From Sporosarcina sp. P33 (GTDB lineage Bacteria; Bacillota; Bacilli; Bacillales_A; Planococcaceae): a stretch of 64,000 nt of DNA. The translations under genes were made by a program, and so were the position numbers. Below are positions 1 to 64,000 of this stretch, piece by piece (position 1 is the stretch's first letter; each line of letters begins with the position of its first letter). The stretch spans positions 1,094,501 through 1,158,500 of the forward strand of contig NZ_CP015027.1 of the NCBI RefSeq assembly GCF_002077155.1, in the 5' to 3' direction. Below the pieces are notes generated by a model that saw only the letters and a program-made list of their open reading frames with translations, was not told the DNA's origin and did not search any database.

Positions 1-245
1 AAACCTTCCCCCACCGTCCGCTGCAAAACCGTTGTTGTCCGCCCTTTAATAAATGATTGATCCTGACGTATTAATATTTCTCTTACAGCTTCGGGACTGT
101 TGACGACAAAAGTCGGTGACATACCTGTTTTTAATGAAATAACGTCGCCAAGCGGCTGAACACGTGTAAAAAAACGAATAGGATCACGCACAAATTCCAA
201 GTAATTCTGTATGCGCGATGTATCGATATCCTGTACCTTGACCAT
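1..245 (-). CDS. Cytochrome P450, N-terminal part (cut by window edge)
   Basis: The minus strand from an ATG at 245 encodes 81 residues that run off the left edge. The start follows a GGAGGAG ribosome binding site. The segment has the P450 N-terminal layout: a short soluble leader, a DPIRFF stretch, a β-strand region (GDVISLKTGM), then NSPEAVREIL and a RQDQSFIKGR motif matching the helix A-B region. There is no membrane anchor, as in soluble bacterial P450s. Heme and oxygen-binding motifs lie outside the window, so the substrate cannot be judged. The call rests on N-terminal similarity only. Confidence 0.7.
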   Translation of the reverse strand, partial: MVKVQDIDTSRIQNYLEFVRDPIRFFTRVQPLGDVISLKTGMSPTFVVNSPEAVREILIRQDQSFIKGRTTTVLQRTVGEG

Positions 246-340
246 AAACTCTCCTCCAGACGTTGCAAACTTATACTTCTCCCCATCTTCCGTATGTCTG
301 CAGATATTCTGGACACAATAATAAAAAGGAGGTGGGTCAA

Positions 341-496
341 TTGGCAAAAGACGTATTGTGCGAAGTCACAAACTGCCACTTTTGGGAATCAGGCAATCAA
401 TGCAGTGCTGAAGCAATCAAAGTGGTCACGAGAAAAGGCAAAAAGGCGAAAGACTCAGCCGAAACAGATTGTGGTACATTCCTTCCAAAAGGATGA
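341..496 (+). CDS. DUF1540 small cysteine protein
   Basis: A 51-residue protein starting at TTG, 6 bases after a strong AAAGGAGGTG site; the upstream in-frame ATG codons have no such site. Four cysteines (C7, C12, C21, C44) and the start KDVLCEVTNC are typical of the DUF1540 family, small putative metal-binding proteins common in Firmicutes. The function is unknown. It is a single gene, divergent from the P450 start, and is followed at once by a hairpin terminator. Confidence 0.75.
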   Translation: MAKDVLCEVTNCHFWESGNQCSAEAIKVVTRKGKKAKDSAETDCGTFLPKG

Positions 497-506
497 TCCG
501 CCAAGC

Positions 507-538
507 AGCAGCCATGCAATCATGCCTGGCTGCTTTTT
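507..538 (+). terminator. Intrinsic terminator after the DUF1540 gene
   Basis: Arms AGCAGCCA (507-514) and TGGCTGCT (527-534) are followed by a T run. The stem overlaps the 3' end of the convergent EamA gene. Confidence 0.75.
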
Positions 539-1425
539 ATTGCAGTGCCGGGACGGCGCATGGCTTCCCAGTTAACGGCAATAACGCTAAGAATCGCGAT
601 CAATCCGCCAATCGCTGACAATCCGCTCGGCAGCTCCTGCAGCCATACCCAGGCTACTATAATCGCAATAACCGGCTCTATGTAGAGAAGACTGGAGACA
701 GCACCCGCGTCAGCAAGTGACAGTGCAGTAGACCATGTAACATAAGCAATAGTCGCTGGGATGATCCCCATATAGACTGTCGACAATGTCGCCTCAAGCG
801 TGGCTCCCTGGATTTCATTAAGTAATCCCGGTGTGAAATAGAGAAATGGCAATGTACCTGCCCAAGTGAAATATGCCGTCAGTTCAACCGGTGTGTAGCG
901 TTTAAATAAAGGCTTTTGAAAGACAAAGAAAATAGAAGTTGAAATAACAGCAGCGATAATAAACCAGGCACCGGCTGAAACTTCAAGTGTTCCTTCTGCA
1001 CTTCCGGCTGTTATCAGCGCGACTCCTGCTAAACCAATTGCCATACCGATCCACCCAAGTCTGCTGATGGTTTCATGTAAAAATAAAACCGCGATCAGCG
1101 AAGTGAAAATGGGGACAGTGGCGATGAACAGGCCGGCTGTGCCAGCTGATACTGTTTGCTCTCCGTACGTTAAGCCAAAATGATAAATACTGATGCCCGC
1201 GAATCCTAGCAGCAGTATTTTCCATAGATCTTGGCGTGCCGGGAAGCGAATTTTTGTCCCTGGCCACAGTGCATACAAAATGAATACGAATGAAGCAACC
1301 AGAAATCTTGTTAAGACTAAATGGCCCGGTGAATATCCCCCGAGCAAGCTTACCCGGATAGCCGCGAAACTTGATCCCCATGCGGTAACAGTGAATAATC
1401 CCAAATAAAATGCTTTCTTATTCAT
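520..1425 (-). CDS. EamA/DMT-family transporter
   Basis: 301-residue integral membrane protein with about ten predicted helices in two repeated EamA halves (AWGSSFAAIRV near the start; a second half starting near SAGAWFIIAAV). DMT transporters of this size export or import small metabolites such as amino acids; the substrate cannot be read from sequence. I chose the ATG at 1425 because AAGGAAGG lies 7 bases upstream; the ORF extends seven codons further without a better site. It may be co-transcribed with the thioesterase gene 42 bases upstream. Confidence 0.8.
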   Translation of the reverse strand: MNKKAFYLGLFTVTAWGSSFAAIRVSLLGGYSPGHLVLTRFLVASFVFILYALWPGTKIRFPARQDLWKILLLGFAGISIYHFGLTYGEQTVSAGTAGLFIATVPIFTSLIAVLFLHETISRLGWIGMAIGLAGVALITAGSAEGTLEVSAGAWFIIAAVISTSIFFVFQKPLFKRYTPVELTAYFTWAGTLPFLYFTPGLLNEIQGATLEATLSTVYMGIIPATIAYVTWSTALSLADAGAVSSLLYIEPVIAIIVAWVWLQELPSGLSAIGGLIAILSVIAVNWEAMRRPGTAIKSSQA

Positions 1426-1467
1426 AACGGAACCTTCCTTGGCCAAAAATCAGGTCATGTGCATACG

Positions 1468-1875
1468 TCATTTCAACTTAAATGTGGCGGTACAAAAGGC
1501 AACTAACTCATCCCGTTCATTAAACAGTTTTCCTTCCACCAATGCGGTAGTTCGTGTTCTGTTGATGACAGATGCCTTTGTATAGACCGCTTCCTGAACG
1601 ACCGGCTTCAAGAAATTCGTAGCCATCTGAATAGTTGCAATTTCATCCGTGCCAAGTGACCGGCAAAGCACGCCCATCGTCGTGTCCAAAATAGACATAT
1701 ATATTCCGCCGTGAATAGTGCCGCTTATATTATCAAAGTCTTCTCGATAAGGTAAATATAATTCCACATCGCCTTCTTCTAATTTTTGTATTTGTGTACC
1801 AATAAACTTCCAAAATGGACTTGACTCAAAATCCTGCCGTAATCTTTCCAGATAATCCACTTTCGTTTCATTCAT
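1468..1875 (-). CDS. PaaI-family hotdog thioesterase
   Basis: 135-residue single hotdog-fold protein. The central HGGIYMSILDTTMG segment is the family's active-site helix region (HGG, then an acidic D in the helix). Members hydrolyse acyl-CoA, often aryl- or short-chain acyl-CoA, in the cytosol; the substrate is not predictable here. The start has a TGGAGGTAAC site. It is the first gene of a likely two-gene transcript with the EamA transporter. Confidence 0.8.
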   Translation of the reverse strand: MNETKVDYLERLRQDFESSPFWKFIGTQIQKLEEGDVELYLPYREDFDNISGTIHGGIYMSILDTTMGVLCRSLGTDEIATIQMATNFLKPVVQEAVYTKASVINRTRTTALVEGKLFNERDELVAFCTATFKLK

Positions 1876-2004
1876 TTCGTTACCTCCAGAAAATGTAGTT
1901 ATGTATTCTATACCATATCGTAAAGCAGTTCAGATAATAATTCAAAGAATTCTAACTTTACAAGGGGTACTGCAACTTTTTTATTTTTTTCTGCAAAAAA
2001 GTAT

Positions 2005-2032
2005 TTGTTTTTTATTCATTTTCCTTTATAAT
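2005..2032 (+). promoter_or_regulatory. σA-type promoter of the polyamine operon
   Basis: TTGTTT (2005-2010) and a perfect TATAAT (2027-2032) are 16 bases apart. Transcription would start near 2039, giving an untranslated leader of about 225 bases before speD. Confidence 0.65.
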
Positions 2033-2039
2033 GAAGACA

Positions 2040-2264
2040 ATTTCATAAGTTTTTTAATTTAGGAAGAGTAAACCTGTGAGCATCATGCCACCCAAATCAC
2101 CTGTTATGTAATGGAGTAGAGTTCATCTCTATACTTATATATACAAGCGAAACAGAGTAAAGGTCTCTCTCCAATCTGTCATGTTTGTGCTTTTTCATGT
2201 GGATTGGAGGGAGATCTTTTTTCATGCAATCACGAATTTCAAAGATTATATACAGAAAGGACGT
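2040..2264 (+). promoter_or_regulatory. Attenuator leader of the polyamine operon
   Basis: The leader ends in a strong terminator (2159-2222) placed 42 bases before the speD start. The only gene upstream reads the other way, so this hairpin can only act on the polyamine transcript. GGAG-T-AGAG (2113-2121) can pair with CTCTCTCC (2165-2172), which is the left arm of the terminator: a candidate antiterminator. A local hairpin TAGAG/CTCTA (2117-2131) would compete with it. The upstream part (about 2060-2112) would be the sensor. I do not recognise a SAM, guanidine, T-box or other known riboswitch core. Confidence 0.6.
2159..2222 (+). terminator. Leader terminator upstream of speD
   Basis: About 18 base pairs (2159-2176 with 2202-2219), including CTCCAATC/GATTGGAG. 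The loop contains two CATG motifs that can pair with each other. A run of six T follows (2217-2222). Confidence 0.8.
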
Positions 2265-3089
2265 ATGTTACGGTTGGAAAATAAGCTGAAGCTCTACGGC
2301 TTTAACAACCTCACCAAAACTCTTAGCTTCAATATTTATGACGTGAGCTATGCGAAAAGTAGACGGGAGCAAAGTGAGTATATCGCCTATATCGATGAGC
2401 AATATAATTCGGAACGATTAACGAAGATTTTATATGATGTGACCGAGATGATCGGAGCTCATGTATTGAATGTCAGTAAACAAGACTACGACCCGCAGGG
2501 AGCCAGTGTGACGCTGATGATTTCAGAAGAGAAATTTCCCGCATCACAAATAGACCCGTCCTGTAATCAGGGAGCCATTCCTTTTCCTCCCGATAAAGAT
2601 TCCGTCGTCAGTCATTTAGATAAAAGCCATGTGACCGTCCATACGTATCCCGAGTATCATCCCGATAATTCCATTGCGACGTTTCGGGTGGATATTGATG
2701 TTTCTACGTGCGGGGAGATCTCGCCGTTGAAGGCATTAGATTATTTGATCGGGAGTTTTGACTCAGATATTATTACAGCCGATTATCGCGTACGGGGATT
2801 TACACGTTCTGTTGACGGTAAAAAGCTGTTCATGGATCATGCCATGACATCGATTCAGGATTTCATCGACAGAAAGACGCTGGAAAAATACGATGCGATT
2901 GATATTAATGTCTATCAGGCGAATATTTTCCATACTAAGCTGCTAATTAAAGAAATTGATTTGCAGGAATACCTGTTCAATAAAGATGTCTCGGAGCTGC
3001 CTCCAAAAGAACGTCTTCAAATCTCGCATAATCTGCGGAAAGAGATGATTGAAATATACAGCGGTTCCAACGTCTATGAAAATGAGTGA
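2265..3089 (+). CDS. speD: S-adenosylmethionine decarboxylase proenzyme, class 1A
   Basis: 274 residues, of the long E. coli-type (class 1A) rather than the ~125-residue Bacillus subtilis type. The proenzyme self-cleaves at LDK-S121 in SHVTVHTYPE to form the pyruvoyl group; the STCG segment (C149) and SPLKAL follow as in the family. The product is decarboxylated AdoMet, the aminopropyl donor for SpeE. I chose the ATG at 2265 because AGAAAGG precedes it; the upstream ATG at 2181 lies in the terminator loop. First gene of a tightly packed six-gene operon; the next start is 10 bases after its stop. Confidence 0.93.
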   Translation: MLRLENKLKLYGFNNLTKTLSFNIYDVSYAKSRREQSEYIAYIDEQYNSERLTKILYDVTEMIGAHVLNVSKQDYDPQGASVTLMISEEKFPASQIDPSCNQGAIPFPPDKDSVVSHLDKSHVTVHTYPEYHPDNSIATFRVDIDVSTCGEISPLKALDYLIGSFDSDIITADYRVRGFTRSVDGKKLFMDHAMTSIQDFIDRKTLEKYDAIDINVYQANIFHTKLLIKEIDLQEYLFNKDVSELPPKERLQISHNLRKEMIEIYSGSNVYENE

Positions 3090-3099
3090 GGAGAGAACA

Positions 3100-4557
3100 T
3101 TGACACGATCACAACACCGCGTTCCTATTAAGGAAGCATTGCAGCAGTATCAGGAAGCACGTGTCGTGCCGTTTGATGTACCAGGGCACAAACACGGACG
3201 AGGCAACAGAGAGTTGGCCGACTTCCTCGGAGAAAGCTGTCTGCATCATGATGTAAATTCCATGAAGCCGCTCGATAACCTATGCCACCCTGTATCTGTC
3301 ATCCGCGAAGCTGAAGAATTGGCGGCAGATGCTTTTGGTGCAAAGCATGCATTTTTGCTCGTCAACGGGACTACGTCCGCTGTTCAGGCAATGGTCATGA
3401 CCGCCTGTAAAGCCGGAGAAAAGATCATTATGCCGCGCAACGTACACCGCAGTGCGATCAATGCGCTGATTTTAAGCGGGGCCGTGCCGATTTATGTGAA
3501 CCCCGGCGTGCAGCAGGACCTCGGAATTCCGCTTGGCATGTCGGTGGATGAAGTGAAAAAGACCATCATGGATCACCCCGATGCGAAAGCGATTCTGATT
3601 AACAATCCGACGTACTACGGGATTTGCTCCAATTTACAGGCAATAACGGATCTTGCCCATGAGCACGATATGCTGGTGCTGGTGGATGAAGCACATGGCA
3701 CGCATTTTTATTTCAACGACAAATTGCCAGCTTCCGCAATGTCAGTCGGTGCGGATATGGCCTCTATCAGTATGCACAAATCCGGCGGTTCACTTACCCA
3801 GAGTTCATTTTTACTGATTAATAACGGAGTGAGTGAAGGCTATACGCGGCAGATTATTAACTTGACACAAACAACGAGCGGGTCATATCTTTTGATGTCA
3901 TCTCTCGATATATCACGTAAGAATCTGGCGCTGCACGGACAGGAAATTTTCGATAAGGTCATCAGAATGGCACAGTACACCCGTGATGAAATCAATCAGA
4001 TCGGAGGATATTATGCCTATTCCAAAGAGCTGATCAACGGTGATACCGTCTATGATTTTGATGAATCAAAATTATCGATCCATACACGCCAAATCGGACT
4101 GGCCGGCATTGAAGTGTACGATATTTTGCGTGATGAGTATGATATTCAAATCGAATTCGGAGATGTGGCGAATATACTTGCTTATATTTCCGTCGGAGAC
4201 CGGACGCTTGACCTTGAACGGCTAGTTGCTGCCCTGGCAGAAATTAAACGGCGCTATAAAAAGGATTCGGGCTCTTTATTCGATCATGAATACATTACTC
4301 CTGAAATTGTCCAGACGCCCCAGCAGGCATTTTATGCAGACAAGGAAGTACTGCAGTTAACAGAATCTTCGGGACGCATCGCAAGCGAATTCGTCATGTG
4401 CTACCCGCCCGGCATTCCGATCGTGGCGCCCGGAGAACGGATCACAGATGAAATCATCGCGTATATCGGCTATTGCAAGGACAAGGGGTGTTTCCTGACA
4501 GGGACAGAGGATACGCAAGTCGAACGGATTAACGTAGTGAAGGAGGACACCCGATGA
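3100..4557 (+). CDS. speA: Orn/Lys/Arg decarboxylase, probably arginine decarboxylase
   Basis: 485-residue fold-type I PLP enzyme of the SpeA group of Bacillales. DEAHG at 196-200 and SMHKSGG at 224-230 hold the cofactor-binding Asp and the Schiff-base Lys227; the C-terminal part contains YPPGIPIVAPGERI. With speB in the operon the likely substrate is arginine, giving agmatine. The start is a TTG at 3100, 4 bases after GAGGAGAG; an in-frame ATG at 3082 overlaps speD but lacks a site. The choice between arginine, lysine and ornithine rests on context. Confidence 0.85.
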   Translation: MTRSQHRVPIKEALQQYQEARVVPFDVPGHKHGRGNRELADFLGESCLHHDVNSMKPLDNLCHPVSVIREAEELAADAFGAKHAFLLVNGTTSAVQAMVMTACKAGEKIIMPRNVHRSAINALILSGAVPIYVNPGVQQDLGIPLGMSVDEVKKTIMDHPDAKAILINNPTYYGICSNLQAITDLAHEHDMLVLVDEAHGTHFYFNDKLPASAMSVGADMASISMHKSGGSLTQSSFLLINNGVSEGYTRQIINLTQTTSGSYLLMSSLDISRKNLALHGQEIFDKVIRMAQYTRDEINQIGGYYAYSKELINGDTVYDFDESKLSIHTRQIGLAGIEVYDILRDEYDIQIEFGDVANILAYISVGDRTLDLERLVAALAEIKRRYKKDSGSLFDHEYITPEIVQTPQQAFYADKEVLQLTESSGRIASEFVMCYPPGIPIVAPGERITDEIIAYIGYCKDKGCFLTGTEDTQVERINVVKEDTR

Positions 4558-5405
4558 ATTTATGGTTTACAGAAGATCATTCACCGCATACCCGTTTTTC
4601 CATTCGCGTGGAGGAACATCTTTATACGGCGACGAGTGAATTCCAGAAAATTGATGTCTTCCAGACGACTGAGTTCGGGAAGATTTTAACTTTAGACGGC
4701 TATGTCATGGTGACGGAAAAAGATGAATTCATTTATCACGACATGATTGTTCACGTTCCGATGGCGACCAATCCATCGATTGAAAAGGTGCTCGTCATCG
4801 GTGCGGGCGACGGAGGAACTGTACGTGAATTAACGAGATACCCGTCAATCAAACGAATCGACATGGTTGAAATCGATCAGCAAGTCGTGGAGGTATGTCA
4901 AAAGTTTTTGCCGCAGACCGCCGCACAGCTGACAGATCCGCGCGTGCATCTCTATTTTGAGGATGGTCTGAAATTTGTACGTCAGCAAGAGAATTCCTAT
5001 GACTTAATTATTGTAGACTCTACCGATCCATTCGGGCCGGGAGAGGGCCTCTTCACAAAAGAGTTTTACGGTAATTGCTATAAGGCGCTGAATGAAAAAG
5101 GGATTCTAGTGAATCAGCATGAAAGTCCATTTTATGCGGAAGATGCACGCGGAATGCAGCGCGCGCATAAAAGCATCACGGGATTCTTCCCGGTCTCGAA
5201 AGTTTATCAGGCGCATATTCCAACCTACCCTTCCGGACATTGGCTGTTCGGATTTGCATCCAAAAAATATGATCCAGTGGATGATTTGAATGCGGATGCC
5301 TGGAATGCTCTCGGTTTACAAACAAAGTATTATAATCCCAAACTGCACGTCGGCTCTTTTGCATTGCCGAATTATGTAAAGGAGCTGCTGATCCATGCTG
5401 AATAA
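4554..5405 (+). CDS. speE: Spermidine synthase / polyamine aminopropyltransferase
   Basis: 283 residues. The AdoMet-type Rossmann motif GAGDGG is at 83-88 and the catalytic DSTDPFGPGEGLF motif starts at 155. It transfers an aminopropyl group from decarboxylated AdoMet to a diamine, classically putrescine to spermidine. Agmatine as acceptor is also possible, as in the Thermus N1-aminopropylagmatine route, because speA and speB flank it. The start overlaps the speA stop (ATGA), so the two are translationally coupled. Confidence 0.92.
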   Translation: MNLWFTEDHSPHTRFSIRVEEHLYTATSEFQKIDVFQTTEFGKILTLDGYVMVTEKDEFIYHDMIVHVPMATNPSIEKVLVIGAGDGGTVRELTRYPSIKRIDMVEIDQQVVEVCQKFLPQTAAQLTDPRVHLYFEDGLKFVRQQENSYDLIIVDSTDPFGPGEGLFTKEFYGNCYKALNEKGILVNQHESPFYAEDARGMQRAHKSITGFFPVSKVYQAHIPTYPSGHWLFGFASKKYDPVDDLNADAWNALGLQTKYYNPKLHVGSFALPNYVKELLIHAE

Positions 5406-6279
5406 AAATATTGAAACCTTTTTAGGTTTTGAAGCAGATTATGAGGAATCATCTTTTGTCATCTTCGGAGCACCTTTTGATTCAACCACATCGTTTAGAC
5501 CGGGTACGCGCTTCGCCAGTAAAGTGATGCGCAGCGAATCATTCGGACTCGAGACATACAGTCCGTATCAGGATGCAGATTTGACGGATTTCGCGTTATT
5601 TGACGGCGGCGACCTGGAACTCAGTTTCGGCAACACTGAACGCGCATTGGCACAGATCGAAGAATTCACTGCGCAAGTTCTGAAAGATGAAAAGATCCCT
5701 TGCATGATCGGCGGCGAACACTTGGTGACATTGGGCGCTGTCCGTGCGGCTGCTAAAAAATATCCTGACTTGCATGTCATCCAATTCGATGCACATACCG
5801 ATTTGCGTGAAGATTATTTGGATCAGCGTCTGTCCCATGCTACAGTCATACGCAGAATTTGGGACTTGCTTGGTGATAAGAAAATCTTTCAATACGGCAT
5901 CCGTTCCGGCGACCGTCCTGAATTCGAATGGGCAGCCAAGCAGCATGTGTTTATGAATAAATTTAATTTTGACGGTCTCGAAGATACAGCGGCAAAGCTG
6001 CAGGGAAAACCTGTGTATTTAACAATTGATCTGGATGTGCTGGATCCTTCCGTATTTCCCGGAACCGGTACACCCGAAGCAGGCGGTGTAAGTTTCGTTG
6101 AACTGCTGCAGGCGATTTTAACAGTCAGCGGCCTGAATATTGTCGCCTGTGATATTAACGAGCTGTCCCCTGTCTATGACCAAAGCGGCGTGTCAACCGC
6201 CGTTGCCTGTAAAGTGTTGCGTGAACTAACCATAGCAATAAATAAAAATAATGAAATTGGTGGTGTCAATAATGAGTAA
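5395..6279 (+). CDS. speB: Agmatinase / ureohydrolase
   Basis: 294-residue binuclear-manganese ureohydrolase. Metal ligands are visible in GGEH (H109), DAHTD (D132, H134, D136) and DLDVLDPS. It converts agmatine to putrescine and urea. Because the operon also carries speE and the carboxynorspermidine genes, it could instead act on aminopropylagmatine to release spermidine directly. It overlaps the end of speE by 11 bases and its own end overlaps the next gene by 8. Confidence 0.9.
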   Translation: MLNKNIETFLGFEADYEESSFVIFGAPFDSTTSFRPGTRFASKVMRSESFGLETYSPYQDADLTDFALFDGGDLELSFGNTERALAQIEEFTAQVLKDEKIPCMIGGEHLVTLGAVRAAAKKYPDLHVIQFDAHTDLREDYLDQRLSHATVIRRIWDLLGDKKIFQYGIRSGDRPEFEWAAKQHVFMNKFNFDGLEDTAAKLQGKPVYLTIDLDVLDPSVFPGTGTPEAGGVSFVELLQAILTVSGLNIVACDINELSPVYDQSGVSTAVACKVLRELTIAINKNNEIGGVNNE

Positions 6280-7471
6280 AGCATTAATTATTGGAGCAGG
6301 CGGCGTAGCATCTGTCGTCGCGCATAAGTGTTGCCAAGTACCGGATGTATTTGAAGAAATCTGTATCGCAAGCCGTACAAAGTCTAAATGTGACGCGTTA
6401 AAAGAAAAACTGGACGGCGGCCGCACCAAAATCCAAACTGCACAAGTGGATGCGGATAACGTGCCTGAACTGGTTGCGTTAATCAATGAATTCAAACCTG
6501 ACATCGTTATCAACGTTGCATTGCCTTATCAAGATTTGACAATCATGGACGCTTGTCTTGAAACAAAAACGGACTATCTTGACACAGCAAACTACGAGCC
6601 GCTCGACACTGCGAAATTCGAGTATAAGTGGCAATGGGCATACAAAGAGAAATTTGAAGAAGCGGGCATTACCGCATTACTCGGCAGCGGTTTCGATCCC
6701 GGTGTAACAGGCGTATTCTCTGCCTACGCATTGAAGCATTACTTTGACGAGATTCATACGATTGATATCGTGGATGCCAACGCCGGTGATCACGGATATC
6801 CGTTTGCTACGAACTTCAACCCAGAAATCAACATCCGTGAAATCACAGCAAACGGCCGATACTACGAAAAAGGAGAGTTCATCGAAACCGAACCTCTTGA
6901 AGTGAAACGTGTCTATGACCTGCCTGAAATCGGACCAAAAGATGTCTATCTGTTATACCATGAGGAATTGGAATCGCTGGCAAAGAATATTACAGGAGTA
7001 GAGAAAATTCGATTCTGGATGACATTCTCCGAAAAGTATTTGACGCATCTTCGCGTGCTGGAAAACGTCGGCATGACATCCATTGAGCCAATCGAATTTG
7101 AGGGACAGCAAATTGTTCCGCTGCAATTCCTGAAAGCGGTTCTGCCTGACCCTGCTTCCCTGGGACCACGCACAAAAGGAAAGACTAATATTGGCTGTAT
7201 TTATCAAGGCACGAAAGACGGCGAACCAAAAACATATTACGTCTATAATATTTGCGATCATCAGGAGTGTTACCGCGAAGTAGGCTCACAGGCTATTTCT
7301 TACACTACAGGTGTGCCTGCTATGATTGGCGCCATGATGATGCTAACAGGCAAGTGGAAAAAACCAGGTGTCTTCAATATTGAAGAATTTGATCCAGATC
7401 CATTCATGGAAGCATTGAATGAATATGGATTACCTTGGCACGAGGATTTTAATCCTACTTTGATCGACTGA
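6272..7471 (+). CDS. Carboxynorspermidine-type dehydrogenase (saccharopine dehydrogenase family)
   Basis: 399 residues. An N-terminal Rossmann motif (ALIIGAGGVASVVAHKC) and a saccharopine-dehydrogenase-like C-terminal half match carboxy(nor)spermidine dehydrogenase. The family condenses aspartate β-semialdehyde with a diamine using NADPH, giving carboxyspermidine from putrescine or carboxynorspermidine from diaminopropane. Agmatine is accepted by relatives in the carboxyaminopropylagmatine route. I chose the ATG at 6272 after TTGGTGGTG; another ATG lies seven codons upstream. It overlaps speB and precedes its partner decarboxylase. Confidence 0.87.
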   Translation: MSKALIIGAGGVASVVAHKCCQVPDVFEEICIASRTKSKCDALKEKLDGGRTKIQTAQVDADNVPELVALINEFKPDIVINVALPYQDLTIMDACLETKTDYLDTANYEPLDTAKFEYKWQWAYKEKFEEAGITALLGSGFDPGVTGVFSAYALKHYFDEIHTIDIVDANAGDHGYPFATNFNPEINIREITANGRYYEKGEFIETEPLEVKRVYDLPEIGPKDVYLLYHEELESLAKNITGVEKIRFWMTFSEKYLTHLRVLENVGMTSIEPIEFEGQQIVPLQFLKAVLPDPASLGPRTKGKTNIGCIYQGTKDGEPKTYYVYNICDHQECYREVGSQAISYTTGVPAMIGAMMMLTGKWKKPGVFNIEEFDPDPFMEALNEYGLPWHEDFNPTLID

Positions 7472-7481
7472 GGAGATTACT

Positions 7482-8618
7482 ATGAACTTTGATATACAAG
7501 CAGTTCCTTCACCCAGCTATGTCGTTGACGAAAAACTGTTGCTCGCGAATTTAGAAAAAATGAAATCAGTCATTGATCAAACGGGATGTAAAATTCTGCT
7601 TGCGCAAAAAGGTTTTTCCATGTTTGAAGTTTATCCGTTAATTGGCCGGTATTTACACGGGGTGACATCAAGCGGTTTATTTGAAGCGCGTCTCGGTTAC
7701 GAAGAGATGGGTAAAGAAGTGCACACCTACGCTCCGGCTTTCCACGAAGATGAGTTTGATGACATTCTGCGTTATTCTGATCATCTGGTGTTCAATTCAT
7801 TTGCGCAGTGGAAGCAATTCAAGGACCGTGTGCAGAGGCATGATCAGCCGATTGAATGCGGCATCCGGATTAATCCCGAATACTCAGAGATTGAAACAGA
7901 TATGTACAATCCTTGCTTTTCATTCTCGCGGTTCGGTGTCACATTAGAGAACTTTGAAGCAGATGAGCTGGATGGCATCACCGGACTGCACTTCCACACG
8001 ATGTGTGAACAAAACTCTGATACGTTATGGCGCACGATTCAAATTATTGATGAAGAGTTTGGTCCTTATTTACAGAAGATGAAGTGGATCAATTTCGGGG
8101 GCGGCCATCATATTACACGTCCTGATTATGATATCGAAACATTAATCCGCTCCATTCGATTTATGCAGGATAAGTATCAGCTTGATGTGTACTTGGAGCC
8201 AGGCGAAGCCGTTGCACTCAACACAGGATTCCTCGTTGCCACCGTGCTTGATACCATGCATAACGGCATGCCGATTGCCATTCTTGATACATCAGCTTCG
8301 TGCCATATGCCAGACGTTCTCGAAATGCCTTATCGTCCCGAAATTATCGGTGCGGGAAAGCCTGATGAAAAAGCACATACGTATCGTTTAGGCGGTCCGA
8401 CATGTCTTGCAGGTGATGTGATCGGCGACTATTCGTTCGATCAGCCGCTGCAGCCAGGCGACCGACTGGTATTTTGCGATATGGCGCATTATTCTATGGT
8501 AAAAAACAATACATTTAATGGTGTCAACCTGCCGTCTATCGTCCTGCATACTGCGGATAATAACATCAACGTCGTAAAACAATTCGGCTATGAAGATTTC
8601 AGGCAGCGCCTATCATAA
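7482..8618 (+). CDS. nspC: Carboxynorspermidine/carboxyspermidine decarboxylase
   Basis: 378-residue PLP enzyme of the alanine-racemase-fold decarboxylase family. The cofactor lysine is K43 in LLAQKGFS; HFHTMCEQ, NFGGGHHI and the C-terminal GGPTCLAGDVIGDY motif (metal/PLP site and catalytic Cys) are present. It decarboxylates the product of the previous enzyme to spermidine or norspermidine. A TGAGGAG site precedes the start. Last gene of the operon, with a terminator 2 bases after the stop. Confidence 0.9.
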   Translation: MNFDIQAVPSPSYVVDEKLLLANLEKMKSVIDQTGCKILLAQKGFSMFEVYPLIGRYLHGVTSSGLFEARLGYEEMGKEVHTYAPAFHEDEFDDILRYSDHLVFNSFAQWKQFKDRVQRHDQPIECGIRINPEYSEIETDMYNPCFSFSRFGVTLENFEADELDGITGLHFHTMCEQNSDTLWRTIQIIDEEFGPYLQKMKWINFGGGHHITRPDYDIETLIRSIRFMQDKYQLDVYLEPGEAVALNTGFLVATVLDTMHNGMPIAILDTSASCHMPDVLEMPYRPEIIGAGKPDEKAHTYRLGGPTCLAGDVIGDYSFDQPLQPGDRLVFCDMAHYSMVKNNTFNGVNLPSIVLHTADNNINVVKQFGYEDFRQRLS

Positions 8619-8620
8619 TA

Positions 8621-8658
8621 AAAACCGGTTCGCTTTTATGTAAGCGAACCGGTTTTTT
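8621..8658. terminator. Bidirectional terminator between the polyamine operon and the Ca2+/H+ antiporter
   Basis: A perfect 15-bp stem (8621-8635 with 8642-8656) with A and T runs on both sides serves both convergent genes. Confidence 0.88.
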
Positions 8659-8660
8659 AC

Positions 8661-9716
8661 TTATAATAAGAAGAATCCGATACCCATGATTAAGTAGGCT
8701 GAAAATAGCACGAGCCCTTCAAACCAGTTTGACTCCCCGTCATGACAAATATTGACGACCAGAAATGTGGCGGTAATCATGGCAATCAACTCAGGCCAGG
8801 TGAATACAAGCGGCATTGCAGTAGGCATCAATAACGAAATCAGGACAAGCACCGGTGTTACAAACATTGCTATCTGCAATGTAGAACCGATTGCAATCTC
8901 GACCGATACATCCATCTTATTTTTCATTGCCAATGTAATTGCAGATGAATGCTCTGCCGCGTTTCCAACGATTGCGACGATGATGACACCGATAAACAAT
9001 TCTGTCCAGCCAAACTTTTCACCCAATGTCCCGAATGTATGCACGAGTTTTTCAGAAACATATGCAACGGCTACTGTTGCAACTAATAGTACCACTATGG
9101 ATTTCTTCTTTGTCCATTCCGGCACTTCATCTGTTTCATGATTTTCGGAACCGAATACGCCTCGGTGTGTAAATAACTTAAACACCAGACCTGCCAAGTA
9201 AATCAGGATGAGTATGATGGAAATACCAATACTCAAATTCAGACCTGTTTTAGTATCCATCGTCATCGAGAAGACTTCCGGAATCACAAATGCCACGACA
9301 ATCGCAAAAATCAATAATGCAGAATTAAATCGAGCATCGAAAATATTAAAGTTCTGTCTTTTATGCTTCAAACCACCTGCGAAAAAAGATAGACCTAGAA
9401 CCAATAATAAGTTACCTAAAACAGAACCTGTCAACGATGCCAGTACGATTGCAATCAATCCGGCTTTCAATGTAAATATTGAAATTATGAGTTCTACCGC
9501 ATTGCCGAATGTTGCATTTAATAAACCGCCAATCCGCGGTCCACTGACAATCGCTAAACTTTCTGTTGCTCTTCCAATGAATCCAGCCAGTGCAATAATA
9601 CTGTAACAACATAGCGCAAACATCCACAAATCTGGCCAATTCAAGAGTGACGCTATAAACACTAAAGGTACTCCTGTAAACGCCATGACAGTAAATACTT
9701 TATTCAGTTTCTCCAC
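8661..9716 (-). CDS. chaA: Ca2+/H+ antiporter, CaCA (CAX) family
   Basis: 351-residue membrane protein with about eleven helices. The two signature α-repeats are visible: NATFGNAVELIISI in the first half and VGNAAEHSSAITLAMK in the second, with the acidic residues that bind Ca2+. It exports calcium in exchange for protons and closely resembles the B. subtilis ChaA (YfkE) layout. The start is given as the GTG at 9716; the strong GAGGTGGAG lies inside the first codons, so a CTG at 9707 may be the true start. A σB-type promoter lies upstream. Confidence 0.88.
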   Translation of the reverse strand: MEKLNKVFTVMAFTGVPLVFIASLLNWPDLWMFALCCYSIIALAGFIGRATESLAIVSGPRIGGLLNATFGNAVELIISIFTLKAGLIAIVLASLTGSVLGNLLLVLGLSFFAGGLKHKRQNFNIFDARFNSALLIFAIVVAFVIPEVFSMTMDTKTGLNLSIGISIILILIYLAGLVFKLFTHRGVFGSENHETDEVPEWTKKKSIVVLLVATVAVAYVSEKLVHTFGTLGEKFGWTELFIGVIIVAIVGNAAEHSSAITLAMKNKMDVSVEIAIGSTLQIAMFVTPVLVLISLLMPTAMPLVFTWPELIAMITATFLVVNICHDGESNWFEGLVLFSAYLIMGIGFFLL

Positions 9717-9744
9717 CTCATCCCATCATCAATTTGTTATCATC

Positions 9745-9770
9745 ATTCCCTGATTACCGACTGAATAAAC
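9745..9770 (-). promoter_or_regulatory. σB-type promoter of the Ca2+/H+ antiporter gene
   Basis: On the minus strand GTTTAT (9765-9770) and GGGAAT (9745-9750) are 14 bases apart, which fits the general-stress σB consensus. Confidence 0.6.
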
Positions 9771-9830
9771 TGGTTAAAAATTGGTTGTACACCATACCTG
9801 CCCGTGATTGCGGCGCCCGCTGTTTTTCCC

Positions 9831-9870
9831 AAAAAAATACGGCAAAGTCCCAGTATCAGACTTTGCCGTA
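9831..9870 (-). terminator. Terminator of the dipeptide ABC operon
   Basis: A 12-bp stem (9838-9849 with 9859-9870) is followed on the minus strand by seven T. Confidence 0.85.
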
Positions 9871-9911
9871 ATATGAAAACTTATCATTCAGCAATCATTT
9901 ATTGTTACATT

Positions 9912-10808
9912 TTAACTCTTCATCTTCGGATCCAGTGCATCACGCAAGCCGTCACCCATTAAGTTGAAGCCTAACACAGTGAGCATAATCGCAAGACCCG
10001 GGAAAATCATCGTCCATGGAGCATTTTGCAAGTAATCTTTGGAGTCTGCCAGCATTTTTCCCCATTCCGGATACGGCGCCTCTGCTCCCAGACCGAGGAA
10101 ACCGAGTGCTGCTGCTTCCAGAATCGCTGTAGCAATCGCTAACGTTCCCTGAACGATAACCGGTGCCATCGAGTTGGGCAATATATGCGAAAACAAAATG
10201 CGAAAATCTTTCATACCAATCGCCTTTGCCGCTGTAATATATTCATCTTCTTTAATACTCAGCACTTTGGATCGTATTAACCGGCCAAAGTTCGGTACGT
10301 TGATGATCGCAATGGCAATCAATGCGTTGCGCAAACTTGGTCCCAAGACAGATACAATCGCAATCGCCAGCAGAATCGAAGGGAATGCGAGCATGATATC
10401 GAAGATCCTCGAGATAATCGTATCCACCCAGCGTCCATAATAACCTGCGATAATACCAAGGAAACTTCCCACTACAATTGAGCCGACTACAGAGAAGAAT
10501 CCTACAGATAATGAAATTCGCGCACCGTGAATAATACGCGAGAAGATATCACGGCCAAAGTCATCCGTTCCGAACCAATACTCTGAAGAAGGAGGCTGCA
10601 GTCGATCTGCCATCAGCTGTTCATTGATCCCTTCTTTTGTGACCAGCGGACCGAAGAGTGCAAGCAAAATGAAAAATAATACGATAAATGCTCCTGCGAC
10701 CGCCACTTTACTTTTGCGAAAACCTATCCAAGCTTCCCGCCAAGGTCCTGTTGTCTTTTCCAGCTGCGCTTCTGCCGCTCCATCTACCTTAGGCGTTAAT
10801 TCTGACAT
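9912..10808 (-). CDS. dppC: Dipeptide/oligopeptide ABC permease, DppC-type
   Basis: 298 residues with an N-terminal helix at about 40-60, the OppC N-domain and four to five further helices. The EAA loop (EYITAAKAIGMKDFRILFSHILPN) contacts the ATPases. It forms the heterodimeric membrane channel with the preceding DppB. I chose the ATG at 10808, 9 bases after GGAGG; a TTG seven codons upstream would place that site inside the gene. Last gene of the D-F-A-B-C operon. Confidence 0.9.
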   Translation of the reverse strand: MSELTPKVDGAAEAQLEKTTGPWREAWIGFRKSKVAVAGAFIVLFFILLALFGPLVTKEGINEQLMADRLQPPSSEYWFGTDDFGRDIFSRIIHGARISLSVGFFSVVGSIVVGSFLGIIAGYYGRWVDTIISRIFDIMLAFPSILLAIAIVSVLGPSLRNALIAIAIINVPNFGRLIRSKVLSIKEDEYITAAKAIGMKDFRILFSHILPNSMAPVIVQGTLAIATAILEAAALGFLGLGAEAPYPEWGKMLADSKDYLQNAPWTMIFPGLAIMLTVLGFNLMGDGLRDALDPKMKS

Positions 10809-10825
10809 GAACTGTTCCTCCTTCC

Positions 10826-11830
10826 TCAATCATACTTAATCCTCGGATCAATCAGTCCATACAGTAAATCGACAAACAGATTGATCATTACGAAGATAAA
10901 TGCCACGATGAGGATTCCTGATTGAATGACAGGATAATCTCTAAAGTTAATTGCATCATAGATATAGCGTCCGATTCCGGGCCAGGCAAAGATGGTTTCT
11001 GTCAGAATGGCCCCTCCCAGAAGCAAACCCATCTGAAGACCAATAACTGTCAATACGGGAATCACCGCATTTTTCAGCGCATGCTTATACACTACCCAAA
11101 ACATTTTTTGACCTTTTGCCCGTGCCGTACGAATATAGTCAGCACGCATTACTTCAAGCATACTCGAACGCGTCATCCTGGCGATAATCGCCATTGGAAT
11201 TGTTGCAAGTGCTAATCCGGGCAGAATCAAATGTTTAAGGACTTCCCATAATTGATCAAACCTGCCCTGGATTATCGTATCAATTATGTATAAATTGGTT
11301 ATGGCTGAAACAGGATCCCGGACATTTTCACGGCCCGTTGTCGGCAGCCATTGCAATTCAATGGCAAATGCCCACTGCCCCATTAATCCCAGCCAGAAGA
11401 TCGGCATGGATACGCCGATTAATGCCAATACCATTGCTGAATAATCAAACCATGAATTTTGGAACCAGGCAGAAATAATGCCTGCATTGATACCTATAAC
11501 TACTGCAATAACCATTGCAAATAATGCCAGCTCTAGCGTAGCCGCCAAATAAGGCCAAATTTCGTCCGCCACAGGAAGTCGCGTACGCATGGATTCCCCT
11601 AAGTCACCTTTTAAAATACCGCCCAGATAACTGAAGTACTGCGTATACCAAGGCTGGTCGAGACCCAGTTTAATCGTCAGTGCTTCTACCGCTTCTTTTG
11701 TTGCCTGCTGCCCTAAAATTACTTGTGCCGGATTACCGGGTATTGCACGTATCAGCATGAATACTAAAAATGTCATACCAAGCAGGACAGGAATTAGCTG
11801 CAAAAGTCTTTTAATCGTATAGTTGAACAA
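10826..11830 (-). CDS. dppB: Dipeptide/oligopeptide ABC permease, DppB-type
   Basis: 334 residues. The start IKRLLQLIPVLLGMTFLVF is the classic first helix of DppB, followed by AIPGNPAQVILG and the EAA loop MRADYIRTARAKGQKMFWV. I chose a TTG at 11830, 7 bases after GGAGGGG; the ORF reaches 11866 but that site would then lie inside it. It ends 18 bases before dppC, pairs with it in the membrane and takes substrate from the lipoprotein encoded upstream. Confidence 0.88.
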   Translation of the reverse strand: MFNYTIKRLLQLIPVLLGMTFLVFMLIRAIPGNPAQVILGQQATKEAVEALTIKLGLDQPWYTQYFSYLGGILKGDLGESMRTRLPVADEIWPYLAATLELALFAMVIAVVIGINAGIISAWFQNSWFDYSAMVLALIGVSMPIFWLGLMGQWAFAIELQWLPTTGRENVRDPVSAITNLYIIDTIIQGRFDQLWEVLKHLILPGLALATIPMAIIARMTRSSMLEVMRADYIRTARAKGQKMFWVVYKHALKNAVIPVLTVIGLQMGLLLGGAILTETIFAWPGIGRYIYDAINFRDYPVIQSGILIVAFIFVMINLFVDLLYGLIDPRIKYD

Positions 11831-11869
11831 CTCTTTCACCCCTCCGGCTCTTATCTCTTCAACCAAAGA

Positions 11870-11894
11870 AAGGGAGAATGCTGAATTCTCCCTC
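11870..11894 (-). other. Intercistronic hairpin between dppA and dppB
   Basis: GGGAGAAT (11872-11879) and ATTCTCCC (11885-11892) with a 5-base loop lie just after the binding-protein gene. In peptide ABC operons such hairpins often protect the binding-protein mRNA or terminate part of the transcripts, giving an excess of binding protein. This role is inferred. Confidence 0.6.
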
Positions 11895-11922
11895 TTCTCG
11901 ATCCATACAATTTACATCGTGC

Positions 11923-13551
11923 TTATTTGAATTCTACGTTGGATAACAAATCAGACCCAGTAGGATGAGGAACGAAACCAGTTAATTCTTTTGCTCCGCC
12001 CAACAATGGAATGGAGTGAGCAAGCGGCACCCATGGAGCTTCTTCGTGAAGAATTTCCTGAGCTTCCTTGTATAACTCATTACGCTTGTCTTCGTCTACT
12101 TCTGTCTGTGCTTCTAGGAATAGTTTATGTGTTTTATCGTTCTTGAAGTATGTGTAGTTATTGCTTCCGATATTATCTTCATCCAATAGGACATACAGGA
12201 AGTTATCCGCGTCACCGTTATCACCTGTCCAGCCTAGCATGAACGCATCTGCGTCTCCCTTGCTTGCTTTATCCAGGTACGTTGCCCACTCATACGAAAC
12301 GATTTTTGCTTTGATTCCGACGTCAGCCAAGTTACTCTGAATGGCTTCAGCCACTTTCGTTCCGTCTGGCATATATGGACGCGGAACAGGCATTGCCCAA
12401 AGTTCCATTTCAAATCCATCTTCAAGACCTGCTTCTTTTAATAGCGCTTTTGCTTTTTCAGGATCATATTCATATCCTTCAATTTCATCATTGTAACCTG
12501 AAATAGATGAAGGCATCGGGTTCTTTGCGACTTCCGCGCGCCCTTCAAAGAATGAGTCAATGATTGTCTGCTTATCGATTGCATAGTTCATTGCCTGACG
12601 CACTTCTTTTTTATCAAACGGCTCGCGGGTTACTGTCAGCCCAAGGTACCCCACGTTCATAGAAGGACGCTCAAATAACTGCAATTTGTCGTTGTCTTCA
12701 ATTTTCTGACCGTCAGCCGGATTAATCCCGTCTGCCAAATCAATTTCACCAGAAAGTAAAGAGTTCAGACGCGCAGAGTTATCCGGGATAGACTGGAAAA
12801 TAACGCGATCCAATTTCGGAAGTCCTTCCTGCCAATAGTCTTCGTTCTTTTCAATGGTGATCGTTTCATTTGGCTTCCACTCTACAAACTTGAATGGACC
12901 TGTGCCAACAGGGTTGCGCTCATATTCGTCATCGCCCTTTTCAAAAGCTGTCGGACTTGAAATCGCAAACATGCTCATGGCGATATTTTTCAAAAATGGT
13001 GCCTGCGGACGCTTCAATGTAATGATGACTGTTGAATCTCCATCTGCAGTTACAGATTCGATTACGTGCTCTTCGTCATCTTTGAAACCGCCAAACATCG
13101 AGTTATAGTATGGGAATGTATCTGAATCTCCATTAGCCCAGCGCTCAAAGTTTTTAACAACTGCTTCCGCATTGAAGTCTGTGCCGTCGTGGAACTTCAC
13201 GCCTTCTTGTAATTGGAATGTATATGTTAAGCCATCTTCACTTGTCTCGTACTCTTTTGCAAGACCCGGCTGAACTGTCGTATCCTGCTCCCCAAAGTTC
13301 AGCAATGTTTCAAATAAATTCACTGTTACCTTAAATGTTTCCCCTTCTGTAACACGGGATGGGTCAAGAGATGTTGAATCTCCGCCTCGTCCAAATACCA
13401 AAGTCTTATTTTCACTGCCCCCTTTGTCTGCAGTGTCTTTGTCCTTGCCGGTGCTTCCTTCTTTGTCATCGCCGCCGGAACAGGCTGCCAGTGCCGTTGA
13501 CAATACAAGAAGCATGATCAGCGCGAACGACCACAATCTCCCTTTTCTCAT
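11923..13551 (-). CDS. dppA: Peptide ABC transporter substrate-binding lipoprotein (SBP family 5)
   Basis: 542 residues. A signal peptide ends in the lipobox LAAC (Cys24), followed by a charged Gly/Asp/Lys-rich linker that lets the protein stand off the membrane. The SBP_bac_5 fold covers the rest (DPSRVTEGETF, GVKFHDGTDFNAEAVVKNFERW, NPVGTGPFKFVEW). It captures di- or oligopeptides outside the membrane and delivers them to DppBC; nickel- or heme-binding relatives cannot be excluded. The start has a TTGGAGGGAT site and overlaps the end of the ATPase gene by 4 bases. Confidence 0.9.
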   Translation of the reverse strand: MRKGRLWSFALIMLLVLSTALAACSGGDDKEGSTGKDKDTADKGGSENKTLVFGRGGDSTSLDPSRVTEGETFKVTVNLFETLLNFGEQDTTVQPGLAKEYETSEDGLTYTFQLQEGVKFHDGTDFNAEAVVKNFERWANGDSDTFPYYNSMFGGFKDDEEHVIESVTADGDSTVIITLKRPQAPFLKNIAMSMFAISSPTAFEKGDDEYERNPVGTGPFKFVEWKPNETITIEKNEDYWQEGLPKLDRVIFQSIPDNSARLNSLLSGEIDLADGINPADGQKIEDNDKLQLFERPSMNVGYLGLTVTREPFDKKEVRQAMNYAIDKQTIIDSFFEGRAEVAKNPMPSSISGYNDEIEGYEYDPEKAKALLKEAGLEDGFEMELWAMPVPRPYMPDGTKVAEAIQSNLADVGIKAKIVSYEWATYLDKASKGDADAFMLGWTGDNGDADNFLYVLLDEDNIGSNNYTYFKNDKTHKLFLEAQTEVDEDKRNELYKEAQEILHEEAPWVPLAHSIPLLGGAKELTGFVPHPTGSDLLSNVEFK

Positions 13552-14567
13552 ACAGATCCCTCCAATTGTTTTTGTCTTTCTATATCATCGTCGCCTTCCG
13601 CCGTGTAGAGATGGCAGGCAACAGAATGACCGGTACTTTCCTCTGTTAACACAGGGGTGATTTTCGTACAAACATCCATCTTGAAAGGACAGCGGGTGTG
13701 GAATGAACAGCCGCTCGGCGGATTCGCCGGGCTGGGCATATCGCCTTCTATAATGATTTGTTCCTTATGATAATTCGGATCCGGCACAGGCACTGCGGAT
13801 AATAAGGCCTGAGTATAAGGATGAAGAGGATTTGCATACAGCTTTTCGCTTTCTGTAATCTCCACAATTTTCCCTAAGTACATGACTGCTACACGGTCAC
13901 TGATATGACGAACGACCCCGAGGTCATGTGCAATGAAGATATACGTCAAATTGAATTCCTTCTGCAGATCCTGCATCAAATTTAAAACCTGTGCCTGTAT
14001 GGATACGTCTAAGGCAGAGACCGGTTCATCCGCAATAATTAATTTCGGGTTGGTCATCAATGCACGCGCAATGCCAATTCGCTGACGCTGTCCCCCGCTG
14101 AATTGATGCGGATAGCGTTTCGCATGATATTCGCTCAGTCCGACAATCTTCAAGAATTCCACAACTTTTTTTCGGCGTTCTTTTGTGTTGCTGATGCCGT
14201 GAACAATGAGCGGCTCTTCTAATATTTTTCCGATTGTATGGCGGGGATTTAATGAAGCATACGGATCCTGAAACACCATCTGGATATCCCGACGGACTTT
14301 CCGCACTTCATTCGCCGGCAGTTTTGTCAAATCTTTTCCTTGGAACTCTACGACGCCCTCTGTCGGTTCAAGCAGCTGCATGATTGTCCGGCCTGTCGTT
14401 GATTTGCCGCAGCCGCTTTCACCTACAATGCCGAGCGTCTCACCTTCATTTACATGAAATGAAACATCGTCGATTGCTTTGACATAGCCGACAGTTCTGC
14501 CGATCAATCCTTTATGAATCGGAAAATACTTTTTTAATCCTTCAACTCTCAGCAGCGGCTTGTTCAT
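13548..14567 (-). CDS. dppF: Peptide ABC transporter ATP-binding protein, DppF/OppF-type
   Basis: 339 residues. Walker A GESGCGKSTTGR, signature SGGQRQRIGIARAL, Walker B LIIADEP and an H-loop in IAHDLG are all present. The C-terminal oligopeptide/dipeptide extension ends in a cysteine-rich motif (SGCSFHTRCPF.MDVC) that binds an iron-sulfur cluster or metal in related ATPases. It pairs with DppD to drive transport. Its start lies inside the end of dppD (26-base overlap), a sign of coupled translation. Confidence 0.9.
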   Translation of the reverse strand: MNKPLLRVEGLKKYFPIHKGLIGRTVGYVKAIDDVSFHVNEGETLGIVGESGCGKSTTGRTIMQLLEPTEGVVEFQGKDLTKLPANEVRKVRRDIQMVFQDPYASLNPRHTIGKILEEPLIVHGISNTKERRKKVVEFLKIVGLSEYHAKRYPHQFSGGQRQRIGIARALMTNPKLIIADEPVSALDVSIQAQVLNLMQDLQKEFNLTYIFIAHDLGVVRHISDRVAVMYLGKIVEITESEKLYANPLHPYTQALLSAVPVPDPNYHKEQIIIEGDMPSPANPPSGCSFHTRCPFKMDVCTKITPVLTEESTGHSVACHLYTAEGDDDIERQKQLEGSV

Positions 14568-15567
14568 CTGTGCCCGTCACCCCTTCTTGCCCGTCATATA
14601 AAAAGCATCTGGTCTGGTGATTGTCAGCGTTTTGATATAGTTCCGGAGTTTGCACCCAGCACCTGGAGAAAGCGCTTTCACACCTTGCTGCGAATCTGCA
14701 GCCCTTTTCGATGGAGCCCGGTTTCGGCACATTGCCCGGAATAGAATAGAGACGGTCTTTTTTATCCCGCATATCCGGCACCGACTGAATTAGCCCCCGC
14801 GTATAAGGATGACACGGATTTTCAAATATGTCTTCGGTTGTCGCTTCCTCTATCACTTGGCCTGCATACATTACTACGACACGTTCGCAAGTTTCCGCCA
14901 CAACTCCCAAGTCATGCGTGATTAATAGAATCGCTGTATTCATGCGTTCATTGAGTTCGCGCATCAGTTTTAGAATTTGGGCCTGAATCGTTACATCCAA
15001 TGCTGTTGTCGGTTCATCTGCAATGAGGACTTTGGGATCACAAACCAGTGCCATCGCAATCATCACACGCTGACGCATACCGCCTGAAAGCTGATGCGGA
15101 TATTCTTTCATAATTTCTTCTGAACGGGGCAGTCCGACTAATTTCAACATCTCAATTGCCCGCTCTTTTATTTGCTTTTTCGACCATTTCTTTTCATGCA
15201 GGGAAATCGCTTCCGACATCTGATTGCCAATTGTAAATAGCGGATTCAATGATGTCATAGGCTCCTGGAAAATCATCGCTACATCATTCCCGCGAATTTT
15301 CCTCATTTCCTTTTCGGATTTTTTGAGAAGATCCTGGCCTTCAAAGAGGATTTCCCCTCCAGTAATTTTGCCGGGAGGATTTGGAACTAACTGCATAATA
15401 GACAGTGAGGTTACACTCTTTCCACAGCCGGATTCCCCTACAATCCCCAAGACTTCCCCTTCTCTTACATAAAAGTCCACGTGATCTACTGCTGGAATTT
15501 CCCCTGAATCCGTGAAAAAGGTCGTTTGCAAATCCTTAACTTGAAGTAATTTCTTTCTTTCGTTCAT
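14542..15567 (-). CDS. dppD: Peptide ABC transporter ATP-binding protein, DppD/OppD-type
   Basis: 341 residues. Walker A GESGCGKSVTSLS, signature LSGGMRQRVMIAMAL, Walker B VLIADEPTTALD and the C-terminal Cys motif KGCRFAARCESAFSRC are present. First gene of the operon in an unusual order in which the ATPases precede the binding protein. I chose the ATG at 15567, 6 bases after AAAGGTGAG, rather than the ORF end at 15609. Confidence 0.9.
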   Translation of the reverse strand: MNERKKLLQVKDLQTTFFTDSGEIPAVDHVDFYVREGEVLGIVGESGCGKSVTSLSIMQLVPNPPGKITGGEILFEGQDLLKKSEKEMRKIRGNDVAMIFQEPMTSLNPLFTIGNQMSEAISLHEKKWSKKQIKERAIEMLKLVGLPRSEEIMKEYPHQLSGGMRQRVMIAMALVCDPKVLIADEPTTALDVTIQAQILKLMRELNERMNTAILLITHDLGVVAETCERVVVMYAGQVIEEATTEDIFENPCHPYTRGLIQSVPDMRDKKDRLYSIPGNVPKPGSIEKGCRFAARCESAFSRCWVQTPELYQNADNHQTRCFLYDGQEGVTGTDEQAAAES

Positions 15568-15610
15568 TTGCTCACCTTTTTCTATTTTCTGAAATAACCC
15601 ATTAATCACT

Positions 15611-15638
15611 ATTATACTTTTTTTCTAATTAAACGCAA
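15611..15638 (-). promoter_or_regulatory. σA-type promoter of the dipeptide operon
   Basis: On the minus strand TTGCGT (15633-15638) and TATAAT (15611-15616) are 16 bases apart, about 45 bases before the dppD start. Confidence 0.5.
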
Positions 15639-15687
15639 GATGCTTTTTTAATAAAATATTATATTGAGAAAAATCTGTCAAAATAAA

Positions 15688-15724
15688 AGAAACGCAGCAG
15701 GAAATGTTTTACCTAAGCGTTTCT
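15688..15724 (-). terminator. Terminator of the phosphodiesterase gene
   Basis: AGAAACGC (15688-15695) pairs with GCGTTTCT (15717-15724), with TTTTATTTT downstream on the minus strand. Confidence 0.6.
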
Positions 15725-15762
15725 CGTAACTGACTATTTTTTATAATGTTATATCTATCCTA

Positions 15763-17703
15763 TTACTTGTATATTGATTCACGTTGCCAGATTGCCTTTC
15801 CGTCTACAAAATCCGGCGCTCGTAAATCTAATAACTCATATACACTTGGCGCTATATCCGTCATAGTAATGCGATCAGTTATTTCACCGGGTTTTATCAT
15901 TGGGCCTGCTGCATATAGAATAGGCCGCAGGCGCGGACGTTCTGGATCTCCCCCATGACTCCCCATTTCCTGCGTTGGTTCAACAGCAATTTCCGCGTCT
16001 TTTCCCATCAAATAGCCCGGGGCTGCCGACAGAAACACATCCCCGCTATTATCATTGTTTATTTTGTCATAATCCTCTGCTCCTGCCATCCACACTTTTT
16101 CATATGGAGAAACTTGCACTTTTTTGCGGTCAGACAACAAGGTGATGCCCGGATAGGAATACGCAATATCGGATGCACCGGTAAGCCAGCGCAATATCGG
16201 GTGGGCTGTTTCTTCAAGGTTTTGTATTAGACTTGAAAATACCGTTCTTCCAGTAAATACCGAAACAATCTCCTTCCTCACTTGATCAAATTCTTCCGGT
16301 TCGACAATCCCCTTTTTTTCTCGGCCTTTCAAGTTCACATATACATGTGCTATCGTTCCGCTTGCTTCGGCATAAGCTTTCGTTTTCGTTTGATCTATTT
16401 CTCCACTCTGATTCTTTACAAGTAAGCCGGCCTTTTCGAGCTCTTTATTCGGTGACAGTCTGGTATGAATCGGTTCGAGTCCGTGATCTGATACGATGAA
16501 TAAATAATCTTCTGGATTCATGTCGTTCCAGATTCTCCCGATCGCCTGGTCTGCTTGACTGAACGCCCAGCTGACATACATCTCTTTCTCCAGTATATTT
16601 GCTGTCACATACCCAGGCTGGGCTGGCTCTCTTAGCAGGTATTCATGCAATTCATTGTCTACTACAGGGTAATAATAAAACAGCAAGTCAGGACGGTACT
16701 GTTCTTTAATATACAAACTGACATCCGTAACCCAGTCAGTAAACCGTTCTCCTGCCTGTTCATATTCTTCCCTTGTAATGTCTCCATTCGTAAATGCGGT
16801 CAGCTCGTCAGCAGCAGGGTAAAACCCAAATCGCTCGTCAATATCTTCGGCGAACTTACCCGGCCCCCTATAAAGGCCGCCCATTACAGTTCCCTGAAAC
16901 AGCTGTAACTCTTCGTTATTATCAGGGTTCTTCTTAAGTTTCATATAAAAACCGGCACTGTCCAATGATGGCACGTCCAATGCCGCCGCAACCCAGTCTT
17001 CCACAGAAATTTCTTCTCCAATTTCCTTTTGATTCATGGACAGATAAAACTTTGGTTCATGTTCATCCGTTCTTAACACATATAGCTGCAGTGACGGAGA
17101 ATTTTTAATATCCAATGAAATTACGGCTTCTTCAACATCCATAGAGCCCGAAGATAATTGTTCCGCCCGCTCATCTTCAATGGGTGAAAAGCTTAGGTCA
17201 TGAAGCTCCGAGTCCGCTAATGTGCCGCCTGAATAAACTGCATACGTCGCAGCAGAAGCGTTATCCGGATTCGAGTCAGGAAAAGCAACAGTGGCCGTCA
17301 CTTTGCCTTGATCCCTCGCTTCCTTCCATATAGGCGTGACTCCAAGTGTTTGTGAAAATCCGCTCTGATCATCCTTAACTTTTTCACCTGAAGAATGAAA
17401 CTGATTACTGACAATACCTGTTTTTGCAGGGCCTGCGCCGGTTGCCATTGCGGCATGTGACGGCGCGGTCAAAGACGGGGTGACCGTAACAAAATCCGTT
17501 GCATAGGCTGCCTCTTGCTGGAATTTCTGTAAGTTGCGCATGATTCCTTTATCCATATAACGCTTCGCATCCATATAACCTAATCCGTCAAACGATACAA
17601 CGCTGATTGTTCCAGCCGATTCCGCTGCCCGGACAGATGGATTATTTATAGTACATATTATAGTGATAAAAATAATAATGAAGACAGTCATTCGATTGGT
17701 CAT
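15763..17703 (-). CDS. Exported alkaline phosphatase-superfamily phosphodiesterase
   Basis: 646 residues with a signal peptide of about 26 residues. The mature part follows the type I phosphodiesterase/nucleotide pyrophosphatase plan: VVSFDGLGYMD (metal-binding Asp), VTPSLTAPSHAAMATG (nucleophilic Thr in the family), FIVSDHGLEPIH and the late MGSHGG metal site. It would hydrolyse phosphodiester or nucleotide substrates outside the cell. It is long for the family, with an extra β-rich segment near 160-250. The start has GAGGGAAG, and a σB-type promoter lies 27 bases upstream. Confidence 0.82.
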   Translation of the reverse strand: MTNRMTVFIIIFITIICTINNPSVRAAESAGTISVVSFDGLGYMDAKRYMDKGIMRNLQKFQQEAAYATDFVTVTPSLTAPSHAAMATGAGPAKTGIVSNQFHSSGEKVKDDQSGFSQTLGVTPIWKEARDQGKVTATVAFPDSNPDNASAATYAVYSGGTLADSELHDLSFSPIEDERAEQLSSGSMDVEEAVISLDIKNSPSLQLYVLRTDEHEPKFYLSMNQKEIGEEISVEDWVAAALDVPSLDSAGFYMKLKKNPDNNEELQLFQGTVMGGLYRGPGKFAEDIDERFGFYPAADELTAFTNGDITREEYEQAGERFTDWVTDVSLYIKEQYRPDLLFYYYPVVDNELHEYLLREPAQPGYVTANILEKEMYVSWAFSQADQAIGRIWNDMNPEDYLFIVSDHGLEPIHTRLSPNKELEKAGLLVKNQSGEIDQTKTKAYAEASGTIAHVYVNLKGREKKGIVEPEEFDQVRKEIVSVFTGRTVFSSLIQNLEETAHPILRWLTGASDIAYSYPGITLLSDRKKVQVSPYEKVWMAGAEDYDKINNDNSGDVFLSAAPGYLMGKDAEIAVEPTQEMGSHGGDPERPRLRPILYAAGPMIKPGEITDRITMTDIAPSVYELLDLRAPDFVDGKAIWQRESIYK

Positions 17704-17729
17704 AGTGGCTTCCCTCGCTTTACAGAACT

Positions 17730-17755
17730 ATTCCCTGTAAGAATTCACGGTAAAC
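17730..17755 (-). promoter_or_regulatory. σB-type promoter of the exported phosphodiesterase
   Basis: On the minus strand GTTTAC (17750-17755) and GGGAAT (17730-17735) are 14 bases apart. Confidence 0.6.
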
Positions 17756-17897
17756 TTGCTAACTGCAAGGATTTAAAAGAGTCAATATTCCTCTAGCGAA
17801 CTTCATACAACTATTGCGAAATAACAAATAGTTCTTTTTATTCATTTCATATTTTTTTCAATAAATAACTTGCAATGTATCTATTTTAGGATTAATG

Positions 17898-17931
17898 TTG
17901 CCTTGAGGAAACATTATTTCCTTAGGGAAAC
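17898..17931 (+). promoter_or_regulatory. Two MntR-like boxes upstream of the superoxide dismutase
   Basis: TTGCCTTGAGGAAAC (17898-17912) and TTTCCTTAGGGAAAC (17917-17931) both resemble the B. subtilis MntR operator TTTGCCTTAAGGAAAC. Their starts are 19 bases apart, nearly two helical turns, so dimers would sit on one face. The second box runs into a 16-base palindrome GAAACTTTAAAGTTTC (17927-17942). They lie 37-70 bases before the start codon. Confidence 0.55.
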
Positions 17932-17967
17932 TTTAAAGTTTCTCATCGTTTCTTTGGAGGTGAAAAT

Positions 17968-18594
17968 TTGAAGCCATTTGTTCTACCTGAACTGCCTTAC
18001 GCAGTAGACGGACTTGAACCGTATATCGATGCACGGACATTGGAGATCCATCACGGAAAACACCACCAGACGTATGTCAATAACTTAAATGCTGCTCTGG
18101 AAAATCACGAAGAGCTGCAGTCTCAATCCCTTGAGTCTTTATTGACAGATCTCAGTCAGGTTCCTGAGGAGATTCGCACCGCTGTTCAAAATAACGGCGG
18201 CGGACATTACTGTCACAGCTTGTTCTGGGAATCCATGACAGTGAAAGGTAAAGGTGAACCGTCAGCAGACATTAAACGGGAAATCGATAAGTATTTTACT
18301 ACATTCGATAATTTTCAAGATGTCCTGTCAAAAGCGGCGATCAGCCGGTTCGGCAGCGGATATGGCTGGCTCGTATTGAATAATGGCGAGCTGGAAGTCA
18401 TGAGCACGCCAAATCAGGATACGCCGTTGAAAGACGGAAAGACTCCATTGCTCGTAATCGATGTATGGGAACACGCTTATTACTTGGCATATCAGAACCG
18501 CCGCCCCGATTTTGTGAAAAATTGGTGGCATACAGTGGACTGGGATGTTGTCAATGAGCGCTTCCTGAAAGCCGGCAAACAAGCGGCAAAGTAG
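17968..18594 (+). CDS. Manganese/iron superoxide dismutase
   Basis: 208 residues, cytosolic (no signal). Metal ligands: the H28 region in IHHGKHH, H83 in NNGGGHYCHSLFW, D165 and H169 in DVWEHAYYL. A Gly in the GGGH segment and a Gln in PNQDTPL are hallmarks of the manganese type. Two spots are unusual: Cys82 next to the ligand His, and FGSGYGWLV in place of FGSGWAWLV. It converts superoxide to hydrogen peroxide and oxygen. TTG start after TTTGGAGGTG. It may be a second SOD of the organism. Confidence 0.9.
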   Translation: MKPFVLPELPYAVDGLEPYIDARTLEIHHGKHHQTYVNNLNAALENHEELQSQSLESLLTDLSQVPEEIRTAVQNNGGGHYCHSLFWESMTVKGKGEPSADIKREIDKYFTTFDNFQDVLSKAAISRFGSGYGWLVLNNGELEVMSTPNQDTPLKDGKTPLLVIDVWEHAYYLAYQNRRPDFVKNWWHTVDWDVVNERFLKAGKQAAK

Positions 18595-18640
18595 ATTTTC
18601 CTTCTCTTTAATTTCCAGTTTTACCCTACATTCCAATTTT

Positions 18641-18686
18641 GGGCTGTCTGATCTGCGGAAAACAGATCGGACAGCCCCCTTTTTTA
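18641..18686 (+). terminator. Terminator of the superoxide dismutase gene
   Basis: A 15-bp stem (18641-18655 with 18663-18677) is followed by T7. Confidence 0.88.
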
Positions 18687-18740
18687 AAAGGGAAGAAAAA
18701 TATCCCATCGCGTCTTCACGCCACAGGATACTTTTCTAGA

Positions 18741-19544
18741 TTATAGTTGAAGAGCAAATTGGCTGACCAAGCCGCCTTCCAGCCATTTGGCACTACTTTC
18801 GAATAATTTTTCTTCAAATGTACAGCTGGAGAAAGTGTGATCAGCCTGATCAATATACTGTTCATGAACTGGAGCGGCTGTTTTGCGTTTATTGAACGAA
18901 TTAGCATACCGTAACGCATGCTCTTTTGGTATCTGCTCATCCGCTTTTGCATGAATGATATGTGCATGTCCGGTAAATGAACGAACTGCTTCGATCGGAT
19001 GATGTTTTTTCAAATCTTTCAGGAACGTTTGACTGATCATGAAACCATGATGATCATGACTTCCTGTCGCTGCAATTTCACGAACCGCTTTTGGTCCAAG
19101 AATCCCAGTGATATCTTCATATGGCGCCCCCACCGGTGACCAGAGGATTAGCTTTTTAATACGATGGTCAGCTGCAGCTGTCAATGAAGCTACAGCACCT
19201 CCAAGACTATGACCGACCAGTGTAATGCGATGTTTGTCGATACCTCTGATCACACTCAGATAATCCACCACATCCCGTACTTCCTTCAGCTGATTACTAA
19301 GCGTAACATCCGAGTAATCCCCATCACTTTCCCCGCAGCCGCTGAAATCAAAGCGGAACACCCCGTAGCCCCGCTCCGTAAAATAGCGTGCCGCCTTCAC
19401 AAACAAACGATGCTCTCCTACTTTACTGCCAACGAAACCATGCACAAATAGCAGAAGCGGTATGTTTTCTTTTCTATATTCAGGAAGATGCAAAGCACCT
19501 GATAAATTGTTTTCCCCGGAACGAATCGTGATCATCTTTTGCAC
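18741..19544 (-). CDS. Alpha/beta hydrolase
   Basis: 267 residues of the serine aminopeptidase/BAAT-like α/β hydrolase group. HGFVGSKVG is the oxyanion region, GHSLGG holds the nucleophile Ser113, D202 (KADEQ) and H236 (QADHTF) complete the triad. Likely a cytosolic esterase or acyl hydrolase of unknown substrate. I chose the GTG at 19544, 5 bases after GGAG; the ORF reaches 19640, but a strong promoter lies inside that extension, which excludes it. Confidence 0.83.
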   Translation of the reverse strand: MQKMITIRSGENNLSGALHLPEYRKENIPLLLFVHGFVGSKVGEHRLFVKAARYFTERGYGVFRFDFSGCGESDGDYSDVTLSNQLKEVRDVVDYLSVIRGIDKHRITLVGHSLGGAVASLTAAADHRIKKLILWSPVGAPYEDITGILGPKAVREIAATGSHDHHGFMISQTFLKDLKKHHPIEAVRSFTGHAHIIHAKADEQIPKEHALRYANSFNKRKTAAPVHEQYIDQADHTFSSCTFEEKLFESSAKWLEGGLVSQFALQL

Positions 19545-19593
19545 GTCTTCTCCACTCCTGTCAATATATATTATTCCAACATGTTTAATAGGT

Positions 19594-19622
19594 ATTATAT
19601 ATTGACAGAAGCCGGAAGTCAA
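19594..19622 (-). promoter_or_regulatory. Strong σA promoter of the alpha/beta hydrolase gene
   Basis: On the minus strand TTGACT (19617-19622) and TATAAT (19594-19599) are exactly 17 bases apart. Transcription would start near 19587, 43 bases before the start codon. Confidence 0.75.
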
Positions 19623-19723
19623 ATCACTCATCAGATTCATGCAAAAAAGCCCCCTTTGTCAGAGAGCTTTCATGCATATACCAATTATCAATCGTAATTA
19701 GACAGAGAAGTATAAAATATTCT

Positions 19724-21070
19724 TTACTTCACAATACCGAGCGTATTTAAAAACACAATAATAATCGTCAATGGCACAATCCACTTCATTAAAAAATGCC
19801 ATAACGGATAAAGGCCAGCAGACTCTGTATGATAGAGCGTAAACTGTTCTCGGACAAGCACCTGGTCCATCTTATGGGCGATAAACAGTGCAATCAGCAG
19901 ACAGCCCGCCGGCAATAGAATATTACTCACCAAATAGTCTGTTGCATCAAATACACTCTTATCAAATATCATTATTCCGGACAGTGCACTTGACGATAAT
20001 GCGGAAGGTATCGCCGCAAAGAAAACCACTGCCCCAATCAGCCACGTCACAGATCTCCGAGACCGTCTGCCGCTTTCCGTCATTGCCGCCACAATAATCT
20101 CATACAAACTGAACGAAGATGTCAGCGTTGCGAATAAGAATAAAATGAGGAATAATGCCAAAAAGAGCTGTCCGAACGGAAGTTGTGAAAATACTGCCGG
20201 CAAGACCATGAATAACAGCTCCGGACCTGCTGCCGGTTCCTGACCGAAAGCGAAGACTGCAGGAAAAATTGCCAGTCCCGCCAAAAGCGACACAAACAAA
20301 TTCATTCCGACAACAGATGTTGCTGATGATGTCAGACTGACATCTTTCTTCAAATATGAACTGTATGTCACCATACATGAGAATCCGACCGCTAACGAGA
20401 AGAACGACTGTCCGAGCGCATACAGCACCGACTCTCTCGTGATGCTCGAGAAATCAGGCTTCAAGAAGAATGAAACCCCCTCCATCGCGCCCGTCAATGT
20501 CAATGAACGTACAACGAGAATGATGAAAAAGATGAATAATAAAGGCATCATATACTTATTTGCCTTCTCGATTCCGTTCTGGACACCCGACGATACGACC
20601 AGCACATTAATCATCGTAAACAGCAGTAAACCGATCAAAGTAGTTACGGGGGAACCGACAATCGAACCGAATTGTTCCGAATAAGAGGCTCCTTCATTAA
20701 TGATTTTGCCGCCTACAGCCAAACCGCTGTACACGAATACCCAGCCGCCTACTACACTGTAGAATGATAATAAGAGAAAACATCCTGCCACGCCGAGCTT
20801 ACCGATCCATGGCCAGGCGCTTGACGAGGCCAGCTTCTTATACGCGCTGACCGCCTCTTTGCCGGAACCCCTTCCGATGATGAATTCCGAGATCAGCATC
20901 GGCAAGCCGATCAGGACAGTGAAGACTACGAACAGCAGGAAGAACGCTCCACCGCCGCTCATTCCCGTGACATACGGAAACTTCCAAATTGCTCCAAGTC
21001 CAATTGCTGCTCCCGCAGAGGACATAATAAATCCAAGTTTTGATGACCATTGTTCTTTACGACGTTCCAT
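19724..21070 (-). CDS. Neurotransmitter:sodium symporter (SNF) family transporter
   Basis: 448 residues, 11-12 helices. The start SSKLGFIMSSAGAAIGLGAIWKFPYV is the diagnostic NSS helix 1 with the unwound Na+/substrate site. Bacterial members (LeuT, TnaT, MhsT) take up amino acids with sodium; the substrate here is open. I chose the ATG at 21070, 5 bases after GGGTGA, over the ATG at 21082. Followed by an AT-rich gap with no clear terminator. Confidence 0.87.
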   Translation of the reverse strand: MERRKEQWSSKLGFIMSSAGAAIGLGAIWKFPYVTGMSGGGAFFLLFVVFTVLIGLPMLISEFIIGRGSGKEAVSAYKKLASSSAWPWIGKLGVAGCFLLLSFYSVVGGWVFVYSGLAVGGKIINEGASYSEQFGSIVGSPVTTLIGLLLFTMINVLVVSSGVQNGIEKANKYMMPLLFIFFIILVVRSLTLTGAMEGVSFFLKPDFSSITRESVLYALGQSFFSLAVGFSCMVTYSSYLKKDVSLTSSATSVVGMNLFVSLLAGLAIFPAVFAFGQEPAAGPELLFMVLPAVFSQLPFGQLFLALFLILFLFATLTSSFSLYEIIVAAMTESGRRSRRSVTWLIGAVVFFAAIPSALSSSALSGIMIFDKSVFDATDYLVSNILLPAGCLLIALFIAHKMDQVLVREQFTLYHTESAGLYPLWHFLMKWIVPLTIIIVFLNTLGIVK

Positions 21071-21087
21071 AATTTCACCCATTTTCT

Positions 21088-22374
21088 TTACTTCTGCTTA
21101 TTACAGTTATACTGTACTGCTTCAGCAGAAACAAGGGGAAAATGGTTTTCGTGTTCAGATTCCTTTTGATGATTCATCTGCTTCCATACAATGTTTTCGC
21201 CAAAAAGAGCATTGGCCAGACGTTCACAGTTGCGCTGATCGAAAAAATCGATATACTCGGTCGCCTTGTTAAAGAACGGATTTTCAAATCTCTTTTCTCT
21301 AATAAGAGTATCAAGATAATCAAGAGCCTCATCTTGATTGCGCGCTTTATAACCAAACAGATCGGTATCCAGATTCAGATAAGACCCCCGATTAGCTAAA
21401 AACTCTTCCTGGTCAAAAGTGTAGAAGATAATAGGTTTATTCATATATATGAAGTCCCAGCAAATACTGGAGTAATCTGTGATGAGCATATCTGCATCTT
21501 GAAGCTCTTGCATAATCAGTATTTCATCAAAGCTGAAAAAAGATATCTTGCCGCTTATCATACCGTTCTTTCTGAAGTGCTTTTCATATCGTTTCATGAA
21601 AGGATGCAGAATAACCCTTACCTCCAGTTCCTGCTCTTGTACAATCCGCTGCAGCCTGTCACTTTTTAAAAGTTTTGCAGTGGATTGAAAGTATGTGCTT
21701 CTCAGAAATTCTTCCTCCGTCAAATCAAACAGCCACTCCCGCCATGTGAACATTAGTAACAAGCGCTTAATTTCAGTTGGAGGATGATCAGGAAGAAGAC
21801 GGTCAAAACGCGCCATGCCTGTGACAACCAGCTTATCATCAGGTATGCCCCACTCATAACGCTTAATAGAATATTCATACTCCGAAGCACAATTAAAGTA
21901 ATTGCATCTTTCCAGCAGAGGTACATCTTCTTTTTGGATTAAAATTTTCTTAAAGCATTCGATGCCGTGACTGATATGCAACATTACCGTTTTTTTATTT
22001 AATGAAATGAACTTATCTATATAAGGCGCTAAATCATAAATAATAGAATGCCCATGAACAGTATAACTGGCTCGGAAAAACAGTAAATAATTTTGGAAGC
22101 TTCCAAGAGGGACAGCTTTCGGAATCTGATGTTTTTTTATATAATCAAATCGCGGATCATACATCCAGTAAATATCCATTTGATCAGAGAAGTTGTTCAC
22201 AGCATACTCATGGAATACTGCAGCATTATCTTCATATTTTTCTCCGAGATTTCCGCCAATCAGAAGAATGGTATCATGGTCATTACGATAGAACAATTTA
22301 GCCAATATATAAGCCAGTAAAATTTTTACATAGATCCATCCCGTCTCCCATGCACGATATTTTTTCAGCCGCAT
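21088..22374 (-). CDS. CDP-glycerol glycerophosphotransferase family protein
   Basis: 428 residues with an N-terminal hydrophobic segment (about 12-30) that binds the membrane surface. The Glyphos_transf (PF04464) motifs are clear: SHGIECFKK, TGMARFDRL, HPFMKRY and TDYSSICWDFIYMNKPIIFY. The family (TagB/TagF) adds glycerol phosphate units from CDP-glycerol to teichoic acid intermediates or decorates glycans. The gene stands alone, without teichoic acid neighbours, and is divergent from a glycosyltransferase. SD TTGGAGGTGGG; a σB-type promoter precedes it. Confidence 0.85.
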   Translation of the reverse strand: MRLKKYRAWETGWIYVKILLAYILAKLFYRNDHDTILLIGGNLGEKYEDNAAVFHEYAVNNFSDQMDIYWMYDPRFDYIKKHQIPKAVPLGSFQNYLLFFRASYTVHGHSIIYDLAPYIDKFISLNKKTVMLHISHGIECFKKILIQKEDVPLLERCNYFNCASEYEYSIKRYEWGIPDDKLVVTGMARFDRLLPDHPPTEIKRLLLMFTWREWLFDLTEEEFLRSTYFQSTAKLLKSDRLQRIVQEQELEVRVILHPFMKRYEKHFRKNGMISGKISFFSFDEILIMQELQDADMLITDYSSICWDFIYMNKPIIFYTFDQEEFLANRGSYLNLDTDLFGYKARNQDEALDYLDTLIREKRFENPFFNKATEYIDFFDQRNCERLANALFGENIVWKQMNHQKESEHENHFPLVSAEAVQYNCNKQK

Positions 22375-22399
22375 ATACCCACCTCCAATGCTCTTTCTA

Positions 22400-22425
22400 T
22401 TTCCCTATTTTCTTACACAATAAAC
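22400..22425 (-). promoter_or_regulatory. σB-type promoter of the CDP-glycerol transferase gene
   Basis: On the minus strand GTTTAT (22420-22425) and GGGAAA (22400-22405) are 14 bases apart. Confidence 0.6.
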
Positions 22426-22433
22426 CAATATAT

Positions 22434-22459
22434 GTTTCCCTATCAGTTTTTCAGGGTAA
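22434..22459 (+). promoter_or_regulatory. σB-type promoter of the SPS-like/SPP-like gene pair
   Basis: GTTTCC (22434-22439) and GGGTAA (22454-22459) are 14 bases apart, back to back with the minus-strand σB promoter. Confidence 0.55.
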
Positions 22460-22506
22460 AAGAATACAGCTGTAAAAATCGAAAAAGCAGAAGGGAGATA
22501 ACAGTC

Positions 22507-23724
22507 ATGATGAGAAAGATACTTTTCATTTCCGATCATGGTGATCCATTGGCACCGCTAGGCAGCCAACAGGCTGGCGGCCAAAACAACTATGTCAGAC
22601 AGCTGGCTTTAGCTTTAGAGCAAGAAGGATATGCAGTAGATGTTGTGACGCATTGGAATAGCATGGACACTCCCCAAATTGAATATTTCGGTTCCGCCTG
22701 CCGAGTCATACGATTTGCTGCAGGAAAACATAAATTTATACCGAAAAACGAAATGTATCGTCTGATTCCTGAGTTTTTTGACGAAATGTCGAATACGATA
22801 CATTTTACTGGTTATGATGTTGTGCACACTCATTACTGGTTATCGGGGCTTATCGGTTCGCTTATTAAGCGAAAGACGGGCCTTCCCTGGGTTCACACGA
22901 ATCACTCGCTGGGCATCGCAAAAAAGAAAGCAACAGGCAGCTCGGAAGCACTCCGCCTTCTCACGGAAAAAATGATTCTGACTTCAGCAGATCTGATCGT
23001 AGTAACTTCTCAATCTGAAAAGCTGCTGATTAAGGAATTCATTGAGAATCCCGCTCCTATAAAAATTATCCCTATAGGGGTCGATAAGGCGTTTCAAGCG
23101 ACCCAGCCAAAATTTACAGTTTCACCTTACTTTGCATTCGCAGGCAGACTGCAAACGACAAAAGGTATTTATACTCTTCTGGAGGCATTTGAACTGTTTA
23201 TGAAAGGTCGACCTTCCACAGACTGTACTAAGCTGATTATTGCGGGCGGAAGCGAATCATGCATCTCCCCTAAGAGCCACTTACCTAACAGCCGTAAGCT
23301 TCGTGAGGCAATTGACGGTTTCGAACACAGAGTAAGATTTCTGGGCCCACAAAATCAAAAACAACTTGCCCGATTATTTACTAACTCCATCGCAACTGTT
23401 GTTCCATCCTATTATGAATCATTTGGTATGGTTGCCGCGGAAGCTCAAGCATGCGGAAGCCCTGTTATCGCTTCAAAAGTGGGCGGACTGAAAGACGTCG
23501 TGAAACACCGTGTAACTGGATTGCATGTGGAACCCCGTAATCCAGTCCAGCTGTCACATGCCATGTCTGCTTTACTGAATAATAATCATCTTACGAACAG
23601 ACTCAAACAGAGAGCCATCGCTTATGCACAGCAGGAATTTGACTGGAGTGTACTGGCTATTAAAATGAGTAAGGCTTATAAAGGAGTTACCAATGATACG
23701 AAAATCATACTTGCTGGCAACTGA
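22507..23724 (+). CDS. Family 4 glycosyltransferase, sucrose-phosphate-synthase-like
   Basis: 405 residues, GT-B fold. The N-terminal SDHGDPLAPLGSQQAGGQNNYVRQLALAL loop matches the sugar-acceptor loop of sucrose-phosphate and mannosylfructose-phosphate synthases. VHTHYWLSG and VHTNHSLG follow, then PIGVD, FAGRL.TTKG and the donor-binding ESFGMVAAEAQACGSPVIAS (E-x7-E motif). The partner phosphatase gene overlaps by 32 bases. Likely product is a phosphorylated non-reducing sugar or glycoside. I chose the ATG at 22507, 8 bases after AGGGAGA. Confidence 0.82.
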   Translation: MMRKILFISDHGDPLAPLGSQQAGGQNNYVRQLALALEQEGYAVDVVTHWNSMDTPQIEYFGSACRVIRFAAGKHKFIPKNEMYRLIPEFFDEMSNTIHFTGYDVVHTHYWLSGLIGSLIKRKTGLPWVHTNHSLGIAKKKATGSSEALRLLTEKMILTSADLIVVTSQSEKLLIKEFIENPAPIKIIPIGVDKAFQATQPKFTVSPYFAFAGRLQTTKGIYTLLEAFELFMKGRPSTDCTKLIIAGGSESCISPKSHLPNSRKLREAIDGFEHRVRFLGPQNQKQLARLFTNSIATVVPSYYESFGMVAAEAQACGSPVIASKVGGLKDVVKHRVTGLHVEPRNPVQLSHAMSALLNNNHLTNRLKQRAIAYAQQEFDWSVLAIKMSKAYKGVTNDTKIILAGN

Positions 23725-24427
23725 TTTGGATAACACGTTAGTAGGTGATCCAGAAGCGCTGAAACATTTATTTACATTTTATAAAGAGAAGGAATTCGAT
23801 CCCGGATTGATATATGTAACAGGCAGACATTTGAATTCAGCACTTTCGCTCATCCAACAAGAAAAATTACCGTCGCCTGATATCCTGATCACTGACGTAG
23901 GAACAGCTATTTACCATGCTCCTGATTGGTCTGAAGATAAAACATGGGCCACTTGGGTAAATGAAACGTGGCTGCCTGAAGATGTTTTATCAATATTCAA
24001 AAATACACCCGCACTTGTACGGCAGAAATTGCCCCATCAAAAACGTATTTCTTTTACAGTGCGCTCCAGACAGTCAAATATCGTACAAGCCATTCAAGCT
24101 AAACTCTATGCTCATAACATTCCCTGTCATCTCGTTTATAGTTCGGGCTGTGATTTAGACATACTGCCAGAACGCAGCGGGAAAGGAAAAGCAGTAGAAT
24201 ATGTTCTGCAAAAATACGCTAAAAACGATGTAAAAATTTTGCTGGCAGGTGATTCGGGCAACGATGCCGACATGCTGACTTTAGGGTACCCTGCCGTCAT
24301 TGTCGGCAACGCTCAGGAAGAGCTTTCCAAGTTACCTTCCCACACGCTGCTGTACCGGGCTGTTGAATATTATGCAGCAGGCATAAAAGAAGCCTGGGAT
24401 CACTTCTATCCTGCAGCTCAACAATAA
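23693..24427 (+). CDS. HAD-IIB hydrolase, sucrose-6-phosphate-phosphatase-like
   Basis: 244 residues. HAD motif I LATDLDNTLVGD, motif II VTGRH, a lysine in GKGKAVEYVL and motif III/IV GDSGNDADML are in order with a C2B cap. DVGTAIYH and SSGCDLDILPERSGKG closely follow sucrose-phosphate phosphatases. It would remove the phosphate from the product of the overlapping glycosyltransferase, giving sucrose, mannosylfructose or glucosylglycerate as a compatible solute. The start has AAAGGAG within the upstream gene. Confidence 0.83.
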   Translation: MIRKSYLLATDLDNTLVGDPEALKHLFTFYKEKEFDPGLIYVTGRHLNSALSLIQQEKLPSPDILITDVGTAIYHAPDWSEDKTWATWVNETWLPEDVLSIFKNTPALVRQKLPHQKRISFTVRSRQSNIVQAIQAKLYAHNIPCHLVYSSGCDLDILPERSGKGKAVEYVLQKYAKNDVKILLAGDSGNDADMLTLGYPAVIVGNAQEELSKLPSHTLLYRAVEYYAAGIKEAWDHFYPAAQQ

Positions 24428-24459
24428 AAACCAATTGGCATCCAATTGGTTTTTATTGT
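24421..24459. terminator. Bidirectional terminator with an 18-bp perfect stem
   Basis: Arms 24421-24438 and 24442-24459 are perfectly complementary with a 3-base loop. The hairpin contains the stop codons of both convergent genes. Confidence 0.88.
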
Positions 24460-25004
24460 GCAATATTTTGATTAATCAGCTGTCGATAAGCATGTAATTT
24501 TTTATGATACAATGTTTTATACGTAGCAAGACTAGTATTTTCAATTGCATGGAAATCAGCCGGATTAACTACCCCGTAACGGCTATTCAACCTGCGTGCA
24601 TTTTTCCACGCCGTTATTTCGAAGGCCAAATTCATTTCATCTTCCTCAATGAGTATCTTCAATAGCTCAGGAGTATGCAGAATTTCTTCTTTAGTATGAC
24701 TTTTTTTCATAGTGAATATTTCAATAGTTCTTGCTAAGGATGCCTCCAATGCCGGCAAGTCTATCGCGTGGCCTAACTCATGCAATGTAATAGTTTGTAC
24801 ATACGTTTCAAATGAAAAGAGAGAAGCCATTTCTTCATAAGCAGTATGTAACCGTTCCTCATCATATCCGATATATTTCCCTATAAAATTATAACTCATA
24901 TTGATCCCATCATGAACTTCACGAAGCTCTTCTTTCATACCGACTATTTTCATAACGTCAGCAATGCATTGCCGTATATGCAGCGGCAGCGCCTGATTAT
25001 TCAT
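24453..25004 (-). CDS. Putative zinc metallopeptidase-like protein (HELGH motif)
   Basis: 183 residues, not recognised beyond the TITLHELGHAIDLPAL motif at about 74-88, a HExxH zinc site preceded by hydrophobic residues. No signal peptide or transmembrane segment. A second conserved-looking stretch, EDEMNLAFEITAWKNARRL, carries acidic residues that could supply the third ligand. The ATG at 25004 is preferred since AAGGGTG is 7 bases upstream; the ATG at 25010 is too close. Function unknown. Confidence 0.65.
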   Translation of the reverse strand: MNNQALPLHIRQCIADVMKIVGMKEELREVHDGINMSYNFIGKYIGYDEERLHTAYEEMASLFSFETYVQTITLHELGHAIDLPALEASLARTIEIFTMKKSHTKEEILHTPELLKILIEEDEMNLAFEITAWKNARRLNSRYGVVNPADFHAIENTSLATYKTLYHKKLHAYRQLINQNIAQ

Positions 25005-25172
25005 CCTCATACACCCTTGTTTCTCTTCTGATTATATTTCTATTATTACTCATTCTTCCTATACGAATTATACTGCCGCAGAGTGTTACTTTCAATATCC
25101 ACTATGATTACATGACATATCACCGTATATAATTTTCAGTAATATGTTAAACCACTAACCTATTTCACCAAA

Positions 25173-25210
25173 AAACACTCTTGAATTGAAGTTTCAATTC
25201 AAGAGTGTTT
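25173..25210 (-). terminator. Terminator of the first KGG gene
   Basis: An 18-bp perfect stem (25173-25190 with 25193-25210) is followed on the minus strand by T5. Confidence 0.85.
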
Positions 25211-25258
25211 GTCATGTCACTATTTACCTAAATTTTACATTTATACTATTGCAGTCTT

Positions 25259-25564
25259 TCAATTATTGTCTCGTTGTCTGGCACGTGCTTCTCCGCCTTT
25301 ACGGCCAGCTTCTTCACGGCTCATTTTGCCATTATTGTTATTGTTTGAATTATTCTGTTCAGCTCTAGCTTCTCCGCCTTTACGGCCAATTTCCTCGTAG
25401 AATTCCTGGCCGTGGTTGTCAGCGGTCGCTTCTCCGCCCTTGCGTCCAATCTCTTCGTAGAATTCCTGATCATGATTTTTAGAGGTAGCTTCTCCACCTT
25501 TACGTCCCGCTTCCTCGTGACTCATTTTGTGGTCATTGTTGTTGCGATTGTTACGGTCAGCCAT
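25259..25564 (-). CDS. KGG-repeat general stress protein (GsiB-like)
   Basis: 101-residue, very hydrophilic protein built of four imperfect repeats around (E/I)(A/I)GRKGGEA, at about residues 19, 39, 59 and 86, separated by Asn/Gln-rich linkers. KGG repeats are the mark of GsiB, a glucose-starvation and σB-dependent hydrophilin of B. subtilis. Probably protects proteins or nucleic acids in stress. SD ATAGGAGG. A σB-type promoter and its own terminator make it a single-gene unit. Confidence 0.85.
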   Translation of the reverse strand: MADRNNRNNNDHKMSHEEAGRKGGEATSKNHDQEFYEEIGRKGGEATADNHGQEFYEEIGRKGGEARAEQNNSNNNNNGKMSREEAGRKGGEARARQRDNN

Positions 25565-25623
25565 TTTTAAATTCCTCCTATACCAATAATCATTTTTAGC
25601 TCGTCGACAAGCTTATTGGATAT

Positions 25624-25648
25624 ATTCCCACCATCCAAAAATTAAAAC
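25624..25648 (-). promoter_or_regulatory. σB-type promoter of the first KGG gene
   Basis: On the minus strand GTTTTA (25643-25648) and GGGAAT (25624-25629) are 13 bases apart. The sequence after the -10 (ATATCCAATAAGCTT) parallels that of the second KGG gene. The rest of the 320-base gap 25565-25884 holds only this promoter and the terminator of the second KGG gene. Confidence 0.68.
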
Positions 25649-25789
25649 AGCAAATTTGTGATTTTTTCATTTTCGTAATAAAGTCTTAGAAAATCACTGA
25701 AAGATACTCTTTTTTTAGTAGAAAGCGATCATTATTTGCAGAATGCAGGATTAGTGGTTTTATTCTAAATATAGCGGGATGAACCCGTC

Positions 25790-25816
25790 AAAAAAGCCGG
25801 GCATACCCCAGCTTTT
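25790..25816 (-). terminator. Terminator of the second KGG gene
   Basis: AGCCGGG (25795-25801) pairs with CCCAGCT (25807-25813) including one G-U; a T run follows on the minus strand. Confidence 0.7.
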
Positions 25817-25884
25817 CTTGCTCTATTTAATTTTAAAGATATCTAAAACCCTTATCCTGTACCTACTATTTGAAATCAGGCAGA

Positions 25885-26169
25885 TTACACTTTGTTCGTA
25901 CGATTGCCCGCCCTGACTTCCCCGCCTTTGCGGCCAATTTTCTCGTAAAATTGTTTATCATATTTTTCGGAAGTCGCTTTTCCGCCTTTACGGCCAATTT
26001 CTTTATAGAATTCGCTGCTGTGCTTTTGGGCTGTGGCTTTTCCGCCTTTCCGCCCGATCTGTTCATAAAATTGTTTGTCATGTTTTTTAGAAGTTGCCTG
26101 TCCGCCTTTACGTCCCGCTTCTTCCAAAGTCATTTTCTTCTCTTGTTCAGTGCTGCGCTGGTTAGTCAT
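25885..26169 (-). CDS. KGG-repeat general stress protein, paralogue
   Basis: 94 residues with four KGG repeats (AGRKGGQA, IGRKGGKA twice, IGRKGGEV) spaced about 20 residues and joined by HDKQFYEQ-like linkers, closer to one another than in the neighbouring paralogue. Same predicted hydrophilin role. I chose the ATG at 26169 after AGGAGGAAT; the ORF extends further without a site and into the promoter. The pair looks like a local duplication with its promoter. Confidence 0.85.
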   Translation of the reverse strand: MTNQRSTEQEKKMTLEEAGRKGGQATSKKHDKQFYEQIGRKGGKATAQKHSSEFYKEIGRKGGKATSEKYDKQFYEKIGRKGGEVRAGNRTNKV

Positions 26170-26215
26170 ATATAGTATTCCTCCTAATATTTGATTTACG
26201 AAGCTTAGTGAATAT

Positions 26216-26240
26216 ATTCCCAATCAGCTGTTTGCTAAAC
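26216..26240 (-). promoter_or_regulatory. σB-type promoter of the second KGG gene
   Basis: On the minus strand GTTTAG (26235-26240) and GGGAAT (26216-26221) are 13 bases apart; ATATTCACTAAGCTT follows, as in the other KGG promoter. Confidence 0.7.
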
Positions 26241-26401
26241 ACCAGACACCCTTAAGGCAATTGCATGACAGAAAGATTCATGGAGTTAAAGACACTGTTT
26301 ATTCTTTATTTTCTCCTTACAAGCCGCTTTGGAAATAGGTATACTTTCAACGGAATAAACCAACTTATTGAAGAACGCACTGACAGAAAGGAGCATGGCA
26401 T

Positions 26402-26560
26402 ATGGGACGTGATGAACATAAAACCGGCAGTAATGCGTCTGGCTCTTTACCGCAGACACCGAAAAACCAAAAGATCGCTGCACGTGATATGAAAGAAGAA
26501 ATCGCACGGGAGCTGGCGGAATTACGAAAAAGCCCCGCACAAAACAAGCGTAAATCCTAA
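26402..26560 (+). CDS. Small hydrophilic protein of unknown function
   Basis: 52 residues starting MGRDEHKTG, with SLPQTPKNQK and a basic tail (RKSPAQNKRKS). The ATG follows AAAGGAG by 8 bases. The composition (no aromatic residues, rich in Lys, Ala, Glu) resembles small spore or stress proteins of Bacillales, but I cannot place it in a family. Confidence 0.6.
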   Translation: MGRDEHKTGSNASGSLPQTPKNQKIAARDMKEEIARELAELRKSPAQNKRKS

Positions 26561-26720
26561 TGTGTGAGTGTGATCATATGGTGGGTTGTTTTTTCATTCG
26601 CATGCATCTGATATGATCCATGGATTGAAAACTGATATGTTGCTAAAACCGTTTTAATTGATCACTGAAAAACCCAAAAACAGGATGGATAACTATCCTT
26701 TGTTTTTGGGCTTTTCATCC

Positions 26721-27449
26721 TTAAGGCAGGATTTGCTCATCTATCAGTTTTTCAAGCTGTTCATCCCATTCTTCAGTCAGAGTATTCCACACTCTCGTGA
26801 AGCGGGAGTTTTCTGTACGATTGAATACATAAAACTCCACACAAGGAATTTGCTGGTTCATTGTCACTTGCGGGTTATCAATGTGAACGACAACTTTCTG
26901 CAGTGAACCTTCAGCAGCTTCAGCGCCGGCAGCGAGAAGCGCTGTACGTAATTGTTCATCTTCCAAAGCAGCCGCTTTATTTTTTTGTTCGGCGGCGAGC
27001 CGGAAAGGTTTTAGTTTTGATGTAAAGACTTTCTCTGGCTCTTCACACAAGATTTTATCATGACACACACTGTAATAGAACTTCCTCTCTTCTTTTTCAG
27101 GAGGATGTTCAAAAATTCCAGATTGCAGCTGTGCCGCCCCTATCCCCGTCAATTCAAAGTGTCCTTTTCGTAATTCAATCATTTTCCCCGCCTGCATTTT
27201 GCGGAACAAATTTTCTGCGAATAACGGATCTACGGCAAGAAACTCTGCGATCATTTTGGAATCAGATACTTCAAGTTTCTGGATTGTCAAAAGGATCATT
27301 TTCATTAAAATATCCATCACGGTACGTGTAACAGTAGTATAGGTTATCGTCAGCACATCTACCCGCAATCCCCAGCTGTCTGACCGCAAAATTTGTATAT
27401 CTGACTGTTTTTCCAGTTCTTGCTGCAGCTTTTTTCGAAGTGAATCCAC
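26721..27449 (-). CDS. Uncharacterised partner of the SF1 helicase
   Basis: 242 residues, not recognised. The region about 50-110 (TVMDILMKMILLTIQKLEVSD..., FAENLFRKMQAGKMIEL, HFELTGIGAAQL) looks like a winged-helix fold; the C-terminal half is predicted α/β with VVVHIDNPQV and EFYVFNRTENSRF. No nuclease motif is seen. I chose the GTG at 27449, 4 bases after the helicase stop; the ORF could begin at a TTG inside the helicase gene. Translation is probably coupled to the helicase. Confidence 0.6.
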   Translation of the reverse strand: MDSLRKKLQQELEKQSDIQILRSDSWGLRVDVLTITYTTVTRTVMDILMKMILLTIQKLEVSDSKMIAEFLAVDPLFAENLFRKMQAGKMIELRKGHFELTGIGAAQLQSGIFEHPPEKEERKFYYSVCHDKILCEEPEKVFTSKLKPFRLAAEQKNKAAALEDEQLRTALLAAGAEAAEGSLQKVVVHIDNPQVTMNQQIPCVEFYVFNRTENSRFTRVWNTLTEEWDEQLEKLIDEQILP

Positions 27450-27453
27450 GCCC

Positions 27454-30400
27454 TCACCTGCCTTCTGTCTGTTCAATTGTTCGCAGACCGCCTTGATTCT
27501 CTACAACTTTCTTCAGTTGTTTATACATTTCCCTTGTTGAAGCATTTTTCGTTCTGACAGTGAACATTTCTGAACTTCCAACGATTATGAGTAGTTCTAT
27601 TGCGCGCGATAACGCTACATTTAAACGCCGGTAGTCTTTAGCAAATCCGATCTCCCCGCCTTTTTCCCCGTGATTTCTCACAAAACTTAAAATGATAATA
27701 TCCATTTCCATGCCTTGGAACTTATCTACGGAACCAGTACGGCAGTATAATTGCTGCGGCCGAATCTCCTGCTGAATGAGGCGGTCGATTCGTTTCACCT
27801 GTTCGCCATAAAAACTGATGACACCCACACTTTTCTTTTCGTCAGGTTTCATCAGGCCTGCCTGTTTTGCATGTGCTGTTGCCCGTTCGATATCCAGAAG
27901 TGTATCCCGGACAATTGCCAGCTCACCTTCATTGAAACGGCTTGTGCCGCCTTTGACCCGGTCTTCGAAGAAAGCCGGTGTATTTGGTGTATCCAGCCAC
28001 AGCAAATGATCGTTTCTTGTGATTGTACTGCTTTCCAGAAGATGATCTCGCATTTGATCTGAATCAGGGAGTCCGCATTGCAATTGGTAATTGCCTTCTT
28101 TGTAAAATGGCGCAATGGTTTTCATGATGTCTTCGTGCATACGGTATTGAATACTGAGCATCGTTTTATTTTGTCTGGGCAGCGTTCGGAACAGACGCTC
28201 AAATAATGATTCATTCAGCAGCTTCTTCATTTCCCGCTGAATTTCCGGGTCTTTTTGCTGATCCACCAGTTCATCCATCGTTTCCTGCCCGACCAGTGGC
28301 GGCAATTGGTGGTGGTCACCGACGAGAATAACTTTTTTACCTTTTAGCATCGGCAGCAACAGCTCTGGCGGAGTGGCTTTTGATACTTCATCGATAATGA
28401 CTACATCGAATACAGGATATTCATCCATGAACTTTTTAGAGGCGGAAGCGACACAAGTTGTGCCAATGACATTTGCATGATCAATATACAGTTTGCGGAT
28501 TTCATCAAGATCATACTCATTAGCTTCTTGTAGCAGTTCTTCCCACTGGGCCTGAAGCTGCTGCAGGACAGGCAATTGCTGCTGTTCTTTCGCGACTGCA
28601 GCCTGTTGCTCCTGTGCTTGTTTTACATCCTCTTCAATTTGCTCTATTTGCTTTTCTATATCCGGAATCAATTGAATGGTCAGCTCTTGGATTTCCTCCT
28701 GCATTTGATCGTACTCTGTTTGAAGTTGCTGCACTTTTTTCTCTTCTGCAGCCATTTCCGATTTCTCTTCATCCAGCCGGCGGTTTATTTGTGAACGCTT
28801 TAGCTCAGAAGTCGTCATTGATGCGGTCAGTTGCGTCAAGTTTCTCATCTGCTGTCTGCAATGCTGAATATGCGTCTCCAGCCGGGAAATTTCTTCTGTC
28901 AGCTGCTCTTGTTGCCAATGCTTTTCAGGCGGCTTATTTTCTTGCATCCAGTCATTCATATGATCTTTCAGCTCTTCATTTTTTGTGTGCAGCTTCTGAC
29001 TTCGCATTTTTATTTGATGCGCATGGTTTTGCATTTGCTGCAGCTCACTCTGAAGAAAAACAAGGATTTCATTCTTTACTTCAGCAAACACTTCAATTAC
29101 AGATTGGACTTGTTGCTGCTTGAGTTTCACTACTTGATCGCCTGCTATTTTTTCTTTTCCGTAAAACAATGACATTCCTTTTGCAATTTTTTGCAGCACT
29201 TCTGTCTTTGCGGATGAAATCTCTTTATTTTGTAATACTTTTTTCGTATACGGATTAATTAAAAATTTACCCAGACGATCAATCATATCGTGCATTTCCT
29301 GAACGGTTCCGAAGTTTTCTGTCGAACGCGCGGTAATGCTTTCTAAAGGGTAGCGATGAGTCTGCAGCAGGGTTTCGGTCTTTTGAATCGCTGTCTGAAA
29401 ACGGTCGTGCAGCTCTTTCCATACTTGATATTCATACGTATACTCTCCGCTTTCAATGGACTTGATGATTTTTTGCAAGTCATTGATGCGCAATATGATA
29501 TGGATAGGCAATTCGATGTTTTGTTCAGCTAATATGTTTTGGATTGCCTGCATTTTTTTATTAGTGATAATTTCATCATGCGCTTTTTGAAATGATTGTT
29601 CCAATCCGGAATCTTTCTGCAAGGCTCTTTCCAGCTCCTGCAGTTCCAGTGAATTGCGCTGCTGTTCATTTTGCCATGCTATATATAATTTAATCCGCTT
29701 CAATTGTTTCTGCTCTTCCAGCGACCTTTCCAATTGTGCAGACAGCTGCTCTTTGTCAGGCTGCGAATCTAACTGAAGACGCAGCTTTTCTATTTCTGCT
29801 GACTGCTGTTCGATTTCCGTCTCTAGTTGATGAATAGCCTGACTTTTATGCGTCCTTCTCCGCAGAGATCGATCCAGCAAAGATTTCCCCGATACAGAAT
29901 CTGACGTCAGCTTCTTCAGCGTTTCTTTTACGGCGTCCTGCGCGCGCCTGGTTTCAATTAACGCCGATTGCCGTTCTATTTTTTGATCAATTAAGGCAAT
30001 TAAATGCTCAGTGCGTTCCTGCAATTCTGATTCCTTTGTCTGAAACATTGCACGTGTGGCTTGAACAGCTTCCATCGTTTCATTGCGCCAATGCAGTGCA
30101 ACATTTTCCTCCATAAAGCGTTTGCCTTCTTCTTCAATACTCTCAGACCGACCATAACGCAAAATACGGGTTGCCGGATCTGTCAGCAGCCGGCCAAGCG
30201 CATTATCGACTGCGAGATTTGACTGCGATGCGACAAGTGTCCGCAAGCCCGCCTTGACGTTCTGATAGCATATTTCCGAAATTACCGTCGTTTTCCCTGT
30301 GCCGGGCGGACCCTGTATGACAAACAAATCATGAGCTTTCATCGCACCTGTTACCGCTTCACGCTGAAATTCATTCAAGTTATTGTGGAATTCCAGCTGC

Positions 30401-31305
30401 GGCTGTTTATTTGTAATTTGCACAACCGGCCGCTCTTCAAATAAAACCTTTTCCAGATTTGCATTCGCGGCCAATCCGTCCTGCAAATCTTTAAAACCTT
30501 TTCGCAGACGCCGGATTTGACTTAATTCGGCAAAATTTGTAAGTATCAGCTCTTTATTTCGTGTGGGCAGCCATTGTTCTGACCGCGCTTTTTTTTGAAA
30601 TCGCTGATTCAGTTCCACAATAATCACTTTCTGTGCTTTTTGTACATCGACAATTTGGCCAATTTCAGCAGACAGTTCACTCATCTTCACACTGAAGCCG
30701 CGCAGCTGCTGCCAGTTCTTTGTCTGGAGATCTTTACAGTGCAGGCGAAGTTTTGTGAAGTCACTTGTGAAACTCGCTTGTGTAAACGAACAGCTGATAT
30801 CCGCCACATCTGCATTCTTTTCTGCTATTTGCAGATAGCCTTCCCAGCTTTCGATTCGCTTTTTTACATATTCAGAACGTTCTTCCGCAACCGGTAATTC
30901 ACGCAGCTTCGTATAAAACTCGATGGGCAATGCAACCCCGGCCCGATTCAGCCGGAACTTCACTGCCATTTGGAGCCGCCGATTCGTCTGTACAGGTTCT
31001 CTCGCTCCCCTGACATGAAAACCGGTGGCAACCAGACCATCCGGTTTCAGCACACATTCCATCACGGCAACGCGCTGCTGCACTTCTTTAGCGAATTTTA
31101 TATTAGTCTGCGGATCAAAAAACATCGCATAGGATTGATTTCCCATGCGGTTTGCGGGCTTCTTTTCAATATATACATCAAAAGCAGACTCCGAAGAAAC
31201 GAAAGCCTGTTCACTCAGAAACCATTGTTCCAATCCTTTGCGGGCATTTTTCGTTATCTCAAGACTGCAAGGTATCATTTCTATCGTTTTTAATTGGTTC
31301 ATCAT
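27454..31305 (-). CDS. Large SF1 (Upf1/DNA2-like) helicase with a coiled-coil insertion
   Basis: 1283 residues. Walker A GPPGTGKTT at about 332-340, QSNLAVDNAL (Ia), then about 540 residues rich in Glu, Gln, Lys and Leu forming long coiled coils (about 415-950), then IIDEVSKATPPE (Walker B, ~970), GDHHQLPPLV (III), SIQYRMHE (~1050), VDKFQGMEMDII (~1197) and RRLNVALSRA (~1228). The N-terminal 300 residues are unassigned. The motif order is that of SF1B helicases on RNA or DNA. No nuclease domain is visible. A weak ribosome site and an overlapping small ORF upstream suggest coupled translation. Confidence 0.85.
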   Translation of the reverse strand: MMNQLKTIEMIPCSLEITKNARKGLEQWFLSEQAFVSSESAFDVYIEKKPANRMGNQSYAMFFDPQTNIKFAKEVQQRVAVMECVLKPDGLVATGFHVRGAREPVQTNRRLQMAVKFRLNRAGVALPIEFYTKLRELPVAEERSEYVKKRIESWEGYLQIAEKNADVADISCSFTQASFTSDFTKLRLHCKDLQTKNWQQLRGFSVKMSELSAEIGQIVDVQKAQKVIIVELNQRFQKKARSEQWLPTRNKELILTNFAELSQIRRLRKGFKDLQDGLAANANLEKVLFEERPVVQITNKQPQLEFHNNLNEFQREAVTGAMKAHDLFVIQGPPGTGKTTVISEICYQNVKAGLRTLVASQSNLAVDNALGRLLTDPATRILRYGRSESIEEEGKRFMEENVALHWRNETMEAVQATRAMFQTKESELQERTEHLIALIDQKIERQSALIETRRAQDAVKETLKKLTSDSVSGKSLLDRSLRRRTHKSQAIHQLETEIEQQSAEIEKLRLQLDSQPDKEQLSAQLERSLEEQKQLKRIKLYIAWQNEQQRNSLELQELERALQKDSGLEQSFQKAHDEIITNKKMQAIQNILAEQNIELPIHIILRINDLQKIIKSIESGEYTYEYQVWKELHDRFQTAIQKTETLLQTHRYPLESITARSTENFGTVQEMHDMIDRLGKFLINPYTKKVLQNKEISSAKTEVLQKIAKGMSLFYGKEKIAGDQVVKLKQQQVQSVIEVFAEVKNEILVFLQSELQQMQNHAHQIKMRSQKLHTKNEELKDHMNDWMQENKPPEKHWQQEQLTEEISRLETHIQHCRQQMRNLTQLTASMTTSELKRSQINRRLDEEKSEMAAEEKKVQQLQTEYDQMQEEIQELTIQLIPDIEKQIEQIEEDVKQAQEQQAAVAKEQQQLPVLQQLQAQWEELLQEANEYDLDEIRKLYIDHANVIGTTCVASASKKFMDEYPVFDVVIIDEVSKATPPELLLPMLKGKKVILVGDHHQLPPLVGQETMDELVDQQKDPEIQREMKKLLNESLFERLFRTLPRQNKTMLSIQYRMHEDIMKTIAPFYKEGNYQLQCGLPDSDQMRDHLLESSTITRNDHLLWLDTPNTPAFFEDRVKGGTSRFNEGELAIVRDTLLDIERATAHAKQAGLMKPDEKKSVGVISFYGEQVKRIDRLIQQEIRPQQLYCRTGSVDKFQGMEMDIIILSFVRNHGEKGGEIGFAKDYRRLNVALSRAIELLIIVGSSEMFTVRTKNASTREMYKQLKKVVENQGGLRTIEQTEGR

Positions 31306-31382
31306 CGTTTATTCTTTTCATGATAGGGCTGTACTTCAGCAAGATGGACCGTCATGCTTCTCCCTGTTAATTCCTTGTTCAA
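31302..31382 (-). CDS. Possible 26-codon leader ORF coupled to the helicase
   Basis: A TTG at 31382 follows GACTGAGGTGAG and opens a 26-residue ORF (NKELTGRSM...EKNKR). Its TGA overlaps the helicase ATG (ATGATG). The helicase itself lacks a good ribosome site, so ribosomes ending this ORF could reinitiate. An upstream TATAAT (31403-31408, minus strand) without a clear -35 could be the promoter. No homologue is known to me. Confidence 0.4.
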   Translation of the reverse strand: MNKELTGRSMTVHLAEVQPYHEKNKR

Positions 31383-31477
31383 AGCTCTCACCTCAGTCCT
31401 CTATTATAGATCATAAGTGCATTTACCGCGAGTAAGAAAAAACATTAACAAATTATAAAATTAATTTTTAAAAAGAT

Positions 31478-31502
31478 GTTTAGGAATAGTTTGCCGGGGT
31501 AT
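31478..31502 (+). promoter_or_regulatory. σB-type promoter of a candidate small RNA
   Basis: GTTTAG (31478-31483) and a perfect GGGTAT (31497-31502) are 13 bases apart, one of the best σB matches in the window. Confidence 0.7.
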
Positions 31503-31509
31503 ACTAGTA

Positions 31510-31856
31510 ATACAAGGCGAACTGAAGGAGACAGCGAGGGTAGTTTAGACGCCGGCTCCGGAGGAGATGCACAGCCTTGGCGGAAAATTTTCTTTACTGG
31601 CAAGTGGTACACTCGGTTCGGGAATCTGTTTTGTAAGGTTCCAAACAGAAAGACAGGTTTACCAGGTAATGCGAAAGAAGTTTTTTGTGTAAGTGCAAGT
31701 GAAGTGCCTGCTTTAAAGAAGTATAAGCAGTGTAAGACGCATACTGCGAGCGTACAACATCGTCAGTATGGAGTAATCGCAACATAAAATTTTCCGCATA
31801 GCAACAGAAGGACAGCCGGCAGTCGAGAGGTTTCGATTGTCGGCTGTTCTTTGTTT
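31510..31856 (+). ncRNA. Candidate σB-dependent structured RNA (~350 nt)
   Basis: Between a strong σB promoter and an intrinsic terminator lies about 300 bases without a convincing coding start. Local hairpins are visible: CTGTTT/AAACAG (31626-31631, 31643-31648), CATACTG/CAGTATG (31740-31746, 31764-31770) and a GC-rich fold CGCC...GGCG near 31548-31582. It does not match 6S RNA, RNase P, tmRNA or a riboswitch that I know. A short ORF read from a TTG at about 31575 (18 codons) is the only one near a GGAGGAG. Confidence 0.45.
31812..31856 (+). terminator. Terminator of the candidate RNA
   Basis: A 15-bp stem (31812-31826 with 31833-31847, G-U pairs included) has a 6-base loop and TCTTTGTTT after it. 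Confidence 0.8.
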
Positions 31857-31877
31857 ACTCCCCTTGAAAATTGGATT

Positions 31878-31902
31878 GTTTAGTCTGAATGAAACCGGGA
31901 AA
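31878..31902 (+). promoter_or_regulatory. σB-type promoter of a two-gene stress operon
   Basis: GTTTAG (31878-31883) and GGGAAA (31897-31902) are 13 bases apart, 46 bases before the start codon of the first gene. Confidence 0.65.
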
Positions 31903-31947
31903 ACAAAGTATAAGATTCTATCAAACGATTACGAGGAGGAGTTTTTT

Positions 31948-32136
31948 ATGAAAAAGCGAATGGCTTTGACAGCAATCGGTTTGGGAGCGGCCTACTTAAT
32001 GCGCAACAAAGAAGCACGTGAAAAATTATCACGCCAATTCGATGAGTTCAATGAAACACCAATGCGTGGAGATCGTTCAAATCATAATCAAAAGCCAGAA
32101 CCGAATAAAGGGTTACTCGGAAGATTTCTAGATTGA
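31948..32136 (+). CDS. Small hypothetical protein with an N-terminal hydrophobic segment
   Basis: 62 residues: MKKRMALTAIGLGAAYLMRNKEAREKL is a short hydrophobic helix followed by a charged tail and a C-terminal GLLGRFLD motif. This resembles small YtxH-like stress proteins, but the length is short and the family is not certain. The start follows GAGGAGGAG. First gene of a σB-type two-gene unit. Confidence 0.65.
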   Translation: MKKRMALTAIGLGAAYLMRNKEAREKLSRQFDEFNETPMRGDRSNHNQKPEPNKGLLGRFLD

Positions 32137-32167
32137 TTACAAATTGACCGCAAAGGAGCAGATATTC

Positions 32168-32404
32168 ATGAGTGAAGAAAAAAAAGTGTTTACCGAAAAA
32201 GACCGTTCAAATGCAAAAGGCGGATATATGGACAACCCGGAGAATTTGAAGACAGATAAGGAAAGTATTTATGACATGCATAAGGATATGCAGACTGTAG
32301 ATGCCATTCCTTTAGAAGACGTTCGCATGGAAGAGGAAGAAGAGCGGCACCACCGTAAAACAAAAGACCGTTCCTCCAGTGAAGAGAAATACGAAGGGGA
32401 ATAA
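32168..32404 (+). CDS. Small acidic hypothetical protein
   Basis: 78 residues, strongly hydrophilic and acidic, with EEEEERHHRK near the C-terminus and no hydrophobic core; probably disordered. AAAGGAG precedes the ATG. It lies 31 bases after the previous gene, shares its promoter and ends the unit. Function unknown; context suggests a stress role. Confidence 0.65.
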   Translation: MSEEKKVFTEKDRSNAKGGYMDNPENLKTDKESIYDMHKDMQTVDAIPLEDVRMEEEEERHHRKTKDRSSSEEKYEGE

Positions 32405-32450
32405 TCCCGTTCATTACAGATTGCGGACGGTTAAATTTAAAATAGAACAT

Positions 32451-32486
32451 AAAAAACGGCGCCTTAAAAATTAGACGCCGTTTTTT
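32451..32486. terminator. Bidirectional terminator between the small stress operon and yunC
   Basis: An 11-bp stem (32451-32461 with 32476-32486) flanked by A6 and T7 runs. Confidence 0.85.
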
Positions 32487-32788
32487 TATTTCATTTTTAA
32501 TAATGCTTCTGATCCCGTCATCCCGGCCGTAATTCCAAATTCTTCGGCTTCAAGCGTTACAGATTCAAGCGGTGCTGCAAGGAGCTGTTCAATCGTCTTC
32601 ACTCCTACTGCACGGCCCGCAATGATTTTACGGTCCGCCAGCACACTGTTGAGCAAACCGACATCGAGTGCACCGCACATGATATATCCTTTGTCGTTTG
32701 AAACCGTAAGCAGCGTCGTTTTCGGCAGCTTCACTGTGACTGCTTGAAATGATTCGCCATTAATCGATATCTTCTGGTGTTCAATCAA
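32486..32788 (-). CDS. yunC: YunC family (DUF1805) protein
   Basis: 100 residues, matching B. subtilis YunC almost throughout (VTVKLPKTTLLTVSN, GYIMCGALDVGLLN, AGRAVGVKTIEQLL, GMTGSEALLKM). The family function is unknown. I chose the TTG at 32788, about 6 bases after AAAGGGGTGG, which gives the family's usual length; the ORF upstream to 32896 is not part of it. The 319-base gap beyond carries little besides the glnA promoter. Confidence 0.85.
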   Translation of the reverse strand: MIEHQKISINGESFQAVTVKLPKTTLLTVSNDKGYIMCGALDVGLLNSVLADRKIIAGRAVGVKTIEQLLAAPLESVTLEAEEFGITAGMTGSEALLKMK

Positions 32789-33024
32789 GACACCCACCCC
32801 TTTCTTTATCAGCATATGACGATTCAATAAAAATGTGCCAAGTAAAAAATCCCGTGCACTGTAAATCGCCTCACCTGCACTGCTGTCAAATATCATTTTT
32901 TATTGACAGCCTACTTAATGGGAGTATTATCCTAATTTCTAAGTTTCGCTTTAAATATCTATCATTTTTTATCCAAAACAAGAACTTAAGTCTTATGTTT
33001 TTTGAAAAAAACAGCAAAAAATTC

Positions 33025-33053
33025 TTGTAATCTGCTTGCAGACACTTTATTAT
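33025..33053 (+). promoter_or_regulatory. σA promoter of glnA
   Basis: TTGTAA (33025-33030) and TATTAT (33048-33053) are 17 bases apart. No clear GlnR/TnrA site (TGTNA-N7-TNACA) is visible. Confidence 0.55.
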
Positions 33054-33107
33054 AGAAAAATGTTGCGAAGAAGATTCGTATCAAGCAATTATAAGGAGTG
33101 TGGCCTG

Positions 33108-34442
33108 ATGGAGAACATTACAAGAGAAGACATTTATACATTCGTGGAAGAAAACAACGTGAATTTTATCCGTCTTCAGTTTACTGACATTTTTGGCATG
33201 ATTAAGAATGTAGAGATTCCAATCAGCCAGCTCGATAAAGCATTAGATAATAAAATGATGTTTGACGGATCTTCTATCGAAGGTTTTGTTCGTATTGAAG
33301 AATCGGATATGTACCTCGTGCCTGACTTGGATACGTGGATGGTATTTCCATGGCCGTCTGGCACAGGCCGTGTCGCACGCCTGATATGCGATGTGTACTT
33401 GGCAAATGGAGAGCCATTTTCAGGTGATCCGCGCGGAAACTTGAAACGCATCGTAGAAGAGATGAAAGAGCTAGGGTTCACTGATTTTAACCTGGGTCCT
33501 GAACCGGAGTTCTTCCTATTTAAATTAGATGAAAACAAACAGCCGACAATGGAACTCAATGATCATGGAGATTATTTCGATTTGGCGCCGATGGATTTAG
33601 GCGAAAACTGCCGCCGCGATATTGTGCTGGAACTTGAAGCACTAGGCTTTGAAGTGGAAGCTTCACATCATGAAGCCGCGCCTGGGCAGCATGAAATCGA
33701 CTTTAAATATGCTGATGTTCTGACTGCCTGCGATCATATTCAAACGTTTAAACTGGTCGTGAAAACGATGGCACGCAAACATGGTTTGCACGCCACGTTT
33801 ATGCCAAAGCCTTTATACGGTGTCAGCGGCTCCGGAATGCACTGTAACGTCTCATTGTTTAAAGACGGTGAGAATGTATTTTATGATGAAGAAGGCGAGC
33901 GTAAACTGAGCGAGACAGCCTATCAGTTTATGGCGGGCGTTCTTGCACATGTGCGGGGGTTCACCGCAATCACCAATCCGACAGTCAACTCGTATAAGCG
34001 TCTCGTTCCGGGTTACGAGGCACCCTGCTACGTTGCTTGGTCCGCACAGAACCGCAGCCCGCTTATCCGCATACCGGCCTCCCGCGGAATGAGCACACGC
34101 GTGGAAGTCCGTTCTGTCGATTCATCTGCCAATCCGTACTTGGCAATGGCCGTTATTTTACAAGCTGGACTCGATGGCATCAAAAAGAAACTGACACCTC
34201 CCGCACCCGTAGACCGCAATATTTATGAAATGAAGATGGAAGAACTTGCGGAAAACGGTATTGAAACTTTACCGACTGATTTGGATCATGCATTAATTGC
34301 GCTGTCAGATGATAAGATTATCCAAGAGGCTCTAGGTTCACACATTTATGCAAACTTCAGCGAAGCTAAGCATCAAGAGTGGGAAAGTTACCGGATTACG
34401 GTGCACCCATGGGAAATTGAACGTTATATGAAAATGTATTAA
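33108..34442 (+). CDS. glnA: Glutamine synthetase, type I
   Basis: 444 residues, the same length as B. subtilis GlnA (GSI-α, without adenylylation site). Motifs: [32 protein letters not shown], the [11 protein letters not shown] catalytic loop and [17 protein letters not shown]. It makes glutamine from glutamate, ammonia and ATP as a dodecamer. SD AAGGAG. Unlike in B. subtilis, no glnR precedes it, so this may be a second or relocated copy with its own promoter and terminator. Confidence 0.95.
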
Positions 34443-34454
34443 ATAAAGTAATGG

Positions 34455-34482
34455 AACGGCTGTCTGCACAGCCGTTTTTTTA
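34455..34482 (+). terminator. Terminator of glnA
   Basis: ACGGCTGT/ACAGCCGT (34456-34463 with 34468-34475), a 4-base loop and T7. Confidence 0.9.
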
Positions 34483-34510
34483 TAGGCTGAAATGGGTAAG
34501 ATCAGTTCTA

Positions 34511-34539
34511 TTGTTCATTAGTCTTTATCGGTTTACTAT
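34511..34539 (+). promoter_or_regulatory. σA promoter of the amidohydrolase gene
   Basis: TTGTTC (34511-34516) and TACTAT (34534-34539) are 17 bases apart. Confidence 0.5.
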
Positions 34540-34561
34540 AGGATGATAAGGAGGTTTCGGT

Positions 34562-36136
34562 ATGGCGACAATTTGGTGTAATGCCTTATTTTATACAATG
34601 CAAAGTGAAGGACATACAATAGAAGCGTTAGTGACGAAAGACGGGAAAATTACAGCAGCCGGATCATACAATGATCTGCGTAATCTGGCAGAACATCAAG
34701 TGGATCTGCAGGGGGCTTTTGTTTATCCCGGATTCATTGATAATCATATGCATATCATCGGCCAGGGGGAAAAGCTGCTGCGGCTTGATTTATCTAAAGT
34801 TACTTCAACTGCTGACATGATGGATATGTTACTTCGTGCGGCTAAGGGGTTGTCAGAGGATGAATGGTTCATTGGCGAAGGCTGGGATGAGAATATGTTT
34901 CCCGACAGAAAAATCTTCACGCGCTATGAACTGGATATGGTTACCGAATCCCCTATGCTGCTGAAGCGTACATGCTGGCATGCAGCCGTTGTTAATTCAA
35001 GGGCATTGGAACTGGCGGGTATTACGAAGGATACGCCTGATCCTGAGGACGGCGTAATTGAGCGCGATGAGAACGGGGTGCCTACGGGCTTGTTGAAAGA
35101 AGGTGCCATGCAGCGTGTTCTTCAGATTTTGCCTGAACCGACGGAAGCTTATGTAACTAAAGCTTTGGAAACTTCCGTCGATCATCTGTTGTCTGTCGGC
35201 TTGACGGGTGCCGTTACAGATGACTTAGGTTATTACGGTCAATATCAGACACCATTACAGGCTTTCCATAACGTATTGGGCGGCAAACGGAAATTTCGTG
35301 CGTATTTATTGCGCCATTTCAGTGTGTTTTCTGAATTGATGGAGGATCAGGCAGTTTATAAAGGACCGTGGGTGGAGCCGGGAGAAATGAAGTTTTTTAT
35401 AGATGGTGCTTTTGGAGGCAGTACCGCATTATTAAGCCGTCCGTATGCAGATGATCCGAGGAATTCAGGTACGGCAGTAGTAACTGACGGGGAGCTGGAG
35501 AACCTCGTGAAACTTGCCCGGCATTACGGAGAAGCTGTTGCCATCCATATGATTGGTGATCTCGCAGCGGAAAAAGCACTGGACGTCATTGAGAAGCACC
35601 CTGCACCTGCCGGCAAAAAAGACCGGTTTATCCACGTCACTTTACTGCGTGACGACCTGGTTGCACGTATGGAAAAACTGCCGATCGTTTTAGATATCCA
35701 GCCTGCTTTCGTTCCTTCTGATTTCCCATGGATTGCAGACAGGCTTGGACATGACAGGATGGACTGGGCCTATGCATGGAAAAAGCTCCTTGACAGACGT
35801 TTCATTTGCGGCGGAGGTTCAGACGCGCCGATTGAAGACCCGAATCCTCTGCTCGGAATCCATGCAGCAGTTACGAGAAGATTGCCGATTGAGCAGCACG
35901 AAGGATATTTGCCTGATGAGAAACTCAGCCGCTACGAAGCTGTGCAACTATTCACTTCAGGCGCAGCCGCCACAATTGGCAAGACAGATTCACGCGGACG
36001 CCTGGCGGTTGGATTCGATGCAGACTTCACTGTATTGGCTGAAGACATTTTTACTGTAAGTGCCGATCGGATTCCGGAAGTCGCCGTAGAGAAAACTATT
36101 GTGGCAGGCGAAATCATGTATCAGATACATTCCTGA
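34562..36136 (+). CDS. YtcJ-like amidohydrolase
   Basis: 524 residues of the metal-dependent amidohydrolase superfamily, YtcJ/AepA branch. YPGFIDNHMHI gives the first metal-binding His pair, KFFIDGAFGGSTALL a conserved central loop, AVAIHMIGDLA another His, and GGGSDAPIEDPNP the late metal Asp. No signal peptide. The family's substrates are mostly unknown (amide or N-acyl bonds). SD AAGGAGG. Monocistronic. Confidence 0.85.
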   Translation: MATIWCNALFYTMQSEGHTIEALVTKDGKITAAGSYNDLRNLAEHQVDLQGAFVYPGFIDNHMHIIGQGEKLLRLDLSKVTSTADMMDMLLRAAKGLSEDEWFIGEGWDENMFPDRKIFTRYELDMVTESPMLLKRTCWHAAVVNSRALELAGITKDTPDPEDGVIERDENGVPTGLLKEGAMQRVLQILPEPTEAYVTKALETSVDHLLSVGLTGAVTDDLGYYGQYQTPLQAFHNVLGGKRKFRAYLLRHFSVFSELMEDQAVYKGPWVEPGEMKFFIDGAFGGSTALLSRPYADDPRNSGTAVVTDGELENLVKLARHYGEAVAIHMIGDLAAEKALDVIEKHPAPAGKKDRFIHVTLLRDDLVARMEKLPIVLDIQPAFVPSDFPWIADRLGHDRMDWAYAWKKLLDRRFICGGGSDAPIEDPNPLLGIHAAVTRRLPIEQHEGYLPDEKLSRYEAVQLFTSGAAATIGKTDSRGRLAVGFDADFTVLAEDIFTVSADRIPEVAVEKTIVAGEIMYQIHS

Positions 36137-36141
36137 CATTT

Positions 36142-36166
36142 GTTTAGTACAGGCACGAAAGGGAAA
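36142..36166 (+). promoter_or_regulatory. σB-type promoter in front of the tspO relic
   Basis: GTTTAG (36142-36147) and GGGAAA (36161-36166) are 13 bases apart; AAAAAGGAGG follows at 36174-36183. Confidence 0.6.
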
Positions 36167-36190
36167 ACCTTTTAAAAAGGAGGTTTTCTC

Positions 36191-36294
36191 TTGGAGTTGT
36201 TAAAAGTGAACGGACTTCCGGTGCACTGATGGTGCCGTATGTTGGCTTGGTAACGCTGGCATTAAATTATTCCACCTGGCAATTGAATAAATAA
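36191..36294 (+). pseudogene. tspO: Relic of a TspO/MBR-family gene
   Basis: After a σB promoter and a strong ribosome site, a TTG opens only 12 codons (LELLKVNGLPVH) before TGA. In another frame, from 36193, the sequence reads GVVKSERTSGALMVPYVGLVTLALNYSTW..., ending in LNK and a stop at 36292-36294. This is the last helix of TspO proteins (consensus PYxxW...A.YLNY....LN). About 120 codons in between are missing. An internal deletion of a once σB-controlled tspO explains both ends; identity rests on ~22 residues. Confidence 0.55.
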
Positions 36295-36302
36295 GGATAT
36301 AT

Positions 36303-36341
36303 AAAAATGTCCCTGCCATAGAAGATGGCGGGACATTTTTA
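36303..36341. terminator. Bidirectional terminator beside the TM2 gene
   Basis: Arms 36303-36319 and 36324-36340 (ATGTCCC.GCCAT / ATGGC.GGGACAT) with A and T runs on both sides. Confidence 0.85.
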
Positions 36342-36575
36342 TTGATAATGGTTTTGGCTGTAATTCATACGTTCCGCTGTTCGATAGGCATCGTACATTC
36401 CCCAGATCCAAACGATCGGATAGGTGATGAATCCGATTCCTACAAACATCAGCAAACCGTTAATTCCTTGTAAAATAATGAGCAAAATTCCTTTAAGAAT
36501 TTGTCCATTGTAAATTTGACCGACACCAGTCCAGAAAAAACTCAGCACGGCGGCAATACCCGGATGCTTAAACAT
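36339..36575 (-). CDS. Small TM2-like membrane protein
   Basis: 78 residues with two hydrophobic helices joined by a short turn (FFWTGVGQIYNGQILKGILLII and GLLMFVGIGFITYPIVWIWGMYDAY) and the GVGQIYNGQ...D-A-Y pattern of the TM2 family. Function of stand-alone members is unknown. SD AAGGGGAG. Confidence 0.78.
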   Translation of the reverse strand: MFKHPGIAAVLSFFWTGVGQIYNGQILKGILLIILQGINGLLMFVGIGFITYPIVWIWGMYDAYRTAERMNYSQNHYQ

Positions 36576-36604
36576 GTCATCTCCCCTTCCTGGCTGTTAG
36601 TTTT

Positions 36605-36634
36605 ATCATACAGTATGGAGAAAGGAGTTGACAA
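36605..36634 (-). promoter_or_regulatory. σA promoter of the TM2 gene
   Basis: On the minus strand TTGTCA (36629-36634) and TATGAT (36605-36610) are 18 bases apart. Confidence 0.5.
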
Positions 36635-36654
36635 GGTGTTTGCAGTCTAATTCT

Positions 36655-37194
36655 TCAGAAGCGATCTCTATCCAATTCATCCTCTTGCACGTCTGCGCCG
36701 CCTTCATGCTCACTGTGTTCCGGCAGTGTCTGACTCATTCTGAATGCAGGATCGCCGCCATTCAGCTCTTGATCTGTAATACTTAATCCATTAGCACCCA
36801 GATTTACGTCTGTGCTTTTTCCGTCTCTTCCATAGAAGTCTATGTTCTCCATATAACTGCGCCTCGCTTCACCTGAATCTACGTAAAGCAGCATGCCGCC
36901 CTGCTCAATTTCACGGTAATAGTCAGACGTATCTTCTGTCCCTAATCCCAGACTGTCGATCATACGCCGCACGTGATCTTCTCCTGAAATGAAGCCCATG
37001 AAACGGTCCCACCATGAATCATCCGCTGATTTAATCTCTGCATCTGTCCGATTTTTGACCATAGTCAGCTGATCATCATTTTTCACTACCACATAGATAT
37101 CCTCTTCCGCCCATCCCTCCTTTTTCAGCTCTTCCACCCGGCTCATCAGTTCTGTTTCGTTATGGTACATGCCAATATATCTTTTCTTACCCAT
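36655..37194 (-). CDS. General stress protein, YflT-like domain
   Basis: 179 residues. The N-terminal 110 residues match the general stress protein 17M/YflT domain: YIGMYHNETELMSRVEELKKEGWAEEDIYVVVKN, then WWDRFMGFISGEDHV. An acidic, disordered tail (from about 125, ending QEDELDRDRF) is longer than usual. SD AGGAGGAG. A σB-type promoter 41 bases upstream agrees with the family's known σB control. Confidence 0.82.
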   Translation of the reverse strand: MGKKRYIGMYHNETELMSRVEELKKEGWAEEDIYVVVKNDDQLTMVKNRTDAEIKSADDSWWDRFMGFISGEDHVRRMIDSLGLGTEDTSDYYREIEQGGMLLYVDSGEARRSYMENIDFYGRDGKSTDVNLGANGLSITDQELNGGDPAFRMSQTLPEHSEHEGGADVQEDELDRDRF

Positions 37195-37234
37195 TTTGTA
37201 TCTCCTCCTGTCACTGATCTTCCTATTGCTATAT

Positions 37235-37260
37235 TTACCCCCAATACTATAACCAAAAAC
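37235..37260 (-). promoter_or_regulatory. σB-type promoter of the YflT-like gene
   Basis: On the minus strand GTTTTT (37255-37260) and GGGTAA (37235-37240) are 14 bases apart. Confidence 0.65.
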
Positions 37261-37320
37261 ATTCCGCGTGATGTATAGAACATCCGCTGATGAGAAACCC
37301 TAATAAAAAGGAGTGATTGG

Positions 37321-37728
37321 ATGCTGGAGTTAGATACTTCGATTGAAGGCAAATTGGCGTGTTTTGGGACATTACGGGATAAAGTCGATCAGCACGGTTA
37401 CCATTTTGGAGGAGGATGGGATTATCATAAAGGCAGTTTTGATTCAATCCTCCACCGTGAAGGCGGTGAGACGATTTATTTGCGTCTGCCGTTTGAAGCA
37501 TATGACGGAGAACTGGATGATTTCAACACATTCATTAGATTCAAAAAGCCCTATGTAATTAAACATGTTGTCAATACAGGGTTGGATCGAGACGCAAGTT
37601 CATTGATCAGCGGTTCGTTTAATCAATTTCAGGAACCACTTGACCGCGATGCCCAAATCCGCGATAAAAGCCGATGGGAAACGGCAGGCGAACTGGCAAT
37701 AGAAGAAATTTTACAGTACTTGGAATGA
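37321..37728 (+). CDS. YugN-like family protein
   Basis: 135 residues matching the YugN-like family (PF08868): LACFGTLRDKVDQHGYHFGGGWDYHKGSFDS at the start and a YLRLPFEA core. The fold is α/β; the function is unknown. SD AAAGGAGTG. Divergent from the YflT-like gene and ended by its own terminator. Confidence 0.82.
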   Translation: MLELDTSIEGKLACFGTLRDKVDQHGYHFGGGWDYHKGSFDSILHREGGETIYLRLPFEAYDGELDDFNTFIRFKKPYVIKHVVNTGLDRDASSLISGSFNQFQEPLDRDAQIRDKSRWETAGELAIEEILQYLE

Positions 37729-37729
37729 C

Positions 37730-37768
37730 AAAAGGATCTTTCTGCCCTCTATGGCAGAAGATCCTTTT
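37730..37768. terminator. Bidirectional terminator after the YugN-like gene
   Basis: Long stem AAAAGGATCTT(T)CTGCC (37730-37746) with GGCAGAAGATCCTTTT (37753-37768). Confidence 0.88.
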
Positions 37769-37770
37769 TG

Positions 37771-38094
37771 TTAGTTACTGACACCATGAAGTTTTTCATC
37801 CATTCCATCAGCGCTCAGCACTTGTTTCGGATGCTTCTCAAAAATCGGTTCCAGTTCGCCCATCAGTTCTTCCAGCTCGGCAGCCGTGGAGAATAGTGTT
37901 TCGAAGGACTTTATCTGTCCCCCTGCTTCCACTATCAGTCTCAGGCGCTGCAACGGTTCTCTTCCTGAAAGGTCTTCGTCCGTCATAATAGGTTCTTCGC
38001 CGGCATAATCATCTTGCTGAATCCATGTCGTTCCTGTGTTCTCTGCGCTTTCAGCAAACGAAAGAAGTTCTTCTTTGTCCGTAGTACGTTTCAT
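37771..38094 (-). CDS. Hypothetical acidic protein
   Basis: 107 residues, acidic, no membrane segment, with a C-terminal helix-rich half (FETLFSTAAELEELMGELEPIFEKH). Not recognised. SD GAGGG. A weaker σB-like promoter lies about 35 bases upstream of the start. Confidence 0.6.
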   Translation of the reverse strand: MKRTTDKEELLSFAESAENTGTTWIQQDDYAGEEPIMTDEDLSGREPLQRLRLIVEAGGQIKSFETLFSTAAELEELMGELEPIFEKHPKQVLSADGMDEKLHGVSN

Positions 38095-38126
38095 GGAAAT
38101 CCCTCACTTTATCCGTTTTCCATAGT

Positions 38127-38157
38127 GTTCCCCTTTGATAATGGTTAAAACCATTAT
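38127..38157 (-). promoter_or_regulatory. Weak σB-like promoter overlapped by a 20-base palindrome
   Basis: On the minus strand GTTTTA (38146-38151) and GGGAAC (38127-38132) are 13 bases apart; the last -10 base is off-consensus. The -35 sits in the palindrome ATAATGGTT-AA-AACCATTAT (38138-38157), which could be an operator or a stem without a T run. Confidence 0.4.
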
Positions 38158-38495
38158 TCCCCTGCTTCGTTCGCAAAGTATAATTCTCTGTGCAGGCCGC
38201 ACCCTGGGTTGAAACGGGCTTCACAAGCCGGGCATGCGTAGCCACTTTGGAAGTATTCAGTAATCGTCAGTTCATGCCCGCAGTTTCCGCAAAGCACTGC
38301 TTTTTCGTCAAATCTATTCACAGGCCATACTGCAGAATTGCCGCATCCTTTTTCTTCGTGGCACAGATGACAAGGATAATAAGTCTGGCAGCAGCAGAAT
38401 TTAATTGCGATCCGGTCGGTTTCAGCAGCATAATGAATGCATCGGGTTTCGTCATCCACCAGCAATCCCCGAACTTCCGGTGTGTATCTTTTCAA
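38154..38495 (-). CDS. CHY-type zinc finger protein
   Basis: 113 residues. The CHY zinc finger (PF05495) is complete: CIHYAAETDRIAIKFCCCQTYYPCHLCH, then C.NC (VLCGNC), CPACEARFNPGC and a final H, about a dozen Cys/His ligands for three zinc ions. In bacteria these short proteins are stand-alone and of unknown role. TTG start 9 bases after GAGGAG. Confidence 0.85.
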   Translation of the reverse strand: MKRYTPEVRGLLVDDETRCIHYAAETDRIAIKFCCCQTYYPCHLCHEEKGCGNSAVWPVNRFDEKAVLCGNCGHELTITEYFQSGYACPACEARFNPGCGLHRELYFANEAGE

Positions 38496-38596
38496 ATGGA
38501 TCAGCTCCTCTTATTCCCATCATAAAAGCAGCGTATGAGAGATGCAATAAAATTACATGTATATAGCAGACAGGGATCTGCAGTTCCGTTTCCCGC

Positions 38597-38644
38597 AAAA
38601 AAAGATGCCCTGGAAGCCATGAACTGACGGCTTGCCGGACATCT
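38597..38644 (-). terminator. Terminator of the YqcI/YcgG gene
   Basis: Imperfect stem 38603-38618 with 38629-38644 and T7 on the minus strand. Confidence 0.75.
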
Positions 38645-38648
38645 TTCG

Positions 38649-39380
38649 TTACATTTCTTTATGTGTAAATGGACATTTTCCTGTTATAGGCACACAATCG
38701 TCTCCAATAAAAAACTGTTTCCATTCATTATGTTCGGGATCACCGAAGTGGCTGATGTCGGGATGTTTTGGCAGGTTATCCCACACTTCCACGCGTTCGC
38801 GCACTTTTTCCCGGGAATTGATGCCGCCTTTTTCTGTCCCGGTCAGCCCTTTAAATATTTTTCTCGGCTGGAATCCGATGACCATCGCATTTCCTAAATC
38901 ACGGGTTTTTCTTTGTTTATAAGCCGGCGCATTACCGAATGCAAATATAGGTTCTCCGTGAAAATGAAAGTCCCATAGATAGTGATCGGGATCACGCGGA
39001 GCGTCTGCAGGCCATTCCATGGAATCTTCCTCGTGTACATACTGAAGAATATCCCAGAATTGCTTTCGGTAGTCTTCAATGGAACCTTCTTTTTCAAAAG
39101 GTTCTACAAACACAAACAAACCGTGCCGTTTATGTTTGGGATTTTCAAAAAGTGTTAAAAATGACTCCAATGCCTGTGGTAAGTTGGACCAGTCATCCTG
39201 TGAAATATATGCATACCGCAGTTCGCCTTTATTCTCGCCGGCCATGCCGAAATAACACGGGAAAGTTTTATCCGTCACTATATCGCGAAACGTCTGATAC
39301 TCCCTGCGAAGCCAGTCGGGCAAATCTTTTCGTTCTTGAAAGTCTTCCTTCGTCAATAAAGCGTTAGATGTTTGTATCAA
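38649..39380 (-). CDS. YqcI/YcgG family protein
   Basis: 243 residues matching the YqcI/YcgG family (PF08892): FPCYFGMAGENKGELRYAYI, HGLFVFVEPF, PDHYLWDFHFHGEPIFAFGNAPAY and the C-terminal GDDCVPITGKCPF. Some relatives are heme-dependent N-oxygenases acting on arginine derivatives; whether this one is cannot be said. The TTG at 39380 is chosen, 8 bases after GAGGAGG; the ORF reaches 39401 but would then include that site. A σB-type promoter precedes it. Confidence 0.8.
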   Translation of the reverse strand: MIQTSNALLTKEDFQERKDLPDWLRREYQTFRDIVTDKTFPCYFGMAGENKGELRYAYISQDDWSNLPQALESFLTLFENPKHKRHGLFVFVEPFEKEGSIEDYRKQFWDILQYVHEEDSMEWPADAPRDPDHYLWDFHFHGEPIFAFGNAPAYKQRKTRDLGNAMVIGFQPRKIFKGLTGTEKGGINSREKVRERVEVWDNLPKHPDISHFGDPEHNEWKQFFIGDDCVPITGKCPFTHKEM

Positions 39381-39418
39381 CGTTTTATCCTCCTCTGACA
39401 AACTATGCTGTATATCTG

Positions 39419-39443
39419 TTACCCCAACTCTCCAAAACGAAAC
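39419..39443 (-). promoter_or_regulatory. σB-type promoter of the YqcI/YcgG gene
   Basis: On the minus strand GTTTCG (39438-39443) and GGGTAA (39419-39424) are 13 bases apart. Confidence 0.55.
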
Positions 39444-39557
39444 ATATAAAGGTAGTAGATGTTAATTTATACTCGAATCATAACCTGCAAAATTACAATA
39501 GAATACTCATCTATAGCCTATACAGGATACGAAAGATGAGAATTCTTTATGATTTCT

Positions 39558-40577
39558 TTAGTTAGGTTCTAATAAGACTTCCTCTACATCGCTGCCATCC
39601 TGATTGACTCGATACAGGTGATAATCCGGTGTGCGTGCACCGAACTCATGATCTACCATGAAGTATATTTTATCATCAGGTCCGAGTACAGGTTTCGATG
39701 CAGACTCTTTCAATGCCGTCAGCTGTTCCGTCTTATACGTTTTCCAATTAAACGTAAAGAGCTCATACTCAAAAATACCATTAGCCCCCGTCCCCGCCAC
39801 GGCCTGATAGATGATAGTCTGTTTCTCGGGAAGCAGAAGGAAGTCGTATACATCTTCTGCCTCAACAGGACTGCTGATGACTGACGTTTCATTTGGTGTA
39901 TCCAAAGGAATTTCAAATATCCGATCATTGCTGGTAAATGATATTTCCTCTGTTTCATCGTATGCATCATCATTCGTCTGAATATAAACAGAATTTTTGA
40001 CAGCAGATACTTGCAGGGAGCCCATACTGTATTTCTTGAAGTCAGTATGCTTGGTATGAAGCTTGTTTTTCATATCGTAGCTGTGTACATCAAAATCATG
40101 CGGATGTTTGGACGCAATCGGTGAGTAATTCGTATAGTCATCTGCCTGTAAATAAAAAAGTGTGTCTGGATTTTTTGGATCAAAAGCAATTTCTGTTATG
40201 ATGTCGGCAGAAGTATAGATCGTTTCGGCGTCTAGTGAATCCAAATCAATCAGATGAATTTCTGAACCATTGTGATCTTCTAAGTCTTTACTCTGTTCAA
40301 CATAAGCAAGCTTTTTTCCATCTTCCGTGAATATCATATCCGCAATCGCCCGCTCCACAGGCAACTGAATCATCATTTCCTGTCCATTCAGGTGAATTGT
40401 GGCTTGACCTTTATGATAAGTAACAGCAGCAATTTCACCAGTTGGAGAGACTGAATAGACATCTGTCATCCCCTCTTGTTTTTCGTTTTCATTTTTATTG
40501 AATAATACACCCAATGTAATAAGTACCACAGTAATGATGGCAATAGAGCTTAATATAATGACCAGCGATTTTTTCAT
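39558..40577 (-). CDS. Membrane-anchored β-propeller (TolB/WD40-like) protein
   Basis: 339 residues: an N-terminal transmembrane anchor (SLVIILSSIAIITVVLITLGVLF) then an extracytoplasmic domain with repeats such as GKKLAYVEQSKDL, PKNPDTLFYLQADD, KQTIIYQAVAG and DDKIYFMVDHEFG, typical of β-propeller blades. Probably a sensor or binding protein working with the membrane protein encoded just upstream. The ATG at 40577 follows GGGAGAG; the longer ORF lacks a site. Third gene of the PadR operon. Confidence 0.72.
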   Translation of the reverse strand: MKKSLVIILSSIAIITVVLITLGVLFNKNENEKQEGMTDVYSVSPTGEIAAVTYHKGQATIHLNGQEMMIQLPVERAIADMIFTEDGKKLAYVEQSKDLEDHNGSEIHLIDLDSLDAETIYTSADIITEIAFDPKNPDTLFYLQADDYTNYSPIASKHPHDFDVHSYDMKNKLHTKHTDFKKYSMGSLQVSAVKNSVYIQTNDDAYDETEEISFTSNDRIFEIPLDTPNETSVISSPVEAEDVYDFLLLPEKQTIIYQAVAGTGANGIFEYELFTFNWKTYKTEQLTALKESASKPVLGPDDKIYFMVDHEFGARTPDYHLYRVNQDGSDVEEVLLEPN

Positions 40578-40597
40578 AGGACGACTCTCCCTTCTAT

Positions 40598-41458
40598 TCA
40601 TGATATCCAGATGACGATCACTGCGACTATGCTCAGAAGCTGAAAAGCTGCTACACTGTATGCTGTCTTCTTGCGATGGGCCGCCAATAAGCGAAGCTGT
40701 ATTGCATAAAGAACAGCCCATATAACTAGCGGAATTGCTAACAGCAGCAATGACGCGCTCATCTCTGCTGCAAATATCATGAATGCCCAGAGTAAAAATA
40801 GAGAAAGTGCCATTACCAAAAGACCAACAGTAAGATTGACAAAATGTATTCTTTTTGCATCTTTTTGAAGCGTTTGACTGGATGAGGGATAGTCATAAAT
40901 AGTCGTGCGATACACCAGAATGATTGAAAATAGTATGATGCCAATCCATAACCAGACTAATATACTGGAATAAGGTGAATCCACATATCCGGCAAGCAAA
41001 CTTCCATAGATTGCTAAAAGAATGTGCGCAATCAGCAATCCGTTTACCATCAGGCGACGGTTTAATGCCGCCACAGGATGCATTGTTAAAGTCAGAATCG
41101 ATGCACTCACCAGAACTGCTAAACAAAGCCAGATCATTTCTGCATCTCCTATGATAAATAACTGGAGAAGATAGGTAGAGTAAATAAATAACAGTGAAAC
41201 ACCTGCGAGCCCAATCATCATTTCACGACGGTAAGGATACATCGCATGCTGAAGTTGCTTGCCGACTTCCTTTTCATCACCGAAATTTTCCATGGCCATC
41301 TTCATCGCCTCCTCTTCTGGATATCCTTGCTTTTGCAAATCTTCATATGCACAATACAAATGACTGAGTAATTCCTCTTTCAAATCTTCCCGTTCTTCTG
41401 CATTACAGTCTGTTTGTTTCACCACTATACTAATAAAACGTTCAAATGCCGGAATCAT
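40598..41458 (-). CDS. HAAS-domain (DUF1700-like) membrane protein
   Basis: 286 residues. The N-terminal ~80 residues (CNAEEREDLKEELLSHLYCAYEDLQKQGYPEEEAMKMAMENFGD) are the HAAS/permease-prefix domain, a cytosolic helical module typically encoded next to PadR regulators. It is followed by about eight hydrophobic segments. The start overlaps the PadR stop by 4 bases. The role is unknown; such modules are thought to signal envelope or peptide stress. Confidence 0.78.
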   Translation of the reverse strand: MIPAFERFISIVVKQTDCNAEEREDLKEELLSHLYCAYEDLQKQGYPEEEAMKMAMENFGDEKEVGKQLQHAMYPYRREMMIGLAGVSLLFIYSTYLLQLFIIGDAEMIWLCLAVLVSASILTLTMHPVAALNRRLMVNGLLIAHILLAIYGSLLAGYVDSPYSSILVWLWIGIILFSIILVYRTTIYDYPSSSQTLQKDAKRIHFVNLTVGLLVMALSLFLLWAFMIFAAEMSASLLLLAIPLVIWAVLYAIQLRLLAAHRKKTAYSVAAFQLLSIVAVIVIWIS

Positions 41459-41778
41459 ATCAGACCATCCGAACTTTTATGGACAAGGGCATTCATCCAT
41501 TCCCAGTTTTCCTGTTTGGTTTCCAGCGCCACGCCGCCTTCATTGGTAAGACGGTAATATTTCCTGCGTCCGTTTTCCCCTTCTTGCCAGTAGGATTGAA
41601 CCCACCCCTTTTTCTCCAGCCGTTTCAAAGCTGCATATAATGTCCCTTCACTCATCTTATACGTATCATCGCTCAACTCTTTCAATACTTTCACAATTTC
41701 ATATCCGTATAGATCACGCTGAGCGATCAGCGACAATAAAATCAAATCTATACTGCCTTTCATCATTTCCTGATCCAT
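41455..41778 (-). CDS. PadR-family transcriptional regulator
   Basis: 107 residues, PadR-s2 size. Winged helix: LILLSLIAQRDLYGYEIVKVL, then SEGTLYAALKRLEKKGWVQSYW as the recognition helix and wing, GRRKYYRLTNEG, and a short C-terminal dimer helix. A repressor that most likely controls its own three-gene operon through the palindrome in its promoter. The ATG at 41778 follows GAGGTG by 6 bases. Confidence 0.87.
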   Translation of the reverse strand: MDQEMMKGSIDLILLSLIAQRDLYGYEIVKVLKELSDDTYKMSEGTLYAALKRLEKKGWVQSYWQEGENGRRKYYRLTNEGGVALETKQENWEWMNALVHKSSDGLI

Positions 41779-41799
41779 TTTCTTCACCTCTTTTACTAC

Positions 41800-41828
41800 A
41801 TGCTAACACGATGTACATCGTAATACAA
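41800..41828 (-). promoter_or_regulatory. PadR operon promoter with an operator in the spacer
   Basis: On the minus strand TTGTAT (41823-41828) and TAGCAT (41800-41805) are 17 bases apart. The spacer is filled by a perfect 14-base palindrome ACGATGTACATCGT (41808-41821) that contains the ATGT/ACAT half-sites known for PadR. Confidence 0.65.
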
Positions 41829-41833
41829 TGCAT

Positions 41834-41871
41834 TAAAAAACACCCTATCGAAAGTAGTTCGATAAGGTGTT
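41834..41871 (-). terminator. Terminator of the carboxymuconolactone-decarboxylase-like gene
   Basis: Stem AACACC..ATCGAA (41839-41852) with TTCGAT..GGTGTT (41858-41871), T6 on the minus strand; it ends shortly after the PadR promoter, whose -35 lies at 41823-41828. Confidence 0.7.
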
Positions 41872-41874
41872 GTA

Positions 41875-42243
41875 TTATTGTATAGGTTTCGGATTTTCCT
41901 GCAGCTCATCCAGTGTCTGCATAACGATTGTAACTGCCTGACTCAATGCGCTTCCTCCGCCCAGTGCGGCGGCGACACCTACCGCTTCCAATACTTCGCC
42001 AACCGTACAGCCATTATCTATACAGCCTTTCGTATGATAGATGATGCAGTATTCACTATGGGCATAGACGCTTACCGCCAGCGCTATTAAATGCTTGTAC
42101 TTCTGACTGACTTCTCCTTCTTCAAAACATACTTCAGAAAAAGCATGGAATGATTTCATTAATTTTGGCACTTGTTCGCTCATCGCACCCATACCAGTTT
42201 TATAATCTGCCAGCACTGCATCTGTAAATGTATAATCTTCCAT
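41875..42243 (-). CDS. Carboxymuconolactone decarboxylase family (AhpD-like) protein
   Basis: 122 residues, single CMD domain. The helical core with KHLIALAVSVYAHSEYCIIYHTKGC carries a Cys with a following His in place of the CxxC of AhpD, and TVGEVLEAVGVAAALGGGSAL follows. Members are AhpD-like antioxidants or γ-carboxymuconolactone decarboxylases; no aromatic pathway genes are near, so the former or an unknown role is more likely. SD CGGGAGG. Confidence 0.8.
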   Translation of the reverse strand: MEDYTFTDAVLADYKTGMGAMSEQVPKLMKSFHAFSEVCFEEGEVSQKYKHLIALAVSVYAHSEYCIIYHTKGCIDNGCTVGEVLEAVGVAAALGGGSALSQAVTIVMQTLDELQENPKPIQ

Positions 42244-42343
42244 AAAAATCGCCTCCCGTATTGGCGTAGTATGTCCCCTTTTTTGTTTGCTATGCAGTGA
42301 TTATGGAAATGATATAGTCAAAGACAAGCCTAGGAGGTGCGTG

Positions 42344-42841
42344 ATGAAAGTTGTGATTACAGGTGATACACATATACCCGGCAGAGGTAAGAATTTGCCG
42401 GCACGTTTACTGGCCGAATGCGATACAGCTGACTTAATCTTACATACAGGTGATTGGAAATCGATGGAGGCGGTGCAAATGTTTTCGGAATTTGCGGAAG
42501 TTAAGGGCGTATCAGGAAATGCAGATTCTGAAGAAGTCAAAAAGTTATTCCCCTTGCAGCAAGTGATTCAAGCAGGTGATGTGCGAATTGGATTAGTGCA
42601 TGGGCACGGGGAGAAAAAGACGACGGAGAAACGCGTTATTGAAGCATTTGAAGGAGTGCCTGCCGACGTAATTGTCTTCGGACACTCCCATATTCCTATG
42701 CTTCGTTATATGAATAAAACTCTTCTGCTGAATCCCGGATCTCCCACTGACAAACGGAAGCTGCCGCATTATTCATTTGCCATATTGCATATTACCGAAG
42801 AAATTCGGGCAGAGCTCGTGTTTTTTAATGATAAAACGTAA
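42344..42841 (+). CDS. YfcE/MJ0936-type metallophosphoesterase
   Basis: 165 residues. Metal-site motifs in order: GDTHIPG, LHTGDW, GVSGNADS (GNxD), VHGHGE and FGHSHIP (GHxH). These small phosphodiesterases cleave model phosphodiesters or cyclic nucleotides; the natural substrate is not known. The ATG at 42344 is used, following AGGAGGTGC; the adjacent GTG at 42341 is too close to it. Confidence 0.85.
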   Translation: MKVVITGDTHIPGRGKNLPARLLAECDTADLILHTGDWKSMEAVQMFSEFAEVKGVSGNADSEEVKKLFPLQQVIQAGDVRIGLVHGHGEKKTTEKRVIEAFEGVPADVIVFGHSHIPMLRYMNKTLLLNPGSPTDKRKLPHYSFAILHITEEIRAELVFFNDKT

Positions 42842-42857
42842 TGAATGGAATAGTTAT

Positions 42858-43877
42858 TCAGTACGTCCAGCCGCGTGTATATTGAACCGCGGATTCGATT
42901 TCGGCACCAAGTTCCTTCGCTGCCCTGTACGGCCAGTACGGATCGCGCAATAATTCCCGTGCCAGCAATACAATATCTGCACGGTCATTTTGTAAAATTT
43001 CCTCTGCCTGAAGTGCGGAAGTGATCAAGCCTACAGCGCCTGTCGCAATATTTGCCTTCCGGCGTATCGTATCTGCAAATGGCACTTGGTAGCCAGGGAA
43101 CGCATGAATCGCTGCGGGCACTACACCACCCGAGCTGACATCGACTAAATCGACACCCTGTTCTTTCATCCAAACTGCCATTTCAGCATATTGTGAAGCA
43201 TCCATTCCGCCTTCGCGGTAGTCTTCTGCTGAGATTCTGACAAATAGCGGGCCTTCCCAGACAGAACGGACCGCGTCAATCACTTGCCGCAAAATACGGT
43301 AGCGGTTTTCTGCCGATCCCCCATATTCATCTTCCCGGCGATTGCATAAAGGCGTCAGGAATTCGTTGAGCAGATAGCCGTGCGCACCATGAATTTCAAT
43401 AACGTCAAAACCGGCCTTTTTTGACCGGATGGCCGCCTGCTTGAACGCTTCGATCGTTTCTTCTATATCTGCAGCTGACATTTCTGCTGGTGTTTTATAT
43501 TCTTCACTGAAAGCAATCGCACTCGGCGCGTAAATCGTTCCGTCCACGGTGGCTTTTCTTCCTGCATGTGCCAGCTGGATGCCTGTACGTGCTCCATGCT
43601 GCTTCATCAAACGGACTAATTCAGCTAATCCTTCCACATGATCATCTGACCAGATCCCTAAATCTTCACTTGAAATCCTGCCTTGGGGCTGTACCGCAGT
43701 TGCTTCTACTATGATGAGGCCTACTTGTCCTACTGCACGGGCCGGATAATGGGTTTTATGCCAGTCTTCCACTTTTCCGTCCTGGTTATGCGAAGAGTAC
43801 ATACACATCGGTGACATCGCGATCCGATTTTTGAACTCTACGCCGCGGATTGTATAAGGGCTGAATAATTTTGTCAT
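42858..43877 (-). CDS. namA: NADPH dehydrogenase, old yellow enzyme family
   Basis: 339 residues, the size of B. subtilis NamA (YqjM). FMN-binding and active-site motifs: SPMCMYSS (Cys that tunes the flavin), [33 protein letters not shown] with the His pair for substrate, and C-terminal [14 protein letters not shown]-like residues. It reduces α,β-unsaturated carbonyls and nitro compounds with NADPH, probably in detoxification. SD AAGGAGG. Confidence 0.92.
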
Positions 43878-44020
43878 GAATGATTCCTCCTTCAGTTATT
43901 GCTACGGAAAGTATAGCAAACCTGAAGATTTTTTTAATGAATGAGGATTTCCTTGATTACTTTATTTCCTTAATGAAACAGAGGGAAGTTCTGAGACGTA
44001 TCCTGCAGTATATAGAGTGC

Positions 44021-44060
44021 AAAAACTCAAGACGGCTCCTTATGGGAATCGTCTTGAGTT
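44021..44060 (-). terminator. Terminator of the DJ-1/PfpI gene
   Basis: AACTCAAGACG (44024-44034) pairs with CGTCTTGAGTT (44050-44060), then T5 on the minus strand. Confidence 0.82.
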
Positions 44061-44081
44061 GTAGACAAAGCGTATGCAATT

Positions 44082-44642
44082 TTATTTATTGACCATTTTC
44101 ATGAATTCCCTCATTAAACCAGGAAGATCCGGCCAGGCATGTCCTGACACGAGGTTTCCTTCTGTATGAAGATCTTTTTCAATATACGTGGCACCTGTTG
44201 CTGTAACATCCGGCTTACAGGCAATATAGGCTGTATATTCCCTGCCTTTCATAAGATCAGGAATAACGGATAATACTTGTGCAGCATGACAAACCGCCGC
44301 CACAGGCTTATTCTCTTCAAAGAAATGACGGACGATGCCCGGTAATGATTCATCCAAGCGTATATATTCAGGCGCCCTTCCTCCCGGGATAATGAGCGCA
44401 TCATACTCAGCAGGATTGACATCTTTAAAAGCGATATGCGAATCCAAGCCATACGCGGGCTTTTCTACATACGTTTCCATTCCGTCAATGAAGTCATGTG
44501 TAACCGTATATAATTTTTTCACAGTAGGTGATGCAATAGTCGTGTCAAATCCTTCTTCCAAACAGCGATAATACGGATAGAATATTTCCAGCGCTTCTAC
44601 GGCATCCCCGCCTAGAATCAATACTTTTTTACTCATATTCAT
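44082..44642 (-). CDS. DJ-1/PfpI family protein
   Basis: 186 residues. The nucleophile elbow is AVCHAAQVL (Cys about 118), with an acidic residue in GDAVEALE near the N-terminus and GHAWPDLPGLMREF at the end. The family includes glyoxalase III/deglycase-type stress proteins and proteases; the subgroup here is not clear. SD AGGGAG directly before ATGAATATG, so M1 or M3 may be used. Confidence 0.82.
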   Translation of the reverse strand: MNMSKKVLILGGDAVEALEIFYPYYRCLEEGFDTTIASPTVKKLYTVTHDFIDGMETYVEKPAYGLDSHIAFKDVNPAEYDALIIPGGRAPEYIRLDESLPGIVRHFFEENKPVAAVCHAAQVLSVIPDLMKGREYTAYIACKPDVTATGATYIEKDLHTEGNLVSGHAWPDLPGLMREFMKMVNK

Positions 44643-44783
44643 ACACTCTCCCTGTTCTGAATTGTGTTGCTACTCCACTTCTTTCGACAATTCCATAGTG
44701 AATCCTCTTTCTTTCTTCAAAAATATCGGCGCTATGTATAGCTATAGCAAAACAAGCCATAGTACAAAAGAGGAGGGATGACT

Positions 44784-44966
44784 ATGGAGAAAGATATTAG
44801 GCATTTGTTCCATAAAGGGACTATCAATGAAGAAATGGGCTTGGAATTTGAAGCCAGTGCCGAAGAAGCAGCGCGCGCACGTGAAAATTCCAGTGGAAAA
44901 GAGTACCGCGACGCACTAAAAGAAGTCTATCGCGCAACAGAAGATAAACGATCAAAGAACGAATAA
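44784..44966 (+). CDS. Small hydrophilic hypothetical protein
   Basis: 60 residues, charged and helical (EFEASAEEAARARENSSGKEYRDALKEVY), no membrane segment. AGGAGGGATG just upstream supports the ATG at 44784. Not recognised. A bidirectional terminator follows. Confidence 0.6.
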   Translation: MEKDIRHLFHKGTINEEMGLEFEASAEEAARARENSSGKEYRDALKEVYRATEDKRSKNE

Positions 44967-44987
44967 AGAGCCCCTTACTGTTTGAGC

Positions 44988-45024
44988 GAAAACACCTGAC
45001 AGCAGTGTAATTGTCAGGTGTTTT
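44988..45024. terminator. Bidirectional terminator beside the purine permease gene
   Basis: AAAACACCTGACA (44988-45000) with TGTCAGGTGTTTT (45011-45023). Confidence 0.85.
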
Positions 45025-46324
45025 TGCCAGTGCTGTGCTGTTTTCGTTTTTGTCTGCTCATCAGATACTGCTCAATCATGATGGCAAGAATCGTGCCCGT
45101 AATCAATCCGTTAGACAATGTAGAAGCGGCAATGGCAGGAAGTTGTGACAGACTTTCTGCGGGTACGAACATAGTTCCGACGCCTACCATCAGCCCCAAT
45201 GCCACCGTCTTTCGTGCGCGTTCCTTTTCCGGATCAGCATCAAGTTCATCAAACGCCATGGACACCATCTTCGTAAAGATTGCGAACGTCACTGCATAGG
45301 CGACAGGAGCCGGCAATGCGGCAAATATGGCCATGACACTAGGGAACAGTGTAATGAGAACGAGCAGCGTACTGCCGATAATAAACGGTTTGATGGAAGG
45401 CATTCGTGTTGTGCCGACAAATCCCGCAGAACCTGAAATCGGAACCGAGCCGATTGCGGAAAACACACCCGCTAGCAGATGGATAAATCCTGAAGCGAAT
45501 GCTCCTTGGCGCAAACGGTCAGGCGGGGTGATATGAAAGGAGTGTTTCAATAAATGTTCCATCACACGAATGGAGGCCAGCATGTTTGCAACTAGCAATA
45601 ATGTAATGAATACTGCCGTAACGAGAACACCGCTGTCCCACACAGGGTTGCCGTAGACGAACATTTTTGGCAGCTGGATCAGCTGATCTGAAACTTTCGC
45701 TACAGCAGGCGTTTTGCCGAGTGCCAGGAAAATCCCCCACCCGAGCGCAATGGATATCAGCACGGCATACTTCGAGACAGACGGACGTTTATTTGCCATC
45801 GCAATAAATGTAATCAGCAGAACGATAAGACTCCCGACCGTAATGGCAGGATCCAGATGGTCCCCTGCTTCTTCAACACCCATCATTCCTTTAATGAATG
45901 TTCCGCTCAACTGCAAAATCAGCAGCATTAAATAGGTAAATGTAATGGCGGGTGTAAATAACGCCTTCATTTTCGTGATGATGCCAGTGGCCGCTAATAT
46001 AATAAACAGTATACCGCTGTAAAGCATACCGCTTTGCAGTGCCTGCAGAGCATCTGTTGATGTCGTATAGAAAATGCCGACCATCCCGGCATACACTACA
46101 TAAATCCCCCACCATAATCCCGCCGGCCCTTCGTTGATTGGCAGCCTGTGCCCGAAAAATGCCTGAATCAGACAGGCGATGCCGAGCAGGAATATTGTTC
46201 GTTGCATGAACAGCGATGCGGCCATCGGATCCATACCGAATACATGTGAGATGGCGATGGGTGCTGCAATGGATGAAGCGATGAGAAAGACGGCCCATTG
46301 TATGCCGCCTGCCAGATGTTTCAT
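45014..46324 (-). CDS. Nucleobase permease, uracil/xanthine (NCS2) family
   Basis: 436 residues, about 13-14 helices. NEGPAGLWWGIYVVYAGM, the extended loop with DRLRQGAFASGFIHLLAGVFSAIGSVPISGSAGFVGTTR (family signature region) and FAIFTKMVSMAFDELD are NCS2 features. It imports xanthine, uric acid or a related purine with protons; the GSAGFVGTTR loop differs from the common QNxGV.xTR form, so the substrate is open. ATG at 46324 after CGGAGG. No purine riboswitch is seen upstream. Confidence 0.82.
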   Translation of the reverse strand: MKHLAGGIQWAVFLIASSIAAPIAISHVFGMDPMAASLFMQRTIFLLGIACLIQAFFGHRLPINEGPAGLWWGIYVVYAGMVGIFYTTSTDALQALQSGMLYSGILFIILAATGIITKMKALFTPAITFTYLMLLILQLSGTFIKGMMGVEEAGDHLDPAITVGSLIVLLITFIAMANKRPSVSKYAVLISIALGWGIFLALGKTPAVAKVSDQLIQLPKMFVYGNPVWDSGVLVTAVFITLLLVANMLASIRVMEHLLKHSFHITPPDRLRQGAFASGFIHLLAGVFSAIGSVPISGSAGFVGTTRMPSIKPFIIGSTLLVLITLFPSVMAIFAALPAPVAYAVTFAIFTKMVSMAFDELDADPEKERARKTVALGLMVGVGTMFVPAESLSQLPAIAASTLSNGLITGTILAIMIEQYLMSRQKRKQHSTGKNT

Positions 46325-46511
46325 GATGATTCCTCCGATAATGCTTTGCCATTTAGAATTCTTATAGTATACCATGAGAAAAATGTTTTTATCGTATCCG
46401 AAAGAAAACAGATAAAGGAACATTCATCAGCTGTAAAGGCAGATGCGTACCACTTATTAAGCACCTGGTGTCAATTTATGCTGCGGAAGGTTGGTAACTC
46501 AATATACAAAA

Positions 46512-46554
46512 GACTGAAGTCAAACCCGCAGTGTGTACGAGTTGGCCTTCAGTC
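46512..46554 (-). terminator. Terminator of the penicillin acylase gene
   Basis: GACTGAAG (46512-46519) with CTTCAGTC (46547-46554), long loop, TTTTG on the minus strand. The rest of the gap 46325-46577 has no gene. Confidence 0.65.
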
Positions 46555-46577
46555 CCTGATATCTATAGACGTTTTAC

Positions 46578-48941
46578 TTATTTACCTTTCGGCTGCAATA
46601 TAAGCACACGGCTGTCTGGAAGATTCTCTGTCATGAGAGTCTCATGATAGTTGCCGAGTGCCCAGTCTTCTGCCTGGTCGTGGAACCATTTGGATTTCAT
46701 GTGCCCGCTTTGTCCCGGTCCTACAATGTGGTAGGTTTTGGACAAGTCGGCTAAATCTGCGACGAATCTCCACGAGGCCCCATGGTTGACAGAGCCGTCG
46801 TCTTTAAATGCGGCAGCCTGTACTGTAATATTTGAACCGCCGATCGGTTGTTTTTTCGGATTCAATAACTTTTCGAATAAGGGGGATGCGCTTGCCAAAG
46901 GATGCGGGAATGTCAGCTGGTGGTAATCTCCCCATGTCCATTTATCCTGATTATCTCCGAAATCATTGGCGATGTTTTTCATCGTGTTCGCGAATGAATC
47001 GTAGACCCATTGATCGATCCCCGCCTTCTCTTCAAGCCACACGCTTTCTTCGCCGTTATATCCTTTCCGCAATAATTCATCGGTAATTTGGTTTTTACCC
47101 GGCATTAATTGGTAGACATCCGCAGGCATTTCATCACGGAACATATCGAGTTGCAGTTGCTTCATCCACTTATGGAAAATCAAAGGTGCGCTGCTGTCCT
47201 GCGAATCCACTTGATCCCATTGCTGCAACATATTCAATGTATCTCTAAATTCTCCTGACTGATCTTTTTTCTGTACAGAATCAATCATGGCATCAAGAAA
47301 TTCTGCAGCGTAGAGATTTTTTTGATCCATCTGCAGTTTCATCATATCTTCCACAGTAAAGTCATCTTTTTCTCTCAGCACTTCTACAATTCGTTCAAAA
47401 CGGTATGGCTGTGCCCAAAACTTCGTGATGTGATACGGATAGTTTTCATCCGCCACTTCATTATTGGCAGTGGCGATAAAGCCTTCTTCGGGATTCACTA
47501 TAGTCGGCAGTTCGTCATATGGCACATAGCCTTTCCAGCCATATTCGGATGAATCACCGGGGACAGCCAATTGTGCATCACCTTGTTTTCGAATAGGTAT
47601 ACGGCCATTTGCTTTATACGCGATCGTGCCGTCTGTGGAAGCAAAAACAAAGTTCTGCGCCGGCGTGTGGAATTTTTCCAATGCCTTCTCAAAACTGTTC
47701 CAATCGGAAGAAGTATTCATCTCCATGATTGCTTCCAGCTCTAATGTCGGCTCTAGTGCTGTCCACTGCATGGAAAATGATGCACCTGGATTTTCTTTCT
47801 TATACATGACATCCGAAATGATGGGCCCATGCCGTGTAACGATGACTTCAAACGGTATTTCTTCTCCGCCTTTCACTTGGATTGCTTCGTTACGAATTTC
47901 AGCTTTTTCCCATTGTCCATCATACCGGAATAGGCCTTTTTCACTCGGGTGCGGTACTTCAATATACAAGTCCTGCACGTCTGGTCCGACATTCGTGACG
48001 CCCCATGCGATATCTTCATTATTTCCTAAAATAATGCCAGGTATGCCAGCAAATATTACGCCTTCAACATTTTGCTTTGGTGACTGCAAATGCATCTGAT
48101 ACCAGATGGACGGAGTGCTGAGGCCTAAATGCGGATCGTCTGCAAGCAGCGGTTTGCCTGAAGCGGTCTTCTTTCCGGAAACTACCCAGTTATTACTGCC
48201 ATTGAATTCAGGCGGTGACAGTTCCGGAAGAAAACGTCCTGCCACTTCTACTGTATGTTCTTTATTTGCCGTCATGATGGATTCAGCGTTTTCTGGATAC
48301 GTTAGAAATAAATCCTTCATTTTTTCTTCGGGAAATGCATGGATTGCCCAGTGGCGGAATGCCTGAGGCTGCCACCTGCCGCCGAGGTCATAGGCCATAT
48401 ATTTACCGATTGTCAATGAATCTACCGGTGTCCACTCTTCCGGTTCATATCCCAATAGCGCAAATTCATAGGATAATTTTTTTGATGATTTAGCTTCCTC
48501 AATGAAAGCATTCACACCTTCCGCATACCAGCCAAGCACTTTCTTCGCATGCTCTCCATAGCCGTCATACGAGGCTTCTGCTGCACTTCGAAGACTGAAT
48601 GTGCGGAACAGCTTATCCGTATCTACTGCTTTTTCACCAATTACTTCCGCCAGCCGGCCGCTTGCCTGTCTGCGTGCGAGATCCATTTGGAACAATCGGT
48701 CTTGTGCCTGTACATATCCTTGCGCCCGGTACAAATCTTCATCCGATGCGGCGTGAATGTGAGGCACACCGTTTTTGTCCCGTGCAACGACTACTTCATC
48801 ATCGATAAAAGAGACTTGTTGCTCCCCCGCTTCAAGCGGTCTTGACTTCGAGATGTAAGCGTTTGCAAATATTACTGCAATTACTATTATAATTGACAGT
48901 ATACTCAGTCCCCACAACGTAATTTTTCTTACTTTTCCCAT
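46578..48941 (-). CDS. Penicillin acylase family N-terminal-nucleophile hydrolase
   Basis: 787 residues with an N-terminal transmembrane segment (ITLWGLSILSIIIVIAVIFANAYI). Self-processing before Ser249 in FNGSNNWVVSGKKT would give α and β chains; LLADDPHLGLSTPSIWYQMHL and GNNEDIAWGVTN(V) follow as in the family. It cleaves acyl amide bonds outside the membrane, such as penicillins, N-acyl-homoserine lactones or other N-acyl amino compounds. The substrate is not predictable. SD AAGGGGGT. Confidence 0.88.
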   Translation of the reverse strand: MGKVRKITLWGLSILSIIIVIAVIFANAYISKSRPLEAGEQQVSFIDDEVVVARDKNGVPHIHAASDEDLYRAQGYVQAQDRLFQMDLARRQASGRLAEVIGEKAVDTDKLFRTFSLRSAAEASYDGYGEHAKKVLGWYAEGVNAFIEEAKSSKKLSYEFALLGYEPEEWTPVDSLTIGKYMAYDLGGRWQPQAFRHWAIHAFPEEKMKDLFLTYPENAESIMTANKEHTVEVAGRFLPELSPPEFNGSNNWVVSGKKTASGKPLLADDPHLGLSTPSIWYQMHLQSPKQNVEGVIFAGIPGIILGNNEDIAWGVTNVGPDVQDLYIEVPHPSEKGLFRYDGQWEKAEIRNEAIQVKGGEEIPFEVIVTRHGPIISDVMYKKENPGASFSMQWTALEPTLELEAIMEMNTSSDWNSFEKALEKFHTPAQNFVFASTDGTIAYKANGRIPIRKQGDAQLAVPGDSSEYGWKGYVPYDELPTIVNPEEGFIATANNEVADENYPYHITKFWAQPYRFERIVEVLREKDDFTVEDMMKLQMDQKNLYAAEFLDAMIDSVQKKDQSGEFRDTLNMLQQWDQVDSQDSSAPLIFHKWMKQLQLDMFRDEMPADVYQLMPGKNQITDELLRKGYNGEESVWLEEKAGIDQWVYDSFANTMKNIANDFGDNQDKWTWGDYHQLTFPHPLASASPLFEKLLNPKKQPIGGSNITVQAAAFKDDGSVNHGASWRFVADLADLSKTYHIVGPGQSGHMKSKWFHDQAEDWALGNYHETLMTENLPDSRVLILQPKGK

Positions 48942-49104
48942 GTGCTGACCCCCTTCTTTACCACTTAGTATACTAGTAAAATTCTAAAATTACTTTAGTT
49001 ATATTGGTTCAACAGGAAATAACCAAAATGTACAATCTGAACAATTATTGGCTGACGTAATTTTCACGTCATATTCCTATTTAGTTTTGAAGACATACAA
49101 CGCA

Positions 49105-49138
49105 AAAAAACATGCTGCCGTCTGCCGGGCAGCATGTT
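49105..49138 (-). terminator. Terminator of the VLRF1 gene
   Basis: AACATGCTGCC (49109-49119) with GGCAGCATGTT (49128-49138), T7 on the minus strand. Confidence 0.86.
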
Positions 49139-49148
49139 CTTGATTCAT

Positions 49149-49943
49149 TCAGCGGGACTCGAAGATTTTTTGGATGATGTGATTATTATTCGCTTTACCG
49201 AAATTTTTGTGTATGCAGCTATTCGGCTTTTCACTCAGAATGGATGCGAAGCTTTTCGCGAGTTCGGCCTCCCCCGCCACATGCACTTCTTTCCATCTGT
49301 GTTTCTTTTTCAATGTGCCGACGACAGAGCCCATATCCTTATAAAAGCGGTCTAAGTTTTGTTTCAGGCGTTGGTCAAAACCGTCCGTGTGTCCTCCTAC
49401 TCCGCGCTGAATGGAAGACTTCACCCCTTTTTGCTCTTTCCAGACGTCAAGGCCTGAATCAAATTCATAGACAGTTTCATCATGAACTCTCCCCATCGCC
49501 GTATCCAAAATACGTACATCGCTGTAGCTCGGGAGTATTATTCCCGCTTCTGGATATGCTTGTAACATATACTCCAACTCATTTGTCATCGCCTGACTTT
49601 CCCAATGAAAGCTAGTCTTGACCGCAACTTGAACATAATGGACAGACCAGATTTTAGGTTCTGCCGCCGCAAAAATGATGGCCCCTTTTGCCAGATCATT
49701 TTGCTTATCTTCAATTTCCTTCATTACATCTTCTTTTACTGAACGGAATGCAGTCAATTCTTTTTCATCGCCTGATGCGACCAAGTATTCATCCAGACGT
49801 TTCAATCCCGATTTCAAATGAATTCTCCATGCAGCCTGCTGCTGATCACGATCTGCCGGATTTGTGTTTAAGTATACAGACAGCACGCAACGATCATCAC
49901 AGCGAAATGCCTTCAACATTTTCAACTCTTCGCTAATGTTCAT
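49149..49943 (-). CDS. VLRF1-family aeRF1-type release factor-like protein
   Basis: 264 residues matching the bacterial aeRF1-like (VLRF1) family: LSVYLNTNPADRDQQQAAWRIHLKSGLKRLDEYL at the start, GAIIFAAAEPKIWSVHYVQ and the eL-like C-terminal part RWKEVHVAGEAELAKSF. Family members are linked to ribosome-associated quality control, by analogy with eukaryotic Vms1/eRF1; GGHTDGFDQR may stand in for the GGQ-like loop (GVGGH). SD TAAGGAGG. Role in this organism inferred. Confidence 0.75.
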   Translation of the reverse strand: MNISEELKMLKAFRCDDRCVLSVYLNTNPADRDQQQAAWRIHLKSGLKRLDEYLVASGDEKELTAFRSVKEDVMKEIEDKQNDLAKGAIIFAAAEPKIWSVHYVQVAVKTSFHWESQAMTNELEYMLQAYPEAGIILPSYSDVRILDTAMGRVHDETVYEFDSGLDVWKEQKGVKSSIQRGVGGHTDGFDQRLKQNLDRFYKDMGSVVGTLKKKHRWKEVHVAGEAELAKSFASILSEKPNSCIHKNFGKANNNHIIQKIFESR

Positions 49944-50144
49944 CCATTCATCCTCCTTATTCCCTCAGACATAGCATGCCCGCAGATATGAATATTAGAA
50001 CGAAACATCAGCTGTGAATTTTTTCAAAAAGAACAGCCACTCTATTTACAAGTGGCTGTCTGAAAAAATATGCAAATAATTCCGCGGCTTCTTTCTGATG
50101 ATCTATTTCCAGCACGATCATTCCACGTTCAACGCATCTGCGTA

Positions 50145-51785
50145 TCATTGCAGCTTGTTCAACAATTCTTTAGTCAGACGGTTCAGCTCTTCTACGTCCA
50201 CCTTTTCATGCGGAAGATCGTCCACTTCATACTGCTGTTTTACTAATAAAATTCGCTCGACACTTTGGTTGATCCTTTGTTCTGTAATCGTCCCTTCATC
50301 TAATGCGTTGTGAAGTGCCGTAAGCACATCCGTTACCGGCTGGTAGTCATGGCCGACCAGCAAAATGTCTCCTCCCGCCAAAATGGATTGGATGGCGGCA
50401 TCACCTATCGAATAGTTTTTTCCGATGGCACCCATAATTAAGTCATCTGTAATGACTACCCCATTAAATTGTAATTCATCACGCAATAGCCCTTGTATCA
50501 CCGGCTTGGAAAAAGATGCGGGCGTTTTTGGATCATAGGCCTGAACAATCAAGTGACCGACCATCACTGCGTTTATACCCTCCTGAATTGCTTCCTTAAA
50601 AGGCAGCAGCTCCACGTTCTGCAAACGTTCTTTTGTGTGACGAATTACAGGCAATTCAATATGTGAATCTACACTCGTATCGCCATGACCCGGAAAGTGT
50701 TTGACGACGGGTATAACACGCTGAGACTTCATGCCTTTTGCCTGTCGGATTCCCGCTTTACTGACGAGCTTTGCGTCAGAACTGTAGGAACGGTCGCCAA
50801 TTACAGGATTACTGGGATTGCTGTCCACGTCAAGTACCGGTGCAAAGTCCATATTCAATCCGAAAGCGCTCATCTTGCGGCCTGCTAATTCTCCCGCTTC
50901 AAACGCATATTTCCCGGATTCCGCGTTACCGATTTTACGGTTGGAAGGCGACTTCATGATTTCTTTCGGCAATCGCGTCACACGGCCTCCTTCTTCATCC
51001 GCACTTATAAACAATGGAGCTTTTGCATCTGCGTTGGCTTGTTTTAATTCATTGAGTAAAGTGAGCGACTGTGTGACTGATACGAGGTTACGCTTAAATA
51101 AAATAACTCCGCCCACATGCGTTTCTTCTATAAATTTCTTTGCCGCAGAGTCAAGCCGCGGGCCTTGTACACCCATCATAATCAATTGCCCGAGCTTTTC
51201 ATCTGTCCCCATTTTTTGTATAACGGACTGTATTTCAGCGCTCTGCTTATGAACGACAGCGATTTGTTTGGCTGTTGCCGCTGCGCTTTCTGCTGCAGTG
51301 AATCGTACATTCAGTTCGTACTTATCATTCAAATCATAGACAGCAATCTTTTGTTCATCTGATTCAAGGTACTTATCCGGCGCACCCAGCACCTCTTCTG
51401 CAACGTCTTCCGTTATAGTTTCCCATTCAGAATCAGAAGAACGCATTTCGTAGATAAGATGGTTCTCTGTTAGACCCAGTTCAAGCCGAGCCTTTTCATA
51501 AATAGCATAGTTTCCGTTGCCCGTACGCTCTATTTTGTCGGGCTCTCCCAGTTCATCTATGACCTGTTGATAGGTAGTCATCCCTGCTTGCCAGCGCCCA
51601 TCAGACAGCCGTCCTTTTTCAGCCGCTTCACGGGCAGAAATAAGCAATGATTGGATTTGTTCGTTTTGATGTTGTTGTTGATCTGGCTGCAAAACATGTT
51701 CGGGCTCTTCATTGGAGCATCCTGTTATGAATAGAAAGAGTGCACTGACGATGAGTAACAGGAAAGTTCTATATACTTTTCGCAT
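50145..51785 (-). CDS. nagZ: Lipoprotein β-N-acetylhexosaminidase (GH3, NagZ) with N-terminal DUF4309-like domain
   Basis: 546 residues. Signal peptide with lipobox ITGC; residues about 45-160 (KGRLSDGRWQAGMTTYQQVIDELGEPDKIER...) resemble DUF4309. The GH3 domain follows (~185-530): GQLIMMGVQGP, FISADEEGGRVTRL, KHFPGHGDTSVDSH (His/Asp dyad of NagZ) and the nucleophile Asp in VVITDDLIMGAI. It removes GlcNAc from muropeptides at the outer membrane face in cell-wall recycling. The C-terminal domain of B. subtilis NagZ is missing; the N-terminal domain replaces it. ATG at 51785 after GAGAGGTGGG. Confidence 0.87.
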   Translation of the reverse strand: MRKVYRTFLLLIVSALFLFITGCSNEEPEHVLQPDQQQHQNEQIQSLLISAREAAEKGRLSDGRWQAGMTTYQQVIDELGEPDKIERTGNGNYAIYEKARLELGLTENHLIYEMRSSDSEWETITEDVAEEVLGAPDKYLESDEQKIAVYDLNDKYELNVRFTAAESAAATAKQIAVVHKQSAEIQSVIQKMGTDEKLGQLIMMGVQGPRLDSAAKKFIEETHVGGVILFKRNLVSVTQSLTLLNELKQANADAKAPLFISADEEGGRVTRLPKEIMKSPSNRKIGNAESGKYAFEAGELAGRKMSAFGLNMDFAPVLDVDSNPSNPVIGDRSYSSDAKLVSKAGIRQAKGMKSQRVIPVVKHFPGHGDTSVDSHIELPVIRHTKERLQNVELLPFKEAIQEGINAVMVGHLIVQAYDPKTPASFSKPVIQGLLRDELQFNGVVITDDLIMGAIGKNYSIGDAAIQSILAGGDILLVGHDYQPVTDVLTALHNALDEGTITEQRINQSVERILLVKQQYEVDDLPHEKVDVEELNRLTKELLNKLQ

Positions 51786-51899
51786 AGTCCCACCTCTCCT
51801 TTTAGTCATGATAACATTTTTCAGACAACTTCAGGAATTCTCAGGCACCGTATAAAAATTTAGCTTCCGGCCATCTTAATCAGTAGGAGGTGGATGAAT

Positions 51900-52082
51900 A
51901 TGACGAATAAAAACAATAAGAAAACGATGAATGAACGAACGCACAATCCGCTGGGTACGTATCAGAATAAAAACAAAGAAGCAAGCAACAGTAATAATCA
52001 GCATCCTGAAGGTTTTTCACAGGAAGAATTCTCTGCAGAATTTGGTTCGAGACCGAGAAACGAGAAAAAGAAGAATAAATAA
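51900..52082 (+). CDS. Small Asn/Lys-rich hypothetical protein
   Basis: 60 residues, very hydrophilic (N, K, Q-rich), with NPLGTYQNK and GFSQEEFSAEFGS near the middle. AGGAGGTGG lies 6 bases before the ATG at 51900. Probably disordered; resembles small spore or stress proteins in composition only. Confidence 0.6.
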   Translation: MTNKNNKKTMNERTHNPLGTYQNKNKEASNSNNQHPEGFSQEEFSAEFGSRPRNEKKKNK

Positions 52083-52126
52083 AACAACTGCCGCTTTCTC
52101 TGAGTCAGAATAGCGGCAGTTGTTTT
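52081..52126. terminator. Bidirectional terminator beside the BASS transporter gene
   Basis: A 15-bp perfect stem (52081-52095 with 52112-52126). Confidence 0.87.
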
Positions 52127-52132
52127 ATTTTA

Positions 52133-53089
52133 TTATCCTTCACTGACAGTCAATTGCCGTTTTCCATACCATGCGGCGGCCTTACTGGAAATAGAAGCGA
52201 GCACCTGCTGGAATAGCATACCGAAAACAACAGGCATCGCAACTTTTGCAGGGAAGAAGGTAGTGGCAATGACAACACCTGTAGCGATATTACGCATTCC
52301 GCCGATAAACATGAAGGTCGAAGCAATCTCCGGATTTTTCCACAGTACGTGCGAAACCAATAAAGCAGCCCCGTAACCGGTCAGCGATAACATTAGCACG
52401 ACTGATATTATTCCAATCAGCTCAAGGGAAATGGTCTTCACATACGGTGCAACCGCACTGCCGTTGATCGCAACAATCGCGAACAGGCTCAATTTGGAAA
52501 ATGGAGCTAACCGGGATCCCCATACCTTCTGAATATTGCCTTTCGTCAGTTCATTCAGCGTAATACCGAGTATCGTCGGCAATACAATCATCCATAATAA
52601 ATTTAGAATCATTGCTGTCATATCGATTGTGATACTTTCCCCGACAACTACATGAAGAATTGCAGGCATAATTATAGGTGCAAGCAGCGTATCAATTAAA
52701 ATAATGGACAGACACAGCGGTAAGTTGCCCTTAGAAATGGTTACCCAGATTACACTCGTTACACCCGTCGGAATAGCGACAGCTAATACAAAGCCGACTG
52801 TCAATAAATGATCATCAAAAAAGACAATAGATAATAGATAAGCCCACGCTGGCATCAAGATATGCAAAAAGGCGATGCTTACAAGTACAACGATGGGATG
52901 TTTTCCCACCATCCGCAGCTCTTTTACATTCATACCTAGGCTGCCTACAAATGTCATGAAGGCAAATAGCCAAGTAACGATAAATAATAACTGCTCTCCC
53001 ACTGAATGGAACAGCACACCCACTACTAAACTTAACGGTGTCAATATTGCGATCCATCGCTGCAAAAATATATTTACTCTGCCTAACAT
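52133..53089 (-). CDS. Bile acid:sodium symporter (BASS) family transporter
   Basis: 318 residues, ten predicted helices. GSLGMNVKELRMV, AIPTGVTSVIWVTISKGN (crossover motif with polar residues for Na+) and GGMRNIATGVVIATTFFP are characteristic. Bacterial BASS proteins take up organic acids such as pantoate or pyruvate, or other anions; the substrate is unknown. ATG at 53089, preceded by GAGGAAAGGA. Confidence 0.83.
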   Translation of the reverse strand: MLGRVNIFLQRWIAILTPLSLVVGVLFHSVGEQLLFIVTWLFAFMTFVGSLGMNVKELRMVGKHPIVVLVSIAFLHILMPAWAYLLSIVFFDDHLLTVGFVLAVAIPTGVTSVIWVTISKGNLPLCLSIILIDTLLAPIIMPAILHVVVGESITIDMTAMILNLLWMIVLPTILGITLNELTKGNIQKVWGSRLAPFSKLSLFAIVAINGSAVAPYVKTISLELIGIISVVLMLSLTGYGAALLVSHVLWKNPEIASTFMFIGGMRNIATGVVIATTFFPAKVAMPVVFGMLFQQVLASISSKAAAWYGKRQLTVSEG

Positions 53090-53220
53090 AGATGTTCCTT
53101 TCCTCGTAACTGTACTGTAAATTATCAAAAGTTCTCTAATTCCTGTAATGATATGATCTTATAGTAACATACTCAAACGCCTGGTTATAAAATGGGCATG
53201 TGAATTATTTAGGGATACGG

Positions 53221-53252
53221 CAAAAAACCTGCAGCCGATGATCGCTGCAGGT
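53221..53252 (-). terminator. Terminator of small-gene block 1
   Basis: ACCTGCAGC (53227-53235) with GCTGCAGGT (53244-53252), T6 on the minus strand. Confidence 0.85.
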
Positions 53253-53266
53253 GATGATTTATTTAC

Positions 53267-53389
53267 TTAGTTTGTGTACGACAGTACTGCATACTTGCTG
53301 AAGTTTTTCATTGCGCTTGTCGCTTCTGATTTCTCGGCATATTCAAAGATCCGTACATTTTCTGATTCAAATAAAGTGATTACCCACAT
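53267..53389 (-). CDS. Array peptide 1 (40 aa), third gene of block 1
   Basis: 40 residues with the shared core MWVITLF-NVRIFEY-YAVLSYT; variable positions are SE at 9-10 and S21, S25. A β-strand, short helix (AEKSEATSAMKNF) and second strand are predicted, too small for a full domain, so it may dimerise. Function unknown. Too short for most gene finders but supported by four paralogues and a strong ribosome site. Confidence 0.78.
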   Translation of the reverse strand: MWVITLFESENVRIFEYAEKSEATSAMKNFSKYAVLSYTN

Positions 53390-53442
53390 GTTTTCCAGTC
53401 TCCTTTTATTTTATATTCGGTGATCTAAAAATAATCTATGGC

Positions 53443-53565
53443 TTAGTTTGTATAAGAAAGTACTGCGTATTTACTGAAGTTCTTCATTGCATTTGTCGCT
53501 TCCGCTTTCTCCGCATATTCAAAAATTCTTACGTTTTCTTTATCAAATAATGTAATGACCCACAT
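53443..53565 (-). CDS. Array peptide 2 (40 aa), second gene of block 1
   Basis: Same plan as its neighbours, with DKE at 8-10 in place of E-x-x, and A21, N25. Only 53 bases separate it from the next copy, consistent with one transcript. Confidence 0.78.
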   Translation of the reverse strand: MWVITLFDKENVRIFEYAEKAEATNAMKNFSKYAVLSYTN

Positions 53566-53617
53566 GTTTACCGTCTCCTTTTCATTTACATTCGTTTATT
53601 GTCATAAAAGCTAAGGC

Positions 53618-53740
53618 TTAATTTGTATATGATAGTACAGCATATTTACCGAAGTTCTTCATTGCGTTGATCGCTTCAATTTTCTTATCGTATTCAAAGA
53701 TTCGTACATTTGCCTGTTCAAACAATGTGATAACCCACAT
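53618..53740 (-). CDS. Array peptide 3 (40 aa), first gene of block 1
   Basis: Has D18, K19 and I24 in the middle helix, and G31. I chose the ATG at 53740, after AAAGGAGACTG; the longer ORF to 53821 runs into the promoter region. First gene after the block 1 control region. Confidence 0.78.
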   Translation of the reverse strand: MWVITLFEQANVRIFEYDKKIEAINAMKNFGKYAVLSYTN

Positions 53741-53816
53741 ATTGTACAGTCTCCTTTTTGTTTGGCAGCATATTTCCTTGAATGAATTCTGCCGGCCAAT
53801 TTCTTTTGTTACTCTT

Positions 53817-53921
53817 ATCATACGCTGTTCTACAACAAAAGAAACGGCTATGTGAAGGTTTTCACAATTCTTTCAAAGTCAAAACGCTTACATATGGCAG
53901 TTTTGTGTCTGCAAGCGTTTT
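53817..53921 (-). promoter_or_regulatory. Block 1 control region: Rex/Fnr-type palindrome, -10 and cre-like site
   Basis: On the minus strand: cre-like TGTAAGCGTTTT (53881-53892), palindrome ATGTGAAGGTTTTCACAA (53850-53867), and -10 TATGAT (53817-53822) with no good -35. The palindrome fits Rex (TTGTGAA-N4-TTCACAA, one mismatch) and contains the Fnr form TGTGA-N6-TCACA. AAAACGCTT (53881-53889) is inverted at 53913-53921. The rest of the gap to 54057 shows nothing clear. Confidence 0.6.
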
Positions 53922-54057
53922 CTTGTTATTGGAAATGACCTTATGCATGATTTAATTAAAAAGTTTAATCTTTTTATCCACATAAACATCGGCGCTTGGA
54001 CAATATACATAATCAGGTATCTAACGAAGCCAGACAGCCCAGGCCATTTTTACATAA

Positions 54058-54088
54058 TAAAAAACCCGCAGCTGCAATCGCTGCGGGT
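54058..54088 (-). terminator. Terminator of small-gene block 2
   Basis: ACCCGCAGC (54064-54072) with GCTGCGGGT (54080-54088), T run on the minus strand. Confidence 0.83.
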
Positions 54089-54102
54089 GATGTGTAAAGT
54101 TA

Positions 54103-54225
54103 TTATCTTGTGTATGACAGAACCGCGTATTTGCTGAATTTCTTCATTGCGTTCATTGCCTCTACCTTTTCCGCGTATTCAAAGATCCGTACATTGGCCT
54201 GCTCAAATAATGTAATTACCCACAT
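54103..54225 (-). CDS. Array peptide 4 (40 aa), second gene of block 2
   Basis: Shares EQAN at 8-11 with peptide 3, which suggests block duplication; ends in Arg40 and has KKF at 28-30. Confidence 0.78.
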   Translation of the reverse strand: MWVITLFEQANVRIFEYAEKVEAMNAMKKFSKYAVLSYTR

Positions 54226-54277
54226 GTTTCTCAGTCTCCTTTAATTTTTATATTTTTATGTTCATGCAAAATCTTTT

Positions 54278-54400
54278 TTATTTTGTATAGGATAAAACAG
54301 CGTACTCATTGAGCTTTTCCATGGCAGCAGTTGCTTCTGCTTTCTTTGCATATTCAAAGATCCGTACGTTTTCTGTTTCGAACAATGTGATAACCCACAT
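54278..54400 (-). CDS. Array peptide 5 (40 aa), first gene of block 2
   Basis: The most divergent copy in the helix (AKKAEATAAMEKLNE) but with the same strands. I chose the ATG at 54400, after AAAGGAGACTG; the ORF to 54532 extends into the operator. Confidence 0.78.
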   Translation of the reverse strand: MWVITLFETENVRIFEYAKKAEATAAMEKLNEYAVLSYTK

Positions 54401-54476
54401 GTTGTTCAGTCTCCTTTTTGGTTGGTATTTTGATTTTCTTGGCGGCAACCAGACGTCAACTTCTTTTGTTACTCTT

Positions 54477-54552
54477 AGTATACGCCTTTTCCCGCATGAT
54501 TTGGTTACTTTGTGAAGTTCTTCACAATTCATTCATAATCAAAACGCTTACA
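54477..54552 (-). promoter_or_regulatory. Block 2 control region: perfect Rex/Fnr-type palindrome, -10 and cre-like site
   Basis: Perfect palindrome TTGTGAAGTTCTTCACAA (54510-54527), cre-like site at 54541-54552 and -10 TATACT (54477-54482). The distance from the palindrome to the -10 is identical to block 1 (27 bases between them), as is the sequence AGAGTAACAAAAGAA after the -10. Confidence 0.66.
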
Positions 54553-54640
54553 TATGACCACTTTGTGAATTCGTGTCACAAAAGGTTTAGCGTGTTCTTA
54601 CATACATATCTGTTTCCCATCTGAACACTTTACTGGGTAT

Positions 54641-55234
54641 ATGACATATACTGTGATGAAAAGTACAACGAAGGGAATGAGTGTAATCGATCAATCTGCT
54701 TCTAATTTTATGATGATGTGCTGGTATCAGCCGGTGTATTTCTGGCCCTGTTTCCCTGTCATGCCGCCTATGCAGCAGATTCATCACGCTGGAGGCCCTT
54801 CTGAACCGCTGCAATGTGCCCGGACTGATTTTGGACCGATGCCTTTTTCGACGAATATAACTCAAGCTGCGAAGCGCAATAACACGTTCCGTACTGCCTT
54901 GTGGACAGGAGATCATATGCAGCTTACTCTTATGAGCATTGCCCCTGGTGAAGATATTGGGTTGGAAGTCCATCCCCATGTCGATCAATTCCTTCGATTA
55001 GAAGAAGGCAGCGGCTTGGTTCAGATGGGACCGACAGTCAATCAGGTGAATTTTGAGCGAAGAGTCGCTGACGATGATATTATTTTGATTCCGGCGGGAA
55101 CGTGGCACAATCTCACAAATACAGGCAGTGTACCGATAAAGTTATACTCTATTTACGCCCCGCCGAATCATCCGCGCGGCACTGTTCATGAAACGAAGGC
55201 TATTGCAGATTCATCAGAAGAACAGCATGAATAA
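54641..55234 (+). CDS. Cupin-domain protein with a Met/Trp/Cys-rich N-terminus
   Basis: Up to 197 residues. An odd N-terminal stretch (MMMCWYQPVYFWPCFPVMPP) rich in Met, aromatic residues and Cys precedes a single cupin: EVHPHVDQFLRLEEGSG (His-x-His, with Gln where the motif usually has Glu) and PAGTWHNLTNTG. The metal site seems complete apart from that position. The start is uncertain; no good ribosome site is seen, and M at 54656 or 54677 are alternatives. Divergent from block 2 of the peptide array, so it may share its control region. Confidence 0.72.
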   Translation: MTYTVMKSTTKGMSVIDQSASNFMMMCWYQPVYFWPCFPVMPPMQQIHHAGGPSEPLQCARTDFGPMPFSTNITQAAKRNNTFRTALWTGDHMQLTLMSIAPGEDIGLEVHPHVDQFLRLEEGSGLVQMGPTVNQVNFERRVADDDIILIPAGTWHNLTNTGSVPIKLYSIYAPPNHPRGTVHETKAIADSSEEQHE

Positions 55235-55291
55235 ATAATAAAAATATATACTCTTTTTAGAACAGATGAGATGTATACTTACAGAACAGTA

Positions 55292-55334
55292 AAAGAAACC
55301 ATTCTACGCAACTTTTGCATAGAATGGTTTCTTT
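55292..55334. terminator. Bidirectional terminator between the cupin gene and the catabolic cluster
   Basis: A 15-bp perfect stem (55292-55306 with 55320-55334). Confidence 0.86.
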
Positions 55335-55377
55335 AATTGTCTATTACACGCTGGTAAACAGACAGTTTGCTGGCAGT

Positions 55378-56427
55378 TTATACATTGACTAAAGAAAAAT
55401 ACTTCTCTACATCTTCATTCGTGACTTCTGTAATTGATGATGGATTCCATTTCGGAGACTGATCTTTATCGACCAATACCGCACGGACTCCTTCATAAAA
55501 GTCTGCGTTATCCATAAAATGCATAGCCATATTTCTTTCCATTTCCAAACATTCCAACAGCGTCTGGTTTTGGCCTTTGATTAATTGATGAAGGGTAACT
55601 TTTAAAGATGTAGGCGATTTTGAAAGAATGTTTCGCACTGTTAGTTCAGCCCATTCATCTCCTTCAGCTGCCGCACTTTTCAAAGAATCCACAATTTCCT
55701 CTACTGTTTCATATTGAAAATGGCGTTTTATCTCTTCCTGCTCATTTTTCAAGTCGGAATTAATTGGTGTTTCAGCCGTATACGATTGAATGAATGCTTC
55801 TAAATCCGCCACGATTGAGTCAACAGACCATTGCTTCGTTCGCATTTCCTTTTGTATAGTTTCCCAATTGGCACTGTTCATATAATAATCTGCCGCATTC
55901 ATATAAATCGCATCACTCGCGGATATCACTTTTGAAGTCAGTGCCAAGTAACGACCCGTATATCCAGGCAGTTGATTTAGAAAATAGCTGGCTCCCACAT
56001 CCGGAAAGAAGCCGATATTCATTTCGGGCATTGCCCATTTTGTCTTCTCTGTTACAATTCGGTGTGTTGCTCCTATTGAAAGACCAACGCCGCCGCCCAT
56101 CACGATACCATTCATATATACCATAATTGGTTTTGGGTACTGATGGATCATAGCATCCAACCGATACTCTTTTGAGAAGAATTCATTTGCATAGGCAGCG
56201 ACATCCTCATTTTTCAAATCATAGAATTTTCGCATATCCCCGCCTGCACAAAATCCTTTTTCTCCTTCACCTGATAAACAAATGAAGACTATGCGATCAT
56301 CATTTCTCCATTTTTTCAGTGCTTCCGTTAGTAATTCGACCACTTCGACATTGATGGAATTTAACACTTTAGGGCGGTTTATTTTTATCCAGCCTATCCC
56401 ATTATCCACCTCAGTTAACACGACCAC
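55378..56427 (-). CDS. 3-hydroxyisobutyryl-CoA hydrolase family (HIBYL/3-HP-CoA hydrolase)
   Basis: 349 residues, the long crotonase subgroup. NRPKVLNSINVEVV, GFCAGGDMRKFYD, GIVMGGGVGLSIGATHRI and the PEMNIGFFPDVGASYFL motif define the HIBYL-CoA-hydrolase branch. It hydrolyses 3-hydroxyisobutyryl-CoA or 3-hydroxypropionyl-CoA to the free acid. The GTG at 56427 follows AGGTGG by 8 bases; the ORF begins four codons earlier. Last gene of the minus-strand operon, 36 bases after the dehydrogenase gene. Confidence 0.87.
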   Translation of the reverse strand: MVVLTEVDNGIGWIKINRPKVLNSINVEVVELLTEALKKWRNDDRIVFICLSGEGEKGFCAGGDMRKFYDLKNEDVAAYANEFFSKEYRLDAMIHQYPKPIMVYMNGIVMGGGVGLSIGATHRIVTEKTKWAMPEMNIGFFPDVGASYFLNQLPGYTGRYLALTSKVISASDAIYMNAADYYMNSANWETIQKEMRTKQWSVDSIVADLEAFIQSYTAETPINSDLKNEQEEIKRHFQYETVEEIVDSLKSAAAEGDEWAELTVRNILSKSPTSLKVTLHQLIKGQNQTLLECLEMERNMAMHFMDNADFYEGVRAVLVDKDQSPKWNPSSITEVTNEDVEKYFSLVNV

Positions 56428-56463
56428 ATGTCTCACCACCTAAACCGTTTTGATGTAATTATT

Positions 56464-57921
56464 TTAATATCTGGCTGTCAGCATTTTTCTTCTCGTATAA
56501 AAATTGACTCCGTCTTTTCCATTTGCATGAAGATCTCCGTAGAAGGAATCTTTATGTCCGGAGAACGGGAAGAAAGCCATTGGTGCCGGTACCCCCAGAT
56601 TGACACCTAACATTCCCGCATCCATCTCTTCACGGAATTGTCTGACTGCTTTAGCGCTGTCTGTGTAGAGACATGCTCCATTCGCAAAATCTGATTCATT
56701 GGAAAGCGCGATCGCTTCGTCTAAACTTTCTACCCGGACGATGGATAATACAGGTGCAAAGATTTCTTCTTTCCATATTTTCATTTCTGATGTCACGTTG
56801 TCGAAAATAGTAGGCCCTACATAGTATCCAGATTCCTTCACTTGATCATTACGGCCATCACGGAGAAGACGTGCTCCTTCTTCCTCACCTGCAGCAATGA
56901 AACTTTCAGTTCGCTCTTTATGAGAATCACGAATGACTGGTCCTAAAAACACATTTTCATCCAGTCCATTTCCAATAATTATTTCATCTGAAGCTTTTAC
57001 AAGTCTGTCTACTAATTCGTCTGCAACGTTACCCACCGCTACCACTACGGAACATGCCATGCAACGCTCTCCGGCAGAGCCAAATGCAGCACCGATAATA
57101 TTTGTTACTGCGTTATCCAAGTCTGCATCCGGCATAACGATAGAGTGGTTCTTTGCTCCGGCAAGAGCCTGCACACGTTTTTTATTAGCAGCAGCAGTCT
57201 TATAAACGTACTCCGCAACAGGTTGAGAGCCAACAAATGAAATAGCTTTCACATCTTTACTTTCCATTAATCCATTCACCACATCATGTGCACCATGTAC
57301 AATATTCAATACCCCATCGGGCAGACCTGCTTCTTTGAAAAGCTCAGCCAAACGATTGGCAAGAAGCGGTGTTCTCTCGGATGGTTTAAGAACAAATGTG
57401 TTCCCAACTGCAATTGCAAGGGGGAACATCCAACATGGAACCATCATCGGGAAGTTGAATGGTGTGATTCCGCCTACTACTCCTAATGGATAACGATACA
57501 TACCAGACTCTACCCCAGTTGCAATATCAGGTAACTGATCGCCCATCATCAGCGTAGGAGCACCTGCCGCAAATTCTACACATTCGATTCCGCGCTGCAC
57601 TTCACCATAAGCTTCTGTGTAACTTTTACCGTTTTCAATGGTAATAATTTTCGCCAGTTCTGACCAATTTTCAACAAGCAACTGCTGGTAACGAAACAGG
57701 ATACGTGCCCGTCTTGGAACCGCCACTTTACTCCATGATTTGAATGCCTCTTTTGCAACTGCTACCGCTTGCTCTACATCTTTTTTAGATGAAATTGGTA
57801 CAGTAGCAATTATTTCACCTGTTGCCGGATTAGGCACCTCTTCATATTGTTCAGTCTCTGCTGACACCCATTCACCATTAAGAAAATTCTTTACTTCTTC
57901 TATATTTGTCTTAACTGTCAT
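56464..57921 (-). CDS. mmsA: Malonate/methylmalonate-semialdehyde dehydrogenase (CoA-acylating)
   Basis: 485 residues. [14 protein letters not shown], the [15 protein letters not shown] segment (which replaces the general-base Glu motif of other aldehyde dehydrogenases) and catalytic Cys287 in GSAGERCMA are diagnostic for CoA-acylating MmsA/IolA enzymes. It converts methylmalonate semialdehyde to propionyl-CoA or malonate semialdehyde to acetyl-CoA, the latter being the DddC reaction. The ATG at 57921 follows AAGGAGG; the longer ORF is not used. In an operon with the alcohol dehydrogenase. Confidence 0.9.
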
Positions 57922-57934
57922 GTAAACCGCCTCC

Positions 57935-59143
57935 TTAGTTTGTTTGTTCGGCAAATTGTGTTTTCTCGCTAAAGTCATAATTATAACATCTTTGATACAG
58001 TTCAATAATCTCATCTGCAGCAGGTACTCTCGGTGTGTTTGCCGGACTGCCGCTTTTAATTGCATCTTCTGCCATTTTTGATAAAGAACTTGTAAATAGT
58101 TTTTCATCTATTCCATATGTCTTCATATTAGGAATGTGTAAGTCAACACAGAGCTGCTTCAATTCATTTATGACCCCGCAAGCTAACTCTCGATCTGAGT
58201 AATCGTCCGCATTTTTAACAATTCGTCTTCCAATCTCAGCAAGCCTGTCTATTGAGGCCTCCATAGTAAATTCAAGCACTGCCGGAAGCAGCATGGCATT
58301 GGAAATTCCATGAGGTGTATGGAATAGCGCCCCTATAGGTCTTGACATCCCATGAACGAGTGTTACTGAAGCATTAGAGAATGCCGCTCCCGCAAGCATG
58401 GAACCTAGCGCCATGCTTGATCGTGCATCCATATTCTCTCCCTCTTCATAAGCCGTTCGAATACTTCCAATCATATGATCAATGGCGGTTAATGCTAATA
58501 CATCGGTAACCGGATGCGCTTTTCTTGATATATACGCTTCAATTGCATGACATAGTGCATCTACACCAGTCGCTGCTGTGACGCCCTTCGGACAAGAGAC
58601 GGTCAGATTCGGATCTACAATAGCAACTGCCGGTAATAAACTCGCATCAGAAAGCATCATTTTGATGTCTGTTGCAACATCTGTGATGACTGTTACCTTT
58701 GTTACCTCAGATCCTGTTCCTGCAGTTGTAGGTACCGCGATAACAGGCAGCGGTTTCTTCGCTAGTTCTTTTCCCGTCCCAAAGTAGTCTGTCATTGTAC
58801 CGCCATTCGTCATCAGCACTGAAACCGCTTTCGCAGTGTCAATACAGCTGCCCCCGCCAATTGCGACAATGTGATCGCAGGTTTCACGGGAACAAATATC
58901 CATTGCTTCTTTAACGTGGATATCTGTCGGTTCTGAATCTACATCCAAATACGCTGTGTACGATAACCCGCTTTCTTTAAGCAAGTTCTTACACTCTTCC
59001 ACATATCCTAGCTTTGCCATTATCGGATCACTGATAATTAACGTCTTTCCGCCCAATTTGATTGATTGTTTTCCTACTTCCTTAAAAGAGTCCATCCCAT
59101 AAAGAATCGTGCTTGGCATGAGTAATTCATGAAAAGTGTTCAT
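57935..59143 (-). CDS. Iron-containing alcohol dehydrogenase (DddB-like 3-hydroxypropionate dehydrogenase?)
   Basis: 402 residues. NAD-binding [30 protein letters not shown], and metal ligands in [13 protein letters not shown] and [18 protein letters not shown]. Type III alcohol dehydrogenases of this kind (DddB) oxidise 3-hydroxypropionate to malonate semialdehyde. The next gene oxidises the product, and the downstream HIBYL-type hydrolase can supply the substrate; valine-pathway 3-hydroxyisobutyrate is the alternative. The ATG at 59143 follows AAAGGGGTG. Confidence 0.85.
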
Positions 59144-59195
59144 CAGTTTACACCCCTTTGCATCCGTATATTTGCGTAGCAGCTGATATATTTCA

Positions 59196-59996
59196 TCATG
59201 ATTTGAAAACAGGTTTACGTTTTTCAATAAACGCGTTAACACCTTCGACCATATCATCCGTCTTGAATAATTGAGACCATTGTTCTGTTTCAATTTTCAA
59301 TCCTTCTGAAAGTGTTGTTTTAGTACCTTCATTAACAGCAGTTATTGCGGCTTGAATTGAATGTGAGCTTTTATTTTGAACAATAGCTTCAGCTAGTTTC
59401 TTCGCTTCATCTGCTAACTCTTCAAGTGGAACAGATTTATTTACCAAACCGATTCTTTCAGCTTCTTCCCCGGATACAAATTGACCGGTCAGAATTATTT
59501 CAAGCGCTTTTGCTTTATTGGTAAGTCGGGGTAAGCGCTGTGTGCCGCCAAAACCTGGTATTAGCCCCAAGTTCAATTCAGGCTGACCCAACTTCGCTTC
59601 ATTAGCTGCAATGCGAAGATGACAACTCATGGCAAGCTCTAGACCTCCACCCAGACATGCGCCATTAATAGCCGCTATGACAGGTTTTGTTAAATTCTCA
59701 ATTTGATTTAATACGGTTTGTGCATCGACAGATAATTTCCTGCCTTTTTCCTCATCATGGAACGCTTCGGTGAATTCCTTAATATCTGCACCCGCTACAA
59801 ACATCTTCCCTGCGCCCGTTAATACAGCAGCTTTAATACTTTGATCAGATTCTATAAAATTCATACACTCCGACAAACCATTAACGGTCGTTGTGCTTAA
59901 TGTATTTGCAGGAGGACAATTAACAAAAACATATCCTACTCCATTTTCCACTTTCAAATCTATATTTGTGAACTCTTTGACTTTTGTACTTTCCAT
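59196..59996 (-). CDS. Enoyl-CoA hydratase (acryloyl-/methacrylyl-CoA hydratase candidate)
   Basis: 266 residues. Both catalytic glutamates of the crotonase fold are in place: GACLGGGLELAMSC and LGQPELNLGLIPGFGGTQRL; oxyanion residues lie in FVAGADIKEF. It hydrates 2-enoyl-CoA, here probably acryloyl-CoA to 3-hydroxypropionyl-CoA. The ATG at 59996 follows TGGAGTGA. First gene of a four-gene operon whose promoter carries a candidate TetR operator. Confidence 0.88.
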   Translation of the reverse strand: MESTKVKEFTNIDLKVENGVGYVFVNCPPANTLSTTTVNGLSECMNFIESDQSIKAAVLTGAGKMFVAGADIKEFTEAFHDEEKGRKLSVDAQTVLNQIENLTKPVIAAINGACLGGGLELAMSCHLRIAANEAKLGQPELNLGLIPGFGGTQRLPRLTNKAKALEIILTGQFVSGEEAERIGLVNKSVPLEELADEAKKLAEAIVQNKSSHSIQAAITAVNEGTKTTLSEGLKIETEQWSQLFKTDDMVEGVNAFIEKRKPVFKS

Positions 59997-60139
59997 TAAC
60001 AATCACTCCATTTCAATAATAGTAATTCGTTTGTAAGTTTTATACACTTTATCTTTAAAAACTTGTGTAAACGTCCCCACCTCTTTCTTCCAGATGCTCT
60101 TACCGAATTGTTAAAATTAACAATTTTCTTTACATTCTC

Positions 60140-60187
60140 AGTTTAATATAATTTTCTGTCACAGTCAATAAAAATTTGACCGGACAG
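60140..60187 (-). promoter_or_regulatory. Promoter of the hydratase operon with a TetR-type operator
   Basis: On the minus strand TTGACT (60163-60168) and TAAACT (60140-60145) are 17 bases apart. Just upstream lies TGACCGGACA (60177-60186, plus strand). TTCTGTC (60154-60160) and GACAGAA (60183-60189) form a wider inverted repeat. Confidence 0.55.
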
Positions 60188-60356
60188 AATAAAAGTTTTT
60201 TTATATTTGAAAACTACAGTAATCACACGGCTAAAGCAATAAGCATATGTTCAGTCTTGTTATAGATTGCTAATTAGTGATATGATTTTACTGAGAAAGC
60301 CGTTTTTTCATTTAAAGGTACATATATAAAGGAATTTTTCTTATACTAAAAGACAC

Positions 60357-60366
60357 TGTCCGGTTA
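60357..60366 (+). promoter_or_regulatory. TetR-type operator upstream of the regulator gene
   Basis: TGTCCGGTTA, the inverse of TAACCGGACA, lies 57 bases before the regulator start and points to autoregulation. A promoter TTGTTA-N18-TATGAT is visible near 60258-60287. The 426-base gap 59997-60422 holds these divergent control elements only. Confidence 0.45.
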
Positions 60367-60422
60367 TATACTCGTACATCTTATTCTGAAATCAGGAAAT
60401 ATAAAATTGGAAGGTGAAGTAA

Positions 60423-61034
60423 ATGAATCCAAGAGCAGAAGAGCGAAGAAAACAAGTTTTACGCGCAACACTGAAAGCCATTGGCGAGAAAGGTTTTAAC
60501 GCTGTTACCCTTCAAGATATCGCAGACTATGCAGACGTCAGCAAAGGTGTTATCAGTTATTATTTTAAAAATAAAGAGGATGTTTTTTATCATTTGCTTG
60601 AGTGGATGACCGATAGGATATTCAAAAATGAATATGCCGCCATCCAAAAGGAAGAGCTTGCAATAGATAAAATGAGAGCATATGTAAATGCAGCTTTCAA
60701 AAGTCCAGAAGATAACCGTATATTTTACAGCGTCTATTTAGAATTCCTCGCCCAAGTAAACCAAAACGAACGTTTTCGTGAAGTAAATAATACGTTCTAT
60801 AAAAATTGCTGGTTTATCGGAAGTGAAATCATTCAAAAAGGTAAATCAGAGGGAATCTTCGAAACTATTGAAATCGAGAGCGGAAGCCATATGATTCGTG
60901 CTCTAATCGACGGATGCCTTCTCCAGTGGCTGATGAGGGATGATCCTTCACTGCATTCTCACTATCGGGACAATTGTTTTGAAACCATTATTACATATTT
61001 AAACTGCAAAAAACCCGAAGATTCTATCAATTAA
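60423..61034 (+). CDS. TetR/AcrR family regulator
   Basis: 203 residues. The N-terminal helix-turn-helix VTLQDIADYADVSKGVISYYFKNKEDVFYHLL is typical of TetR; the C-terminal all-helical ligand domain (BetI-like) is unassigned. Placed between two divergent operons with four similar TGACCGGTCA-like sites nearby, it is the likely local repressor, responding to a pathway intermediate such as acrylate or an acyl-CoA. SD GGAAGGTGA. Confidence 0.87.
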   Translation: MNPRAEERRKQVLRATLKAIGEKGFNAVTLQDIADYADVSKGVISYYFKNKEDVFYHLLEWMTDRIFKNEYAAIQKEELAIDKMRAYVNAAFKSPEDNRIFYSVYLEFLAQVNQNERFREVNNTFYKNCWFIGSEIIQKGKSEGIFETIEIESGSHMIRALIDGCLLQWLMRDDPSLHSHYRDNCFETIITYLNCKKPEDSIN

Positions 61035-61045
61035 CCAAAAAAAGA

Positions 61046-61073
61046 TTGACCGGTCACATATCTGTTGTATAAT
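61046..61073 (+). promoter_or_regulatory. Promoter of the AcuI-like gene with an operator on the -35
   Basis: TTGACC (61046-61051) and TATAAT (61068-61073) are 16 bases apart. The palindrome TGACCGGTCA (61047-61056) covers the -35, so bound repressor would block polymerase. Confidence 0.7.
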
Positions 61074-61112
61074 AGACGATACAGTCTAACTTATAGTTGG
61101 AATAAATATACC

Positions 61113-61179
61113 CCTCATTAGGACTGGTGGTTTCAGGTCTAATGAGGAACTATTTACCCAAAATTAGTATGACCGGTCA
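61113..61179 (+). promoter_or_regulatory. Leader hairpin and second operator of the AcuI-like gene
   Basis: CCTCATTAG (61113-61121) pairs with CTAATGAGG (61139-61147) in the untranslated leader; no T run follows. A second perfect TGACCGGTCA lies at 61170-61179, 123 bases from the first, allowing DNA looping or a road-block. Confidence 0.5.
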
Positions 61180-61222
61180 AAATGTCCTTTTAAAAATACT
61201 ATGTACACTGGAGGAGTTTTAT

Positions 61223-62215
61223 ATGAACGATTTACATTTTAGAGCTTTATTAGTGAATAAAGATGAAAATGATTTTTCTTCAACTATCACTACTTTGAAA
61301 GTAGATGACTTACCCGCCGGCGATGTCATTATTAAAGTTGCATATTCCAGCGTCAATTACAAGGATGGCTTAGCTGCAACTCCTAATGGCAAGATTGTCA
61401 GCGCATACCCGCATGTTCCTGGTATTGATATGGCAGGAACCATTGTTTCCTCTACAGATTCCCGCTTTCAAGAAGGCGATGAAGTAATCGCAACAAGCTA
61501 TGAAATTGGCGTTTCACATTTTGGAGGATTCAGTGAGTATGCCAGGGTTTCTGCTGATTGGATTGTTCCATTGCCGGAGGGCTTATCCATGCAGGAAGCT
61601 ATGGCTTTCGGAACAGCTGGTTTTACCGCTGCACTCTCTATACAGCGATTAGAAGAAAATGGTGTAACACCTGATAAGGGGTCCGTTCTCGTCTCTGGTG
61701 CCACTGGCGGCGTCGGAAGTTTCGCAGTATCTATGCTTGCGAAGCTAGGATATCATGTCGTTGCAAGTACAGGAAAAGAAACCGAGAAAGAATTCCTTTA
61801 TAGTATTGGTGCGAGTGAAGTGATTTCACGTCAAGACCTGCAGCCGGAAAAAGTTAGACCTCTCGATAAACAGCTCTGGGCTGCAGCGATTGATCCAGTT
61901 GGCGGCAATACACTTTCTTATATAGTCAGCACACTGCAATACGGCGGTTCGGTTGCTGTCAGTGGATTGACAGGAGGAACTAATGTCCCGACGACAGTCT
62001 TTCCGTTCATATTAAGAGCGGTGAATATACTCGGCATTGATTCTGTTTATTGTCCAATGACAACACGCAGTGCATTGTGGAATCGAATGGCAAGTGATAT
62101 GAAACCTGACAATTTAGATGCTCTTACTACTGAAGTCTCCTTAGATGAGCTGCCTGCTACTTTATCAAAAATTTTAGAAGGTCAGGCAAAAGGAAGAACC
62201 GTTCTTAAATTATAA
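61223..62215 (+). CDS. YhdH/YhfP-family quinone oxidoreductase, AcuI-like acrylyl-CoA reductase
   Basis: 330-residue zinc-free medium-chain reductase. YSSVNYKDGLAATPNGKIV, PHVPGIDMAGTIV, FGTAGFTAALSIQRL and the NADPH motif VSGATGGVGSFAVSMLAKLGY are the YhdH/AcuI signature. AcuI reduces acryloyl-CoA to propionyl-CoA, removing a toxic intermediate in DMSP and acrylate metabolism. The ATG at 61223 follows GGAGGAG. The assignment within the family is supported by the neighbours. Confidence 0.83.
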   Translation: MNDLHFRALLVNKDENDFSSTITTLKVDDLPAGDVIIKVAYSSVNYKDGLAATPNGKIVSAYPHVPGIDMAGTIVSSTDSRFQEGDEVIATSYEIGVSHFGGFSEYARVSADWIVPLPEGLSMQEAMAFGTAGFTAALSIQRLEENGVTPDKGSVLVSGATGGVGSFAVSMLAKLGYHVVASTGKETEKEFLYSIGASEVISRQDLQPEKVRPLDKQLWAAAIDPVGGNTLSYIVSTLQYGGSVAVSGLTGGTNVPTTVFPFILRAVNILGIDSVYCPMTTRSALWNRMASDMKPDNLDALTTEVSLDELPATLSKILEGQAKGRTVLKL

Positions 62216-62266
62216 TGAATTACTATTGATTAATCTGGGAATAAATGAACAGCTACTTATACGATT

Positions 62267-62316
62267 GCCCCATGAATGGAGCAGGCAAGCGTTTCGCCTC
62301 CAATCATGGGGCTTTA
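62267..62316 (+). terminator. Terminator of the AcuI-like gene
   Basis: GCCCCATGA (62267-62275) with TCATGGGGC (62304-62312), an inner GGAG/CTCC stem, and a short T-rich tail. Confidence 0.72.
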
Positions 62317-62350
62317 TAATGTTTATATAATCAGCCGAAGTCAGCCGTCA

Positions 62351-62384
62351 AAAAGGCCCGCTATGATCTCATAGCGGGCCTTTT
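62351..62384 (-). terminator. Terminator of the hydratase/BCCT operon
   Basis: A perfect 15-bp stem AAAAGGCCCGCTATG (62351-62365) with its inverse at 62370-62384. Confidence 0.87.
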
Positions 62385-62392
62385 GTGGTGTC

Positions 62393-63211
62393 TTACACTT
62401 TCTGTGTTCCCTTTAAAAATGCGCCTACACCCTTCTCACGAACGATCCGGCCTGCTTCCGCAATTTCCTGTTCCTGGCTTAAGAAGAACATAGAAATTGC
62501 CGTTTCAATATTATAATCAAGCGACTGTTTCAAATTCATCATTTCATATGTCTTATTAATTGTCATCTTTGTAATTTTCAGCGCAGATGGCGGTATATTC
62601 ACCATTTTCTCTGCCAGCTTTATGGCTTCCGCCAATAGCTCTTCTTGAGGTACAACCCGATTGAAAATGCCTAAGCGGTAGCCCTCTTCCGCATCAACGG
62701 AGTCACCGGTAAAAAGGAGTTCTTTCGCTTTTCGCAAGCCCACAATCCACGGCATCATCAAAGTAGCCGGCGCTGCCCCAAAACGGATCTCAGGTTCGCC
62801 AATCATAGCTGTATCGGACGCAATGGCCATGTCTGCAGAGAATACCCAATCAGCTGCTACTCCGTAAGCGTGTCCATCTACTGCGGCAATCACAGGTTTC
62901 TTCAAGTCCCAAAGTTTCAGTCCAACCCGCAAGAAAGTTTCCAGTTGAGCACGGTAAACTTCTGACGGTTCGTCGCCAATAGGAGACGGCAGATCCATTG
63001 ACTCTTTAAGATCTGCACCTGCGGAGAAGTTCCCCCCTGCACCCGCCAAGATTACCACTTTTACGTTTGAATCTTTTTCTGATTGATCCAGTGCATCCCA
63101 GATATCTTCCGTCATTTGCTCCGTCACCGCATTTAATTTATTAGGACGATTTAAAGTAATCGTCGCAATGTGATCTTCAATTTTGTATAGGATTGTATTA
63201 TAATCTTTCAT
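62393..63211 (-). CDS. Enoyl-CoA hydratase/isomerase family protein, atypical active site
   Basis: 272 residues. NRPNKLNAVTEQM and NFSAGADLKE (oxyanion) are conserved, but the GGG.EL helix that carries the first catalytic Glu reads YGVAADWVFSAD, while the second Glu is kept in IGEPEIRFGAAP. Simple hydration may therefore be altered; lyase, isomerase or thioester roles are possible. It follows the BCCT transporter with a 14-base overlap. ATG at 63211 after GAGGAAG. Confidence 0.8.
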   Translation of the reverse strand: MKDYNTILYKIEDHIATITLNRPNKLNAVTEQMTEDIWDALDQSEKDSNVKVVILAGAGGNFSAGADLKESMDLPSPIGDEPSEVYRAQLETFLRVGLKLWDLKKPVIAAVDGHAYGVAADWVFSADMAIASDTAMIGEPEIRFGAAPATLMMPWIVGLRKAKELLFTGDSVDAEEGYRLGIFNRVVPQEELLAEAIKLAEKMVNIPPSALKITKMTINKTYEMMNLKQSLDYNIETAISMFFLSQEQEIAEAGRIVREKGVGAFLKGTQKV

Positions 63212-64000
63212 ATTTTTCTTCCTCTCTATTTTCAAATTTCACAATACCACTATTTAAATGCTGGTCAGCTATGATTCCAAGATTTCCTTTTTGTAAATTG
63301 ATGCCCGCTGGCTCCAAATTTTCTTTCACCATATTCTGATCAGCAATTTCAGCTTCTTCCAGCTCCACATCTTGTTCGAGGTGTGCTTCTGTTTTCAGCA
63401 TTCTCAGTAACGAAATGACGAGAAGTGCAATCACTAAAATAAATGGAAGCGCTGTCAAAATTGAAGCGGTTTGTATTGTTTGAAGATCTCCTCCAAGAAC
63501 CATCAAGGTTGCCGGTAAAATAAACAAAGTAATAGCCCAGAACAATCTATTCCATTTAGCTGGTTCTTCATTCATTTTAAGTTCTGGTGTGGTTGCTGAT
63601 GCCATCATATAGGCGGCAGAATCGAATGTTGTAGCTAAAAATATTAAAGCAATGAAGCTAAACACTAGTACAGCAAACCAGCCAAAAGGAAGCGTATTGA
63701 TGACTTCAATAATTGCCGCGGGTGCACCAATTTGCTCTACCAAACTGGTTATCGATAAAACTTTTGTAAGCTCTAAGTTCATGGCATAATTTCCTAGAAT
63801 CGTAAAGTACGCTGTGCATCCCAGCGATCCCCAAGATATTCCGCCCAAGATTACTTGTTGAATGGTTCTCCCTTTGGAAATCTTCGCAATGAAAAGTCCC
63901 ATGAATGGAGTGTAAACAATCCACCAAGCCCAATAAAAAACGGTCCACCCCTCAACAAAACCTGAATTACTGACCGGATCTGTATACGTATTCCAGCGTA
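63198..64000 (-). CDS. BCCT-family transporter (betaine/carnitine/DMSP type), C-terminal part
   Basis: The window holds the last 266 residues; the start lies beyond 64000. WTVFYWAWWIVYTPFMG with ISKGRTIQQ is the BCCT signature around helix 8, followed by helices 9-12 and an acidic tail (HLEQDVELEEAEIADQ) that may sense osmolarity. It imports quaternary or tertiary ammonium/sulfonium compounds. Next to acrylate-handling genes, DMSP (DddT-like) is a good candidate; glycine betaine or carnitine cannot be excluded. Confidence 0.88.
   Translation of the reverse strand, partial: RWNTYTDPVSNSGFVEGWTVFYWAWWIVYTPFMGLFIAKISKGRTIQQVILGGISWGSLGCTAYFTILGNYAMNLELTKVLSITSLVEQIGAPAAIIEVINTLPFGWFAVLVFSFIALIFLATTFDSAAYMMASATTPELKMNEEPAKWNRLFWAITLFILPATLMVLGGDLQTIQTASILTALPFILVIALLVISLLRMLKTEAHLEQDVELEEAEIADQNMVKENLEPAGINLQKGNLGIIADQHLNSGIVKFENREEEKYERL

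Follow-up and report, generated by a model that had tools for sequence, protein, structure and literature searches.

The right end of the 64,000-nucleotide stretch of the Sporosarcina sp. P33 genome analyzed here (the window; the genome is one contig of 3,235,441 bases) carries genes that, together with dddX just beyond it, are ordered dddX-dddT-ech2 / acuI-tetR / ech1-FeADH-mmsA-HIBCH. On the reverse strand lie the genes for a HIBCH-type acyl-CoA hydrolase (HIBYL-CoA hydrolase; 55378-56439; NF004127 and whole-length PF16113), a CoA-acylating (methyl)malonate-semialdehyde dehydrogenase resembling DddC and MmsA (mmsA; 56464-57921; TIGR01722), an Fe-dependent alcohol dehydrogenase (Fe-ADH; 57935-59143; PF00465 and PF25137) that we propose to be a DddB-like 3-hydroxypropionate dehydrogenase, and enoyl-CoA hydratase 1 (ech1; 59196-59996; PF00378), a proposed acryloyl-CoA hydratase. 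These are followed on the forward strand by a TetR-family regulator (60423-61034; PF00440 and PF13977), the proposed repressor of the cluster, and an AcuI/YhdH-family acryloyl-CoA reductase (acuI; 61223-62215; TIGR02823), and then, again on the reverse strand, by enoyl-CoA hydratase/isomerase 2 (ech2; 62393-63211; PF00378) and a BCCT transporter gene with similarity to dddT, which occupies 63198-64000 and continues past the window to 64919, counted in the same numbering. Its immediate upstream neighbor, on the same strand and beyond the window, is dddX (64979-67090 in window numbering; L007:11480-13591). The eight genes within the window had all been listed in a first-pass annotation and are confirmed with the same family assignments, at or very near the same coordinates; some starts (Fe-ADH, ech1, acuI and ech2) are revisions of the longest open reading frames.

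That annotation had read the locus as a cluster for acryloyl-CoA and 3-hydroxypropionate, possibly DMSP, catabolism and had predicted a cleaving enzyme, for example DddX or DddD, past position 64000 and upstream of the BCCT gene; DddX lies exactly there and the BCCT protein is DddT-like, which supports the reading. P33 DddX (703 aa) is an ATP-dependent DMSP lyase, scoring 1152.6 bits against Psychrobacter DddX (PDB 7CM9) and 279.3 against the next solved relative, with 74% identity to the enzyme of Psychrobacter sp. D2. The functional residues H292, W391, E432, F435, Y181 and D208 of the published numbering are all kept (6/6; H257, W356, E397, F400, Y146 and D173 in P33), and each of 24 other ACD sequences retains only the histidine; in a tree, P33 DddX clusters with DddX and separately from these 24. 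The lyase itself is not new, and a Gram-positive DMSP lyase is already in print: purified P33 DddX forms acryloyl-CoA from DMSP in vitro (eLife 2021, PMC8163506), the published reaction being DMSP + ATP + CoA to DMS + acryloyl-CoA. The transporter shares 417 of 525 residues (79%) with DddT, scores 962 bits against this solved DMSP transporter, and conserves all 22 distinct residues compared in the substrate path and the Na1 and Na2 sites, a set drawn from PMC13270143. We regard it as DddT-like and expect it to transport DMSP in vivo; with the next solved BCCT at 285 bits, carnitine or betaine uptake is rated low as its role.

Among 261 genomes of the family, DddX is present in four, and the same four carry the TetR ortholog at no less than 86% identity. 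Gene order is unbroken in the three genomes in which it can be read, those of P33, Sporosarcina sp. BP05 (G201) and a member of another genus of the family (G132); in Sporosarcina sp. P13 (G193) the halves of the cluster stop at contig edges, in orientations compatible with the same order. Because the same genes recur in the same order in G201 and G132, and G193 fits, the cluster is more than a chance grouping. From the gene content, gene order, residue conservation, co-occurrence and palindromes observed here, we infer, with a probability of about 85%, that it constitutes a regulon for DMSP catabolism in Sporosarcina sp. P33, a strain that would then be expected to grow on DMSP. DddT would take up DMSP with sodium, and DddX would consume ATP and CoA in forming DMSP-CoA, from which it would eliminate dimethyl sulfide, leaving acryloyl-CoA. 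Enoyl-CoA hydratase 1, and perhaps 2, would add water to give 3-hydroxypropionyl-CoA, which the HIBCH-type hydrolase would convert to 3-hydroxypropionate, and Fe-ADH would oxidize this to malonate semialdehyde, from which acetyl-CoA and CO2 would be formed by the MmsA/DddC enzyme. Overflow acryloyl-CoA would be reduced by AcuI to propionyl-CoA, which can feed the methylmalonyl-CoA route.

The assignments for hydration, hydrolysis, oxidation and AcuI detoxification are predictions from homology. The hydrolase scores 431.6 bits with NF004127 (cut-off 274), covers positions 1-335 of the 335 in PF16113, and shares 70-74% identity with its counterparts in the three further DddX genomes; it offers a candidate for the conversion of 3-hydroxypropionyl-CoA to 3-hydroxypropionate in the DddX route. 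The MmsA/DddC-like enzyme reaches 622.7 bits with TIGR01722 (cut-off 448.5). Fe-ADH matches both of its Pfam profiles and reaches no curated subfamily cut-off; it is retained in all four DddX genomes, and a plasmid-collection search with it returned unspecific Fe-ADHs, the best at 58.9%. The closest solved relative of the ech1 product is the 3-hydroxypropionyl-CoA dehydratase 5ZAI (221 bits), and the protein falls below the cut-off of its best model (304 against 313). It has both catalytic glutamates (GGGLE, GQPE) of what we take to be the two-glutamate motif of crotonases; the ech2 product has Asp in place of the first of these in all four DddX genomes, and may perhaps share acryloyl-CoA hydration with that of ech1. 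AcuI scores 479.8 bits with the acrylyl-CoA reductase family model TIGR02823 (cut-off 297.25) and lies below the strict AcuI model NF051456 (390.2 bits against a cut-off of 440).

In each of the four DddX genomes the palindrome TTGACYRGTCAA overlies the -35 box of dddX as well as that of acuI, and this sharing predicts one regulon for the two genes. Before acuI in P33 there are predicted operators at 61046-61057 (TTGACCGGTCAC, over the -35 box) and 61169-61180 (ATGACCGGTCAA), and an imperfect, weak candidate with two mismatches lies upstream of ech1 at 60176-60187 and is missing in P13. Exact copies of TTGACYRGTCAA occur at four places in the genome, two before dddX and two within coding regions; 16 promoter regions of eight genomes, picked after the motif had been noticed, hold seven exact sites against a shuffle mean of 0.003. 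With up to two mismatches the window contains 9 sites against 8.69 expected, which is not above chance. When one mismatch is allowed, the motif matches the genome 45 times in its forward form and 21 times as a reversed control, so single one-mismatch sites elsewhere mean little. Promoter-like pairs are mildly enriched (8 against 4.0, and 11 against 7.0 in a second count). A palindrome-like site inside ech1 (59481) that recurs in relatives was read as a coding motif (L-T-G-Q). Bound to TTGACYRGTCAA, the TetR protein would control acuI, the dddX operon and perhaps the ech1 operon too, and because the palindrome covers -35 boxes, repression relieved by a pathway compound is the most likely mode; the report of Halomonas D47 AcuR as an activator rather than a repressor (PMC13104084) counts against this. 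The P33 regulator is not AcuR (NF051457, 32.4 bits against a cut-off of 247), lying outside that family in NCBIfam, and its predicted operator likewise differs from the TAATAGAC-n6-GTCTATTA of AcuR systems (PMC3017554, PMC13104084).

It could be argued that the main flow is reductive, with acryloyl-CoA passing mostly through AcuI to propionyl-CoA and on to methylmalonyl-CoA, the oxidative operon being minor. The best promoter match is that of acuI (11/12), the palindromes are clear at acuI and dddX and no better than weak at ech1, and methylmalonyl-CoA mutase is encoded in all four DddX genomes, adjoining the cluster in G132. We consider this unlikely, however, as the oxidative four-gene operon is intact in each of the four, its mmsA product being 90-94% identical in the other three. 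Less probable still is that ech1-FeADH-mmsA-HIBCH is a valine operon, acting from methacrylyl-CoA to 3-hydroxyisobutyrate, with dddX-dddT as an unrelated neighbor. Its ECH, HIBCH and MmsA do belong to valine-pathway families, as do the acrylate-detoxifying valine enzymes VutD and VutE (PMC4029986), and the cluster HIBCH, which has the sole whole-length PF16113 match of the genome, would be required for valine breakdown along this route; the enzymes of the ech1 operon may be used for valine too. As the main role, valine degradation is rated low: the cluster lacks an MmsB-type dehydrogenase, as the first-pass annotation had remarked, and genome-wide none exceeds the TIGR01692 cut-off (best 195.4 against 291.6 bits), its position being taken by Fe-ADH; two more genes of MmsA type are located elsewhere in the genome; the full set accompanies dddX in all four DddX genomes; and the palindrome is common to acuI and dddX. 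That DddX and the BCCT protein in nature serve mainly a different acid of betaine or sulfonium type, such as a relative of carnitine, with DMSP a side substrate, is similarly improbable given DddX activity on DMSP in vitro (PMC8163506), the retention of all 22 tested DddT residues and neighbors of dddX that would handle acryloyl-CoA, although P33 is recorded from Tokyo, Japan, with no DMSP-rich origin indicated, and the second DddX of P13 has a different BCCT gene and a pair of CoA-transferase family III genes beside it.

The DMSP regulon proposed here resembles dddBCXT of Psychrobacter sp. D2 (PMC8163506; DddT, PMC13270143), whose DddX and DddT are the 74% and 79% identical proteins above and which also includes an alcohol dehydrogenase and an MmsA-type enzyme; the P33 cluster differs in adding the HIBCH hydrolase, AcuI, a hydratase and the TetR gene, in its three transcription units, and in its Gram-positive host. 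The acuR-acuI-dddL genes of Rhodobacter sphaeroides (PMC3017554) and the dddD cluster of Halomonas sp. D47 with AcuR/AcuZ (PMC13104084) likewise place a TetR gene beside acuI under acrylate- or DMSP-linked control, but with different lyases. As far as the text of PMC8163506 drawn on here extends, it treats the P33 enzyme only, and it leaves the fate of acryloyl-CoA after DddX unconfirmed, with dotted lines in the Figure 1 legend and a call for more experiments. What is new is the surrounding pathway set and its shared genetic switch, both predictions: the cluster gathers a candidate for each step after acryloyl-CoA in a Gram-positive bacterium whose DddX works in vitro, its control could be tested by one DNA-binding assay on the predicted operator, and the gene set can be used to flag DMSP cleavage among Bacilli. 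In no paper among the literature matches listed was '3-hydroxypropionyl-CoA hydrolase' paired with DMSP. An ECH and HIBCH pair, VutD and VutE, is described as converting acrylyl-CoA to 3-hydroxypropionate (PMC4029986), as proposed for P33; these enzymes and ArkA are known there from resistance screens or valine oxidation, whereas here such genes lie within a DMSP cluster.

Class-wide, DddX was counted in one of 398 genomes, that of P33 itself, in a rough survey with few candidates scored per genome. A tblastn search of the plasmid collection with dddX revealed no plasmid copy, all 142 records lying below 60% identity and the 20 listed at 29-30%. In a FastTree reconstruction, from which two of 32 sequences were dropped for want of an open reading frame above 600 aa under an ATG-only rule, D2 DddX is nested among Bacilli sequences (0.84-0.88). 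Any transfer between Bacilli and Psychrobacter may have run either way: a more careful tree leaves the forks that place D2 DddX among Bacilli open, and a Bacilli-only clade is not rejected by AU tests (DddX, p 0.216 and 0.0986; DddT, p 0.263). The GC content of the cluster is 40.9% and that of the rest of the window 43.5%, a gap too small to argue from.

Three of the four genomes with DddX also encode, close to a dddX copy, a FabK-like flavoenzyme whose gene follows the palindrome TTGACYRGTCAA. The enzyme of these relatives is below the cut-off of the FabK model TIGR03151 (273.5 against 453.1 bits), and we liken it by enzyme type to ArkA (PMC4029986), a FabK-type enzyme. We suggest tentatively, at somewhat less than even odds, that some Planococcaceae-type Bacilli have a self-guarding DMSP regulon in which one TetR protein acting through TTGACYRGTCAA opens both the lyase and a detoxifying reductase, and that three of the four add a FabK/ArkA-like enzyme as a second, unrelated acryloyl-CoA reductase. 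If so, ArkA-type enzymes, for which no natural pathway could be named on their discovery, would gain one, and the HIBCH hydrolase would supply the missing step of the DddX route from 3-hydroxypropionyl-CoA to 3-hydroxypropionate. Within the family, the FabK-like flavoenzyme occurs at 90% identity or above only in DddX-bearing genomes.

The window (G000:C1:1094501-1158500) lies in the Sporosarcina sp. P33 genome, a single contig of 3,235,441 bases, and the eight cluster genes named in the first-pass annotation are all found in its sequence, with their family assignments correct. That annotation also predicted that the missing lyase would lie upstream of the BCCT gene, and DddX is encoded just there, in the locus fetched past the window end (L007): a 703-residue NDP-forming acyl-CoA synthetase whose gene ends 59 bases upstream of the BCCT gene, a 573-aa ORF. 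The best match of P33 DddX among solved structures is the DMSP lyase 7CM9 (1152.6 bits, 74% identity), followed by a 4-hydroxybutyrate-CoA ligase at 279.3 bits. All six published residues tested, which cover histidine phosphorylation, the cation-pi contact and the catalytic base, are kept, with P33 numbering shifted by 35 relative to PMC8163506. A 30-row tree of ACD proteins has Y-D-H-W-E-F at the tested positions in all six DddX rows, and the histidine alone is kept in the 24 other rows.

The BCCT protein is similarly recognizable: it scores 962 bits against the Psychrobacter sp. D2 transporter DddT, with which it shares 417 of 525 residues, and 285 bits against the next solved BCCT; it keeps 22 of the 22 distinct DddT residues of the DMSP path and two sodium sites that were taken from PMC13270143. 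That paper describes lyase-linked DddT as chiefly gamma- and alphaproteobacterial, and its main text nowhere mentions Firmicutes, Bacillota or Sporosarcina. A literature search for Sporosarcina together with DMSP returned PMC8163506 alone. In that study DddX of Sporosarcina sp. P33 was purified and converted DMSP to acryloyl-CoA in vitro; several genomes are noted as having BCCT or ABC transporters close to DddX, and the steps beyond acryloyl-CoA are left unconfirmed. The novelty therefore lies not in the lyase but in the cluster around it, a Gram-positive version of DMSP catabolism whose predicted regulon can be tested.

DddX is present in four of 261 genomes of the family: P33, Sporosarcina sp. 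P13 (two copies), Sporosarcina sp. BP05, and a member of another genus of the Planococcaceae (G132). The other matches listed among these 261 genomes have at most 32% identity. A class-wide sample of 398 genomes, with few candidates scored per genome, yielded DddX in the window's own genome only, and a scan of genome contigs with a DddX alignment identified three loci, all in Sporosarcina (two in P13 and one in BP05). The P33 gene order is maintained in BP05 and G132; in P13, dddX-dddT-ech2 and HIBCH-mmsA-FeADH-ech1-tetR-acuI each stop at a contig edge, in fitting orientation.

The second P13 dddX (L044:10027-12144, within L044:7823-16983) encodes a protein with 66% identity to P33 DddX and 6/6 of the tested residues, and it adjoins genes for a sigma-54 activator and two family III CoA-transferases, together with a BCCT gene whose product is only 36% identical to the DddT-like BCCT. 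This locus is perhaps for another substrate. The region upstream of P33 dddX (L007:14388-16322, equal to 67887-69821 on the window scale) codes for histidine kinase, HTH and GAF-domain proteins; these are also present in P13 at 58-80% identity and were not found near dddX in BP05 or G132. A cupin-domain gene (54641-55234) follows the HIBCH gene, and in P13 a gene with 58% identity is likewise beside HIBCH.

For the steps after acryloyl-CoA, PMC4029986 describes VutD and VutE as an ECH and HIBCH pair that protects against acrylate via 3-HP-CoA and 3-HP; P33 has a similar ECH and HIBCH pair, here in one gene run with the Fe-ADH and an MmsA-type enzyme. The cluster HIBCH is the sole whole-length HIBCH match in the P33 genome, and the absence of MmsB remarked on in the first-pass annotation extends to the entire genome insofar as no match exceeds the cut-off. 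Two more MmsA-type genes, 75% and 41% identical to the cluster copy, are located elsewhere (G000:C1:2474494-2479323). ECH2 has Asp replacing one of the two crotonase glutamates. P33 AcuI falls in the acrylyl-CoA reductase family, yet below the strict AcuI cut-off. Methylmalonyl-CoA mutase is present in all four DddX genomes and would therefore provide an outlet for propionyl-CoA. Upstream of the G132 DMSP cluster are a gene for a methylmalonyl-CoA mutase subunit and, by our reading, a MeaB-like gene (L046:3805-7076), which would place a propionyl-CoA route beside it.

The predicted operator of the cluster's TetR is the palindrome TTGACYRGTCAA, which occurs exactly at four places in the P33 genome, two before dddX and two within coding regions (a gene that we read as MocA-like and a permease gene, by our reading of BtuC/FecCD type). 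In sixteen promoter regions from eight genomes, picked after the motif had been seen, the palindrome is matched exactly 7 times and, with one mismatch allowed, 17 times, compared with means of 0.003 and 0.061 (maxima 1 and 2) in 1000 dinucleotide shuffles; across the whole window at up to two mismatches, the palindrome is no commoner than chance. In each of the four DddX genomes, the -35 hexamer of a promoter-like pair is overlain by a site at both dddX and acuI, the P33 pairs being TTGACC-N16-TATAAT at acuI (11/12 consensus match) and TTGACT-N17-TACAAT at dddX (10/12). The enrichment of such pairs over shuffled sequence is only mild here (11 vs 7.0 and 8 vs 4.0). The ech1 site has two mismatches and is just upstream of the -35; it is missing in P13. 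Because the predicted operator is positioned over the -35, we infer that TetR represses, whereas AcuR of Halomonas D47 is reported to activate (PMC13104084). A one-mismatch palindrome, possibly a chance occurrence, lies ~200 bases before the P33 MmsA-type gene of 75% identity.

TetR orthologs of at least 86% identity occur in the same four of 261 family genomes as DddX, with one further genome at 63% and 13 at 46-49%. Four of these 14 were inspected (G144, G238, G032 and G258); acuI is divergent from the ortholog in each, and no other pathway genes are found in the ~20 kb fetched around it. In other genera of the Planococcaceae, divergent tetR-acuI pairs that occur without DddX (L078:11473-13352 in G144, L081, L082 and L084) have the same palindrome between tetR and acuI. 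Such a pair may serve in acrylate defence generally and may later have been acquired by the DMSP cluster.

A gene for a FabK-like flavoenzyme stands directly in front of dddX in BP05 (L045:9253-10236) and G132 (L046:8861-9826), and one gene away from the second dddX in P13 (L044:6373-7335), in all three behind an exact TTGACYRGTCAA. At 90% identity or more it is present in three of 261 family genomes, all DddX-bearing, the next best match being 47%; it scores below the FabK cut-off (273.5 vs 453.1 bits), and P33 has a distant paralog only (best E 7.6e-63). It may be akin to the FabK-type ArkA, which PMC4029986 reports as found through acrylate resistance and acting in a pathway unknown to its authors.
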